Positions 1 to 64,000 of a stretch of DNA of 64,000 bases are shown here, in pieces. Position numbers and translations under genes: made by a program. The stretch is from assembly GCA_033439255.1 (NCBI GenBank), contig CM065890.1:1612001-1676000 (forward strand), given 5' to 3'. Numbering within the stretch: position 1 is the first letter of the stretch; the number at the start of each line of letters is the position of its first letter. The notes under the pieces are model-generated. The model was given only the letters and a program-made list of their open reading frames with translations, had not been told where the DNA came from and did not search any database. Origin of the DNA: Hericium rajendrae (taxonomy: Eukaryota; Basidiomycota; Agaricomycetes; Russulales; Hericiaceae).

Positions 1-81
1 CCTGGGCACGTTCATTACACCCAGGGGCATCGTCACCGACATTGGCATTGCTCTTGGCCATCGGGGTCCAGAGACCTTTGA

Positions 82-915
82 TGTAGCTGCCCACAGCGCC
101 CCCCCTCATCGTTCCACCGACCCCTCCGGACCCTGACGCGCCTGAACGACAGGCATTTATTGATGCTGAGGTCTGCTCAATCCTGCCATTCTCATCTCCC
201 TTGTCTCATGTCACCTCAGATCCGCCTTCTGCACGACGATATCTACGGGAGTGAACCTGACACACCGGCCTCCCAGCCGGCCACTCCACCCCCCCCACAG
301 ACCTCCCTGCTCACGTCTCCGCCCGCATCCCCACCGGCGACTCTGCTAGGACCCATAGTTGATGTCACTGCATCGCACCGCCCTACAGCTCTTGGTCTCA
401 CTTGGACTGCGATCCTTAATGAAGGACGTGAAACCACGCCCGGCCTCTCGGACGCCGCCCCACGTCCAGCGTGGAATGCCTTTACGCCTGAACCTGCTGG
501 TGGCTGGCCGGTAGTCACCTTCGCCGACCACTGGGGCGCTTGTAGCTCCCAAGATCCGGAACAACTTCGCCAATGGATTGGCACGCCCGGCGGTCTTCTT
601 GCCCAGATCTTTGACCGCTCTGCCATAGACCGCCCGTCTGAGTCGATGAAGTACATTAAGGATCTCCTTGAACTCCTTGGTATCCTCGGGGCCAGCATTG
701 CTCCTGCCAATCCTGACCCTTCCCTCCCAACCCCTCTTCACCGTCATCACCGCCCACCGGCCTTCCTTATTTATAATATATCCGACGCAGACGCTGATAG
801 GCTCATCTCGGGTCGCGTCTTCTCTCACCGCTCGGTCACGATCCTTACCTATGACCGTAACCCGCATGCCCCGCGCTCTTTGGGCTACTTTGATGGCTTC
901 CCGGGTGTGACACTC
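82..915 (+). CDS. LINE ORF1, upstream part
   Basis: An open frame runs from a stop at 79-81 to the Gypsy insertion point. It is proline- and alanine-rich at its start (about residues 30-65), then carries a globular stretch with the words LTWTAILNEG, FADHWGACS and DRLISGRVFSHRSVTILTYD. An ORF1 protein of this class binds LINE RNA and accompanies it to the target. The first ATG in frame is at 163, but a different frame is open from base 1 to 133, so the true start may lie upstream with one frame slip. The protein continues after the Gypsy element. The function is inferred from position upstream of ORF2 and from the zinc knuckle in the downstream part. Confidence 0.6.
911..915 (+). repeat. Target-site duplication of the Gypsy element, left copy
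   Basis: The five bases CACTC directly precede the 5' LTR and recur directly after the 3' LTR at 8013-8017. Five base pairs is the duplication length usual for Ty3/Gypsy integrases. Confidence 0.9.
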
Positions 916-1338
916 TGTCACAGATCGCTCCATTTCTCTCCGCCTTCTTCTCTGCCATCAAGGCATCGCGTCGGTCATGTGCTCCAGCAGCCCCATCACA
1001 TGTTCACTTCCTCACATGACCTGGGGCTATCCTTCACCCATGCCCTTGTTCCCCTTTGGGACATCCTATTGTTCTCCCTCCCATTGTTCTCCTTTTGGCC
1101 ACCATTGTTCTCACTCTATTGTTCGACCCGTTATGGTGTCCATTGTTCTTTTCCCATTGTCGTCCCAGTACTTATAGGCTCCCTGTCGCTCGCCTATTTC
1201 CCTAGATTGTCCATTTCGTCTGTACCGTACTGTACCTCCAATACAGGTCACTGCGCTGCTAGTCGCTCTCTGCTCTCTCGCTCCCATCATCGCTGGTGAC
1301 TTGGGTGGTTCTCTGCTGTCTACGACCGAGTCTTGACA
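916..1338 (+). repeat. 5' LTR of the Gypsy element
   Basis: It is 423 bp with TGTCA...TGACA ends and matches 7590-8012 along its whole length by eye. It contains several copies of CCATTGTTCT-like words in its first half and a TATA-like ACTTATAGG near 1171, which may be its promoter. Confidence 0.93.
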
Positions 1339-2577
1339 CCTGGACAATCTCTCATACACCCGCCTCACCTCCCTACTATCGCCCATCATACCTTTCTTCT
1401 TTGAACCCTTCACCGCCGACATCTTCACCGAATCCCGACATCCATTCCATCAACCTCATCTCCCCTTTCCCATCGCCAACACCATCGAGGGTAGTGCACT
1501 CATCCCCCTCCTCCGCTATTGTGCTGTGAAGCGTTGGGAAGCCGAAGGAGTTTGGTTTCGATTGAGGTCGTGGAAACCACGTGCAGGTGCTATCTCCATT
1601 GCCTTATACGTTCGAATTCGAGTTTCCTTTGACGTCGACTTGCAAGAATTCACGTTCGGTGCCTCGGATATCGCTTACCACTGTCGCCAACCCAACCGAG
1701 GATCCCCTGCAAGTATCCTACCATCGACCTCGTTCCCCTTTTGCACACTAGGTCTCTTCACCCCCGAACCCTCACCTGAGCCTGTGTGGGCCAGAGAACG
1801 CCTCGGCCACCGATTCCTCAGAAACCCGTACTCGGACCCCCTGTACCCTCGTGCTCTTGGTCGTCGCCCAGTTGCGGCTGACTTCTTCTAGACCTCACCA
1901 TTGATCCCACCGACCCCCGTTTCCAGACCACAGAACCATACCCACTCGGCGTCTTCGCCTCGCTCGACGAATACTTCATCTACACCCTTTCTGGCATCGT
2001 TCGAATAGACTTTGTCACTCCGGACGAGGACGACGACGGTCCCGCACAGTGGTACTTCGCCGATCGTGACGACCAGGCAGACCTCGAGCTTAACGACTTC
2101 GACGTCGCAGCTACAGAACACCGTCGCCAACACCCCGCTACCCCGCCGCTTCCCACCGTCGCCCTTCCTAGTGCAGATTCTCCCCCTGCTCGCACCACCC
2201 CACTTGTTGTTCCCCCAGGTATTACCTTCAACCCGGTAACCAACAACTACTACGCATACCACTCCGACACCAATCGGCTGGTAGTCAGTTGGAGACCCAG
2301 CCTCGTAGAAGAAAGTGACCTGTGGTTTTGGCAGGCCAGTACCCTCTTCTTAACCACTGCAGAACTCGCACTCTCTCAAGCAGTTATAGAGAATCTCGCT
2401 CAGCAACAAGCTACCCGCCTCGATACCCTTCGGGCCCCACCACCACCACCTGTTTCGACGCCTACCCCAGTACCAGTCCCCTCACCTGCTCCACCCGTTG
2501 CCGCTGTTGCATCGACATCCACCGTCAACGTCAAACCAACCATTGCCACAGCCCCCCCTGTTCAGCCATCCATCGAC

Positions 2578-3567
2578 ATGTCCAACCCTGAGATCGGCGT
2601 CAAACCTGCTCCCTTTGAGGGAGATCGTTCCAAGTCCAAGGAATTCCAGCTGCGTATTCGCTTATTCCTTCGCGCCAACTCCACCCGGTATAAAGATGAT
2701 ACCGCCCAGATCTCCCTCTTCCTCGACCTCTGCCAGGGCCCTATCGCCGGCCAGTGGGCCACCCAGCGCGTCGAGGAGATCCTTGAGGATGACGATCTCG
2801 TGGCTGCAAAAACATCTCCAGCTCATGTTCCCCGCTACGCCAACCTCACCGCCCTTCGAACTCGCTTCAACTTGGACTTCTCTCCCCTTGACGACTCCAA
2901 GGATGCCTCCCATGCTATCCAGACCCTCCAGATGGGTACGCGCCCGGTAGTCGACTACATCACCGAGTTTGAGTCCTTCGCCCCTCGCACCGGCTACAAT
3001 GACGTGGCCCTGATCGACTGGTTCCTGCATGGCCTCAACAGCGCCCTGCGCGATGATTGCCAGCGCAGCTACCCCACGCCCACCACCCTGGCTGAGTGGA
3101 AGGCGAGGGCCCGTGACAGGAATGCTGCCTACCTCATGCGCACCCGGTTTCAGAGTCCCCGCCCTACAACTGGGCGCACCCCGGTGAGCACTCGCTCCCC
3201 TCAGTCCACATCTACTGGCCGATCCCGCACAGTTGCTGCTACAGGTGCCCCACTGTCCAAACTCTCGGAGCCTGACCGTGAGCGCCTCAGGCGTGAGGGC
3301 GGTTGCTTCCGCTGCCGCCAGAAGGGCCATGGCTTCCGCGACTGCCCCCTCAATGCCGACTCCAACCCCCGTGCCCCAACCCCTCGTGTCCGAGCGCTAG
3401 AAACCGGCTCTGCCCCGGGAGTAGCTCCAGAAGATGCAGCAGCCGCCCTCGCTGTCCCCGCCATCAACAGGTCCATCGCCGACTTATCGTCGCAGTTGAA
3501 GGACTTGAGCGAGGAAGAGAGGGAAGAGGCAAAGGCTGCATTAAAGGATATGGTTGAGGGTTTTTAA
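2578..3567 (+). CDS. Gag-like protein of the Gypsy element
   Basis: The 329-residue frame encodes a retrotransposon Gag, the shell protein that packages element RNA in the cell. A capsid-like segment (about residues 10-190) with the hallmark PFEGDRSK start and an LxWxxxAxxRNxA-like end is followed by a proline/serine linker. Then comes a CX2CX4HX4C zinc knuckle (about residues 243-256) that would bind RNA. The last 50 residues are rich in glutamate and lysine. The ATG at 2578 is used because the similarity to Gag starts there. The frame has no upstream ATG close by, but open sequence rich in acidic and proline residues continues upstream to about 1882. Confidence 0.8.
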   Translation: MSNPEIGVKPAPFEGDRSKSKEFQLRIRLFLRANSTRYKDDTAQISLFLDLCQGPIAGQWATQRVEEILEDDDLVAAKTSPAHVPRYANLTALRTRFNLDFSPLDDSKDASHAIQTLQMGTRPVVDYITEFESFAPRTGYNDVALIDWFLHGLNSALRDDCQRSYPTPTTLAEWKARARDRNAAYLMRTRFQSPRPTTGRTPVSTRSPQSTSTGRSRTVAATGAPLSKLSEPDRERLRREGGCFRCRQKGHGFRDCPLNADSNPRAPTPRVRALETGSAPGVAPEDAAAALAVPAINRSIADLSSQLKDLSEEEREEAKAALKDMVEGF

Positions 3568-3590
3568 AGCGCCCCCCGGTCACGTCGTCC

Positions 3591-6500
3591 GTGGGTGGCA
3601 AGAAACATTTCTTTGATCCGTCGAATCGCTTCTCTGTACTATCCGACCCCTGTGAGCAATCGTATCCATCGTCTTTGCGCATGTCCGCTATCACACCCAA
3701 CCGTCAGACACCGTCCATTACGCTCCAGGCCAAGATTATCACTGCCCCGATCAAGAAACAAATCGACGCTGAGGCACTTCTCGATAGTGGTGCAGAAGGC
3801 ATTATTATGCACCCCGAGTTTGCCAAGAAACACCAGTTCCCCCTCAAGAAACTCCCTAAACCCTTTCCCGTTCGCAACGTGGACAACTCCGAAAACATCA
3901 TGGGCTGGGTCCGCTATTCCGTCAACCAGAACATCCGCATTTACGCCAAGGACTTGACGTCCTTCCATGAGGAGACAGCTGAGTTCTATCTCGTTGATAT
4001 TGGCGACTATGACATTATCCTTGGGACCGATTGGTTACAGGAACACAACCCTGAAATTGATTGGGTCTCTCGTCGTGTTGACATGACTCGCTGCCCTCCC
4101 TCTTGCACCCTGAATAAGCCCCCGGTCAAAAACCTGTCCACTCGCTCAGAACGCCGCCAATCAGCCCCCGTCCACCAGTCCTCAGTACCGCTGCTGTACT
4201 GCTCCCCCCACCTTGCCCCCCTCCATTGCTCCCACTGCCCCCGCCATTTGTTCCTGCCCCACTTCCCAAATACGTGATCCCCGCTCGCCGAGTCCAAGGT
4301 GTCCGTCTTCGCCGCATCCACCTGTCCAAAGTCCCTGCATGTCTGTTTACCGAGGATGATGACCCGCGACCTAACGTCGATGATGACTGGGTTGAAGAGG
4401 GTCTTCGCCTAGCTGGTGTTCTCCCTGACTGGGACACACCACCCCCTCCAGATGACGACCCAGACTACCAACATACCATCCGTATCCGTCGCTCTTTCAC
4501 CAATGCTCAGAAACTGGCTGAGCGTGTGGCCGCCCATGTTGCGGAGAAGTCCTTTGCTGAGATGGTTCCCCCTCAGTACCAGGATTTCCAACCCGTCTTC
4601 GATGAGGAATCCTCCCATCGCCTTCCTGAACGTCGCCCTTGGGATCACGCCATCGACCTGAAAGATGGTTTTGAACCCCGTTCATGCAAGGTCTATCCCA
4701 TGGCTCCCACTGAGCAGGAGGACCTCGATTCGTTCCTTGATGACCAGGTCAAAAAAGGCTACATCCGTCCTTCCAAATCCCCTATGGCGAGTCCCTTCTT
4801 CTTTATCAAGAAAAAAGATGGAAAACTACGCCCGTCCAGGACTATCGCACCCTCAACAAGGGCACCATCAAGAATGAATATCCCCTGCCCCTCATCTCTG
4901 AACTCGTTGACAAGCTCAAGGGTGCCAAAGTCTTCTCCAAGATGGATGTTCGTTGGGGTTACAACAACGTTCGCATCAAGGAGGGCGACGAATGGAAAGC
5001 CGCCTTCAAAACCAACCGCGGTCTCTTTGAACCCCTGGTGATGTTTTTTGGTCTTACAAATTCCCCTGCCACGTTCCAAGGAATGATGAATGAACTTTTC
5101 AAGGATCTCATTGACACGGGCAAAGTCGTCATCTACATGGACGATATCCTCATTTTCACCGAAACCCTCGAAGAACATCGCGACCTCGTGCGCAAGGTCC
5201 TCCAACGCCTCCAGGACAATGACCTCTTCCTCAAACCAGAGAAGTGCTCTTTCGAGCAGCCCTCCGTTGAGTTCCTCGGTCTCATCGTCTCCCATAACAC
5301 GCTTGCCATGGACCCCGTCAAGGTTGCAGGCATCGCTGAATGGCCTGCCCCCCGTAACGTCAAGGATGTCCAGTCCTTTGTTGGCTTTGGCAACTTCTAT
5401 CGACGCTTCATCCAGGACTTCTCCAAAGTCGCCCGTCCCATGTTTGACCTTACCAAGAAAGACCATCCTTGGGCCTGGTCTGCTGAATGTCAACATGCCT
5501 TTGAGGCTCTTAAAGCTGCGTTCACCTCGTCCCCAGTCCTTATCATGCCTGACCCGTCCAAACCCTACTTGGTTGAGGTCGATGCCTCAGACTATGCCAC
5601 AGGAGGTATCCTATCCCAGCGTGGGGAGGACGAGCAATGGCACCCTGTTGCTTACATCTCCAAGGCCTTCACTGCCCCTGAACGCAACTACGACATTTAT
5701 GACAAGGAACTCCTGGCCATCATCCGTGCCCTCGAAGCCTGGCGGCACTACCTGGAAGGCTCTCCCCATACTGTGGAGATCTGGACTGACCATAAGAACC
5801 TGGAATACTTCAAGTCTGCCCAAAAGCTGAGTCGTCGTCAGGCTCGCTGGGCTCTCTTCCTCACTCGTTTCGACTTCACCTTGATCCACAAACCCGGTAT
5901 TCATCACCGGCCAGATGCCATGTCGAGACGACCTGACCATAGAGAGGGGTGGACGACGACAACTCAGATCGTGTCCTCCTCGACCCCAAGTACTTCCAGA
6001 TTCGTGCTACACGTCCAGCCGCTGTCAAGTCCATTGGCAATGCTGATCTTCGCCAACGCATTCGCAATGCCAAGACCAAGGATATTGAGGTCGTTCAAGC
6101 CCTTGACGTGATCCTGAACAACGGTCCTCGCTCCCTCGTCAAGAACCTCCAAGAATGGAACTACGAGGATGACCTCATCCTCTTTCGTGGCAAAGTCTAC
6201 ATCCCTGCTGACAAGGACCTTCGGCGAGATATCGTCAAGCTGCATCACGACACTCCCATGGCTGGTCACCCCGGACGCTACAAGACCTATGAGCTCCTCA
6301 GTCGCAACTACTGGTGGCCCGGTATGTCTGTCTTCGTTCGTGATTATGTTGATGGCTGTGCTACCTGCCAGGCCACCAAGGTTCAAAATCACCGCCCCCA
6401 TGTTGAAACAATCCCCAATGCCATCCCTACCCGTCCCTTCCAAGACATTACCTCGGACTTCATCGTCAAACTCCCAGAATGCCAAGGCTATGACTCCATC

Positions 6501-7565
6501 AACGTGGTCGTCGACCGTTTTACAAAGCACGTCTCCTTCACTCCTTGTAATGAGACCATTACCAGTGATGGCACAGTCGACATCCTTTTTGACAGGATTT
6601 ATCGGAACTACGGCCTCTGGGAACGCCTCATCTCTGATCGTGGCCCACAGTACGCAGGCAAAGTCATGCGTGGCGTCTTTGACAAACTTGGTATCAAGTC
6701 CTCCCTCAGCACCGCCTATCATCCACAGACCGATGGCGAGTCAGAACGCGTCAATCAAGAACTCGAGCAGTTCCTTCGTACCTTCTGCAACTACCGTCAG
6801 GACGATTGGGTCCAATGGCTCCCTTACGCTGAGTTCTCGCACAACCACCGTATCCACAGCGCCACTAACCGAGCTCCATTTGAAATGCTCCTCGGCTATA
6901 TTCCCACTGCCATCCCCACTGTCAACCCCACATCGTCTACACCTGCCGTCGAGGATCGTTTCCGTCACCTCGAACAACTTCGCACTGAGGTCCAGGCCAG
7001 CCTTCAAACAGCTGCTGATCTCATGAAGCGCAACAACCAGGACCATATGCATGACACCATCCACTTCCAGGTTGGCGACAAGGTCTGGCTCGATGGCAAG
7101 AACATCAAAACCACACGACCCAAAGCTAAGCTTGCTGATCGACGCCTGGGACCTTTCGAAATCACTGACGTCCTGGGCCCAGTCTCTTATCGACTGAAGC
7201 TACCACCCACCTGGCGTATCCACCCGGTGTTCCACACGTCCCTGTTGTCCCCTTACAAGGAAACCGATGCTCATGGTCCCAACTTCCCTGCACCTCCACC
7301 TGACCTTGTGGAGGGCGAGGAAGAGTACGAGTTGAGTCTGTCCTCGATGCTCGTCTCACTCGGAACAAACGCGGCATTGAATATCTCGTCAAATGGGCAG
7401 GCTACCCTGATTCAGAAAATCAGTGGCTTTCACGTACCTCCCTTTCCAATGCCCATGGTGCAATCACCGACTTCTACACCCGCCATCCGCATGCACTCAA
7501 GGCTCCCAATCTTCGTGGACTCATCTACCTCGATCCCGTCCATGCTCATCACGCACTCCAGGTGA
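3591..7565 (+). pseudogene. Pol region of the Gypsy element (fossil)
   Basis: The parts in order are: aspartic protease with the DSGA active site near 3783; reverse transcriptase from about 4560 to 5290, with the YMDD box near 5135; RNase H from about 5560 to 5900, starting at a DASDYA motif; an HHCC integrase zinc finger at about 6240-6375; an integrase core with D, D and E residues at about 6450-6790; and a chromodomain-like tail at about 7320-7540. The tail marks the chromovirus branch, whose integrases read histone marks. The coding sequence is spread over several overlapping frames with about four or five breaks, so no full Pol would be made from this copy. The age must be low because the LTRs match. 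Confidence 0.88.
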
Positions 7566-7589
7566 AAGTGTGTCTTAGAGAGGGGGTGA

Positions 7590-8012
7590 TGTCACAGATC
7601 GCTCCATTTCTCTCCGCCTTCTTCTCTGCCATCAAGGCATCGCGTCGGTCATGTGCTCCAGCAGCCCCATCACATGTTCACTTCCTCACATGACCTGGGG
7701 CTATCCTTCACCCATGCCCTTGTTCCCCTTTGGGACATCCTATTGTTCTCCCTCCCATTGTTCTCCTTTTGGCCACCATTGTTCTCACTCTATTGTTCGA
7801 CCCGTTATGGTGTCCATTGTTCTTTTCCCATTGTCGTCCCAGTACTTATAGGCTCCCTGTCGCTCGCCTATTTCCCTAGATTGTCCATTTCGTCTGTACC
7901 GTACTGTACCTCCAATACAGGTCACTGCGCTGCTAGTCGCTCTCTGCTCTCTCGCTCCCATCATCGCTGGTGACTTGGGTGGTTCTCTGCTGTCTACGAC
8001 CGAGTCTTGACA
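7590..8012 (+). repeat. 3' LTR of the Gypsy element
   Basis: The second 423-bp LTR is preceded by a purine-rich tract (AGAGAGGGGGTGA, 7577-7589). Its sequence equals the 5' LTR by eye, and it is followed by the CACTC duplication at 8013-8017. Confidence 0.93.
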
Positions 8013-8017
8013 CACTC
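8013..8017 (+). repeat. Target-site duplication of the Gypsy element, right copy
   Basis: CACTC directly follows the 3' LTR and matches 911-915 exactly. Confidence 0.9.
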
Positions 8018-8593
8018 AACCTTGATGACGAAAACTGCCTGACGCAGCTCGCCACCGACATTCGCGCCACCATCCACAAGTCCACCCTTCCGGACCTCAT
8101 TGAGTTGTACAGTCGCGACCGCCACCCGCCTGAGCATTCTGCTACCATACGTGTCGAGTATTATCTCGGCACCATCATTTCTGTATCTCCCATCACCCTC
8201 CAAATTCAAGGTGAAGGCGTCATTTGCTGGCGCTTATATATGGAGTCTCCGGCGGCTACATGTGCAGGCTGGGCTGCAATTACTGCCTGGTTCCGCGCAA
8301 ACACCATCACCACCTCATTCTTTGGCTCTGCCGTCTGGACGCGTACCCTATCCTGTGCCGGCTGCCATGGAGTTGACCATCCCCGTGGTTTATGCCCCTT
8401 CTTCCGTATTCCCCTTTGGAATGGCCCGAGCCCCGCTGATCGCCCGACTTCCCAAGACGACGATTCTCACCCGACCGGAAATTCTCTACCCGGTCCGGTA
8501 GCTTCCACATCGACTCCTCGTGCCGGACCCTCCACACGCCCGGCGTCCCGGGCCGTCCAACCCCAGACTACCACGAAGCAGCATCGCCGTTAA
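8018..8593 (+). CDS. LINE ORF1, downstream part with zinc knuckle
   Basis: The frame that resumes after the Gypsy element runs to a stop at 8591-8593. It contains a helical segment (LATDIRATIHKSTLPDLIEL), a compact middle and a perfect CX2CX4HX4C zinc knuckle (C-AG-C-HGVD-H-PRGL-C near 8361-8400). It ends in a serine/proline-rich tail. A terminal zinc knuckle is usual for ORF1 of Tad/Jockey/I-type LINEs and gives nucleic-acid binding. The stop is followed by 244 bp before the first codon of ORF2. Confidence 0.7.
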   Translation, partial: NLDDENCLTQLATDIRATIHKSTLPDLIELYSRDRHPPEHSATIRVEYYLGTIISVSPITLQIQGEGVICWRLYMESPAATCAGWAAITAWFRANTITTSFFGSAVWTRTLSCAGCHGVDHPRGLCPFFRIPLWNGPSPADRPTSQDDDSHPTGNSLPGPVASTSTPRAGPSTRPASRAVQPQTTTKQHRR

Positions 8594-8837
8594 TCTCCCC
8601 TCCCTACTGCATGACTGACTCACCTCTTGCCCTCTACTATCTACTTTCCTCTTGTTTTACTATGCCGAACTCTGACTGTCCTTACTCTTTTGCTTTACCA
8701 CCCCTCCTTACCTTTCGTGCCTCAGCTATTCCTTACTAGATACCCGTTGCCAACGACGTCCACTCGTTACCCTGACCGTATCCTCTCCTTACGCATTGCT
8801 TCACAATATAACTGTCTTGGCTGCACTGGTGTGATCT

Positions 8838-11800
8838 GTGTCTCAACCTGACGAGGTTCATAACGTCTGGCTCCGATGCCTACCGTCGACTGTGGCGAGT
8901 CTTGATGGTAGTAGTAAACTGCCCGCGTCGTATACCCGTTGGTCCACGATGTACGACTGCGTAACAACGGCCACCCCTGCTTTAAAAAAAATGATGACAA
9001 ATATAAATATCGAGATATTGAACCCGTCTGACGCGGCAATGCTAGCGCGGGCGGGTTCTGGAGGGGTGGCGCCCCTCCGTGCTTCAGGCTCCGGGCTGAA
9101 CGCACCTGGGATACAGCGCCCCATCAATCCAGCTGTTCCACCTCCCGGAGTACACCCTGAGCGAAGTGTACAACGACTGCGAAGCTCACCGCCGACCCCG
9201 GATGATGGCAGGCCATTGACGCCTCACCTGGATATGGTTGGAATGCCCGGCCTGCAGGCTGACCTGCAGCGTCCCGGACCGTCTAACGACGACTCGCATC
9301 ACCAGATCCATACCCCGCCTATCCCTAATTCCCAGCCCCGCACTACCCATCTACTACCCTTAGGTCAGCCTGCTGCGCCCCCAGCACCTGCACCGCGTGC
9401 TGCGCCCCCAGCCATAGTATTATCTGCAACACCCCCCGCCCCGATAACTCCTCAGTTCCAGATTCCTCAACCCCCACCACCAGCCACAGCTCACCCTTTG
9501 CCGCAACCTAGTGCCGCCGTCCCACCTCCTGCTGATTTGTCGACTCGGCGCCACTTCCGTACGTGCGCTAACATTAAAATTGCTACTCACAACATAAATG
9601 GTAGGACTCACCGTGATCTGGGTTCCTCCTCTGTCTCCAAATGGACAGAAATTAACCATACGGTATGCAAACAACATATAGGCGTCTTGGCTCTCCAGGA
9701 GACCCATTTACGTGATGAACACATTGCGTCCATTAACCGCCTCTTCTCCAAACGCTTACTTGTACTGAATTCCAATGATCCTGATCGACCTGGGTCCTCT
9801 GCCGGGGTCGCCTTTGTCATAAATAAAGACATTTTACCCTCTCCTGATTTCACCTTCTATGTCCTCATCCCCGGCCGTGCGGTTGCCCTAATAATAAACA
9901 ACTGGCATGACACGACTTCTGTTGTCTTCCTCAACGTCTATGCGCCCTCGGAAAACCACGACGCCCACCCTGACTTCTGGCATACTGTCCTAGTACGTTG
10001 GAAAGCACTTCGCCTCTCTGATCCTGACTTCTTTATGGGTGACTTCAACCTCGTCGAAGCCCCGATTGATAGAGCCCCCCCACACCCCGACACCCCCGCC
10101 GCTCTTAACGCACTATCAATATTGACGACCGACCTCCACCTCCGCGATACATGGCGCCTTACCTTCCCTGACACTTGTCAATATACCTGGCACGGCAACC
10201 AGTCGTCCCAGTATGCAAAATCGCGCCTCGACCGCATCTATACCTCTCATACGCAAGCCGACAACGTCTTCGAATGGCATTTTGGCGACTCTACAGTCCC
10301 TTCTGACCATGATATGGCCTCTGTTCGCTGGGCACCCCGTGATGCACCTGAAACAGGAACTGGCCGTTGGACCTTCCCGCTCAACCTTATCAATGATCGT
10401 AAACTCCTCCCTCTCCTTGTCGCTCGTGGTTTGAAACTTCAGCATGACCTTCTGACTCCTGATATTCCCCGCTCTGCTGGGCATAATCCACAGACCCTTT
10501 GGGCTACGTTCAAATCTGACCTTATTAAAATTACCCGCGATTACGCTCGTACTAATGTCGGAAAAATGCAGACTGCTATTAACCGACTCCGCCATGATGC
10601 CGATGCCCTCAAATCTGACCCTACCTTCCCGTATAACGAAAACCTCCGCGCGAATGAGCGCCTCCTTGACCACCAAGTCAACTACCTTGAAATGAAACGA
10701 CGCAAGACTCAGAAGGCCAATACTAAAGCTAAATGGCATTTCAAAGGCGGGAAAATCAACAAGTTCTGGGTTTCAGCAAACACCCCTAAATCTACTCGTG
10801 ATCAAATTAAGCGGCTCCGCATTCCCGATACACTCCCTGCTCGTTACGAGACGCACTCGAAACGAATGGCTACTCTGGCGGGTTCGTACCATGATAAGCT
10901 CCAATCCAGTGGACGCGACACCTCCCGCTCGCCTGAGGAATCTGCCACCAACACACAAAATGTGCTCAATGCTATCCTTCCGTCACAATGCCTCAAGGAC
11001 CCGACAAATTCGCCTCTGAACAGCCCTCTCACACGTGAGGATGTTCTCACCGCCCTTAAGTCCTCGCGTAATGGCACCGCGACGGGGACTGATGGATGCC
11101 CTTACGAACTCTGGAAAAAGCTACATGAGCTCAGCGTCTCTGCCGCGAATTCTCCTTCTGACTCCCCCAACTTTGATATAGCAACGGTACTCCTGACTGT
11201 CTATAACGACATCCAACTGCATGGCGTCGACCCCACGTCCAACTTCTCGATTGGATGGATGTGTCCTATATATAAGAAAAATGACCGTGCTGACATCTCT
11301 AACTATCGCCCGATAACACTACTCAACACTGATTATAAACTATTCACTAAAGCCCTCGCGTCCCAACTTGCTAAACCCGTCCCCGATATGATCCACCCGA
11401 ATCAAGCAGGCTTCATCCCTGGCCATTCCATCTTCGATCAAACCAGGCTCGCCCGCGCAATGGCCAATTTTGCCGAAGCAACTGAAGAAAATGGCGTAAT
11501 CATGTCTCTTGATCAAGAGAAAGCATACGACAAAGTCGACCACCAGTATCTCTGGTCGGTACTCTCCAAATTTAACCTTCCTGACTTCTTCATTAATACC
11601 GTCAGATCCCTATATGAAACTGCTTATACACAAGTCGCAGTCAACGGCTTCTTCAGCGCCCCATACCAGGTGACCCGCGGCGTACGCCAAGGAGACCCCC
11701 TCTCCTGCTTACTTTTTGATCTCGCCATAGAACCCCTTGCAGGCATGCTCCGACAATCGCCTAAACTCCAGGGCTTCACCGTACCTGGACTACAGGAACC

Positions 11801-14408
11801 TATCCTGGTTAGTCTATTTGCTGATGATACAGCTCTCTACCTCAGCGAATACGATCGATATGACGATGTTAAACATATCCTTGACTGCTGGTGCGCCGCA
11901 TCTGGCGCCCGCTTTAATATCCACAAGACCGAGATTGTCCCCATTGATTCACCCGCTCACCGCCAATGCATTCTCACCACAAGAAAAATCCATCTGCTTG
12001 ACGTCTGCGTGCTCGACCCCGACATACGTATTGTCCCCGATGGTACTCCTATCCGATACCTTGGTGCCTGGATTGGCAATCATATTCCCGATGCATATCC
12101 TTGGCCACCAGTTCTTCACAAACTACGTTCCACCCTCTCGTTCTGGGCCCAATCACGCCCCACACTGAACGAAAAACATCTAGTCCTACAGATGTACGTT
12201 GGCGGCATGACACAGTACCTCGCGCGCGTTCAAGGCATGCCACAGGATGTCGAAGAGGAACTTCATAAAATAACACACAGATTCCTTTGGGGAGATCGTA
12301 AAATCCCACCCGTATCTATGGCTGTTCTGTGTCAACCTCACACCCTTGGAGGAATTAATCTCCTAGATATTCCTGCCCGCAACGACGCCATAAATCTTGT
12401 CTGGCTTCGTTCCTACCTAGACTTAACACCTCGACGACCTGCCTGGGCATTCGTCACTGATGTTCTAATTAACAAACTCGCCCCGCCTACTGCCAAACAC
12501 GACGGGTTAGTGAATACTTTCCTCCAACATTGGCATCCGCCTCTATCTGGCCCTCGCAGCACCATCCTCTCGTCAGATATCATCAGTATGCTCAAAACGG
12601 CGAAGAAATATCATGTCCGCTTCGATTGTCTACGTCTCTCCCAGGCCTTACAAGAGCGCCTCCCTGCATGGTACCACTTTGGTGCAACACCTATGCGTGC
12701 CACGCGTCAAACCCGCTGTCTACAACGCACCCACCACGTACGGTCGGTGGCCGATCTTCTCCTCACCATTCGACGCTTCCACGTCCCTGAATTAGCCCAC
12801 CAACCGCATGATGCTTGTCCATGCCCCCAATGCCTTACTGACCGAGCGGCGGGGTGTCTTGACCCAGACGCCTGTGCTAACGCCGCCCAGGATGTCCTTA
12901 ATACTATTGGCGAAAAGTACCAACCACAGCTAAATTCTGACCTTGATAACGACCTCCACCATACGCCCCACAGGCATGATGATCTCACCTATGCCCACAC
13001 TATCGGTGACCCGGTACTATTCAACCCTTCAGTTACCTGCCATACTAACCTGAGTGCTGGTTTCCGCGTCTTCACAGACCCCACCTCTCTATGCTACGAA
13101 CCTGCGAGCCGCCCGCTTCCACCTGCGAATGTCGACACCCCTACCCTTCACACAATTGCCTATACAGACGGCTCTTGCATTAATAATGGTAAAGCTGATG
13201 CCAGATGCGGCGCTGGTATCTGGTTCGGCGACAACCACCCTAATAATCGCTCAATCCGTGTTCCTGGCCCTCTTCAATCTAACCAGGTTGGTGAAATTGC
13301 CGCTGTCATTGTGGCATTAGACCTTGTTCCCCAATCGACACCACTCACTATCATCACTGACTCTCGATACGTCCTCGATGGTCTGACCTCCCACCTGCGT
13401 ACTTGGGAAAATCATGGCTGGCTGCGGGTAACGAACGGTATACTATTCCAGAAAGCTGCATACCTTCTCCGCTGCCGCTATGCCTCAACGCTCTTTATAT
13501 GGACCAAAGGACATGCCAATGTTCATGGCAATGAAGCTGCGGACCAGCTTGCTCTTGCAGGAGCTGATAAGCTACTCCCTGACACCCTTGATTTGACAGT
13601 CCCGCCTGCTTTCCACATCACCGGCGTCCAGCTCCTATGCCTTACGCAGTCGCTTGGATACCTGGGTGTTCGTGACCGAGTTAAACCAATCCACCGACCC
13701 GCCACTGTCTTCTGTTTGACTATGGCCCGGGAAGCAATCCATGCCTTCACAGGTAACCTCGAAACGGATGCCTCCATCTGGCTTAGCTGCCTCCAGGCTG
13801 ACTTCCGCACGGAAGTACGTCAGTTCCTGTACCGACTCCTTCACCACATCTACCGTACTGGCCGTTACTGGCTCCACATCCCAGGATACGAAACTTGGGC
13901 ACGATGTGCGGCCTGCCAAGCGCCTGATGAATCCATGGCCCATATCCTCACGGAATGCCCGCACAATGCCCAGTCTCTCATCTGGATGCTCGCCAGAGCT
14001 CTGTGGCCCCATGGCGCTAACACATGGCCGCTGATCACACTTGGCATCCTCCTTGGTTGTGGTTGCCTTACCTCCCCATCGCCTAACGGCCGTGCTCCAC
14101 CCGGCGCATCCCGCCTACTTCGCATCCTAATCTCTGAATCGGCGTACATTATATGGGTACTTCGCTGTGAACGCACAGTCCAAGGTCATCCCCCACATTC
14201 TCCGACTGAAATAACCCGTCGCTGGATGCGCGCAATCTCGGATCGTCTCACTGTTGATCGCATTATTGCTTGTCGCCTTCTACGTACATCTAAAGCTAAA
14301 AAGCTTGTTCAAAACACCTGGCAGAGCACCCTCTCAGCTCCGGTGGAGGGTTGGTACCACAGCCCTGAGGTTTTAGTGGGTATTAGGCGGTTTGAAGGCC
14401 CTACTTAA
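8838..14408 (+). CDS. LINE ORF2: endonuclease, reverse transcriptase and RNase H
   Basis: This unbroken frame of 1,856 codons encodes the enzyme that nicks target DNA and copies LINE RNA at the nick. After a proline-rich lead (residues 1-240) comes an APE-type endonuclease (about 245-500) with THNING, LQETH, GDFN and SDHD motifs. The reverse transcriptase (about 720-1050) has YRPITLLN, SLDQEKAYDKVDH, GVRQGDPLSCLLFD and FADDTALY. The RNase H (about 1438-1580) has YTDGS, the GEIAAV glutamate, TDSRY and GNEAADQLA. A CX2CX8HX4C finger lies at about 1687-1705. The first codon after the upstream stop is GTG; the likely starts are ATG 8949 or ATG 8991. All catalytic residues I can check are present, so this copy may still be active for ORF2. 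Confidence 0.93.
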   Translation: MSQPDEVHNVWLRCLPSTVASLDGSSKLPASYTRWSTMYDCVTTATPALKKMMTNINIEILNPSDAAMLARAGSGGVAPLRASGSGLNAPGIQRPINPAVPPPGVHPERSVQRLRSSPPTPDDGRPLTPHLDMVGMPGLQADLQRPGPSNDDSHHQIHTPPIPNSQPRTTHLLPLGQPAAPPAPAPRAAPPAIVLSATPPAPITPQFQIPQPPPPATAHPLPQPSAAVPPPADLSTRRHFRTCANIKIATHNINGRTHRDLGSSSVSKWTEINHTVCKQHIGVLALQETHLRDEHIASINRLFSKRLLVLNSNDPDRPGSSAGVAFVINKDILPSPDFTFYVLIPGRAVALIINNWHDTTSVVFLNVYAPSENHDAHPDFWHTVLVRWKALRLSDPDFFMGDFNLVEAPIDRAPPHPDTPAALNALSILTTDLHLRDTWRLTFPDTCQYTWHGNQSSQYAKSRLDRIYTSHTQADNVFEWHFGDSTVPSDHDMASVRWAPRDAPETGTGRWTFPLNLINDRKLLPLLVARGLKLQHDLLTPDIPRSAGHNPQTLWATFKSDLIKITRDYARTNVGKMQTAINRLRHDADALKSDPTFPYNENLRANERLLDHQVNYLEMKRRKTQKANTKAKWHFKGGKINKFWVSANTPKSTRDQIKRLRIPDTLPARYETHSKRMATLAGSYHDKLQSSGRDTSRSPEESATNTQNVLNAILPSQCLKDPTNSPLNSPLTREDVLTALKSSRNGTATGTDGCPYELWKKLHELSVSAANSPSDSPNFDIATVLLTVYNDIQLHGVDPTSNFSIGWMCPIYKKNDRADISNYRPITLLNTDYKLFTKALASQLAKPVPDMIHPNQAGFIPGHSIFDQTRLARAMANFAEATEENGVIMSLDQEKAYDKVDHQYLWSVLSKFNLPDFFINTVRSLYETAYTQVAVNGFFSAPYQVTRGVRQGDPLSCLLFDLAIEPLAGMLRQSPKLQGFTVPGLQEPILVSLFADDTALYLSEYDRYDDVKHILDCWCAASGARFNIHKTEIVPIDSPAHRQCILTTRKIHLLDVCVLDPDIRIVPDGTPIRYLGAWIGNHIPDAYPWPPVLHKLRSTLSFWAQSRPTLNEKHLVLQMYVGGMTQYLARVQGMPQDVEEELHKITHRFLWGDRKIPPVSMAVLCQPHTLGGINLLDIPARNDAINLVWLRSYLDLTPRRPAWAFVTDVLINKLAPPTAKHDGLVNTFLQHWHPPLSGPRSTILSSDIISMLKTAKKYHVRFDCLRLSQALQERLPAWYHFGATPMRATRQTRCLQRTHHVRSVADLLLTIRRFHVPELAHQPHDACPCPQCLTDRAAGCLDPDACANAAQDVLNTIGEKYQPQLNSDLDNDLHHTPHRHDDLTYAHTIGDPVLFNPSVTCHTNLSAGFRVFTDPTSLCYEPASRPLPPANVDTPTLHTIAYTDGSCINNGKADARCGAGIWFGDNHPNNRSIRVPGPLQSNQVGEIAAVIVALDLVPQSTPLTIITDSRYVLDGLTSHLRTWENHGWLRVTNGILFQKAAYLLRCRYASTLFIWTKGHANVHGNEAADQLALAGADKLLPDTLDLTVPPAFHITGVQLLCLTQSLGYLGVRDRVKPIHRPATVFCLTMAREAIHAFTGNLETDASIWLSCLQADFRTEVRQFLYRLLHHIYRTGRYWLHIPGYETWARCAACQAPDESMAHILTECPHNAQSLIWMLARALWPHGANTWPLITLGILLGCGCLTSPSPNGRAPPGASRLLRILISESAYIIWVLRCERTVQGHPPHSPTEITRRWMRAISDRLTVDRIIACRLLRTSKAKKLVQNTWQSTLSAPVEGWYHSPEVLVGIRRFEGPT

Positions 14409-15782
14409 CGGGATTCCCCTTCTGCCTGCTGAAAGCCCCACACTGTTCGACGTATAGTCGTTCGTGCGTTTGCGCATTTTCTCCTCGGATCGTGCCAGCG
14501 CCCCCTGGCACGCTTTATGCCGTCTTAGTGGGGTTCGAGTTATGCGTGCATAATATAACTGCCACTACGACATATGGCTCTTCCAAAAGACAAGGGAGGT
14601 GGAGGAACAATCAGCATCGTTCTCACCCCACCGCATGCGGGACAGCTCATGGCCTGATATGCACCGAAAGGAGGCCCCGCAGATAGAGTTTCAGGCTTTG
14701 GGCGCCCCTGGCGCGGCGGTGGCAAACATGGCCGTAAATTGGAGACATTATACAAACTACCCGACTCACTCGCCGGTGCATGTTGAAAATCAGGTCACCA
14801 GTCTACTTCGAATGCGCGTTTGGACGCATAAACTGCGCTAGTGACAGGTGGCCTGTCTCGATACGCAATGACGGGCATATCGGATGTTAAGAGCGAGACG
14901 CACAGCTGAGGAAGCATGCCTCATGTCCGACGCGTTAGACATGACGCATGAGGGGCCATTGAGCTATCAACCCCACAGAGGCAGCGATCATGATAACGCG
15001 GTGAGAACCAGATAGACATGCAGTCTTCTTTCGGACCGAATACTGAAGATGGTTCAGATGATCAGCGGAGCGAGTACACGGGGATGCGGAGCTGGTCATT
15101 GCGCGATGCTTACAGAGCACGCATAGCCAAAACGCATGGCCCACCCCGGGGCATTGGACAAGGCGGGAATTTGGTCGTATCATCCTGACAGTGGCACGCA
15201 GTCGCGCTAATGCAGTGAGAAAGAAATAGACAAGGATTCTCATTTAGGCAGAACGCTAGGAAAGTGTACAGACGGTCGTCAGAAGAAGGACGTTATGCGA
15301 AATCTACAAAGCACGTACCGTTAAAGACGCCCACAGGGGCATATCCGAAACAGGTTGGACATGATGAGCTTTCGCAAGCTCCACAGCGGTAGCGCAATCA
15401 CGATAACGTGGGCAGAACCAAAGACATGCATATCATATGGAATACTGGAAAGGACCAGAGATTATCGCATAGATGGTGGGACGAGGAGCCCTTTCGTTCG
15501 CAAAGCGCGCATCTTGTCCAATTTAGGCTACATGAAGGCCTGTCCCTTGCAGACGAGGAAGGCAGGCGTGACTGCATTCCAAGGATGAAGACACGGCGAC
15601 GATGACCCGCACGTCGCATCTCCGAGGCATTGAAACACGATGGGCTATCAAGTCTGTATCAACCCCACAAAAGCGGGAGCAAATCGGTCAAGTTTGGACA
15701 GACATGCATTGCTCCCTTTGTCACTTTGAACGAGTACGAAGAATTGTCGGAGGGCTGCCACGGGGACGCGGAGCCGCTCCAT
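14409..15782. other. LINE 3' flank and non-coding region with worn repeats
   Basis: No gene is seen. The first 140 bp are probably the LINE 3' untranslated region. From about 14,937 the sequence is made of three diverged repeat units, described separately, that resemble the 3' end and flank of the NmrA-like gene. Confidence 0.6.
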
Positions 15783-15800
15783 CTACAGAGCGCGCACCTT
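14937..15800 (+). repeat. Three diverged direct copies around the 3' end of the NmrA-like gene
   Basis: Related blocks start near 14,937, 15,330 and 15,640. Shared words include CTATCAACCCCACA, GATAACGYGG..AGAACCA.A.AGACATGCA, ACGGGGAYGCGGAGC and CAGAGCRCGCA. The third copy runs into the stop codon and last codons of the NmrA-like gene (15,783 on). The first two are therefore likely old partial duplications of that gene's 3' end, or all three are copies of a dispersed repeat. Similarity is patchy and the unit borders are approximate. Confidence 0.5.
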
Positions 15801-17070
15801 GTCCAGGTCCAGCATCATGCGACGCTGCCCCGTCTCGCCCGATTTGAGCGTCGACAAATCGAGCGCCCCATCCCAACCGCTCTTGCGCATCCAGTCCTCG
15901 ACAGACAGCGAGCCCGGGTGCATCGAGCGCACCCACTGCATGTCGACGGGCCACAGCCGCGCGGACTCGCGCCAGAAGTGCCACCACCCGGTGAAGTTCT
16001 GGCGGACCGTCGTTGTGCCGTCGTCGCGCGTGTTAAGCATCGCGAGGGGCTGGTCCGGGTCCGCAACGATGTCGAACCAACCCTCGGGCGTCGTGACCTT
16101 ATGTATGGCGGGCTTGCCGATGATGCGCTGGAATTTCTCGACGAAGTCCGGGAAGTTGACTTCGTCGCTGGCGATGGTGAAGTCCTGCGCGGAGGACTTG
16201 GAGATGTTGGAGAAGGTGTAGCGGACCCACCACGCGAGGTCGTCAAGCGCCATGAGTGCGACAGGGCCTGCATCGAGGGGGTTGAAGAACACGCGTGTGC
16301 CGTCGGGGCGAATGTTCTGCGGGCCTAACAGGATCTGCAAGATGTGATCAGCTTTTGGACAACCGACTTGACATGTGGCGGGTGCAGAGATGATGTATTT
16401 TTAGAGATTGGGTACTCACGAATTTAAGCATGTCCATATAGATGCCGAATGTGAGTATGGTCCAGGCCATCTCGCCCTCGCCGGTCCCCGAGGGTTGCGC
16501 GCGGATAAAATCCGCAACTCGCGCCTTCGCATCGTTGTGATCGACCTTGTACTTCGGGTCATAGCCACCCAGCTAATTGATTGATCCGCCCATCAGCGAC
16601 AAAGGAGACGAAGACAAATGGGAGCCTGATTGACCTTCAAAGAATACGGTCCGCCGCTCCATATGAAATGCTTGAGACCAGCCTGCTTCGCCAATTCGAA
16701 GATGCGGATGCCGGCATAGACCTCTCGCTGTTCGCCGACTGTGAACCCGTCTGTATTGACGAAGGCGCCGTAGACGCCCTGCATAGCGGCAAGGACCGCA
16801 GGGAAGTCCAGGAATGAACCTGCCACCCGCACATCAGCGGATGATGCAGATAAATTCGAAATGCACGTCTAAAATACCCTGTACGACATCGACGCCCTTT
16901 TTCGCAAGCGCTTGGGCGCGGGCTCCAGACGCATCGCGGGTGAGCGCTCGGATAGCCCAGGGAGACTCGTCACCCTTGTCGGACGACTTGAGCAGCTCGT
17001 CGATGACTTTCATACCCTGCGCACCGGTGGCACCAATTACGAGTATAATTTTCTTCTCTGGAGATGTCAT
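15783..17070 (-). CDS. NmrA-like family NAD(P)-binding protein
   Basis: Spliced gene, exons 17070-16878, 16819-16635, 16572-16420 and 16334-15783, giving 360 residues with all introns GT-AG and phases consistent. The start MTSPEKKIILVIGATGAQG is a Rossmann dinucleotide-binding loop (GxxGxxG) directly after the ATG. The middle has LKHFIWSGGPYSLK, as in NmrA/HSCARG proteins, where the atypical dehydrogenase active site is lost. Family members sense the NADP(H)/NAD(H) ratio or act as quinone or isoflavone-type reductases in the cytosol. The C-terminal half has DDLAWWVRYTF, which fits the NmrA substrate lobe. The actual substrate cannot be told. The region beyond its stop is copied twice downstream. 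Confidence 0.85.
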
Positions 17071-18539
17071 GTCAGGATGATGGATGTGTGTGACGTTGCT
17101 GCGCATCTGACAAGGCTGCGAAGCTGGTTTTATATGCACCCCAGCATCATGTCGGGGATAGGCCGAGTTGATAACATCGAGAATCCGGAGGCACTGCGAA
17201 TAACAAAAACGACGAGGGGTAAAGGGCTCGGGGAGGTTGGTAACAGTACTGAAGGGAAGCCAAGTGGATGCGTTCGGTTGCAACATCAAACATAAGTTAG
17301 CTGCGGCTCGGCCCTTTCATCATCGAGCCGAGCCCTAGTGTCGGGTTAGGGCTTCTACGACTTGGGCACGTTTAACCAGCATGTCCAGATGAGCAGTTAC
17401 TGTGTTTTGGATACCGGATTCGGGAAGCTAGTACATATGAAAGTCAGAACTTGTAAAATGCATCCGAGATGGCTAGAGAATCAGGTGTATACAGAGCTTC
17501 TGACATGCGTCAACATCCATTGAGATACGCCTTCGCATCTCCGCATATATGCTAGCACGTATCCATCTCCTGCCTACAATTCAGGTTTTTGTCTGCTTAC
17601 CGATGAATCTTGGATGGTCATGATGGGAGGTTACTTCCTTCGTCGTTGCGAACCTAGGGACGTACTTCGAGTCTCAGCTTGTCTGACGCTCGTGTACCTA
17701 GTGTACATGGAAGTCGCGAGAAGCTGCAGAGATAATGCCAAACCCAGATGCTCACCTGGCGTTATTTCCACCTGAATGAGACAATATCAGAACTCAGCAG
17801 ATGATGCCGACTCTCCATTCTCTGTTGTGTTTGAAGACGCGGATGAAGACAACAACATACGTGGTCTTTTGCAACAATTTGGGGCCCACTATTCTCACAG
17901 ATATGACCCAGATTGGCCATTGTCAAGAGCGGGCTAATTCCCAAGATTCCGAAATCTGAAAGACTGCCTAATTGTTGTTAAAGTACCTTGAAGCTCATAT
18001 AAAGTTCATACGCCTGCTTTTTGATAATGAGCCTGCTATGATATGCAGCGTATAGAGGCGGAGTTTTGTAACTTCAGCATCCCGCAGCGTCGGACCGTCC
18101 AGCTTGGATACAATGAGTTCCTATTTCTAGACGTGAGTAGATCGTGGCATATCGTGTAGACTAAGGAGGAGCATCACATACGTGTTTCTCAAGCACATAT
18201 GTGAGATGATGGTCGGCCTATGACCGCCATCATGGGTGTGTGATGACTGAGCGTTAGAAGTTCCTGAACCATGCCCGCTCGCACAGGCACACACGTATTT
18301 CTGGCTCCAAAAAAGACCCAACTCAGAGTTGCACTTGCCAAGTCATGTTAGAATTTGCTGCAGCGAGAGCCCCAAGTTCAACGTGGGTAAAGGTCCAAGG
18401 ACGAAGCGAGGACGAAGTGAACAAGTGAACACGCCGTCACTGCCATGTGTTTGGGCTTGTTTACACGCATCCACCATTGGCGACGTGTCGTTCCGGTCAG
18501 CATCTTCCTCGTCCTCCTTAACGTTATTTCTTGTGCAAG
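17071..18539. other. Intergenic region, no gene recognised
   Basis: About 1.5 kb between divergently transcribed genes (NmrA-like to the left, SEC23 to the right). Only short, unsupported frames are present. It must hold both promoters, but I can name no binding site with confidence. Confidence 0.5.
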
Positions 18540-21148
<2,609 letters not shown>

Positions 21149-21490
21149 GTGGCTTTATTAGATATGCTTATTTGTTCGTCTGAAAATGTTTTTTTTGAGA
21201 AGCGGAGATGCGTGTATGTATGTCAATGATGCATATTTTTTTTTTCGCTCGGCATTTTCTGATGCGTGCCCGGTGCTGGTGATCGTTTGAAGGTAAGTCG
21301 ATGCAGTAGTGGTAGGTTCTGTCATGCCATGCTATCAGGCCTGTTGGTCGAGGTTACAACATTTTCAAAGTACTGCAAGCAGGTTAGCCCATAGCCAGTC
21401 CGAACTGAGTAGGCTGACTTGGGCGAGACTGTAAGAAGTGGATATCTTCCACATTGTCGCGATGCCCTCAAGGCTTCAGCGCTCATCGCC

Positions 21491-22188
21491 ATGGCTCCCC
21501 TCTCCCATCAAGGAACGGCCTCCCCCGACACCCTCACACCAACGGAATTTCAAGCACTCCGCCTGACGTCCGCCGACCTTGAGACGTCCCATCACCAGGT
21601 CGTTTCGGACCCCACCATCGGGCCCAACGAGGCTGGGCAGATCATCTACGGGCACGTCGAGCCCGTCAACGCCGCAACAGGTGAGTCGTCCGCTTCCGTC
21701 GCTGCCATGCGTGCAACTGACGACCCCGCGCAGTCGCGATCATCGTCGTCGCGATCCTCGTGCTCGGCATCTTCGCAGGCTTCTACTTCTACCCCATCAT
21801 CAAGGCAAAGCTCAACGCGTCCGCCGAGCCCGAGCCCGCGGCGCGCCCCACAAGTACTGCAAGCTCGCGCCTCAGCTGGCCGCGCCGCTTCCTGCGCCGG
21901 AGCGGCGGCGCGCCCGATGTAGAGGGCGCGGATGCAAACGCCACACGCCCGATGTCGGAGCTGCTCGCGCGACGCGGCCTCCCGTCGCTCGCGCTCGTCG
22001 GGCGTCGGACGTCCTACGCGTCGTTCTTTACCTCTAGCAAGTCTGCGTCTACGCCTGGCACCGGCAGCACTGCGGTGGACACCCCGGCCACGCTATGCGC
22101 GTCGCTGGAGAAGAAGGGCGTCCCGGAGAAAGGTAGCCCGGAGAAGCGGCGCGTGGGCGATGTAGAGACGCAGCGGGCGGCGGAGTAG
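21491..22188 (+). CDS. Single-pass membrane protein of unknown function
   Basis: Two exons, 21491-21680 and 21734-22188, give 214 residues. The first 60 residues are polar and lack a signal peptide. A strong hydrophobic helix (VAIIVVAILVLGIFAGFYFY, about residues 64-83) follows directly after the intron, then a basic, serine-rich tail with RLSWPRRFLRR, two SxLxxRxxP-type stretches and a lysine/glutamate end. The layout suggests a type III or signal-anchor protein with its tail in the cytosol (inference from the positive-inside rule). I do not recognise a family. An in-frame codon upstream at 21419 would add 24 residues, but ATG 21491 is the first ATG and is preceded by a purine at -3. Confidence 0.65.
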
Positions 22189-22879
22189 CCGGCGTAGAAA
22201 TTCTTTCGATCGGTAGGAATCCATGGGCGAGGCTCGTTTTAGTATCATTTCCCTTGTGATTTTAGTGCGTTGTCGGTGCGAATGCTGACAGGTCTTCTGG
22301 ATTGAGCCAGGCGGGACAGGTAATAATTCCATATACGTATTGCTATCTGTGTGACGACTCGATATTGTGTGCTCGATCAAGACGACGGCGAGCGGCGGCG
22401 AAGGGCGACGAACGGACTGACCTCATGCATTCCAACCCGCCCAGAGTCCAAGCCGCCGGATCTGCATCGCTGGGTATAAAGGTTGCCAGGATCGCGTCGA
22501 ATCTTTCACCTCTTCTTTCCTCCTCCCCCTTCCTTCCTCCTTCCCTTCCTCTACCCAGTCCCTCTCTGAACCTTTGACCGTGATGACCTACCACCCATTC
22601 TACTCCTTGGTTTTCATGATGGACGGCGTCAGGGAGCTGATTGGCCTTCTGTGATTTGGTCTTATCCGGGCATTTTGTATTGGACATGCATCGCACTGAC
22701 TGACATGTACAGGGCACTGCGCTAGACTGACGAGCGTACACAGGGCAAATGTTGCCGTTGTTGAAGGCCATGATTGCCATGAATGCCGTCGGGCCCGGGC
22801 AAAAAGATAGCACGAATCCCCCACTGTACCTACTCTAGTTGTGTCCGTAGATCTGAAGTCTGAAAAGGCAGCAAAAGTA
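22189..22879. other. Intergenic region with pyrimidine-rich tract
   Basis: No gene is recognised. A TATA-like GGGTATAAAGG lies at about 22,473, followed by a 70-base CT-rich strand (about 22,500-22,570). This is the look of a fungal core promoter, but no convincing coding exon follows it on the plus strand. Confidence 0.4.
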
Positions 22880-22987
22880 TGATGAGAGTGGGATTCGAAC
22901 CCACGCCCTTTCGGACCAGATAATGTGACATGTCACGTGACCGTGACAACCTTAGTCTGGCGCCTTAGACCGCTCGGCCATCTCACC
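22880..22987 (-). tRNA. tRNA-Leu (anticodon AAG) with a 28-nt intron
   Basis: Read on the minus strand, the acceptor stem GGTGAGA (22987-22981) pairs with TCTCATC, with one G-T pair, and the discriminator base is A (22880). The D arm, T arm (GGTTCGAATCC) and a long variable arm of the leucine class are present. The anticodon stem CCAGA/TCTGG closes a loop C-T-AAG-G-A with the anticodon at 22953-22951. A 28-base insert (22949-22922) follows position 37, the standard site for nuclear tRNA introns. The intron itself can fold into a perfect 7-bp hairpin. A T-run follows the gene (AAAAGG on the plus strand at 22,863), as expected for an RNA polymerase III stop. Confidence 0.95.
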
Positions 22988-24190
22988 GTTAAAAAGGGCC
23001 TGCCTTGTATTCCAGATCCTGCATACCCAGGTACGAGCATCGATCGCGATGGCTCAGCCTGTCGTATCGTTCTCAACTTACTTACTTCGCTCCCAGTAGC
23101 TCCCACTGCATAACTTTGTCTGTTCCGTCGAATTGCGCGTGCAACTGGCATGTCTTGCTGGATACGAACTGATCTTCACCTTAACATGCCGCAGCGTCAT
23201 CATAAACGGCTTGCGGCTATTCTTGACGTTCTCGACCGTCCTTCGTCTCAGTCTGCGCGAAGGCCTTAGGAGGACTAACGAGCTCGCTACAAGATACCAA
23301 TACCCGGTTTGTATACGTAAGGTCAGCGTCTAACGTTCCCGAGGCCTTTGCCCACTCAGTCGTACTTCGCAGTCGATAGGCGTCTGCTAAAGGCTGTCAC
23401 TTATTGGGTTAGATATGAATGGGGTAAGTGTTCGCCGTACAGATTTCATTGAAAGCTCAATTGGTTTGCCAGATGCTTTCGGAGCTGGATCATCTGCGCG
23501 CTCTATCACCTTGTTTCATTGCGGTGATCTCCAAAAGATACTCTTCGAGTTTGTGCTCAGTTGATGATATTCCATAACAAGACAAAGAACAAGGCTCGTT
23601 GGGCCTGCCCCGGCTCGCATGCAGGCCATGTCGATATCAGTAGTCGAGCGTCTCTGGCTGTCGAGGCAGCGATGCGTGATATCGTATGCTTCTTTACGAG
23701 AGTCTTCGAAAGATGTTCATGTGTATTTATTCCTGACCCTCGCGCCATGTCCTCTTGGCTCGATAGTCTTGATGTGAGTGCTATGCCGCTATCTATCTTT
23801 TCTATATATATTGATCACGGCTCCGGGTCACAATTCAATCAATCCTAGCTCATAGCAACCCCTTCTTGACATTCTGACAGGGAAAGAGTGACCGTTGCCA
23901 AGTTCCCCATCTCGATCAGATGCTGATGGTCTCGTCTAATTTCAGTGTCGCCCTTTTGGCTATCCCCTGCTGGCAACGTCAAACGCTCTGCAGCGCCAAG
24001 ACGTGTCCCATCGGACCCTCATCGTGATGTTCGATGTCAGTGATCCATGATATAATGACACGAACTGTAACGCAGAACGCAGCAGGGGTATCGCTACGCT
24101 CTTGACACCATTTTTCGCAGTCGTATGGTATAACTGCCCTCCTCTTGTTCGCTCTTACGGTGCCGGACACCACTTCTTTTCGTTTTGACG
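22988..24190. other. Intergenic region, no gene recognised
   Basis: 1.2 kb with only short frames. The last 80 bp before 24,191 can be read as a hydrophobic peptide (SYGITALLLFALTVPDTTS) that might be the signal peptide of the next gene, but no splice connection could be fixed. Confidence 0.4.
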
Positions 24191-25356
24191 ATGGCTGGTT
24201 CAGCAGGGCAGCCGTTCACGGTCAATGATTCTGATCCTAATCTCGAGTACAAGCCCGGCAAGAATAGTTGGGGCTCGTTTCCGACGAAGGCCAACTTAAC
24301 TGGTAAATTTCCTAAGGTAAAGGGTGCGTCGGTCCAGCTGAGCTTCTATGGTGAGTGTATGCTATCTATCGCAGTCTCATCATCGCGGATTAACTGCGAT
24401 TACGATCGTAGGAATGGATCTGTCGGTCACTGGTTTTTATTTCAAGAAGAATGACACCCTCCACTATACCCTCGACTCGAACTCGTCTTCCATTACTGTT
24501 CCATCCACGCCGAGCACTTTTTCCATTTCACCGGCACTACCTTGTGCACCGCACATCATCGAGCTGCAGCCGCAGCAACACTTCATGTTTCAGTCCATGC
24601 AATACACGCGGTGTGACACCGTTTCCGTTCTTCCCCAGGCGTCGGCCTCGCTCGTGCAATCCAGTTCCTCGACGCCAGCAGCTTCTGCTACGTCGAACGC
24701 TACCGCTCAAGACAGCGCGGCCTCCTCCCGCTCCCTACGTCCGACCACGATCGCGGGCATCGTGGTGGGAAGCGTGTTGTTTCTGATCGCTTTGTCACGC
24801 TTCTGTTCTTCTTGTGGCGAAGGCGACGGCGGCGACAAGCACATCATCCGTCTGCGGCATATATGGCCTCGCTGGAGCGTAAGTCCAATGCTACTCGGTC
24901 AAACATCCATGCAAGTTCTGATTGCTATTTCTAGGAACGGCGAGCAACGAAGGCCTCTTCAATCACGGTACCACCATGTACAGGAGTGATACTAAAGACC
25001 CTCTCACCGCGACCGACGATCCCGGGTCCTCCTCCTGGGGCGACGAGAAGCAGAATGCAGTGTTGCCCTCTGCACGGCGGGTACCTGCCCTGACTCGAAA
25101 GACTGGCCGCGCCGCCCGGACGGCTGTAACGAACCGCACATCGGGCGCGCTCGAGGACGAAATAGGGTCGCGGCGGTCAGTGATACTGCCACCGTATCCG
25201 GTGTTTGAAGCTATCTGGTACGTTGTAAAACATCCTTGTTCACGTATAGGTTCTGATTTTGAGGATAGATGGTGTTGGGCTGTGTCGAGAACAAGGTTGC
25301 GGTGGCTCGCGCGGGGCACGTTTATTCTATCAAAAGCGCACTGGTCGCTCATGTAA
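24191..25356 (+). CDS. Probable type I membrane protein with mucin-like stalk (Mid2-like layout)
   Basis: Exons 24191-24350, 24412-24878 and 24935-25356. The outer part starts VNDSDPNLEYKPGKNSWGSF, a pattern common in basidiomycete surface proteins. It is followed by a serine/threonine/alanine-rich stalk, a transmembrane helix (TIAGIVVGSVLFLIA...) and a basic cytosolic tail. The helix and the arginine-rich stop-transfer sequence (FLWRRRRRRQAHH) lie in different frames, so one base seems lost near 24,790. The true start and any signal peptide are probably in an upstream exon within 24,100-24,190. The role is unknown; the layout resembles wall sensors. The end at 25,356 is the first stop and may be too far. 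Confidence 0.5.
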
Positions 25357-26288
25357 ATTATTCATGCATTATCTTTTATGACTGCGGCTCCCCGTTTATC
25401 AGAAGCGTTCAATGCTGAAAAAGTGCTGCTGCTTACCAGAGACGGGGTTGTCGTATGGAGGTAAGTCATCAACTGAGCTGTAGATGTCTTGATCATCGTT
25501 CTTACCCTGATCACCTTTGTTGACAGACGCGAACAGCTGGGGCAGCGTCATGCATCGCCAATCGGTCTTCACACGTCTAGAAGCCACGGGCTTGGCGTTG
25601 AACGACAACGGGTGGTGACTGGAGCGTGATGGCGCATCTTGTCCACGGCATGAGGACTAGTGCAGGGCTTTCGGGCACGCTGAGCCTGTTCTGCATCAAA
25701 TTTTCGTTGTTTAGCTACCAATCTTCAAAACGGGAGGCAAATCTGTTCGTCGGCATCACAATAGATTCATCTTGCTCGACGATGTGTTCCAATCGCCGGT
25801 AGCATGCAACGCTTTGTCGACGCAACGGTCGCAACAAAAGTTCAGAGCGTCGTTCGTCCGTTCATTTGTTTGCTGGATTCTGAATCACAATTGTGCGATG
25901 GACATGTGCATTATCTCTGGAACGAGATCACTTAGAGATGCCGCACAATGAGTAGTGTAGAATGATGCATTATCCATCGTTGTCATTCAGCTCGAGACAC
26001 ACCGAAGTAGCTTTTCCTACATGCAGATTGGTCCCGACATGGAGACCGAGAGAATATCGGCCTCCTTGTGTCCCATGTACGGCACCGAGAGCCGGTATCG
26101 AGTCGTTTCGTTCCGCTTGCGGTATGCGTTGTGGAGGAAAAGGCCAAAGAAGACGAGCAACTCACGGAGTTGGCCGCGGCACGATATCGAGTTGTCCATC
26201 GATAACACGACTCTTTCTCTCAGCGACCACAACTCCCATTGTGTCTGTCGCTCGAGTTCGTTCTGTTGACCCGCCCGACGCTAGCATC
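25357..26288. other. Intergenic region, no gene recognised
   Basis: 0.9 kb. A 69-codon minus-strand frame (25608-25399, with DIYSSVDDLPPYDNP) and several plus-strand frames are open, but none shows a family, splice pattern or start context that I trust. The frame of the helicase gene stays open upstream to 25,962. Confidence 0.35.
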
Positions 26289-29043
26289 ATGCACTCTCCA
26301 ACTCCATCATCCGACTCCAACAACCACATCATCGAGCAGAACTGCATCGGCGCACCGGTGCCGCCCATCGAGGTCCATGTCAGGCGCGAGGAGAAGATGG
26401 TGCCGGCTGACTTCAACTGGCTGCTGCCCTCTGGCCCGAATTCTCTCCGTTCTGTTGGTATATCACCCGCCTATCGTGCCGGTGGCAAGACGCTTGCGGC
26501 GTTAGCCCTCGGTGTTGAGTCCCGCGTCCTCATCATCCGCTTCTTTGACCTACAGCCAGAGAAGGTCGAAGACTCGAAAGATCACCAGTGGGCCAATGGT
26601 GCACGCAAGGCACTTGAAAGCCGTATCCTCTGCCGTGATGACCTATCCATATATGCTTTTGATCTTGGTGATCTCAGCCTTCTTCTTCATTGTCTTTGTC
26701 AGCTCCATCTAGCCAATGGTGTTGACATACAATCAGCTCTTCCAGTTCCTGGCCAGTCACGCTCTCCTGCAGAATCTGTGAAGTATGCAATTGGGGATAA
26801 CTACCCAGTTTATGAGGAGAATATCACTACATCTTTTGAGCAGTGCTCATATGATCTCAAGCTTCTTGCTTCTTTTGTACAGCGAGCTTGGCTATCATCT
26901 TATATCTCCATGCTTGATGATGTTCAGGACTACTTCTACAAAGCTCCAGGATCAATACTCATAGATTTTCTGATAAGGTAAAATTTCATAGTATTCTTTG
27001 TCAAAGCTTTCACTAATCTGTTTAAAGATGCTTGACTTTTTAAGCAAGACTGCTCAAGATTCTCATCTACTTGGACAGATGAAATCTGATATCATATCAC
27101 ATGATTTTATCTCTGTCTGGGACTCTAAGACCAATAGTCTGCAAGCAAGTGCAGGAAGATATCAGAATCATTTTGTAAAGTCATCCTTTCAGGTATGTTG
27201 CATATAATAAATTATCTATATAATTTTATTTATAAACATTTGTTTTTCAGAAAATTCAAGTACAGATTGAGGGTGATACTTATACAGTCTCTGGCAATGC
27301 TGCTAAAGTCAAGGGACGATCAGCCAAGATTTCTACCACAAGTGATCTTTCTGAGAAAAACATTACATCTATCTCTTCAATTGGTTCTCAAAGAGCTACT
27401 CAAGCTGAAACTAAGCGCACTTTGACCATTCTTCACACTCTTCAGGGCTTGATACTCCTTTCTGACAATCCTTTTCTACAATATATTTGGGGTCTTTCTG
27501 ATGCTGTTGTATGGCCTAAATTTTCAGCACAAATACTCAAGCCTATTTCCATCACTTCTCATCCTAATTATCCTATCAACAATTCTCAGTCTCTTGCTAT
27601 TCAACAGATGCTTTCCTTTTCCTCTAACTCAAGAGTTTGTTTGGTCCAAGGCCCTCCTGGAACTGGCAAGACTACTGTGATTGCCACATATGTGCTATCT
27701 GCCATTGCTGGTGGCTATAGTGGGATCTGGCTAATTGCTCAGTCCAATGTTGCTGTAAAGAATATTGCTGAAAAGTTGGTCAAGATGGACTTTGAACAGT
27801 GGAGGCTGGTAGTATCTCAAGATTTTCATGTAGGCTGGTAAGTCTTTCTTTAATTTTAATTTGAATAATTAACAGCATTATTATAGGCATGAACATCTGT
27901 ATGGAAAGATTCAACAGAATGTCATCAACACAGATGACTTTAGATTTGCAGCCAAAAGTTAAAAGATACTAAAGTCATTCTTAGCACTCTCAGCATGTTA
28001 TCAAATGCACGTCTCAAAGGAGCAGGATTTTTCAATGCTGTTCCTATGCATACTCTTATCATTGATGAAGCTAGTCAGATTGAAGTTGGAGATTATACTT
28101 CTGTCTTTTCTCAGTTTGATACTCTCAAAAAAGTTTGTTTTATTGGAGATAACAAGCAATGTAAGTTTTTATCTTTTTATTTATTTATATTTGTACTGAA
28201 ATGTATTACTTTTAAGTGCCACCTTATGGACAAGAAGATATTGAAAACTTAGAAAGTATCTTTGAAAAACCTCATCTGCATGAATCTGCACTCTTTTTGG
28301 ATACTCAATGTGAGTTTTTTTTAAATATAGGTTCAAACAATATAATCTTTTTTTTCATTTATATAGACAGAATGCCCTCTCAAATTGGAGATTTTATCTC
28401 TGAACATGTTTATGAAAACAAATTATTGTCATGGACTGATCATCCAGTAACACCTTCCACATCAGCTTGCCATTTCATTGATGTTGCAGATGGCAAAGAA
28501 CACCACTATGGAACTAGTTGGATGGTGAGTTTATTTATATTTTTTAATTTGTCAATTCACCTTTAAAATTACAGAATGATCAAGAAATTTATGCTGTGGT
28601 TCAGCTTGCTGAATTGCTTCAAAAAGCATCAAAATCATTCAAGATTATCACACCTTATGATCCTCAGAGGACTGCTTTAGAGAAGGCTTTGGAGGAGAAA
28701 GGCTTAGATTGGAGCAACAAGTGTTTCAATGTTGACTCATTTCAAGGTTTTTCTTTATCATATTATCTAAGATTGACTTGTACTGACTTTATATTAACTA
28801 GGAAATGAGGATGATTTTATCATCATTTCTCTGGTTAGATCCAGAGACCTTGGCTTTCTGGTCAACCTTCGCAGGACAAATGTTATGCTGACCAGATGCA
28901 AGCGTGCCATGTACATCTGTACCAGCAGGGCTTTCATGGATGGTAAAGGGGCAAAGACACTGGTGGGCAAGATGGCAGCAGCCTTTGGAGAGAAGGCATG
29001 GTTGAGCATGAAGGATATTCAGGAGGGTAAGCTGGGAATGTGA
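26289..29043 (+). CDS. UPF1-like superfamily 1 helicase with an N-terminal exonuclease-like segment
   Basis: Proposed exons: 26289-26977, 27045-27192, 27251-27837, 27887-28160 (frame slip inside), 28217-28309, 28367-28524, 28575-28746 and 28802-29043. The helicase has Walker A GPPGTGKTT (27,650), IIDEASQIE, GDNKQLPPY, YRMPSQIGDF, VDSFQGNEDDF and LRRTNVMLTRCKRAMYI. These are all the SF1 motifs of UPF1/DNA2-type enzymes that unwind RNA or DNA with ATP. The first 230 residues (VLIIRFFDLQ..., FDLGDLSLLLH..., SAESVKYAIGDN) are reminiscent of a worn DEDD 3'-5' exonuclease fold, but catalytic acids are not clear. A one-base slip at about 27,957-27,964 puts a TAA in frame. From about 26,640 the gene is far richer in A and T than its neighbours. 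Confidence 0.8.
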
Positions 29044-29249
29044 AGAAAGAAACTTAACATAGGGGAGGAGGAGGGGTGTAAGGATGGGAAACAGCTCTAC
29101 ATGTATTTGATTATGCCATATGACCTATGACAATTATGCCACCTCACTCAGTCTCCGAAAGTTGACGAAAGCATTGAATGTCTCATAAAGTAATCCTGCT
29201 TAGATGGACAAGCAATAATAAGTCTGTAATTGAGACAACACAACCCACT

Positions 29250-31627
29250 TCACAATCCAAGTCCCTCAGCACCACCAAACAATCTCCCTCCAAGCCCCGC
29301 AAGTGCGCCAAGCATCTTTCCGGCCCGCTTCCACTCACCCTCCAGTCCGCCTGCACTCGGGCCCCCACCACGCGCATGCATTCCATACAGCGACACGGCC
29401 ATCGCGACGCCGAGCACAAGCGCAGCACCCGCGAACATCGTCCTGCGCTCGACGACAGCACCGAAGACCGGCCGACGATGCTTCTGGAGCTTGCGCCTGC
29501 GACGACCGCGCTTGCCTGACGTGTCCTCTTTATCCTTTCCAAGCCGGCGGCGGCGTGCTCCGAACCAGCCCTTCTCATCATCGCGCTCGTCAGAGGAGTC
29601 GGATCTGGCCTTCTCTTCGTCCGCGGAGAGCGACTCGTCGTGCAGCCCTCCTTGCAGGACGATATCACGCCCGCTCACGACAATGGCTTCTGCGACTATG
29701 TCGGAGGGCAGTGCTGTAGCGTCTTCCGACCAGGTATGGACGACGCTGGCAGGACCCATCGTCTGGTCGACGAGCAGCGCTGGATGCGTAGGTGGATAGA
29801 GCTGCATCAGGGTATCTGCATGTTTCAGGAGGTCGGAGAGCACGCGCGGTTCGCGCCTGGGTGCTGGTGCCGGTGAAGGTGAGCGCGACTGAGATCGTGA
29901 AGGCGGTAAGGGTATGTCGTGTGGTGCTAATGGCAGTCGTGGATGAATGAGATATGGCGGTACTGGTGCGTCACCGAAATCGGGTGGTGAGGGCGTTTGT
30001 GGAGAAGAATCCGTGGCGTCATCCACGGTAGGCTTAGAATCTGAAGCGAAGACGTCCGAAGGACGCTCTGAGGCTTCTTCGGAAGATTGCTTCTGTTCTG
30101 AAGGACCGACATCATCGCCTTTCCGTTCGTCCACTTCTGAACTGGCGTTGGACAGATACTCTGAAGCATTCAAAGGACCAATCTCATCTGCATCACCACA
30201 GATCTCCTCGCAGCACTCAGCCTTGACTGCGCCTGGTCCATCGGTCACAGGCTTCACAGCGTCATCTTGAGGGTAGCCGTCATTCGCCGTCTTGACCATT
30301 CGTTCTTCCGCAACGCCATTCTTCTCGGTAGGGACCTTCTCTTCTTGCTCTCCTTCGATGACCACTTCGTCGATCAGTTCCGGCAAACTGGTCAGCATTG
30401 AATGTATCATCCCGTCCTCACCCTCCTGCTCAAGCCGTGCGACTTCGTCTCGACGGCTTAGCATCACCTAGAACAGTCTGTATTTGACTAAAGCCCAAGC
30501 AGATAGAGAAGATACAGCGACTTACAGCTGCGGCAAGGTAAACAACAGCGATAGGAGGACGTGTGAGCAGAAAATCGAAAACATGCTGAGCGAGAGGTAG
30601 TGTTGGTATATCATGTGCGAAGAGCGTCAACAGGTGGGAAAGCGCTGGATATGGGAGAGGCGATTGTCTATTCCATCACTAGTGGTTAAGAACTGCGTTC
30701 TACGTGATGAACGAGCGAGTTTACTTACTCTTCAAGGAGCGAGGCATAAGTTGGGTCCGCGAGACGAAGCAGACGCTGCAGGATTCTGATAATAAGGCAT
30801 GGAGATGAGCTTCTATGAGTCGAGACAGACATGACGAAGTGCATACTTCAAAAGCCCCATCAATGGTTCTAGTGTGCTGCCCATCGAGTCGCGAAGCCTC
30901 TGTAGGCTCAGCTTCTCGGCTGCAGATAACTGCACGTCCGGTGGTAGGGTGAGCATAATAATTGTGATGATGTCGTGGTATCCCTATACATGGTATGTAT
31001 GTTACGTGGCTCGATAGCGACCAGAAAGCGTGCAAACGTACCTGAAAGTAACTCAGACCTGCATGTCGCCGGAAAACCTTGACGATGAGATCATGCAGCT
31101 CGCTCTGTCGCAGTCCGCGGATCGCCAACGTTCTCATCTGTATGCATCATAAATTGAATTAGTAACTGAATTGCAATAATGTCGCGCGGGTGGATGCTAG
31201 GCGGTATGGAAGAAGGGGAATCACCTACGGGGTAAAGGACGAAGCTGCGGTCAGTGTCCAGGCGGATCTGACGCTCATCGGTATGGGGCGTGGAATCCTC
31301 GTCTTGGCCATGCACTTTCATGTCTGTGTTGGCGCTCGACACGTCTGAAGCCTCCGTGGATGCAGGAGGCTCGACGTGTAGCAATTCCGGCCTGGAGTGA
31401 AGTCGAGCATCTGTGAATTTCTAGCAGAAGCATAAATCTACAGAAAGACCTCACCAAATGTGGACCCTATCATCTCCGAATCCACCGGGCTCCAGACTAC
31501 GTCGCCTCAACGCGTCCCAGTCCAGTTTTGCGGCCGTTGCTTCAGACTGTCTTTCAGCTGCCCGCGACTCCGGGGAGTCGCTTGGCGCGACCTGCTCCTT
31601 GACACGTATTTTCGCCTCCGAATCCAT
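29250..31627 (-). CDS. TBC-domain Rab GTPase-activating protein, TBC1D20/Gyp8-like
   Basis: Exons 31627-31455, 31391-31229, 31137-31042, 30983-30847, 30785-30729, 30667-30526 and 30467-29250 give 661 residues with clean phases. The start is MDSEAKIRVKEQ. The catalytic pair of TBC domains is visible: the arginine finger in IRLDTDRSF (IxxDxxR) and the glutamine finger in SYFQGYHD (YxQ). The long last exon encodes an acidic, low-complexity region, then a basic stretch and a hydrophobic helix near the C-terminus (MFAGAALVLGVAMAVSLYGM). A C-terminal anchor is typical of TBC1D20/Gyp8, which turn off Rab1/Ypt1 at the ER. It lies near SEC23, which acts in the same transport step, though nothing suggests co-regulation. 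It shares its upstream region with the permease gene. Confidence 0.88.
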
Positions 31628-31880
31628 GCCAATAACCCTCAGATATGAGGATGACAATTGGACCGAGGACAAATGTGCGTTTGCGAGTTGGGGGAATGGT
31701 GGATACGGGCAAGAGCAAGGCGCCGCGCCGCTGGACATAGCCATCTAGCGTGGGAACGACGTACTGTCCGCAGAAGGCTATCTTACGTTCTGAAGAAGTC
31801 AGATTGAGTCGACACACGCAGTTCGCCCAATGCGCCATGATGAGATAGCGTTCTGTCCTTGTCTCCATCTGTTCGCTTGC
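31628..31880. promoter_or_regulatory. Divergent promoter between the TBC gene and the permease gene
   Basis: The two start codons, facing away from each other, are only 253 bp apart, so this stretch must hold both promoters. I see no clear TATA box. Confidence 0.5.
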
Positions 31881-34114
31881 ATGCCGACATCCAGTGAGTA
31901 TGAGGGCGACCGAAGTAACTCAAGAAGCACGTCAGTCAAGGGAGTAGATGTGGAAGTGCAGGATGCCGCGCTCGAAGAGTACGACACAGCGCATGCTCCA
32001 GAATCGCTTTCTCCGGGAGCACCAGTCGAGCACGTAGGTCCTTGTCGCACAGGTCGAAGTTATATTTACAGAAGTCAACACTGCAGAAGAATCCACTGGG
32101 TAGACAAGTCACTTTCCTCTCCGCGGTTGCTCTGAATCTCGGAGAGCTACTGGGTTCGGGGATATTCTCCGTTCCAGGAGTGATATTGAATTCAGTGGGC
32201 TCAGTTGGGCTTATGCTCACATTCTGGCTCATCGCACCGATACTTGCTTATGGTATATCTTCTTTGGCTTGGACAATCGAGATGACTGACTGTTGCCGGG
32301 ACAGTCGCGCTTCTGGCCTATACGGAGCTTGCGAGTATGTTTCCGCAGCGATCTGGAGCCGAAGTTGTCTTTCTGGAGCAGGCCTACCCTAGACCCCGAT
32401 TTTTGGTCCCTGTGGCATTCGCTGTGACTTCCGTCCTTCTTTCGTGAGTCCACTGCGATTGCGAAGAGACCCTCGCATCTGACGGCCATGCAGTTTCAGC
32501 GCAACCAATTCGATCGTTTTTGCCCAGTATGTCCTGCACATCTTCGACGTGCCTCTAACCGAATTCCGGCAAACGATGCTTGCATTGTCAGCAGTCGCAT
32601 TCTGCGTCGGAGGTATTATACTGTCGTGTTGAATCGCATATTCACGCTGATCCGACCCAATCAGTCGTTGGGATCTCTACAAAGTGGTCACTCCGCGCTG
32701 TCAACTTCCTGACATCATTCAAGGTTTTGTCCCTCATTTTGTAAGTGTCCAACTTAGCTCCTCGAATGGCGCTGAGGTCCAACAGCGTCGCCTTGACCGG
32801 CATCGCAGTCATGACAGGCATGACGCGGATCACTGATCCACTAGCCAATTTCCACAACGTCTGGCAAGGCAGCACCACCAGCCCGAACGCGCTCGCGACC
32901 GGCCTCGTGAAGACTAACTACGCATTCATCGGCTGGGCGAACGCCTTCAACGTCCTCAACGAAGTCCAAGGGTCGAATCCCGTGCGGACTGTTCGCAATG
33001 CAAGCCTTGCTTCTCTTGGCCTGGTGACCGTGCTGTTTTTTCTGGTCAATATGGCTTATATCGCTGCTGTGCCCATCGACGAGATAAAGAGCTCAGGGCA
33101 GCTCGTGGGCGCGTTGTTCTTCGAGCACGTCTTTGGCGAACACTGGGCATCGAGAGCCCTACCTGTGATGGTGGCTCTGAGTTGTATAGGCAATATCGTA
33201 GACCATTTCTTCCGTTCATGTCGCGCCAATGCTCATCCGTATTCGGACAGATCGCGGTAGTAAGTCGTCATGCCTATCATAGGTTCTCCAGTCAGCCGAC
33301 GTGCATCAGACTGTCGGCCAGGCTCGGGTCCTGCGCGAAGTCGCTCGGCAAGGTTTGCTCCCCTATCCAGAGTTTTTCGCCTCCACGAAACCGTTCGGGA
33401 CGCCACTGGCACCCGTGTCGTTGAAGTGCTTCCTGACGTTCACTGTCATCATGGCCTTACCCGCCAAAGACGCTTTCAATTTCCTCCTCGACCTCGCGTC
33501 GTATCCGAATTTGGTACGGTCTACCGTGAATTGCACATAGCAGTAATTGACACATGTGGAAGATATTCGCCGCGGCAACGGCGATTGGAGTGTGGATTCT
33601 CCGACGTCGATGTGCGCGCGCAGGTTTACCGCCATCCCAATTCCAGGTTCCAAACGCCGCTCTCTGGCTCTGGCTTGGGAACTGTATGTTCCTGCTTATC
33701 ATGCCATGGTACGTCGAGCCTTTAGTCTGTGTATTACTCGTTGTTGACTCGAGATGCAGGATACCGCCCGAGCACGGGCGTTCCGATGTATCCTTCTGGT
33801 ACGCGACGTAAGTCCCATTCCATTCTTCTCGCACACAGCAATGTCATCGTCCTGCGTAGGTACTGCGTGGTCGGACTTTTGGTTCTGCTCGTAAGTCCTG
33901 GCAATTGCACGGTAGACCGAAATATACTGAAGAACTGCAGGCATGCGCATTATATTATTACGTTTGGATCGTGCTGCTGCCTAAAGTGGGTGGGTATGAT
34001 GTGGTGGAAGAGGTTGTAGAATTAGAGAATGGTGCTCGTACGACGCATCTTGCGAGACGCCGTCGTGGCCACAGGAATGCAGAGCGCCAACCACTGCTTG
34101 CTTCCAATCACTAG
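31881..34114 (+). CDS. Amino-acid permease, APC superfamily (LAT / high-affinity methionine permease type)
   Basis: Eleven exons (31881-32033, 32072-32252, 32305-32443, 32494-32612, 32665-32740, 32786-33197, 33292-33513, 33563-33708, 33760-33807, 33860-33890, 33941-34114) give 566 residues in one frame. After a polar 50-residue tail comes GELLGSGIFSVPG, the unwound first-helix motif of LAT transporters that contacts the substrate. About twelve hydrophobic helices follow. VGQARVLREVARQGLLPYP and STKPFGTPLAPV match the Mup1-type fungal permeases. It would carry neutral amino acids, perhaps methionine, through the plasma membrane. The basic ending (LARRRRGHRN) lies in the cytosol. Introns are very short (38-94 bp). 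The junction at 33197/33292 is the least certain. Confidence 0.88.
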
Positions 34115-34434
34115 AAACCATCTGTCTATTTGTCACAATCGTCAATTCGTCCTGGACCTGGATGTATGTAGATGCCTTAAACCACTGTAGACATACCGAA
34201 TATGTGAGATACCGGCCTAGTAATTGGTTTTTCGTACAGGCTATTCATGTTTGCTGGTTATACATGTACTGGATTGCTGAGTTGAATCGACAAAGGAATA
34301 AGATCTATAGAACTTCCTATGCCTCATGAAACGTCGTTCAAACAGGAATGGGGACTTTTTCGTACAGTTGAACGTTGAACGCCGAAGACAATGCGACAAG
34401 ACAGCAGCTATCACCTCATATTTTCGTGCCACCA

Positions 34435-36155
34435 CTACAACAGGTTTCTAAGTGATGTGTGGGACTCATACAGATGTGTTGAACTCACCACGAAATAATC
34501 CACATGTGGGTAATAGTCAGGCTCAAACGCCTGAACATACGCATCTTCCCCTATAAGAACGAGGACCTCACGGTTGATCCAGTAATTGACACGACCATCC
34601 GAAACATGGCGCACGCCCGGAAAGATCGTCTTCAAGTATGCCGCAACCTCAGATGCCTTTCCGGCGGCCACCTTGTCGAGCCCTCCCAGCCACATCTTCA
34701 TCGACTCTGAGTGGGGCCGTTCGCCATAGTCCGACATCTGTATCGAGCAGTCGAGGCAGGATTCATTCTTCGTTGGCTGGAGGTTCAAAGCGAGACTCTC
34801 CAGGTTTGGGACCGCCTTTGCAAGCAAGGTCAAACCACGTAGCGTTAGTTTCGATTCTTCCTGGTATTGAGGGTATGACACCAGTTTGAGACGTTTCAAG
34901 TTCGGCCACGCAGAAGAGATGCTTCCCAGTAAGTCGTCATCGCAGAGAAGCCTTGGCAACATGATCTCGCAGACCTGCAAGCATCTGAAAGGAAAGAGGG
35001 GCTGGAGCAGCGAGGACGCCGATTGGAGAGGCTTTCGTCTCCAATGCCGCTTCTTTCCACGCGGGAAGAAGTGTGAGATGGGACAATTCATGAGGATCCC
35101 ACTGAGTGCTGATAGTCTGTAGAAAGTTTAATATGACACCGTTCCATACGGCAGTCGGATAGTAGCCGACTGTCAGATGCTGTAGTAATTTTGGATTGTC
35201 CAGGGCCAAAAGCAATGCGGTAAAAGGACCTAGCGCAGTCAAGAGGACCCCAAGCCTAGACAGAACAGGAAAGAATGGAAAGAATGGAGGACGCTGGCCT
35301 AATAGAGGAATATTCTCGCTGACCATCGTTCCCACAGACAGCTCGCGCAGATAGGGCATTATCGATAAGCGTGAAGTTGCCTGTAGATCCAAAGAGCAAT
35401 CGTTGCCACAGGACACCGTACGCATTGTCATAGGAAGCATGAGGACAGCGTTAGAGATGTCGAGGCCCTCGTGGTCGTCGAGAAAAATCCGCAACTTGTA
35501 AGTCTTTCATACCGGGACAGGACGCCAGAATTTGTCGAATAAAGGCCGGCCTCTCCGGCCTCAAGGCCACGCCAGCGACGTTAGGACCACAGAACATGGA
35601 CATTCCAGCCAGTATTCCTGGTGATCCATTACGTCGCAGGCAAGATTGAGGAGGTTTGGAAACAGAGGTGATCCATATTCAGACAGCCGGTTGCGCAAAG
35701 CTATGATCAACGAGAGATGGGTGCTCTTTTGATGGACCCGCAAATTTCGTACACGCGGCAGATAATATTTGAGCCTGTCGAGATCGGCTGTCTTGATGAT
35801 TTCTTATAAAAGTACGATTCCAGTGAGCGCGTTTTTCACAAGATACTGACTGAGCTTGACACGCACCTATGCAGTCCGCAGGCACACTATCATGCTGTCC
35901 ATAATGCTTCACGTGCTCCAGAGGCACTCCTAAGACGGTTCAAACTGGTATGAACGTTGCTAGATCGCACCATAGTTTGTCCAGGCTCGGCTCAAGAAGA
36001 AGCCTGGATGTACACGCTAATGCAGCTAGATCACGGTTGGTGCTGGGGTCGACATAATCCCTGTCGTCGAGACCAGACATTGGCTTGTCGCGAGGAGGAA
36101 TAATGAAGCCAACAATCTGGTGGACGACTTCAGGAATACACAGACAACGGTGCAT
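34435..36155 (-). pseudogene. F-box/leucine-rich protein, degraded
   Basis: The start MHRCLCIPEVVHQIVGFI... with LACTSRLLLEPSLDKLWCDL is the F-box pattern of basidiomycete substrate-recruiting proteins for SCF ubiquitin ligases. It is followed by leucine-rich segments (LDRLKYYLPRVRNLRV, FPNLLNLACDV, LPRLLCDDDLLGSISSAWPNLKRLKL) down to a stop at 34435. An in-frame TGA lies at 35942-35940 right after FIPV, and the protein changes frame near 35,590, near 35,510 and again near 35,020. One intron is likely at about 35,857-35,800. With a stop and about three slips this copy is probably dead, although consensus errors could account for some of them. It is not one of the 40-52 kb F-box cluster. Confidence 0.75.
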
Positions 36156-36459
36156 TATAGGTGGTGGGAGCGGTGATGGTGGTCGGCTTTGGCTGATAGT
36201 GAGAGCAAGGGCAGTCCAAACTACAGCAGGCTGTACAGTGTATGCGCGCGCCAAGCAACGCAACCTGGCGGACTTTGAAAATACCTAGCTGAGTATGAAT
36301 TGATGACGATTTCTGGGCGGAGTAGGAAGATTCGGCAAATGCCGACATTCGTCAGATAAGGTTAGGGCCAAGGTGGCTGTTACGCGGCTGACTAACTCTG
36401 ACCGTACCTTCACTCTCACCATCTCCTCCATCCGTTCTCTAATTCTCTAGTCCCGCATC
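36156..36459. promoter_or_regulatory. Divergent promoter region between the F-box pseudogene and YJU2
   Basis: 304 bp between two outward-facing starts. It includes a CT-rich plus strand just before the YJU2 ATG (about 36,405-36,455), a usual fungal initiator context. Confidence 0.45.
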
Positions 36460-37493
36460 ATGTCTGAACGAAAAGGTAAGCTCACACATACTATCAGAAT
36501 GCATCAATTACTGACCTTTTTTCTAGTTCTCAACAAATACTTCCCCCGGATTTTGATCCGTCTCTTATACCCCGGCGCAAGGGACCAAAGAACTCTCAGC
36601 AGGTCGTCCGTCTCATGGCTCCTTTCTCAATGTAAGTCGGTTTACCTCTACTGCTTTTAATCTTTTACTAACATGTTTCCAGGCGATGCAATACATGTGG
36701 CGAGTACATCTACAAAGGCAAGAAGTTTAACGCTAGAAAGGAGACCGTGGAGGGTGAAGACTACTATGGCATCAAGATCTTCCGCTTCTATATTAAATGG
36801 TGCGTATCACTGTCAGTCGTCCTTATCGCAATGTTTCTAACCTTCATTTTCTATCACAGTACCCTATGTTCCGCCGAGATCACCTTTAAAACTGACCCGA
36901 AGAACACCGACTACACCGCCGAGCACGGTGCGTCGCGGAACTTCGAGCCATGGCGCGAAGAGAAGGAGGTTGAGGAGGAGGACCGGCTAGCCAAGCTTGA
37001 GGAGGAGGAGAACAACCCTATGAAGGCGCTCGAGAACCGACAGGTCGACTCGAAGCGCGAGATGGACATCCTCGATGCGCTGCAGGATATCCGCGCGCGC
37101 AATGCACGCAACGAGCGTATCGGGCAGGGCGTGGACATTCTTGAACGGCTTGGTGAGGAGCATGTGGAGCCGGAGGATGAGGAGCGGCGCAGGCAGGAGG
37201 AGGAAGACGAGCGGCTCGTGCGGGAGGTGTTCTCGAAGGTACCTGTAGCGTCGTCCTCACGGTCACCGTCGGGCGAGGTTGAGGCTGAGGTTGAGGAAGA
37301 GCACACCGTTTTGACGCTCAAGCGCAAGGCTGGTGACATCGAGCCGGATCTGCAGAGCTTGCTGCCTGAGGCGACGCGCGCTATGATCTCGGCAACAGCC
37401 AAGTCTGTTAAGGCGCAGGCTGCGGGTGCAAAGAAGAATTCATCGAAGTCATTAGGCATCAAGCTGGTTAAGAAGCCGAAAATCAAGACATAG
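36460..37493 (+). CDS. YJU2: Pre-mRNA splicing factor YJU2 (CWC16 / CCDC94 family)
   Basis: Exons 36460-36475, 36527-36631, 36683-36799 and 36860-37493. The protein starts MSERKVLNKYFPPDFDP, the family signature. A zinc centre is formed by [20 protein letters not shown] and the TLCSAEI cysteines; [22 protein letters not shown] follows, then a long charged coiled coil and a basic tail ([12 protein letters not shown]). YJU2 joins the spliceosome with the Prp19 complex and promotes the first splicing step. The exon 2 run TTCCCCCGGA (36,541-36,550) has five C where the conserved YFPPDF needs six, so the frame is out by one base. As the gene is essential in yeast, this is probably a sequence error. 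About 290 residues when that base is counted. Confidence 0.92.
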
Positions 37494-37992
37494 TCTGTGT
37501 ACTTTTGCATCTGTCGGGTTGTATAATGACGTTTTCTACGGACTATAATAGCATGTAATATCAGGATATACATGTGGACATACCGCGCTCTTAGATGAAA
37601 GGCTTTCGTGTCTCTGCAGCTTCTTATATACCCGAGACAAGTCACTGCCTTCGTTTCTACAAATCTTATTGTATATTTTGCGAGATCGCAACAATATTGC
37701 AGGAATGAAGAGATGGCGATAAGCAGACGAACCGCAATAGCTTTCCTTATTGGAGAGAGACATGACGTCGTCTGAGCCGGGTCACGGTCGAAAGAAGGAC
37801 ACTTGCTCCGAGCCAGGACCTGCTCGAATACTCCCCTTGTCCCAACGTCTGCCTTTACAACGTGTTTACTACCCAAGAGCGTTGATATCCTGCGCTTCTC
37901 TGATATTTCCCTAATACACCCCACAGGAACCACCTGAGGCATCTTACGCGTCACGGTACAGCAAGACCAAGACAAGCAACGCGTAGCCTACA
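37494..37992. other. Intergenic region between YJU2 and the SDS23-like gene
   Basis: About 500 bp that should hold the YJU2 terminator and the SDS23-like promoter. No further gene is seen. Confidence 0.5.
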
Positions 37993-39995
37993 ATGTCATC
38001 ACTCAGCAAGCGCATGTCCATCTCGAGCACCAGGAGCGGGCGCAGCGGACGGAGCGAGAGCCCCTTGACCCGCTTTCAGCTCGCGCCGACCACAGATAGC
38101 GAAGACTGGGTCCGGGCATGGCAGGCGACGACTGCGCGCGGTGCGTCTCGGCGTCTGCAGCGACGACAGAATATTAATTTAGCACCGGGCAGATCTGATT
38201 GATAGTCCCATCGAGGAAGTCGATGCGGAGATACGAGTGTCGAGGATGCATGCGACGTGAGTGCATTGGCTCTGCGGGTAGTGGACAAAGGAATCTGACA
38301 GCCGCAGTTGCTGCTTTCTCGAGATATACCATGTCTGGCTGCCAAGTCAAAGACGCCCGAAGATCCGCACTCCCCTTCTTCATACTTGCCGTATTCCGGT
38401 CTGTTCGACGTGAGCTTTCGTCTGCATCAGTGTTTCGGCTTATCGTGACATCCTTGGGCGCAGTTCGCCGATGTGAACGCGTTCCTTACCCTCGCTGCTA
38501 CGCGTCATACCTTCAGTCCCGAGCATCTTCGAGAGAACCCTCGTATTGCCAAGATCGTTGAAGCAGCCAAGGCGGGACATGTCCCTGTGCATCTTGTTAG
38601 CAGTATGTTACCTTCGCCTTCGGCGCTTCACACAGAGCCTAATAGCTGTTCTCAGACCTGTCAGAGAAGAATCCGCTCGCAGAAGTCGAGCATGATGCAT
38701 CGGTCATCGCCCTTCTCGGGATCTTCTCCTCAGGCAAACATCGAGGTACTTCACGTCATTTGCCATGGCAAATCACAGTACTCACCTCCCCCAGTTCTTA
38801 TCAAGTCACCAATTCGAGAGCTAGGCGGCTCTCGCTATCTCGGCATGGTTTCTGATCGCAGTCTCCTAGCGTACTTCAGCAACTTCGCACATCAAGCCTC
38901 CAGCCCGTCGTCGCCGAGACCGACTTCGCCTTCCCTTCTGTCTACTTCGCCTTCGCTTTTATCTACTTCGCCATCGCTTTTGTCCACTTCGCCATCGCTT
39001 TCGTCTACTTCGCCCTTGCTTTCGTCTACTTCGCCCTTGTCCTCTCTACCTTCATCCGCATCCAGCTTTCTCCGGTACCTGTCGAACCCGCTGAGCTCGC
39101 TGCCTCTTCCGTCGCTGAATTTGTATTGGGAAGTAGTCGCGGTAAAAGCCAGCGACAGCGTCCTTGACGCCATGAGGCGGATGAGCGAGCTCGGGGTCAG
39201 CAGCGTGGCCGTGGTGGAAGAAGAGTCTGGGACTTTACTCAGTGCAGTCAGCGTCACTGACATCGGGCAGGTCTGTCATGTTTGGTCGGTTTATCCGTTG
39301 CGGCTTGAGGTAAGCTTTGTTGCAGATTGTGGTACCTTCGCAAAGCAACCAGATTCTGTCGGCGCCACTGCACAAACTCGTTGCTAGCATCAAGGTCAGT
39401 CAATCTCATATGCAGACCTGGACATCGGTTGACGCCCACTTCCAGCTCCCACAAGGCTCAAACGACGGTGCAGATCGGTATCCAGGTACTGCTTAGCCAT
39501 GTTCTTCCCGTTTAGTTGAAGCATCTCGCCACGACAGTGTACAGCGTCTTCCCATCCTCAACGCTCGCATTCACAATGCAAAAACTGCTCGCCAGTAAGT
39601 CAATCTCTGCCGCAGCCGCGTCCCACTGACCGACCGATCGAAACAGCGAACGCCCATCGCGTCTTCGTGACCGCCGAGCCGCCAGGCTCCGCCTCGCCCT
39701 CCGCCGCAGGTGGCCTGCTCAAGACGAACCTGACCGGGATCGTCTCCATCGTCGATAGTACGTATCCCTCCTCCCGCCCTGCTTCCGCGCGCTCATGCGG
39801 TCGTGATGCAGTCCTTCCCTCTTTGCGCGCGTCGCGAATTTGCCGAACGTAGACCCGACGCGAATGCAGCGCCATCGCCGCGCGTCATCCGCAAGCTCGG
39901 GCCACTCGGGCAGCTTTGGCGATCTGGCGCGCAGCGCGTCGCGCGGGAGCATCAGCGGGATGAACATGCCCGCGCCGCGGGTGCCCAGGGAGTAG
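37993..39995 (+). CDS. SDS23: CBS-domain protein, SDS23/Moc1-like
   Basis: Eleven exons: 37993-38140, 38193-38256, 38308-38409, 38464-38602, 38656-38745, 38795-39270, 39326-39394, 39446-39485, 39538-39594, 39647-39757 and 39853-39995; about 479 residues. A serine-rich start leads to LIDSPIEEVDA, then FADVNAFLTLAATRHTF...IAKIVEAAKAGHVPVHLVS, LGMVSDRSLLAYF and VLDAMRRMSELGVSSVAVV. This is the four-CBS layout of Sds23/Moc1, cytosolic regulators of glucose response, septation and PP2A-like phosphatases in yeasts. Exon 2 changes frame near 38,229 (VDA to DTSVEDACD), one base short. The third CBS region is preceded by heptapeptide repeats encoded by a 21-bp minisatellite. AMPK-gamma (Snf4) is the other CBS family considered; the FADVNAFL block favours Sds23. 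Confidence 0.82.
38920..39045 (+). repeat. 21-bp coding minisatellite (STSPSLL heptapeptides)
   Basis: About six imperfect copies of a 21-base unit (TCTACTTCGCCTTCGCTTTT plus one base) encode STSPSLL, STSPSLS and STSPLLS. The unit keeps the reading frame. It lies in exon 6 of the SDS23-like gene, in the loop between CBS segments. Confidence 0.88.
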
Positions 39996-40239
39996 TGCGT
40001 TCGATTGGGTACTGGAACTAGGCATTATTTTACTGGGACGGACAAAATACTTACATTGCGGGGAGGAAAGTAGAACTCCGAGCTACACAATTCGATGATG
40101 TATCTTATTTTCTTTCGTGTGACTAGCAGGAAGTCACTGCGCATTAGCTTGGCGACGTATCGACAATGATGTGCTCAGAGTGCAAGGGAAATGTACCTAC
40201 TGTAGTTCTATCGAATTGTAAGGAAAGCGACTGTTCGTA

Positions 40240-41969
40240 TCAATGAAGAGAAATAGGAGATTGCCAGCCCCTCAGGCTCTCTAGATCCCGGAGATGTTCC
40301 GATGGGACTGCCTGTTTGTTAAAAACGAACTCCTCCACATCAGCAACCTTGCCTGATTCTTTCCTGGCGACAAGGCAATCAGCGATCGAGCCCAACATCC
40401 GTCTTTCCATCTCGCTGGAATTGTCTCTGTAATCCACGGTTAATGTCCTGATGCACGGAAAGGCAGAGCCGTTTCCGTCTGCCTGTGGATGCATGACCTG
40501 AATCACAGACTCCAGCGCCCCATCCTGCACAGTTAAGGTGCGAACGCCATAAAGGTGAGAAGCGAGGAGCTGAGCGGTGGGTTTGCTGAGTCTCGTCCAA
40601 TCGTTGGAGGATTCGAGAACCAGAGTCTCAACACTGTCGAAAGGCATCTGGACGAAAAGGTCGCGGAATGTCTCGTCGAACCCAGTGCGTATCGCCGGCA
40701 TCAGCAACATGTGGAAGCACATATCCGAAGAGTCCCTCTCGACGGACGTGCTAACGTAGGCGGCTATCTCGATCCGGATTGACTGCGAGATCGACAGCCC
40801 ACGCAACAGGCCGCGCGCACCGTACACCGGCCTGAGCATCGCCCCGACCCAAAAGTCTTCGAGCGCGGACGGAAAGGAGATCAGCCGCGTCTGCGTCGCA
40901 GGCGTGATTGGGAAACGATTCATGAACTCGCTCATCATGCGGACCGTATCACGAATGTGGAAATGGCGAAGATTCGTGCGAGGTGATAAGCGACGAGGAA
41001 AGGGCCGACTGGTGGGATCTGTGGAATCGGACCGCAGAGCGCTGCCGAGACGCAGATCGCGCAGATTCTCCAGAGGCTCTAAAAGAGCCAGCATTTGCGA
41101 TACGGTAAAGAACTCTGGGAAGCATGAGTTGAGATCCAATTCTGTAAGCGTCGTAGGAAAAACCGCCCCGGGCAAGGGCCTGATGCCGGTAAGTCGGAGT
41201 CGGATGAGTGTATTCGCCCTTTCAAGACAACCTGAGGGAAGGAACCCATGTATGGTACCCGACGATCGTCCTCCAGGGGAAAGCATTAAGTGCTTCAAAA
41301 CCGGCATCGGCGCCATGAGGTGTCTGGAGATTGTACTATCATGAAGCCATCTTGTAGGCATCTGTAGACGGATTTCAGATGCGCGATTGGCATGGGACAG
41401 GGCCATTGAGAGTGCATTGGGGGGATTATCTCCGTCCGACTCCGCAGTTACACGGTACTTGATCACTATCGGCAGTGGCTTGCTGCGTTGCAGCATGATC
41501 GCCGTTACGTCTGGGTGTACCAATGAAATGCCTTCCCAGAGGTGCGGCGTACTGATGGCAATTGTGCGCCAGCACTTGCATATGTGCATAATGACGATCC
41601 ATGTACGACTGAAGTTGAAACCGTCGAAGTCGAAGACGTCATGGTATTTGGAGGGGCGTGACCGGGAGGTGATGATGATCTCGTAGAAGATCGCGACCAT
41701 GACGTCTGTGGGGAACCACATGTTGATTGGGGCATACGCGTTGCGTTTTGCGCGTAGGTTGAGAGCATATTCTGAAGATGAGCCCGACGGGATATCTTCA
41801 ATTTCAGCATCGATGGCCAGCTGAGCAGCAGTGCATTCGCTAACGCTCAGCCGGGGACGGTTTGGCTGTTTCGGAGAATCTATGGTGGCCTTCAAATAAC
41901 CAACCTGATTCAGACTTCGATAGTCAAGATGAAAGAGGGAAACAAGCTTACTACGTCGACATTATGCAT
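40240..41969 (-). CDS. F-box/leucine-rich protein, cluster copy 1 (open frame)
   Basis: A 551-codon frame carries NMWFPTDVMVAIFYEI...HICKCWRTIAISTPHLWEGISLV, the F-box start of agaricomycete F-box proteins, then leucine-rich segments and the cluster's shared block LRPVYGARGLLRGLS and tail LRDLESLRGWQSP. Such proteins hold targets for SCF ubiquitin ligase. The two sister copies start MDS at a position where this copy has IDS (ATA at 41883-41881). A small upstream exon, ATG CAT AAT GTC GAC (41969-41955), joined to 41904, restores a start in frame (MHNVDVGYLKATIDSP). This is the only cluster copy without an internal break. Confidence 0.75.
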
Positions 41970-42349
41970 GGCCGTTGAAGGAATGACCCGCACCGTTGGG
42001 CTGGAGTAAATTGTTAGATTAGCGTCTCGAGCTTGACACCTTATACCATTCGACCCTGAGGCCTGTACAGCCTGCACGGGCTATGTACATAGGGTCGTCA
42101 CAGTATCGCTGATGATATGCAGTACGGAGGGTTTCACGGTAATGATACATATGTGGTGGTGGAAGTCTTGTGCCAAACGTTTTGAGTAATTCGAGGATGA
42201 TGCGATGCAGAGTGACGCCGGCCGAACCAACGACTTCCGGCCTGTGAGTCTTCGAGAGGCACCTAGTAAGTATACAGGATTCGACTTCAACTTTCGTTAT
42301 CTCAGGGTTGTCTATCTGACCTGCGACCGCCTGCGTCGACCGACGAAAT

Positions 42350-42640
42350 CCCTTGCCAGAGGCACGGCGTAGCGATCACGCGCCAGACTTGAACAACGAG
42401 GTGATGGCGACGCATTGTCGGCTGAAGTCGTGAGTTTTAAAACCTTCTTTAGGGACCAACATGCACTGGCGTCTGACGACAATCTCGACGAATATCGTGG
42501 CTATGAGTTCTCCTGAAAACCACGTGTTGATCAGAGCGTATGCGCTGGGTCGTGCATACAATATGCGGACCAATTCGGAAAATACTTCGGGCGCGCTTTC
42601 AGTCTCCTTGGCCTACTGGACAGCAACGCATTTGTGAAGG
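42350..42640 (-). pseudogene. F-box cluster copy 3, N-terminal fragment
   Basis: A short stretch encodes ARPSAYALINTWFSGELIATIFVEIVVRRQCML...FKTHDFSRQCVAI, matching the F-box start of the neighbouring copies (RNAYALINAWFPPELMAAIFHEIV). The rest of the gene is absent, so it is a truncated relic downstream of the copy 2 tail. Confidence 0.7.
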
Positions 42641-42758
42641 CTTGGCCAGGTACAATGGGAGTTGAGATTGACGAGTTTAAGGATGGAGAAAAGCTCTATT
42701 TGATTTACATGGTAAGAAAGAACCATTGACACCTGCAATAACTTACTTTAATTCACCA

Positions 42759-43408
42759 TTATCCAGTTACAGCCGCAGGAGAGTCAATAGGAAGAGGAGG
42801 GCTCTCCCAACTCCTCAGACTCTCAATATCCTGCAAGAGTTCTGGTGGGGCTCTGCAACCATTAATCATCAACTCCTCCAAGTCGGTAGCCTTGCCCGAT
42901 TGCTTCCTGGCAACCAGACAATCGACAATTGGGTGCAACACATCCTTGTTCACCTTTCTCGGACCATATCCGTCATGCACTATCAAAGAACAGAGAGCCG
43001 GGAAGCCAGGACCGTGTTCATCGGTCTGTGGTTGCATGACCCGAAGCATGGACTTCAGCACATCGATCTCCACCCACAGCGTGCGGACACCGGAAACATG
43101 AGAAGCGAGAAGCTGAGCCATAATCTCGGCGAGTTCCAAATGGTCGTCGGGCGATTCAATTACCAGCGTCTCGACGCCGTCCAGCGGGATCGCCTTGCAC
43201 AGGTCGCGCAGTGTTTCGTCCGGCGGGAAGATAAAGTCGTCGTCCGGCAGCACGAACAGGCGAAAGCAGATATCCGTTTCCGAGGGCGTGAGAGATGCGC
43301 TAGCGTAGCCTATAATCGTGATCCCATATGCAAATGAGAGCAACAGATGGCGCAGGAGGCCCCGTGCGCCGTACACGGGCCGGAGCACCTCCCCAAAGCG
43401 AACGTCTT
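42759..43408 (-). pseudogene. F-box cluster copy 2, C-terminal half
   Basis: This half starts at FSDEDVRFGEVLRPVYGARGLLRHLLLS at the edge of the inserted element and ends in LQDIESLRSWESPPLPIDSPAAVTG at 42759. It includes leucine-rich segments like IPLDGVETLVIES and LLASHVSGVRTLWVE. It is the missing tail of the gene whose N-terminal half lies at 46323-47341. The two halves are separated by the 2.9-kb inverted-repeat element. Confidence 0.82.
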
Positions 43409-43423
43409 CATCAGAAAAATGTG
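43409..43423 (+). repeat. Left terminal inverted repeat
   Basis: CATCAGAAAAATGTG, the exact reverse complement of 46308-46322. Confidence 0.88.
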
Positions 43424-43690
43424 TAAGTGGTACATAGCTCTATAAAGTCTACATAGATCTCCTAGCTCCATAGCACTGCCCTTTTCTCTATAGCCAGCAT
43501 AGCCAAAGGGAGGTGCTATGTAGTGCTATAGAGTTGAAGAGCAATGCTATGAAGTACTATCATAGCTATCATAGCTGACTATGCAACTACCATAGTATGT
43601 CTAGCTATCAAGACTATCAGAACTATACCATTGACATATGCTATATTCAATAGATAGACTTGGTACATCTATCTAAGATCCAAAAGCTAT
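43424..43690. repeat. Left subterminal CATAGC/GCTATG array
   Basis: Many short words CATAG, CTATG, TATAG and AGCTATCA in both orientations (for example GTGCTATGTAGTGCTATAG and CATAGCTATCATAGCTGACTATG), at roughly 8-20 base spacing. Subterminal motif arrays are transposase-binding sites in several DNA-transposon families; that role is inferred here. Confidence 0.75.
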
Positions 43691-44119
43691 TAGTACTATA
43701 TAAATTGCAATTGAATTATAAAGCTCAGTTAACTTATGAAGTAAACTTGATAAGATCTATACATTTTATCACAAAATAAACATAAATTTTATTTGTTATC
43801 TCAACAAGCTTGCATTGCATTAATCAATTTATATTGTATTATAATAACTACTATATAATAATATAGATACCATATAATATTTACAATGATAACTTACAAA
43901 AGAAAAATGACAATTATATATTCAGAGTCTATCAAAAACAAAATTAAGACATAAGTTAGAAGTATCAGAGAACATTATCAAATGACTTACAATCACCAAA
44001 ATAACACACAACTATAACAAGAAAAAGCGAAAATATAATCTAAAAAACTAAGAACATTAAGTATTAGTCAACAAAGACAGAAGAGAATTGACTCACAGAA
44101 TGCTAAAAGACATGAAATA

Positions 44120-44245
44120 AAAGGAACGAGCGAGACATAAGAAACAACGAATAAGAAGCGAGAAACAACGAAGAAGAAGCGAGAAACGACGAGCGAGACA
44201 TGAGAAACGACGAGCGAGAGACAAAAGACGAGAGACGAGACATGA
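44120..44245 (+). repeat. Purine-rich minisatellite inside the element
   Basis: Imperfect tandem copies built on GAGAAACGACGAGCGAGAC and AAGAAACAACGAATAAGAAGC make an almost pure purine plus C strand of about 125 bp. Opposite-strand frames are long only because of the repeat. Confidence 0.7.
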
Positions 44246-44739
44246 TGGAGGTTGGAGAAAGAGAGAGGATGCGCGTCGTGCGAGGGTTATATAGGTGAGC
44301 TCGGCTTTGCCCGGCGGAGCCCCAAATGTGGCTGCCGGGACCCGGCCCGGGCACCGTGTCAGACGCCAAGTCCCAGATCTCATTAATTTCGTTCCGCTTT
44401 CCAGTAGCTTATAGTACATAAGTTAGAGATGTAGCACATTCGATCGAATGATATTTGCAAGCGCTATATACTCTAGTTTTTTCTGGAATTGTTGCGATTT
44501 TATTTGCTTTGCTAAGTTCGAAAACATTCGAACGCGCGGCCGTTCGGTGGCTGAAGCACCGAAGTCGCATCGTTCGACTTGACTCCACTACCATTCACTA
44601 CGTCCTCTCGCGTCTTATTCTTCTCTTCCCTCGTCGCTCCTCAAGTCGAAGGTCGGAAGGGCTTGGTAGCAGCTGGAAGGGGCACAAGGTAAGTAAATAA
44701 AGTCTCCTGTCCTTGAAGTCGTGCTAATCTCGAGGGTAC

Positions 44740-45910
44740 CACTCGTTATCGAGCGGTACTCTCGTTTCTTTTCGTTGTTTCACTACTCCCCGCGACACCC
44801 CACCATCTTCGACACCCCGCCGCTCCTCTCGCACGTCCGCACCTCTTTCCATCACCCGCACCTTCGACAACGCCCGCCCCCACGTACGACTGCGTGTGTC
44901 CGCGCATCACCCCGTGCAGAGGCTCTGCTCTGCCCCTGCGGGCCTCCCGCAGCCCGTGCCCCCTCGCGCGCCGACGACCAATGGCCCCGTCAACGCCCGA
45001 CCACTGCTCCACCTGCCCCCGCCTGTCCGCGCACACGGCCGCGCATGACAGCGCCAGCACATGGCCATGCCCGCCTGTGCCAGCGGACGGCGCGGCACGG
45101 TCGTGCCAGCATACGCAAACCAGTACACAGCGTGCCCACGCCGGTCCACGGCCCCACCTGCGCCCGCATGTACACGCATACGCACGCACGTTCGCGCATG
45201 TCAGCGCCAGTGCATGAGCGCGCACGCCTGCGCCAGTGCACGGACCCGTGCGCACGGCCCCATCAACACCGGCCTCTTGCGCACGCAAGCCCACACACTC
45301 GCGTCCCCGCACGACAGTGCCAGGGCCACGACGCGCACGTTGTGCAGAGCCCCACCCCGCCCCGCACGGATCCAACGAGCTACCCACGGCCGCAGCCCGC
45401 GCACGAGCCAAGCAGGTCGCGTGCGATCCGCATGCCTCGCGCACAACCCCAACAGCACATGCACGCTGGCTAACACATGCTCCCGATTGCCCCGCGCCCG
45501 CTCACCATCCAACTACGTGCGCCCGCCGCGGATCCCGCGCGCACGGCCACACATCCATGGACAGTGCCCGCACGCCCGCGCCTGTCCCCATCAGCACGTG
45601 CCTGCCTGTGCACGCCTTCGCCTGCGTCGGATTGCGTGCGCACGCCCGCGCATGCCAGAAACGGTGGGTACCTGCGTTATCCCCCCCCACCGGCGCACGA
45701 TCTCCACGCTGTGGCAATGGCATGTCCTCGCCCCTGCGATGTCACCGTTGCTGCGCCGCCTTTCTCGCGTCGCGCACCCTGCACGCCATCTCTCCCGCGA
45801 CTCATGCCCCGCGCTGGCGCGTACAAGGCGGACACGTGTAACGTGTCCGGCGCCATCTCGGCTTGCGTGTGCGGGGCTCTCAGTCCCACGCATAGCTCAT
45901 GCGCATGTCG
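44740..45910. other. GC-rich, low-T core of the inverted-repeat element
   Basis: About 1.2 kb dominated by CGC, GCAC, CCCGC and GCACGC words, with few T or A runs. Several frames on both strands stay open for 70-300 codons, but their products are arginine/proline/alanine/histidine mixtures without a family, as expected from composition alone. I judge it non-coding low-complexity DNA. Confidence 0.6.
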
Positions 45911-46019
45911 GCGACAGCATGCACACGACGATCAAATGTATCCTAGTGTCATGCTACTTCGTATACTATACATTGCAGTGCTTTGATCTCATGTAATACC
46001 TTATTTTTGAAATACAATG

Positions 46020-46307
46020 ACTCTATATGAACTATAGATTGTATAGCAGCCTGAGATTCCATAGCAGCCTTATGAAGCTGTATAATGAACATAGCCTCTA
46101 TAGCATACATAGAGGGATACTAAAACCATATAGGTTACATAGCAGACATAGTAGTGTGTTATTGCTATGTAGTACTACATAGCTATCACCCATGGCTATG
46201 ACAGCTATGACAGCTATGATAGCTCTGTATAGTTGTGTGGCCCAACTACATAGCAGTCATAGCACTATGGAAGCAAACATAGCATTGGCTGGTAGCTATG
46301 TAGATTT
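46020..46307. repeat. Right subterminal CATAGC/GCTATG array
   Basis: About twenty copies of CATAGC, GCTATG and close variants (for example ATGGCTATGACAGCTATGA) occur in the last 290 bp before the right inverted repeat, mirroring the left array. Confidence 0.78.
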
Positions 46308-46322
46308 CACATTTTTCTGATG
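46308..46322 (+). repeat. Right terminal inverted repeat
   Basis: CACATTTTTCTGATG, the exact reverse complement of the left end at 43409-43423. Confidence 0.88.
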
Positions 46323-47341
46323 TTCGAGTGTATCTGGCGAACAATGGAGTGTTATCTGTGCCGTCGGCGTGACTAGGAATTGACTCATGAATGCGTTTCT
46401 CGCCCAGGCCGTCGTATTGATGTGGAAACGAACGAGATTCCTGCGCGGAGACATACGACGGGGGTCGCAGGGTACAGGGGGATCCGGTGGCTCCCGATAC
46501 AGAGCGCCCTCAATAGACAAAACACGCAGGCTCTCCAAAGGCTCCAGGACAGCTGCCATCTGCGACGGGGTGAATTTCTCTGGAAGTTGATGCATGTCTA
46601 ATTCTGTGAGTGTTGCAGGGAAAATGAATGTGGGGGAGAAGCCGACGGCGTAAAGAAAGAGGTGGTTGAGGGCAGTCATCCTTTCAAGACAGCCTGGAGG
46701 AAGGAAAAAGTCCTGCATAGGCCTGTATCTGCCGGGAGTCCGCAGCTCCAGCCGCTTCAATAGCGGCATCGGCTTCATCATGTGTTCGGAAATCAAAGCC
46801 TGCAGCCCAGCTGGATACATGTTCAGACGGATTTCGGATGCACGATCAGACTGGGAAAGGGCGATTGTGAGGGTGCTGATGGGTTCGGGCTTGCTTGACC
46901 ATGAGTGGTAGCCGATGATTATCGGCAATGGGATGCTGCGGTGGAGCATGATGGCAGTCACATCTGGTTTGACGATAGAGATTCGTCGCCAAAGCTCGGG
47001 GGTGCCGATGGCGATTATGCGCCAATTGTGACAAACATGGCTAACGGCCACCCAAGTTTTGCTGAAATTGTGATCTGGAAAGTCTTTGCTGATGACATAG
47101 AACCATGGAATGTTTCGAGTGGTGACGGCGATCTCGTGAAATATTGTGACGATGAGCTCTGGCGGTAACCAAGCATTGAATAAGGCATACGAATTACGTC
47201 GCATGCGCAACTTGCGAGCTGATTCTGCGGTGACGACGGCAGGATCTCTCTGATTTCCACATCGATGGCTTGCTGAGCGGCAATACACTCTTCAACACTC
47301 AGTCGTGAAGAATGCAACAGTGTAAGGGTACGAGAATCCAT
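46323..47341 (-). pseudogene. F-box cluster copy 2, N-terminal half
   Basis: It starts MDSRTLTLLHSSRLSVEECIAAQQAID, then the F-box RRNSYALFNAWLPPELIVTIFHEIAV...VCHNWRIIAIGTPELWRRISIV and leucine-rich segments (MMKPMPLLKRLELR, LDMHQLPEKFTPSQMAAVLEPLESLR). It stops at SPDTLEHQ, where the inserted element begins. A one-base slip near 47,235 separates the first 35 residues from the F-box. The tail lies at 42759-43408. Confidence 0.82.
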
Positions 47342-47923
47342 GATTGTCTTTGAATAATCCCTGATAAGTCAAGATTGTGACTGTCGGGATGAAAAAGAGA
47401 AAATAACGTACAGAACAATGCGTATGCATCATGCTACGACATGCAACGAAGTAGGTCGCCCTTCGTTCTACCTGCAATGCAGTCTTATCAGCAATTCTTC
47501 AGAAGGGAGATAGTGTTGTCATAGACACAGACAATTATAACCTGAGGTCCCGAAGCTGAGGCCTGAGGAGCAAGAATATCCTGACTGTAGCACTAGAACG
47601 CCGTTGACGATGTGCCAGAGCTCAGAGTGGGTCAGAGCCGCTGGCAACCAGCGGCAGCCGGGCCGGTGACCGGTCCAGACCGAGCCGAGATCGAGGACAA
47701 CACCAATATTAGGTGACCTGTTATTGATATGAAGCTCGTATCAGGCAACAAATTGTTTCGTACAGTCAAAGTGATGTCGTGCAGCTTGGAGCAGAAATGA
47801 AGGGAAGATGGCCGCTTTTATATTATAAGACATGATGTTCTACTACAGATGCGAAAGGTATTGCCAGCTCTGCTCACTACAGCATGACAATTGTACTCCA
47901 CTCGAGCTAGTGGCCCTTGCGTA
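47342..47923. other. Intergenic region between F-box copies
   Basis: About 580 bp with no gene recognised. It holds the promoter of copy 2 and the 3' flank of copy 4. Confidence 0.5.
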
Positions 47924-49553
47924 CTATATCGTACCGTGGACACTAGAAGGGTGCTTCCAGCTCTTGAGGCTCTCGAGGTTCTCCAAATATTCCGATGGGA
48001 CGACCTCGCCGTTGATCTCCAGCTCCTCTATAACAGCAGTCATGTCTGAGCCTTTCCTGGCGATCAGGCAATCGGCGACAGGGCCCAACAAGTGCGCATC
48101 TAGCGCATCGTAATCATATGACATGTAGTGCACGGCCAACGCCCTGAGACGCGGGAAAGCGGGGCTGATCCCCCTTGCTTGGGGGTGCAAAACTTGAAGC
48201 ATGTGCTTCGTGGCCCGGTCCTCCACCCTCAGAGTCCGGACACCGTGGAGATGCGCTCCAAGGAGCCGCGCAGTGCTCTCTTCAAAATCACGTGCGGTTC
48301 CGACAGCCAGCGTCTCGATGCTGTCCAGCGGCAGAGTGGCGCACAGGTCGCGGAGCACCTCGTGCCACGAGAAGACGGGGTGCCGCCCCACCGACACGCT
48401 GAAGCACATCTCCGAGTCTATCATTGGGAGAGATGCGCTAGAATATCCGCCTATCCAGGACCTGCTTAAGAAAGAGAGGGATAGACCGCGCAGGAGGCCC
48501 CGTGCACCGTAGACTGGCTTGAGCATCTGCCCAAAATGGAGATCGTCGAGCGTCTCTACATCACATGAAAGCAACATCTGCGTCTCAGGCATGATCGGGA
48601 ATCGGCTCATGAAATTGTTGCGCTCGGGGGCCTGTGCATCAAGGTGGAATCAGACGAGATGCGTGCGGGACGAGAGACAACGAACAGCGGATGGTTCGGT
48701 GGTATCTGAAGCGTCCGGACGTAGGATGCCTTGGATGCGCAGTTCGCGCAGATTTTCCAGAGGCTCCAGGAGATTTATCATCTGCGACGCAGTGAACCTC
48801 TCCGGGGGGTACATGAGGGACAACACCGTGAGTGTGGAAGGAAGGATAGACCCAGGCAAATGCCAACTTCTAGGAGATAGAGGTGGCTGAGGACATTTGC
48901 TCCTTCCAGACAACCCGGGGGGAGGAAACATTCAGGAATGGCTGTCCATGGAGATCCGCCGTGACGGTAGAGTTTTAACTGCTTCAAGAATGGCATTGGC
49001 TTCATCAGATGCTTGGAGATTAGATTCTGTATTTGCACCGGAAGCATGACGAGTTCGATTTCGAACGCACGGTCGGCATGTGCCAGGGCGAGTGCGACTG
49101 TGTCGCTGGTCTCGTCTACATTGATTGAGCGGCAGACAATCGATATTGGCGATGCCTTGCTGCGGTGCAGCATGAGGGCAGTCACGTCTGCGCTAACCAG
49201 CGAAATGCTTTCCCAGAGGTGAGGCGACCCGATAGCGATCGTCCGCCAGACTCGACAAACGTGGCTAATGGCGATATATTCTGGATTGAAGCTGTGAGTT
49301 CAAAGCCTTCTTTACGGGACATGCCCTGGGAGCTGAGAACGATCTCGTGGAATATCGCGGCCATGAGCTCTGGTGGAAACCAAGCATTAATCAGGGCATA
49401 GGCGTTGCGCTATGCATGTAACATGCGGATCGATTCTGCAACTGATTCGGGCGGGATCTCTTTGATTTCTATATCGATAGCCTGCTGGACGGTGATGCAT
49501 TCCTGAAGGCTCAGCCGGGCAGAACAGAAATGGGACAGTATCTGTGAGTCCAT
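47924..49553 (-). pseudogene. F-box cluster copy 4, degraded
   Basis: It starts MDSQILSHFCSARLSLQECITVQQAIDIEIKEI at 49553, meets an in-frame TAG at about 49,412 (where sisters have AAG), then continues RNAYALINAWFPPELMAAIFHEIV. Leucine-rich parts follow in other frames (LISKHLMKPMPFLKQLKLYRHG, FTASQMINLLEPLENLRELRI), and the 228-codon tail LKPVYGARGLLRGLS...LENLESLKSWKHPSS ends at 47924. One stop and about three frame slips are visible, so it is probably a pseudogene of the same family as copies 1 and 2. Confidence 0.78.
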
Positions 49554-49657
49554 AGTGAACTGAATTTGAGTCGGCAATGGGACCTCCAAACAGTGGCAGA
49601 GAGAAACCAACGTACCAAAATAACCTGTGACAAAGACGCTGTGGTGAGAGGGATGTA

Positions 49658-50904
49658 GTCGTTGACTACTGTGTCCTGAGCTGGCACCATACTGTGTCGT
49701 GACAATTCCACACCATACCCCTTCATATGCCGCTTATCAGAGCTCATTATACCCGGCATGATACCCCGAGAAAAAATCGCTTTATCGGTGCTATTAAATC
49801 TGGTGCCACTATCTCCGAAGCAGCCGATCAAGAACATCCCCTTGCCGACTGCCTACCATCTCTTTCACAAGTACGAAATAACAGGATCCACTCATTCCTT
49901 TGCCGTCCACCAATGGTCACGGAGCGTACCAAGCGTCAGGTAGTGCGAGAAGTCGAAATTCGAGAACCATTTGCCATCATCGGGAAGTCGGTGAACCAGA
50001 AATCAGCTGAAGCACCGTCCGAAGAATTTTGGATGAGGAAGGCTATCACCGGCGTGTTGCAAAAAAGGTGCCCTACCTTGTGAGGAGCAGAAGAAGGCTC
50101 GGATGAGGTGGGCTCGGGATAATCGGCAGATGACAGGGGAGGATTGGGGACATATTATCTGGTCAGATGAGTGCTACATCTATATTGGTTCCGGTCAACT
50201 CACGTAAAATGAAGTTCTTCAGGAGGATTGTGTTGTCCCAACCTTCAAGCAGTCCTCTGTTCGTGTTATGGTGTGGGGGTGCATCATGCAGGGGCAGAAG
50301 GGGCCACTAATTGCATTGGAGTACCCTGGTGGGAAGGGAGGAGGGATGAACTCCAAGCGATATCAAGAACAGGTCCTGGAGCCCTTTTTGAAGGATTTTT
50401 ATATGGAGATGGGCAAGCTGAGGGGTTATGTGAAGTTTCAGCAGGACAATGCACCATCACATGCCAGCAAATCAACAAATCTTTGGCTCACCAGTCATTC
50501 AATCCAGCGCTTCTCCCATCCATCATCTTCCCCAGATCTCAATCCTATAGAGCCTCTTTGGCATGATCTCAAGACCCATATTACGTGCTCTTCCACATCC
50601 TCCAAATACCCTTGAGCAGCTAAAAGCTGCTGTATATACTGCATGGGGTGCACTTACCACAGAAGAAGTTGATAGGCACATCAAGGGCATGCCAGATAGA
50701 GTGGAGGCTGTTCTGAAAGCAAAAGGAGGACATACTGGTTTTTAACCTCATAAATACTTTGGAATAGACATGTTTAACAATCATGATGAGATTGGAGGTA
50801 CTGTCAATGAGTAGAACATTTGTTTCATCTCGGACAAAAGACAATGTGTCACGTGATGCTTAAGTAATTATCATTACTTTTGGTAACCACGAGTAGTCGT
50901 TGAC
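49658..50904 (+). mobile_element. Tc1/mariner DNA transposon, broken copy
   Basis: A 1,247-bp element lies between TA dinucleotides (49656-49657 and 50905-50906). The left end GTCGTTGACTACTGTG is an imperfect inverted match of the right end (GTCAACGACTACTCGTGG read on the minus strand). It holds one transposase region. A TAGTCGTTGACTA palindrome sits at both ends and makes the borders slightly uncertain. Confidence 0.7.
49727..50745 (+). pseudogene. Tc1/mariner transposase (DD34E), inactive
   Basis: The N-terminal helix-turn-helix part starts MPLIRAHYTRHDTPRKNRFIG with IKSGATISEAADQ at ATG 49727. The catalytic part has WSDECYIYIGSG (first D), FQQDNAPSHASKS (second D) and SSSPDLNPIEPLWHDLK (E). 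The spacing between second D and E is 34 residues, the Tc1 pattern. The C-terminus is LKAKGGHTGF at 50745. The total of about 340 codons is normal, but the frame changes after ADQ, stops occur in the middle near 50,065-50,205, and one slip follows the LWHDLK block. It cannot make an active enzyme and is a plain relic. Confidence 0.85.
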
Positions 50905-51469
50905 TATAGTACCGTGTCCTGATCAAACGTTGACCGTGAGGCCAGCAAGTCGACGAAGCGGCAGTCGGGCCGGCTGACCCTGGCGAGTGGGAAGCTGGAG
51001 GACGTGAATCTTAGAACAAGCACCATCCCCACAGTCTATATTCCCTCGCGTTCCCCACTTAACAACTGTACTCTTCGGTCAAATCTACTTGAATATACAC
51101 CGAAGAGCGGGTAGGACTATCACTGGATGTTTTGTCTCCAGCATAACCGCGTTTCCACATCCATGTTCCAACTTAGTAAACTCGCTTCTACCGGCAACCA
51201 CCATCTCTCGAGCCGAATCATATCTAGAGAGCCACAGAAAAGACGACGTGGTCGAGCTTGCTTGCCAGGAGCGCAAAAAGTGCCAGAGCAAACTTACGGT
51301 AGACTGGGCATCAACTTGTAAATGTGTGCTTTGGGCGGACCCATGCATCGAGGTCGCACTGGATGAAGCTTGTGCGTAGCGATAGATGACAAAGGCCGGA
51401 CTGTCTCGTGGGATCGGCGCAGAACGCCCTCAGTGACCAACATGTCGGCCTCTCCAGAGGCATCAGCAG
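50905..51469. other. Region between the mariner copy and F-box copy 5
   Basis: About 560 bp without a recognised gene. Just after the mariner border (50,907-50,930) the sequence TAGTACCGTGTCCTGATC resembles the inside of the mariner left end (TACTGTGTCCTGAGC), perhaps a second broken end. Confidence 0.4.
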
Positions 51470-51901
51470 TTCTACCATTTACGAGATGGTAAACTGCCCG
51501 GAAGGTGATAGAGAATCATTTCTGTGCGTGTCACACGAAGAATGGACGTGGGCGCAAAGCCGACGGCGGAGAGAAAGAGGCGGGTGCGAGGTCTCGCGTC
51601 TTCTGAAAAGGGAGCCCGGGGGAAGGAACATGGCACGGTCCATCGGCTAGTCGCTGATCTAAAGCTCCAACTGCTGCAAAAGAGGCATGTGCTGCCCCAG
51701 GTACTTGGAGACGTATTCCGCAGCCCCCTCGAAGGCATGGTCATAGATGGATGGCAACTGGCGCACCCCAAACGAAAATTGAAGCTGTCTTACGAGGGTT
51801 TTGAGCTCCAGTAATAGTTGTGGCGTTTGTTGGGGACCGAATTTCCGCAGCAGGAGCAAGGCCATGGAGTCAGCGTAACCAGATGCAGTCAAGCTCACCA
51901 A
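51470..51901 (-). pseudogene. F-box cluster copy 5, relic
   Basis: Weak but collinear similarity to the cluster on the minus strand. VSKYLGQHMPLLQQLEL matches ISKHLMKPMPFLKQLKL, and SLSAVGFAPTSILRVTRTEM matches LYAVGFSPTFIFPATLTEL, followed by a FTIS..LLMPLE-like stretch. It is in at least two frames and lacks the F-box start and the tail. Sequence up to about 52,600 may be its 5' part but is not recognisable. Confidence 0.5.
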
Positions 51902-53318
51902 AGCTTCGATCCGTCAAAAGGTATCAAGAGCAGAAACGTCGACGTAGCCAGCCATGACGCGGGTCTGGGACGCACCTGGATCTACGTTGGATAGCCTCCG
52001 CCGACTTGGCGTACAGTTCATCTGTCCGCCCGGGTCCCGAACAGCTGCGCTTGAAGCTCGACCAGTGGGCGATTCGAGCCACGATCGAGGTGTGTATCCC
52101 GGAGACGGGGCGGCGGAGCTGCGTGCATGCTCAGGGTTCCGAACCGCAAAGCCATCGATGCTCCTGCGAAGGTGAGTGGAAACATCGTAGTGGACCAGGT
52201 CAAGGGTGTGGAATGGAATGGTGGATTGTATGAAGATGAGGACCCATGTACCCGTGGGTTGTCGTCGGAGCGCGCGTCGCTCCACGGAAGATGGACGTAT
52301 CTGGCCCAGGTCAAGATATCTTGGGCGCGTGCGCCACATATAGTAAATCCATCCAAGTAGCCACGTTTTGTATGTGTAGTGCGTCCTTGCTGTACGTGTG
52401 ATCGATTCCACGACTTGGGATGGTTTTCCAATTGCCCGAATCCATTTTGAATGGGACTGTCCAAAGATGAGCACCAGAATAAAAGTATCGCCCTCCGGGA
52501 GTCGGTGACGTCTGGGGCCATCAAATTGAGGAGCATCAGGAGCGCGCGAAGCTGCACCAGATGCGCTCCCGCCTGCCATCGATCGTCGACATTGTAACTT
52601 ACGGGGGCGTAAGTACCTACCTGCATAAAAGAGACGTCGACCGTGGGCGAGAGTACTGTATCAAGAGATGGTCACCGGTTTAGCGCAGGAGGCCTCGAAC
52701 GCGGGTCGGCCCACGTGTGATATCCCAAGCCGATAATTCCACAGATGGCAGGGAGGTGATTTGCGTTGTTGACCGGAAAAGGCAGAAGAGGAAATCGACG
52801 AGCAAGGGCGATCTTGTCGATATGAAGGGGATACGGGTGCGCGGCGACATGGCGAGAAGCTCGCGAAGCTCAACCAATAGGAAGTGGCGGACCGTGGCAC
52901 CGGGTCGAGGCTGTATCAGATGGAAGGCAATCTGGACAGGGAAGCGGTGGCGCGGAGGTGGGGGTGATATAACGTCAACAGCATGGTGTCGTGTGGTCGT
53001 GTGATGACGACGATGACGCGCGGCGAGAGGGCAAATTTCCGAGAGGCAGTTGTGCGGGAGACGGTGTGCAGACGGCGCGCGCGAGGGGACGGGGGCGCAA
53101 GTATGGCGGGCGGGCGGCGGGGGGAGATCTGGACGGGGCTCGAGCGTTGCGGGACCGAATAAACTCCATCAGGCGTACGGCGGCATCGATGGAGGCGGGC
53201 AGCGGTGGCCGGGGGCAGTCCGGGGACAGGAATCCGTTGCCTTGCTTTCGATAATCGCCTGCTCCCTATATAGACCTCTTCATCCATCTACATCCTCTAT
53301 TCGTCTTGAGTCTGAACC
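51902..53318. other. Upstream region of TPS2 with two AGGGG stress-element-like sites
   Basis: No gene is assigned; open frames on the minus strand (52,579-51,914 and 52,626-52,018) have no family. AGGGG pentamers (yeast STRE core) occur at 52826-52830 and 53084-53088 upstream of the TPS2 start. Trehalose genes are STRE-controlled in yeasts, but a 5-bp match is weak and it is unknown whether basidiomycetes use it. Confidence 0.3.
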
Positions 53319-56300
53319 ATGGATAGTTTCCACGAACCACACCGTGCCCCAACCCCGGTCGAGCTCAACGCTGTCCGCGAGGCCGTTCTCGCCCGCGAAG
53401 CTGACCTTCGCTCTCAGGGCATCCAGCTTTCCGGCCGTGTCCTCCACGTCTGCCACTACCTCCCCATCACCGCAACCCTCCATTCGTCTTCCCGCCCCGG
53501 CATCCTCAGCCCCCCTGCGACACCGCCCCCCGCCCCCTCTGACATCCTGCCCTCCCCGTCCACAGCGACTCCCGCTCCGCCCGCCCCCGATGCTGATGCC
53601 GAGCAGCAGCCCCTCCGCCCCAAATGGAGCCTTGCTGCCCGCCATGGTCACGCCGCCATGATCAGCGGCATCCGCTCCCTGAGCGCAACCCACGAGCAGC
53701 TCATCATTGGCTGGACCGGCGACATCGAGAGCCCCGTTGCCTCGTCTGGTGCGTCTCTTCATTTTCACCTGTGCCTGCACCCCTGTCCCTGGCGCGGCAT
53801 GGCTTGCGTGCACATCCCGCTAATGCAGTTGCACAGCCGGTGACAGACTCACCATCCCCTCAAACGCCCTCTCCGACGAGGACAAGGCCGCCCTCGAGGT
53901 CGAGATCGACAACTATGTCCCCGACGAGGAGGACTCCGCCCTCCCCTCTGGTGCGTGCGTCTCTTGCTTTCCCCAGCGCACATGCTCACAGACCGCACAG
54001 GCGTCCCCGAATCCGCGCAGAAGACCAAGTACGCCCCCGTCTGGCTCGAGGACAGCATCGCGCACGGTCACTACGAAGGTTACTGCAAGCAAAGTGCGCT
54101 TCCCCTTCCCATCTCATATCACCACTAACCCCCTGCAGCCCTCTGGCCCTTGTTCCACTACCTCCTCTGGCAGGATGCCGCGCCCGCGGACAGCGCCTCC
54201 GTCGACGCACACTGGAGCCAGTATGAGGCCGCCAACGCCGCCTTCGCGCGCGCCGTCGCGCATGCGTACCAGCCGGGCGATCTTGTCTGGGTGCACGACT
54301 ACCACCTGCTGCTCGTCCCGCGCATGCTGCGCGGGCTCATCGACGATCCTGCGCCGACGCTCGCGCACCCGTCCACCGCGCCCGCGTGCATCGGCCTCTT
54401 CGTGCACACGCCGTGGCCGAGCAGCGAGGTCTTCCGCTGCCTCCCGCGGCGCAAGGAGATCCTCGACGGCATGCTCGGCGCGAACCTCGTGTGCTTCCAG
54501 ACGTACTCGTACGCGCGGCACTTTGTGAGCAGCTGCGTGCGCGTGTGCGGGTACGAGGTCGCGCCGGGCAAGGGCGGGCGCGACGGCGATGCGCTCGGCA
54601 TCGACGTCGGCGGGCATGTGGCCGCCGTGCGCCACTGCCCGGTCGGTGTGGACGCGGCGCGCGTTGCGCGCGATCTGCTGCGGCCGGATATACAGCCGCC
54701 GTTGGGGGCGCTGCTGAAGCTGTATGCGAACCGCAAGATCATCATTGGGCGCGACAAGCTTGATGTCGTCAAGGGTGTGGTGCAGAAGCTGCGCGCGTTC
54801 TCGAAGCTGCTCACGAACTACCCCGAATGGCGTGGCAACGTCGTGCTTATCCAGGTGCGCCCCGTTCTCCCCCTCCCTCTTGCGTCGTGTGGGCTGACGG
54901 TGGTGGGGAGTAGGTGACGAGCCCGGCGCTGAGCGACTCGCCGAAGCTCGAGCGGCAGGTGAGCGAGCTCGTGAGCAGCATCAACGGCGAGTTTGGTGGA
55001 CTTGACTTTGTGCCCGTACACCACTAGTGTGTCCCCCTCCCTCTCCGTGCCTCTGTCCCCGCGGAACTGACGAGAACCGTGCGACAGCCACCAGACGATC
55101 AAGAAGGACGAGTTCTACGCGTTGCTGTGCGCGGCGGACCTCGGCGTGATCACGCCGCTGCGCGACGGGATGAACACGACGAGCATGGAGTTCGTGCTCG
55201 CGCAGGCGCTGACGAAGCAGTCTCCGCTTGTGCTCAGCGAGTTTATGGGCATTTCGAGCATCATGCAGGAGGCGTTGCAGATCAATCCGTGGAACCTTGG
55301 CGTACGTCTCCTTCCCTCCCTTTATCCGGTGGCAGAGAGATGCTGACGAGTCACGTACAGGACGTCGCGGCGGCGATGAACCGCGGGCTGCGCATGAGCG
55401 ACGCGGAGAAGCGGACGCGGCACGCGGCGCTGCACGCGATCGTGACGACGCACACGGCGCACACGTGGGCGGCGACGCTCGTGAAGATGCTGCTCGGCGC
55501 GATGGACGCGACGACGATGGCGCGGCAGACGCCGCCGCTGCCGATGGCGCACATCGTCGCGCGCTACGCGAGCGCGGCGCGGCGGCTGTTCCTGTGCGAC
55601 TACGACGGGACGCTCGCGCCGATCGTGAAGACGCCGTCGATGGCGGTGCCGTCGCCCGAGACGCTGCGCGCGCTGCACGCGCTGTCGCGGACGCGCACAA
55701 CCTCGTGTACATCATCTCGGGGCGCGACCAGGCGTTCCTCGAGGCGCACCTGGGCACATCCCGCGGCTGGGGATGAGCGCGGAGCACGGCGGGTTCGTGC
55801 GCGCGCCGGGCGACGCGGACTGGGTCAATTTCACGGAGAGCCTCGATATGGGCTGGATGGACGAGGTGCTCGAGGTGTTCCGCTACTACACGGAGCGCAC
55901 GACCGGGAGCCACATCGAGGTGAAGAAGAGCTCGATCACGTGGCACTACCGCGGGAGCGATCCGGAGTGGGGGGGTGCGTGCTTTTCGTCTGCCCGCTGT
56001 GCTTGAGCTGACGCTGATGTGGTGTACGCGCAGGCAGTTCCAGTGCCGGCAGTGCCAGGACCTGCTCGAGAACAACGTCGCGCACAAGCGCCCGATCGAG
56101 GTGCTCGTGGGGAAGAAGAACCTCGAGGTACGCCCGATTGCGGTGAACAAGGGCGAGATCGTCAAGCGCATCCTGTACGAGCACCCCGAGGCCGAGTTTG
56201 TGTTCTGCGCGGGCGACGACAAGGTGCGCCCCCTGCCTTTTTATTTTTTCCCTTCCTGCTGATATCGGGGGGACACAGACGGACGAAGACATGTTCCGCG

Positions 56301-56872
56301 CGCTGTGCTTCCCGGCGGGCGACGGCGCGCTGCGGATGGACCCGCCGATGTCGATCGCGATGCTCAAGAACGGGGACGCGACGCGCACACTGGCGCTGCA
56401 CGCGGACGACATCTTCACGACGGCCGTGGGGCACGCGAGCAAGCGCACGCTGGCGAAGTGGCATGTGACGAGTCCGGCGGAGGTTATTGGGGCGCTGTTG
56501 ACGCTGGCGGGCGAGGGCGTTGAGGAGGCAAGGAGGAGGCCAAGGTGGAGGAACCGAAGCTTTAGGAGGCAGGCGGTTATAGATGCTCGTGCTCGCGGAT
56601 GTGGGCGTGACGGGGATGAAGAAGTAGTATTGGGGCTTTGTAAGATATATCTCCTTTCTTTCGGGATCTTCTGTGTATATTCGGGCATAGACACCGATAC
56701 CTACGTTAGACGCAGCACTACTATAGCTACAAACGCATCCTACTACATGATTATTCGGCCTTTGCGTGTATGTCCTGGTCTTCTTTTCCTCGTGGTGATG
56801 GGATGTCGTTATTTTGGTCTTTCTCTTCGTCGCGCTTTTGATCGGGATACAGTACACAGAATCAATGAATGA
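53319..56872 (+). CDS. TPS2: Trehalose-6-phosphate phosphatase (TPS2), GT20 domain plus HAD phosphatase domain
   Basis: Exons: 53319-53748, 53837-53950, 54001-54093, 54139-54854, 54914-55026, 55088-55301, 55361 to about 55975, 56034-56223 and 56279-56872. The N-terminal part is the synthase-like fold (WTGDIES, LWPLFHYLLW, VWVHDYHLLLVPRMLR, GRDKLDVVKGV, PLRDGMNTTSMEFVLAQ). The C-terminal part is a HAD phosphatase with LFLCDYDGTLAPIV (nucleophile D) and GDDKTDEDMF. It removes phosphate from trehalose-6-phosphate in the cytosolic trehalose complex. Three one-base slips lie in the phosphatase half: near 55,685, near 55,748 and in a seven-G run at 55,969-55,975. In so conserved a gene these suggest consensus errors. 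The last 90 codons before the stop at 56872 look non-homologous, so the true end may be near 56,530-56,640. Confidence 0.9.
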
Positions 56873-57040
56873 GATTTATTTGTAGCATGAGGGCCTTGAG
56901 GACGCCGGAATTGACATCCAAATGCAAAGGCAAGAGCAAGTTCAATTTGTACATGGACAATACGGCAAAAACAGAGATCAGGCACCAGACTTTGGAATAC
57001 AATACAGCACTTTATTCCCGCTCCCAATCCTCGCCCGCCT

Positions 57041-58482
<1,442 letters not shown>

Positions 58483-61400
58483 GGCTTAATGTCTGCGGCC
58501 AGCGCAATGTCCGTGAGTCTCACTAAGCTTACGAGAAATGAAAATTTGCGTACGGAGAAGGACAAGTGATAGCTGCCCTAAGGCACACGATCTTGCATTA
58601 CTGGGTTCTTATACCTCATGCGCGAATGGGCGGATCCGAGTGTATTGATAGTCCTCCTTGGTATTCTGCATGGTTTCAATGGCCGCTGTGCCCTGTGCAG
58701 AACGTCACGTCTCCGTCATTGCTGCGGGCACGCCGAGACTCGTAAAGCGATGGCGGTCGAGTTGAGGCCGAGTGCTGGTCTGCGATTGTGATCTCGGCGC
58801 GCCCGCGATGTGCGCGTGAGGTGACTTTCTCACGATTCTCAGCGCTCCGTACTTTTGCCTACTCGACGATACAACATAGCCTCATGCCAGCAAACGCTCT
58901 GGAGATGGTCATCGACGGTCGTTGAACGAAATAAAGTGTGCCATAAGAGCCGTCGGCATTGATAACACAACACATTCAATCCGCACAGGACCGCGGTTGC
59001 GGCCGTCTCTGTCTTCAACATGATGTCTAGACTCTGATCATCGCGATATTAATATCCGATGCATTGAGAAAAAGTGACGACATACACGTAAGGCAGCACG
59101 GCGAAGAATCCTTCAGAATTTCTCGACCGAGGATTGTCGCAGTAGTGTTGCAATTTTACGAGGACATAGGCCGATCGAACCGGAATCAGATGCTACGGCG
59201 ACCTTGATAGTCATCCACCGTCGAGTAATCGAAACATACTTATGCGCGCGAAAGAGAGCTTCCGCCTCGGGGATGTCCAGTCGTCTCGTCCGCAGTATCA
59301 CGGCATTCCACGAGACGTCCAGGAGGAGCAAGAAGGGATCCAAACAAAGGACGATGAGACAACACATACACGGTGACCGGTGCGGGGGACATGTCAGCCT
59401 CGAAGCAGCTAGTTCACGAACACGTAGTACAAACGCAGTCATGGCCTTGGACGCCGTGGTCCAGGATGCAAACTGACCAAGAAAATGAAGCTGAAACTTG
59501 AGACGTTCCGCCGCCATATGTATGATTCGCCGTCTAAACAGTTTATCGTTGATAATTCGCATCGGCCGATGCAGTGCGGCTCATTTTGAGCATATACACC
59601 GGAGGATCACCGCATTGTAGGCGTCGGCGGCGGCGATTCTGCGACTCCGTTGATCAGTAAGCGCGCATACTGTTTCTCGCCCGGGAAGATGAAGCAGTCC
59701 GCTATACTTATACCTGTCACAGGGTCAGCGGCCATAGGTTCTTATCGCAATGGACACACACCTGACTTCATGCGGTTGGAATAACCGTCTCGGGTGCGGA
59801 GATGGGAATCTCTGTGCCTATCCGTGCGTTCAGCAGGGACAGATGCTCAGAAGATGTATATAAACAGACCTTGATCTCGACCAGAGCCAGCGATCCTCGG
59901 AGTTACTAGAGACGTCTTCATGGGCCAGCGCTATCTGATATCCTCGATCAAAAAATGGCAAACGGGAGAAAGCCACCGACGCGTCACGGAACGATTTGGG
60001 AAGTTGCGATGGGAAACAGAGTGATGTGCACGTTCGAGGTAAAGGCATCATCGTAGAAAACGGCTGCTATGACGCCCTACGGATCTCCTTGTTCTGAAAA
60101 TAATCGGTCACCAAGAATTGGCCGACGGATCCTAACGTAGCGGAGGAGAGGAGCCGGGAGTGACGATGTGGGCGTGGCGCGGGATAGCCAAATGAAGCTT
60201 TTACGTTAAAGCGTCATAAAGTAAAGACCGGCGGTATTTCAAGGTGCTACCTATCTTCACTAAGGCGCAAAGAGCGAGGGCAGTGATGAACATAAAGGTC
60301 GAGCTGGGCGTCAACAAGATTGAGATCCGAGCAGTAGCGGAGCGAAGACGAGACCGATGATGAGTAAAGGAAGCCAAATAACCCATGAGGACCTCCCATG
60401 GACCGGTGGTGTGAGAGAAACTTGGCAAAGCACGGACTGCAGCGTGCAAAGAAGAGCCTGAAAGGAGATACGCCGTTAGCCAGACTGCAGTGTCAGAGTT
60501 GGTTATGATTATCGATAGAAGTCATCATCAGGGACCAAGCAGCTCATCATCACAAGCGCCTACTGGCTTGTCGAGAAAGCAATGCATAATGGAGGGCTAG
60601 AGCAAGAGCGTTGTTCTTATAGATGTGTTAGTCAGCATCCTGTATAGAGGTCAACTTACCCTGTCCTATAAGCTTTGTACCTGCGGAACAAATCCTGAAC
60701 GGGCAGACCTTAGTCCGAATCAAAAGTTGGAGAAGCCTGTCAAGAAGCCATGCTCAAGTGTAAGATGGCCGTAGAGGACTTACCGTATTGAATGCATGCT
60801 GGCAGAGCTCGCGGAACGCCGACGACGAGCTCGACGACGTGGATCGACCTCCGCACGTCGCATCGAAGCTTGCAGACAATGCCGAAAGGTCAAAAGAAAG
60901 TCACATGGATACATGGCCTAGACGTTATAAGATGCTGTCAAACCGGGGAATAGAAAAGAGCGACGTGGCGGAGTGAGGAACGTTGGGTCGGAGAAGGAGA
61001 ACAGTTAAGGATCAACGCGCAGGCCCTGGACGTGACCGGAGTCTATCGATGATACTCTTCCACGATGCAAGCAAGTACATCAGACTGCTGTTTACCGCTG
61101 ACGCTCAAGAGCTACGCGTCGACGTTGCGGACGACGACGCAGCAGGTCGCCCCGGGAGCGCCTGTGGCGCTAAGGCCAGGCCAAGTAAGGTTTGTTCGCA
61201 CGTGCGGCTTATCCTCGCCCACTTAACCGCAATCCCCCATCACTTCACCCCGGAAACACAACATCCTCGCGCTTGTAAACCTTTTTTTCGTGAGTCGTGT
61301 GTACAGCGATGTCGGCCAGCATTGACAGAGTCGAAACAGGTTGGAGTGCGCTGAATTTGAGGCGGAGCGACGACCATCAAATCAGTCCGAGCGGCGACGA

Positions 61401-61595
61401 AGTCGGAAATCCCGAATTTGAGTCGGAGTGTTGCAGTGAGCCCCTTCGTTCTCTATGCCCGAGCTAACATCCGCTCACTCTCAACCACCCCACACTTATT
61501 CTGACCATGTTTTCAGAGTTGTCTTTGATCCAGAGGTTTCTGTCTCGCTCTTTTCTTGAGCTTGGTTTATTTGCGTGGTCCCTATCCTTGCTGAG
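58483..61595. other. 3.1-kb region with possible remains of a membrane-protein gene (minus strand)
   Basis: No complete gene can be built. On the minus strand hydrophobic segments occur: SSWVIWLPLLIIGLVFAPLL (about 60,390-60,320), PSSTFMFITALALCALVKIG (about 60,310-60,252) and a 149-codon frame (59562-59113) with CLIVLCLDPFLLLLDV. Intron-like GTAAGT/CAG signals lie between them (for example GGTAAGT near 60,780 and 60,656). These could be exons of a seven-helix fungal protein, but the frames do not join well and I recognise no family. The plus strand shows nothing convincing. The last kilobase (60,600-61,590) should contain the promoter of the zinc-cluster gene. Confidence 0.25.
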
Positions 61596-62859
61596 ATGAG
61601 CAGCGATCAGTCCAAGCCCTCCTCCACCACCGAGCAGTCTCAGCCACCTGCCATCGCCGCCTACCCTACAGGGCACTACGCTGGGAGCCCGTACCCACCG
61701 CCGACTGGTCCTTACCCGTTCTACTACCCCCCTCATCCCGAGGCAAATGGTGGGGACCCCAACGCCCCTAATGGGCTGCCGCCGACTGCGTATATGATGC
61801 CATTTCCACACCCCGGCTTAGTGTACGCCTATCCTCCGCCGCCGCCGCCACCAGCAGGTACGTCTCCTACGTGGCATTCATCGTGACTTAGAGTTTGATG
61901 TTTTGCAAGGCTATGCTTTCCCACCGCCCACAGCGCCGGCTGCCACCGCCAAACCCAAACGCAAGCAGGTCAAGATGGCTGTGAGTGCCCGCCGTCGCTT
62001 TGGTGCTCGGCTGCAGTCATACTGATCGGTGATCTAGTGCACTAACTGCGCAGCGGCCTGCAAGCGGTGCGACGAGGCTCGCCCCTGCGAGCGCTGCCAG
62101 AAATACGGAATCGCTGAGTCATGCGTTGATGGTGTGCGGAAGGAGAGGAAGAAGGGTATCAAGCGCGGGCCGTACAAACGGAAGAATAAGTCTGTTTCGA
62201 CGGAGACCGCTCCTTACAATGGTATGTTTCGCACGCACCTGTCATCTAGCATCGGACGACCTCACCTGTTGGCAGGATATCCGCCCAGCGGCGAGGGTCA
62301 ATGGCCACCCCCCGGCGAACACGCGAATGGAGGTGTCCCCAATGGACATCCCACCATGCCGCCCCAGTTCATCCCTGCCCCGGAGGGCTACTACCCCTAC
62401 TACTACCCTCCTCCGCCTGGCTACGCCCAGCCGCCGCCGCCCCATGAGCACGGCGACGGCTCTCCAAACGGCCAGCCTCCGCCACCTCACCATCCCTACT
62501 ATCCGCTCCATCCGGCTTACCCTCCTATCCCCGTGTATCCTCCTGGCTCATACGTCCCCATGCCCGGCCAAGCGCCCCCGGGCCAGGCGCAATCCGGAGA
62601 GGGTGCCGAGGGAAAGCACGGCTTGCCTGGTGGAGCGGGCGCTGAGGCAGGCGCCGGCGAGGCGAAGAAGAAGAAACGCGGCCGAGCAAGCGAGGATGGC
62701 GGAAAGGCGAAGAAGGCGAAGCGGCCCGCTGTCCATGCGGGCACCAGCACCGACGCAGACGGCGGGGACTGCTCGTCCGATGACAGTCCCGTCGTGAGCT
62801 CGGCGCCGCTCAATGGCAACGGGACAGGGCCGCACCCGCCCGTCATCGCAGCTGCTTGA
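61596..62859 (+). CDS. Zn(II)2Cys6 fungal transcription factor
   Basis: Exons 61596-61857, 61910-61980, 62038-62221 and 62276-62859 give 366 residues in one frame. The first 87 residues are proline/tyrosine-rich (YPTGHYAGSPYPPP, FYYPPH). Exon 3 encodes the zinc cluster CTNCAAACKRCDEARPCERC..YGIAESC, followed by the basic linker VRKERKKGIKRGPYKRK, which should contact DNA. The rest is again proline/tyrosine/glycine-rich, with a lysine-rich nuclear signal (KKKKRGRASEDGGKAKKAKR) and an acidic serine patch. No fungal_trans middle domain is present, so it is a short binuclear-cluster protein in the nucleus; its targets are unknown. Some spacing differs from the classical CX2CX6C because an extra cysteine lies between. 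Confidence 0.9.
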
Positions 62860-63794
62860 TACGCGCTGGCAGCTCCATCTGTCCATGCATCATTTCTCCC
62901 GTCACCGCCGCCCAACCCCGGGTCCCGTCCAGTGTTGTAGCGGTGTTCTTGGGTATCTTGTGTCTTAGGCCCCTGTGGCCGTGCTTCCTTGCTATCGATT
63001 TCGCTTTCCCATTTCGTTGAACCGTCCGGCCATAGGTCGCCGCCTGCTTGCTATATTTCAAATGTTTCTATGATCGTTTGGACAACGAACGGCCAACCTT
63101 ACGACCTCCATCCATCAGTTCTTTGACCACCACGTGGGACCCCGTGCGTGGCGGTCAAATAAGTGCGGCTGGCGCTTGTTTGGAACGGCTTGCTTGAGTC
63201 TGATATGAATACTACTATGTGCGTTGCGTTGCCTTGTATGTTTTGACATTCTTCTGTTCTGCTTCCGCGGCTCGTGCAGTGCCATACTTACGGCGCTATG
63301 CCTCGTTTGGTCGCCCGTTTTGACCTTGTACAGTTCACTATAGAAATGTTGTACGATGTGTACACCCTATCAAACCTTGCTTGTGTTTCTTCCCGTAGCC
63401 TCGGACTGTATTTCCTGTTTGATCTGGATCCCTCACTCGGATTACGTCCGACCTGTCGCAACTAAAGTTACATTGACAGTTGCAGATGAGCATAAGTATC
63501 TGTATCAGAAGCTTTTGCGTCGCGTGCACAGTGTATTGGAGTAAGACCTTGCCTGAAGTGAATCTACGGCGTAAAATATGATACAGCTTCAGATTTGGCT
63601 TCAACGTCAAGGACGAGGCGGAAGCAAAGAGGCACGTGTTGCGTGGGCAGTTGTTTATTTCAGAGGCTGCAGCCAAACAACGCGGCCGGCAATAAATTTC
63701 GCGCGACGTACGCTTGTGGCTGAAGTTCTCACTGAGCCGCCACCTATCCGTCACTCACTCCTCACTTCCACCTCCCTTCACGACCTCTCCTATC
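62860..63794. other. Intergenic region, no gene recognised
   Basis: The 3' flank of the zinc-cluster gene and the promoter of the last gene. Just before the ATG at 63795 the plus strand is CT-rich (63,745-63,790), a typical fungal start-site context. Confidence 0.5.
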
Positions 63795-64000
63795 ATGTCT
63801 GCTGCCTTCCGTTCGCTTCGCCAGATCGCCGCAACGTCGAGCAGGTCGCTCGCCATGCGCTCGGTCGTGTCCTCTCGCGCGCGCGCCTTCCCGCGCTCGC
63901 GGCGCGCTCAGCCGTGCCAGCGATGCGGGCGTTCTCCGTGTCGGCCAGCAGATTCGGTCAGAGTGCGCGCTGAATCTTCATGTTGGCTGTTGACTGACGT
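63795..64000 (+). CDS. 5' end of a gene for an imported mitochondrial protein (truncated by the window)
   Basis: ATG 63795 opens MSAAFRSLRQIAATSSRSLAM, an arginine/serine-rich, acid-free amphipathic start typical of mitochondrial presequences. A second part, PALAARSAVPAMRAFSVSASRFGQ, lies in the next frame and ends in the familiar cleavage-site pattern R-A-F-S-V-S-A. A one-base slip in the CGCGCGCGC run (about 63,875-63,888) would connect the two. A possible splice donor (CAGAGTGCG) lies near 63,961. The identity of the mature protein cannot be told. Confidence 0.6.
   Translation, partial: MSAAFRSLRQIAATSSRSLAMRSVVSSRARAFPRSRRAQPCQRCGRSPCRPADSVRVRAESSCWLLTD

Follow-up and report, generated by a model that had tools for sequence, protein, structure and literature searches.

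A large non-autonomous PlavakaB-type transposon family with a conserved non-coding core, one copy of which splits an F-box gene in Hericium rajendrae

The window (the whole 64,000-nucleotide stretch of DNA that was analyzed) contains an F-box gene on the minus strand that is cut in two by a DNA transposon (Table 1). The ends of this element form a 15-bp inverted repeat (CATCAGAAAAATGTG) without mismatch, with one mismatch over 18 bp and 12 over 31 bp, and the element is flanked by ..AACGTCTT on the left and TTCGAGTG on the right. When the element and one TT were removed, a 538-codon open frame was restored on the minus strand, with the junction at residue 322/323. The N-terminal half gave a Pfam F-box-like match (E = 7.1e-6), and the sister genes on both sides, which lie on the same strand, aligned over the junction: the one at 41790-40255 with 47% identity, and the one at 49439-47948, in three pieces, with 45% identity in the junction-covering piece of an alignment that contains stop symbols. 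A preliminary description of this DNA had proposed that an inverted-repeat element with perfect 15-bp ends splits an F-box gene, and both parts of that proposal were confirmed. It had left the flanking duplication as TT or TTC; the flanking sequences, together with the restored frame and the sister alignments, showed exact borders and a 2-bp duplication, TT rather than TTC.

Table 1. Positions in the window of the element, its parts and the interrupted gene.
Feature	Position	Strand	Remarks
Whole element, non-autonomous PlavakaB-type DNA transposon	43409..46322	+	2914 bp; = C13:1655409-1658322, Hericium rajendrae
Target-site duplication TT, left copy	43407..43408		
Left terminal inverted repeat	43409..43423	+	CATCAGAAAAATGTG
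Left subterminal ATAGC/CATAG array	43424..43708		Limit is that of the 300-bp span counted
Leftward 5' splice-site-like motif, conserved (putative)	44090..44102	-	
TATA-like box of putative leftward promoter, conserved	44285..44295	-	Alignment of copies
Intron-like block	44689..44734	+	GTAAGT, TGCTAAT branch-like motif, AG; 46 nt
Palindrome/stem-loop	44732..44763	+	Compensatory changes among copies
Tract 3' of stem	44764..44919	+	First AG at its end (GTGCAG)
Non-coding core	44790..45900	+	70% GC; + strand C-rich; short degenerate repeats
Right subterminal ATAGC/CATAG array	46023..46307		Limit is that of the 300-bp span counted
Right terminal inverted repeat	46308..46322	-	
Target-site duplication TT, right copy	46323..46324		
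C-terminal half of interrupted F-box gene	42762..43408	-	Joined-flank frame, sister alignment
N-terminal half of interrupted F-box gene	46323..47291	-	Joined-flank frame, sister alignment, Pfam

The element was found to be one of many copies in the host genome. The exact 15-mer end occurred 39 times (reversed control, 0), and 611 occurrences were found with up to two mismatches versus 76 for the reversed pattern. Extended end patterns gave at least 102 left and at least 140 right sites (controls, 0), and among 100 listed ends of each side, 60 on the left faced a right end no more than 25 kb away; 50 of these 60 paired copies span 2,663–3,801 bp and the other 10 span 6.9–18.5 kb. When the genome was searched with the whole element, at least 105 matching stretches, including one 99% and two 89% copies, were obtained with 40 of the 583 candidates scored. 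Identity to the window copy was determined for 17 other copies and amounted to 99.4% in one, 91.5% in two and 54–73% in 14 (minimum, 54.4%). The 99.4% copy, on C10, has flanks that differ from those of the window copy, which indicates recent movement. That the F-box locus underwent a one-off rearrangement, the reading kept in reserve in case a second copy was lacking, has nothing to support it apart from the single locus; it was refuted by the pairs, exact 15-mers and ends counted above and by 19 full copies with sharp borders, and we give it practically no credence.

These 19 full copies were cut out and their flanks compared. Identical 2-bp flanks, with the identity stopping before the third base, were present in 18 copies, two of which (L012 and L013) have common flanks, leaving 17 independent sites, and the 19th copy (L054) showed a 3-bp duplication, TAT. 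The duplication is thus exactly 2 bp at 17 of 18 independent insertions and 3 bp at one. The 2-bp sequences varied (TT, AG, TC, AA, TA, GA, CG, AT, CC and CA), with TA at only one of the 18 independent sites. Each 300-bp end of the window copy also carries a dense array of ATAGC, as had been noted for its subterminal motifs: 13 occurrences on the left and 16 on the right, compared with 3.2 and 3.4 expected and with resampling maxima of 12 and 13. Non-autonomous CACTA/EnSpm elements have short terminal repeats and, on either side, dense arrays of subterminal motifs. The present family resembles those elements in both respects, and Plavaka is grouped with CACTA/EnSpm in the CMCT clade in the part of Kojima 2025 (PMC12730594) drawn on here, but its ends are CATC rather than CAC..GTG and its duplication is 2 bp rather than 3.

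The same part of that paper gives CATCA..TGATG ends and 2- or 3-bp duplications for PlavakaB, and TGT..ACA termini for PlavakaA. Both ends of the window copy read CATCAG, several copies have a CATCT variant at one or both ends, and the duplications (2 bp at 17 sites, 3 bp at one) lie within the PlavakaB range; PlavakaA was excluded by the CATCAG ends. A PF18759 transposase, the third mark of PlavakaB, was not found inside the element, which was therefore classed as non-autonomous and PlavakaB-type and not as an autonomous member. That the element has no transposase had been recognized at the outset, and no protein was detected in it.

The ends had also been judged unlike those of CACTA, hAT, PIF and Tc1, and the canonical form of each was indeed excluded by ends or duplication length. 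Tc1/mariner elements duplicate TA, found here at just one site; CACTA/EnSpm was rejected on its CAC..GTG ends and 3-bp duplication, hAT on its 8-bp duplication (range, 5–8 bp), and canonical PIF/Harbinger on its 3-bp duplication, given the varied 2-bp sequence at 17 of 18 sites. The KDZ group (Kyakuja, Dileera and Zisupton), for which the consulted part of PMC12730594 gives duplications of 8 bp in Zisupton and 7 bp in Kyakuja without terminal inverted repeats, does not agree with 2 bp and a 15-bp repeat. We regard it as quite improbable that the family belongs to one of these superfamilies, including Harbinger relatives with 2-bp duplications, or is an orphan with an undescribed transposase. 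Such an origin could draw on the 31 Transposase_21 (CACTA) matches and the KDZ gene in the genome and on the failure to find a transposase between identical ends, but the 60 pairs contain none of these CACTA matches. A 2-bp duplication taken by length alone is compatible with ISL2EU and other Harbinger relatives, in which 0-, 2- or 3-bp duplications are possible according to the same part of PMC12730594; end sequence and duplication length taken jointly, however, fit the PlavakaB rule published there.

Plavaka transposases (PF18759) gave 132 matches in the host genome and 0 in 14 control genomes. A complete Plavaka copy of 10,626 bp was delimited at C4:1685208-1695833; it has the ends CATCAGCAAAACGT and CATCAGCAAAACCC and a CA duplication. 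Its right end was set by the border of two 98.9% copies. For its left end L066 offers three CATC(A/T)G sites, and the one taken was that whose first 25 bases nearly repeat the right end; the two ends, CATCAGCAAAACGTAAAATTTCTGA versus CATCAGCAAAACCCAAAATTTCTGA, agree near-exactly, with CA on each side. The subterminal motif of this copy is TCTGA (16 and 14 per 300 bp), not ATAGC. A second Plavaka class, the L047/L048 pair, has the right end CATCTGGAAAAAGTG, with its left end outside the stretch read, and the full-domain group L034-L042 has its element borders outside the stretches examined. At the Plavaka gene C12:1966025-1966711, an ATAGC/CATAG array of ~350 bp starts ~150 bp past the frame and leads to C12:1964348, where the terminus CATCTGAGAAAAGAG lies; the patterns used showed none in between. 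This array contains 14 ATAGC per 300 bp (expected, 3.3; maximum of 500 resamplings, 11), a density resembling that at both ends of the window copy. The 5' part of this Plavaka is cut by an element that resembles Ty3/Gypsy by eye, and its right end alone was readable. The ATAGC-type Plavaka at C12 is the best candidate for the kind of element that would mobilize the family.

The 60 pairs drawn from the 100 + 100 listed ends yielded no transposase flanked by ends identical to those of the window copy. The 50 pairs of 2.66–3.80 kb contain none of the 80 PF18759 places compared with them; among the remaining 52 matches, one overlaps the C3:1368993 pair at its right border; this copy appears to sit in a Plavaka gene. 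When the 80 places were compared with the listed ends, one lay between facing ends, in the 18.5-kb pair. Neither this pair as an autonomous copy nor its transposase as an autonomous partner was retained, the transposase belonging to a Plavaka nested there, which has ends of its own. At C11:1973260, the 8.5-kb pair was rejected as well: no transposase was seen in the 6 kb of its middle that was examined, and the sequence there resembles a nested LTR retroelement by eye, with 588-bp direct repeats and a 716-aa frame without a Pfam match. The terminus downstream of the Plavaka gene C12:1003163 was rejected as that gene's own end, as it belongs to a family copy inserted there. Of the 611 near-matching ends 100 were listed, and middles were examined in two of the 10 long pairs (6.9–18.5 kb), so that an autonomous copy may have been missed. 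The search for a longer, transposase-bearing relative thus yielded Plavaka elements with ends of this kind in the same genome, and none between identical ends among the pairs compared.

In our reading, the element is moved in trans and belongs to a large non-autonomous family of PlavakaB type. A Plavaka transposase supplied from another place in the genome would bind the ATAGC arrays and the CATCAG ends, and the element would be excised and inserted at sites of varied sequence by cut-and-paste; cuts staggered by 2 bp, as the duplications and the relatives suggest, would give the 2-bp duplication. By landing in the F-box gene, the present copy split it. The family is like PlavakaB, as characterized in the part of PMC12730594 drawn on, in its CATCA..TGATG ends and 2–3-bp duplications, and such transposases are present in the same genome; it is unlike PlavakaB in that it has no transposase or detectable protein, a structured non-coding core and an ATAGC subterminal motif. 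Non-autonomous DNA elements of Marasmius oreades are thought to be mobilized in trans and have ends in common with transposase-bearing relatives, according to the parts of PMC8290104 and PMC9674265 consulted, and in these two points the present family is similar. Those elements are mostly <1 kb in the consulted part of PMC8290104, whereas the present family measures 2.66–3.80 kb in 50 of 60 pairs and has a conserved internal architecture. The preliminary description had spoken of an unknown family, which no longer applies to the superfamily, already known and recognizable by its ends and duplication, and may still apply to the particular family. This non-autonomous family with its structured core was not found in the open-access papers searched.

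The interior had been called strange; what had been missed is an architecture conserved in the copies compared and a covarying stem. One GC profile over twenty bins was common to all 19 full copies, with 19–33% in bins 3–5 (43% once), 58–77% in bins 11–17 and 32–46% in the last three. On the plus strand the core is C-rich in 19 of 19 copies (G-C skew, -0.20 to -0.33), and AG is depleted in each of them (observed/expected, 0.57–0.83). A coding core was ruled out by phase and indel counts from six copy pairs, in which substitutions were about equal over the three phases and 55 of 67 indels were not multiples of 3. The two longest plus-strand frames of the core gave no Pfam match at E 0.01, and on these three grounds the core was taken as non-coding.

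Conservation among 16 copies was high at the ends (0.88–0.92 in the first four 50-nt bins, 0.92 in the last) and peaked internally at element positions 851–950 (0.90 and 0.87), with 0.34–0.47 in the lowest bins. Besides a TATA-like box (Table 1), the block has a leftward 5' splice-site-like motif, which a single simple pattern recovered in 16 of the 19 copies; the other three align with a shifted TTACC. The rightward intron-like block was followed in 33 aligned sites from 27 of 63 loci: GT was kept in 31 of them and a TACTAAY-like branch motif in all 33, and the distance from GT to the next AG was 43–49 nt in 31. Past the stem, the first AG lies at 97–190 nt in 16 copies (three near-duplicates dropped), as YAG in 15. 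This AG-free tract is longer than a first-order model expects in most of them (reached by a fraction of 0.000–0.063 of 300 resamplings in 15 of the 16; L054, 0.133). Since 10 of the 16 copies have a longer AG-free stretch elsewhere in their own core, and since the copies are kin, little weight was given to the tract.

The stem, GAGGGTACCACTCG-TTAT-CGAGCGGTACTCTC in the window copy, stands immediately 3' of the branch-like motif and contains one A·C mismatch and one G·U pair there. It was present in 19 of 19 full copies read and is kept at 13–14 bp in diverged copies with compensatory changes. In 17 copies, 95.6% of cells were paired and covariation was 0.201, compared with 0.119 after shuffling and at most 0.047 for slid alignments, although two of five covariation measures failed to exceed the shuffled values (49 and 371 of 500 shuffles reached them). 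In 33 copies, whose alignment was fitted to the stem model and is hence biased towards it, 94.9% of cells were paired, and covariation was 0.273 versus 0.160 shuffled (reached by 0 of 500) and at most 0.072 slid. Both-sided changes occurred there at 7 of 15 pairs (5 of 500 shuffles), with 36 doubly changed cells (0 of 500) and 16 further pair types (17 of 500). RNAalifold predicted 13 of the stem pairs unaided from this alignment, and the window copy folded at -30.7 kcal/mol (z = -3.7). No Rfam family matched the element at gathering score.

A genome-wide stem pattern with two pairs left free matched 157 times in forward and 155 times in reverse orientation (control, 0). As most sites are matched on both strands, they number at least 157, or ~170 as extrapolated from the listed part, and in the 30 sites displayed the free pairs were Watson–Crick in 60 of 60 cells. 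In the part of the genome covered by the listed sites, the exact pattern was present in just 10 of 32 pairs <4 kb, and 13 of 54 distinct listed sites lay inside one of the 60 pairs, counts to be read with a strict pattern and partial end lists in mind. An inward end lay within 2.5 kb of 22 of the 54 listed sites (32 had none), which is not an unbiased rate, the ends being 100 listed near-match ends, 59 of the 95 entries of another list and 15 picked by hand. Many copies may have a changed stem or none, and the stem may occur in other elements; in 26 transposase-bearing loci only four matches were found, all in L066 and outside its Plavaka.

As the promoter- and splice-like signals and the covarying stem are kept despite divergence, the core is probably transcribed in both directions. 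A divergent promoter would produce two transcripts, one per direction, of which the rightward one would be a spliced or structured non-coding RNA, with the 3' splice site of its intron in or beyond the stem. In yeast, the choice of 3' splice site can be altered by stems of this kind lying between it and the branch point. The structure of the core points to either a transposon-borne RNA or a palindromic site bound by protein.

In the protein-site reading the palindrome acts as DNA: a dimeric protein of the host or the transposon, for instance a transcription factor at the divergent promoter, would bind its two inverted half-sites. In favor of this, the palindrome adjoins promoter-like signals, near-perfect palindromes score on both strands, and most listed sites match the pattern on both. 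The half-site letters vary and change together, however (one free pair is A-T, C-G or G-C, the other T-A or C-G), whereas a fixed DNA-binding protein would presumably hold letters and not pairing. On the plus strand, G·U intermediates exceed A·C (20 versus 5 cells over the 13 RNAalifold pairs, which are not independent), and the palindrome keeps a fixed spacing 3' of the intron-like block in the same orientation. We consider a DNA site possible, on the doubtful side. The compensatory changes could also be neutral. Quasi-palindrome correction is a known mutational process, and template switching at a replication hairpin would copy one arm onto the other without selection, yielding perfect arms in diverged copies. 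Such copying leaves unexplained the kept splice-like signals with their 43–49-nt spacing and a G·U kept at one pair (10 of 17 and 11 of 33 copies), and it appears to us rather unlikely.

The strongest form of the RNA reading is that the core is a structured non-coding RNA gene, with a bidirectional promoter, an intron and a stem at the 3' splice site, kept because the RNA serves the element, for example in control of splicing, export, escape from silencing or transposase supply. It is put forward tentatively: the exact stem pattern was found in only 10 of the 32 pairs, only 13 of the 54 sites fall inside pairs, and the AG-free tract adds little. We hold it possible but less likely than not. 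The explanation that best covers the observations jointly, and in which we place considerable confidence, would be a trans-mobilized PlavakaB-type family with no detected protein, whose core is probably transcribed both ways and gives a stem-bearing rightward non-coding RNA.

To our knowledge, Plavaka elements are common in mushroom genomes and little characterized. With the present family, a many-copy set of non-autonomous PlavakaB-type elements is available whose borders are exact and on which the published PlavakaB rule for ends and duplications is checked independently. Selection on gene-less DNA transposons is usually assumed to act on their ends alone, and a conserved splice-and-stem block carried by an element with no detectable gene offers a direct test case for RNA-level selection on such elements.

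The family comprises the non-autonomous PlavakaB-type transposons related to the window element. Its copies at loci L012 and L013, which are separated by 29 kb, had identical flanks, and because of this identity they probably arose by duplication of a chromosome segment and not by separate insertion events. Three family copies of equal length have the same change in their first base, AATCAGAAAAATGTG, which reflects either a variant end that has moved or a segmental duplication. Among the matches listed for the pattern of the family's covarying stem in the host genome, 32 of 54 distinct sites had no family end within 2.5 kb in a partial list of ends; these sites may be signs of additional subfamilies whose CATC ends differ, or of something else.

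In the window, related F-box-type genes (45-47% identity) were found in a row, all on one strand, with one of them interrupted by the transposon element; an additional partial match was also detected.

Coordinates of the features (G000, host genome; C3-C12, its contigs)
Feature	Location	Detail
Run of F-box-type genes	window 40255-49439	
Additional partial match	window 42585-42400	
L012	G000:C12:1734097	
L013	G000:C12:1705183	
Copies with AATCAGAAAAATGTG	G000:C8:1598501, 1638542, 1680362	2,916 bp each
L031	G000:C4:413118-421117	
KDZ-domain frame	L031 2909-4871	
Family copy	L031 4868-7901	
L054/L060, with family copy in a Plavaka transposase gene	G000:C12:997300-1006800	
Family copy in another Plavaka transposase gene	G000:C3:1368993-1372372	apparent

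At locus L031, the start of a family copy coincides with the end of a frame that matches the C-terminal portion of a KDZ transposase domain, and a CxC2 domain lies upstream; the KDZ gene may have been cut by the copy. The Plavaka transposase gene at L054/L060 carries an inserted family copy with a 3-bp target-site duplication (TAT), and a second such gene appears to harbor a copy on C3. The family, a presumed parasite, is found in genes of the sort presumed to mobilise it.
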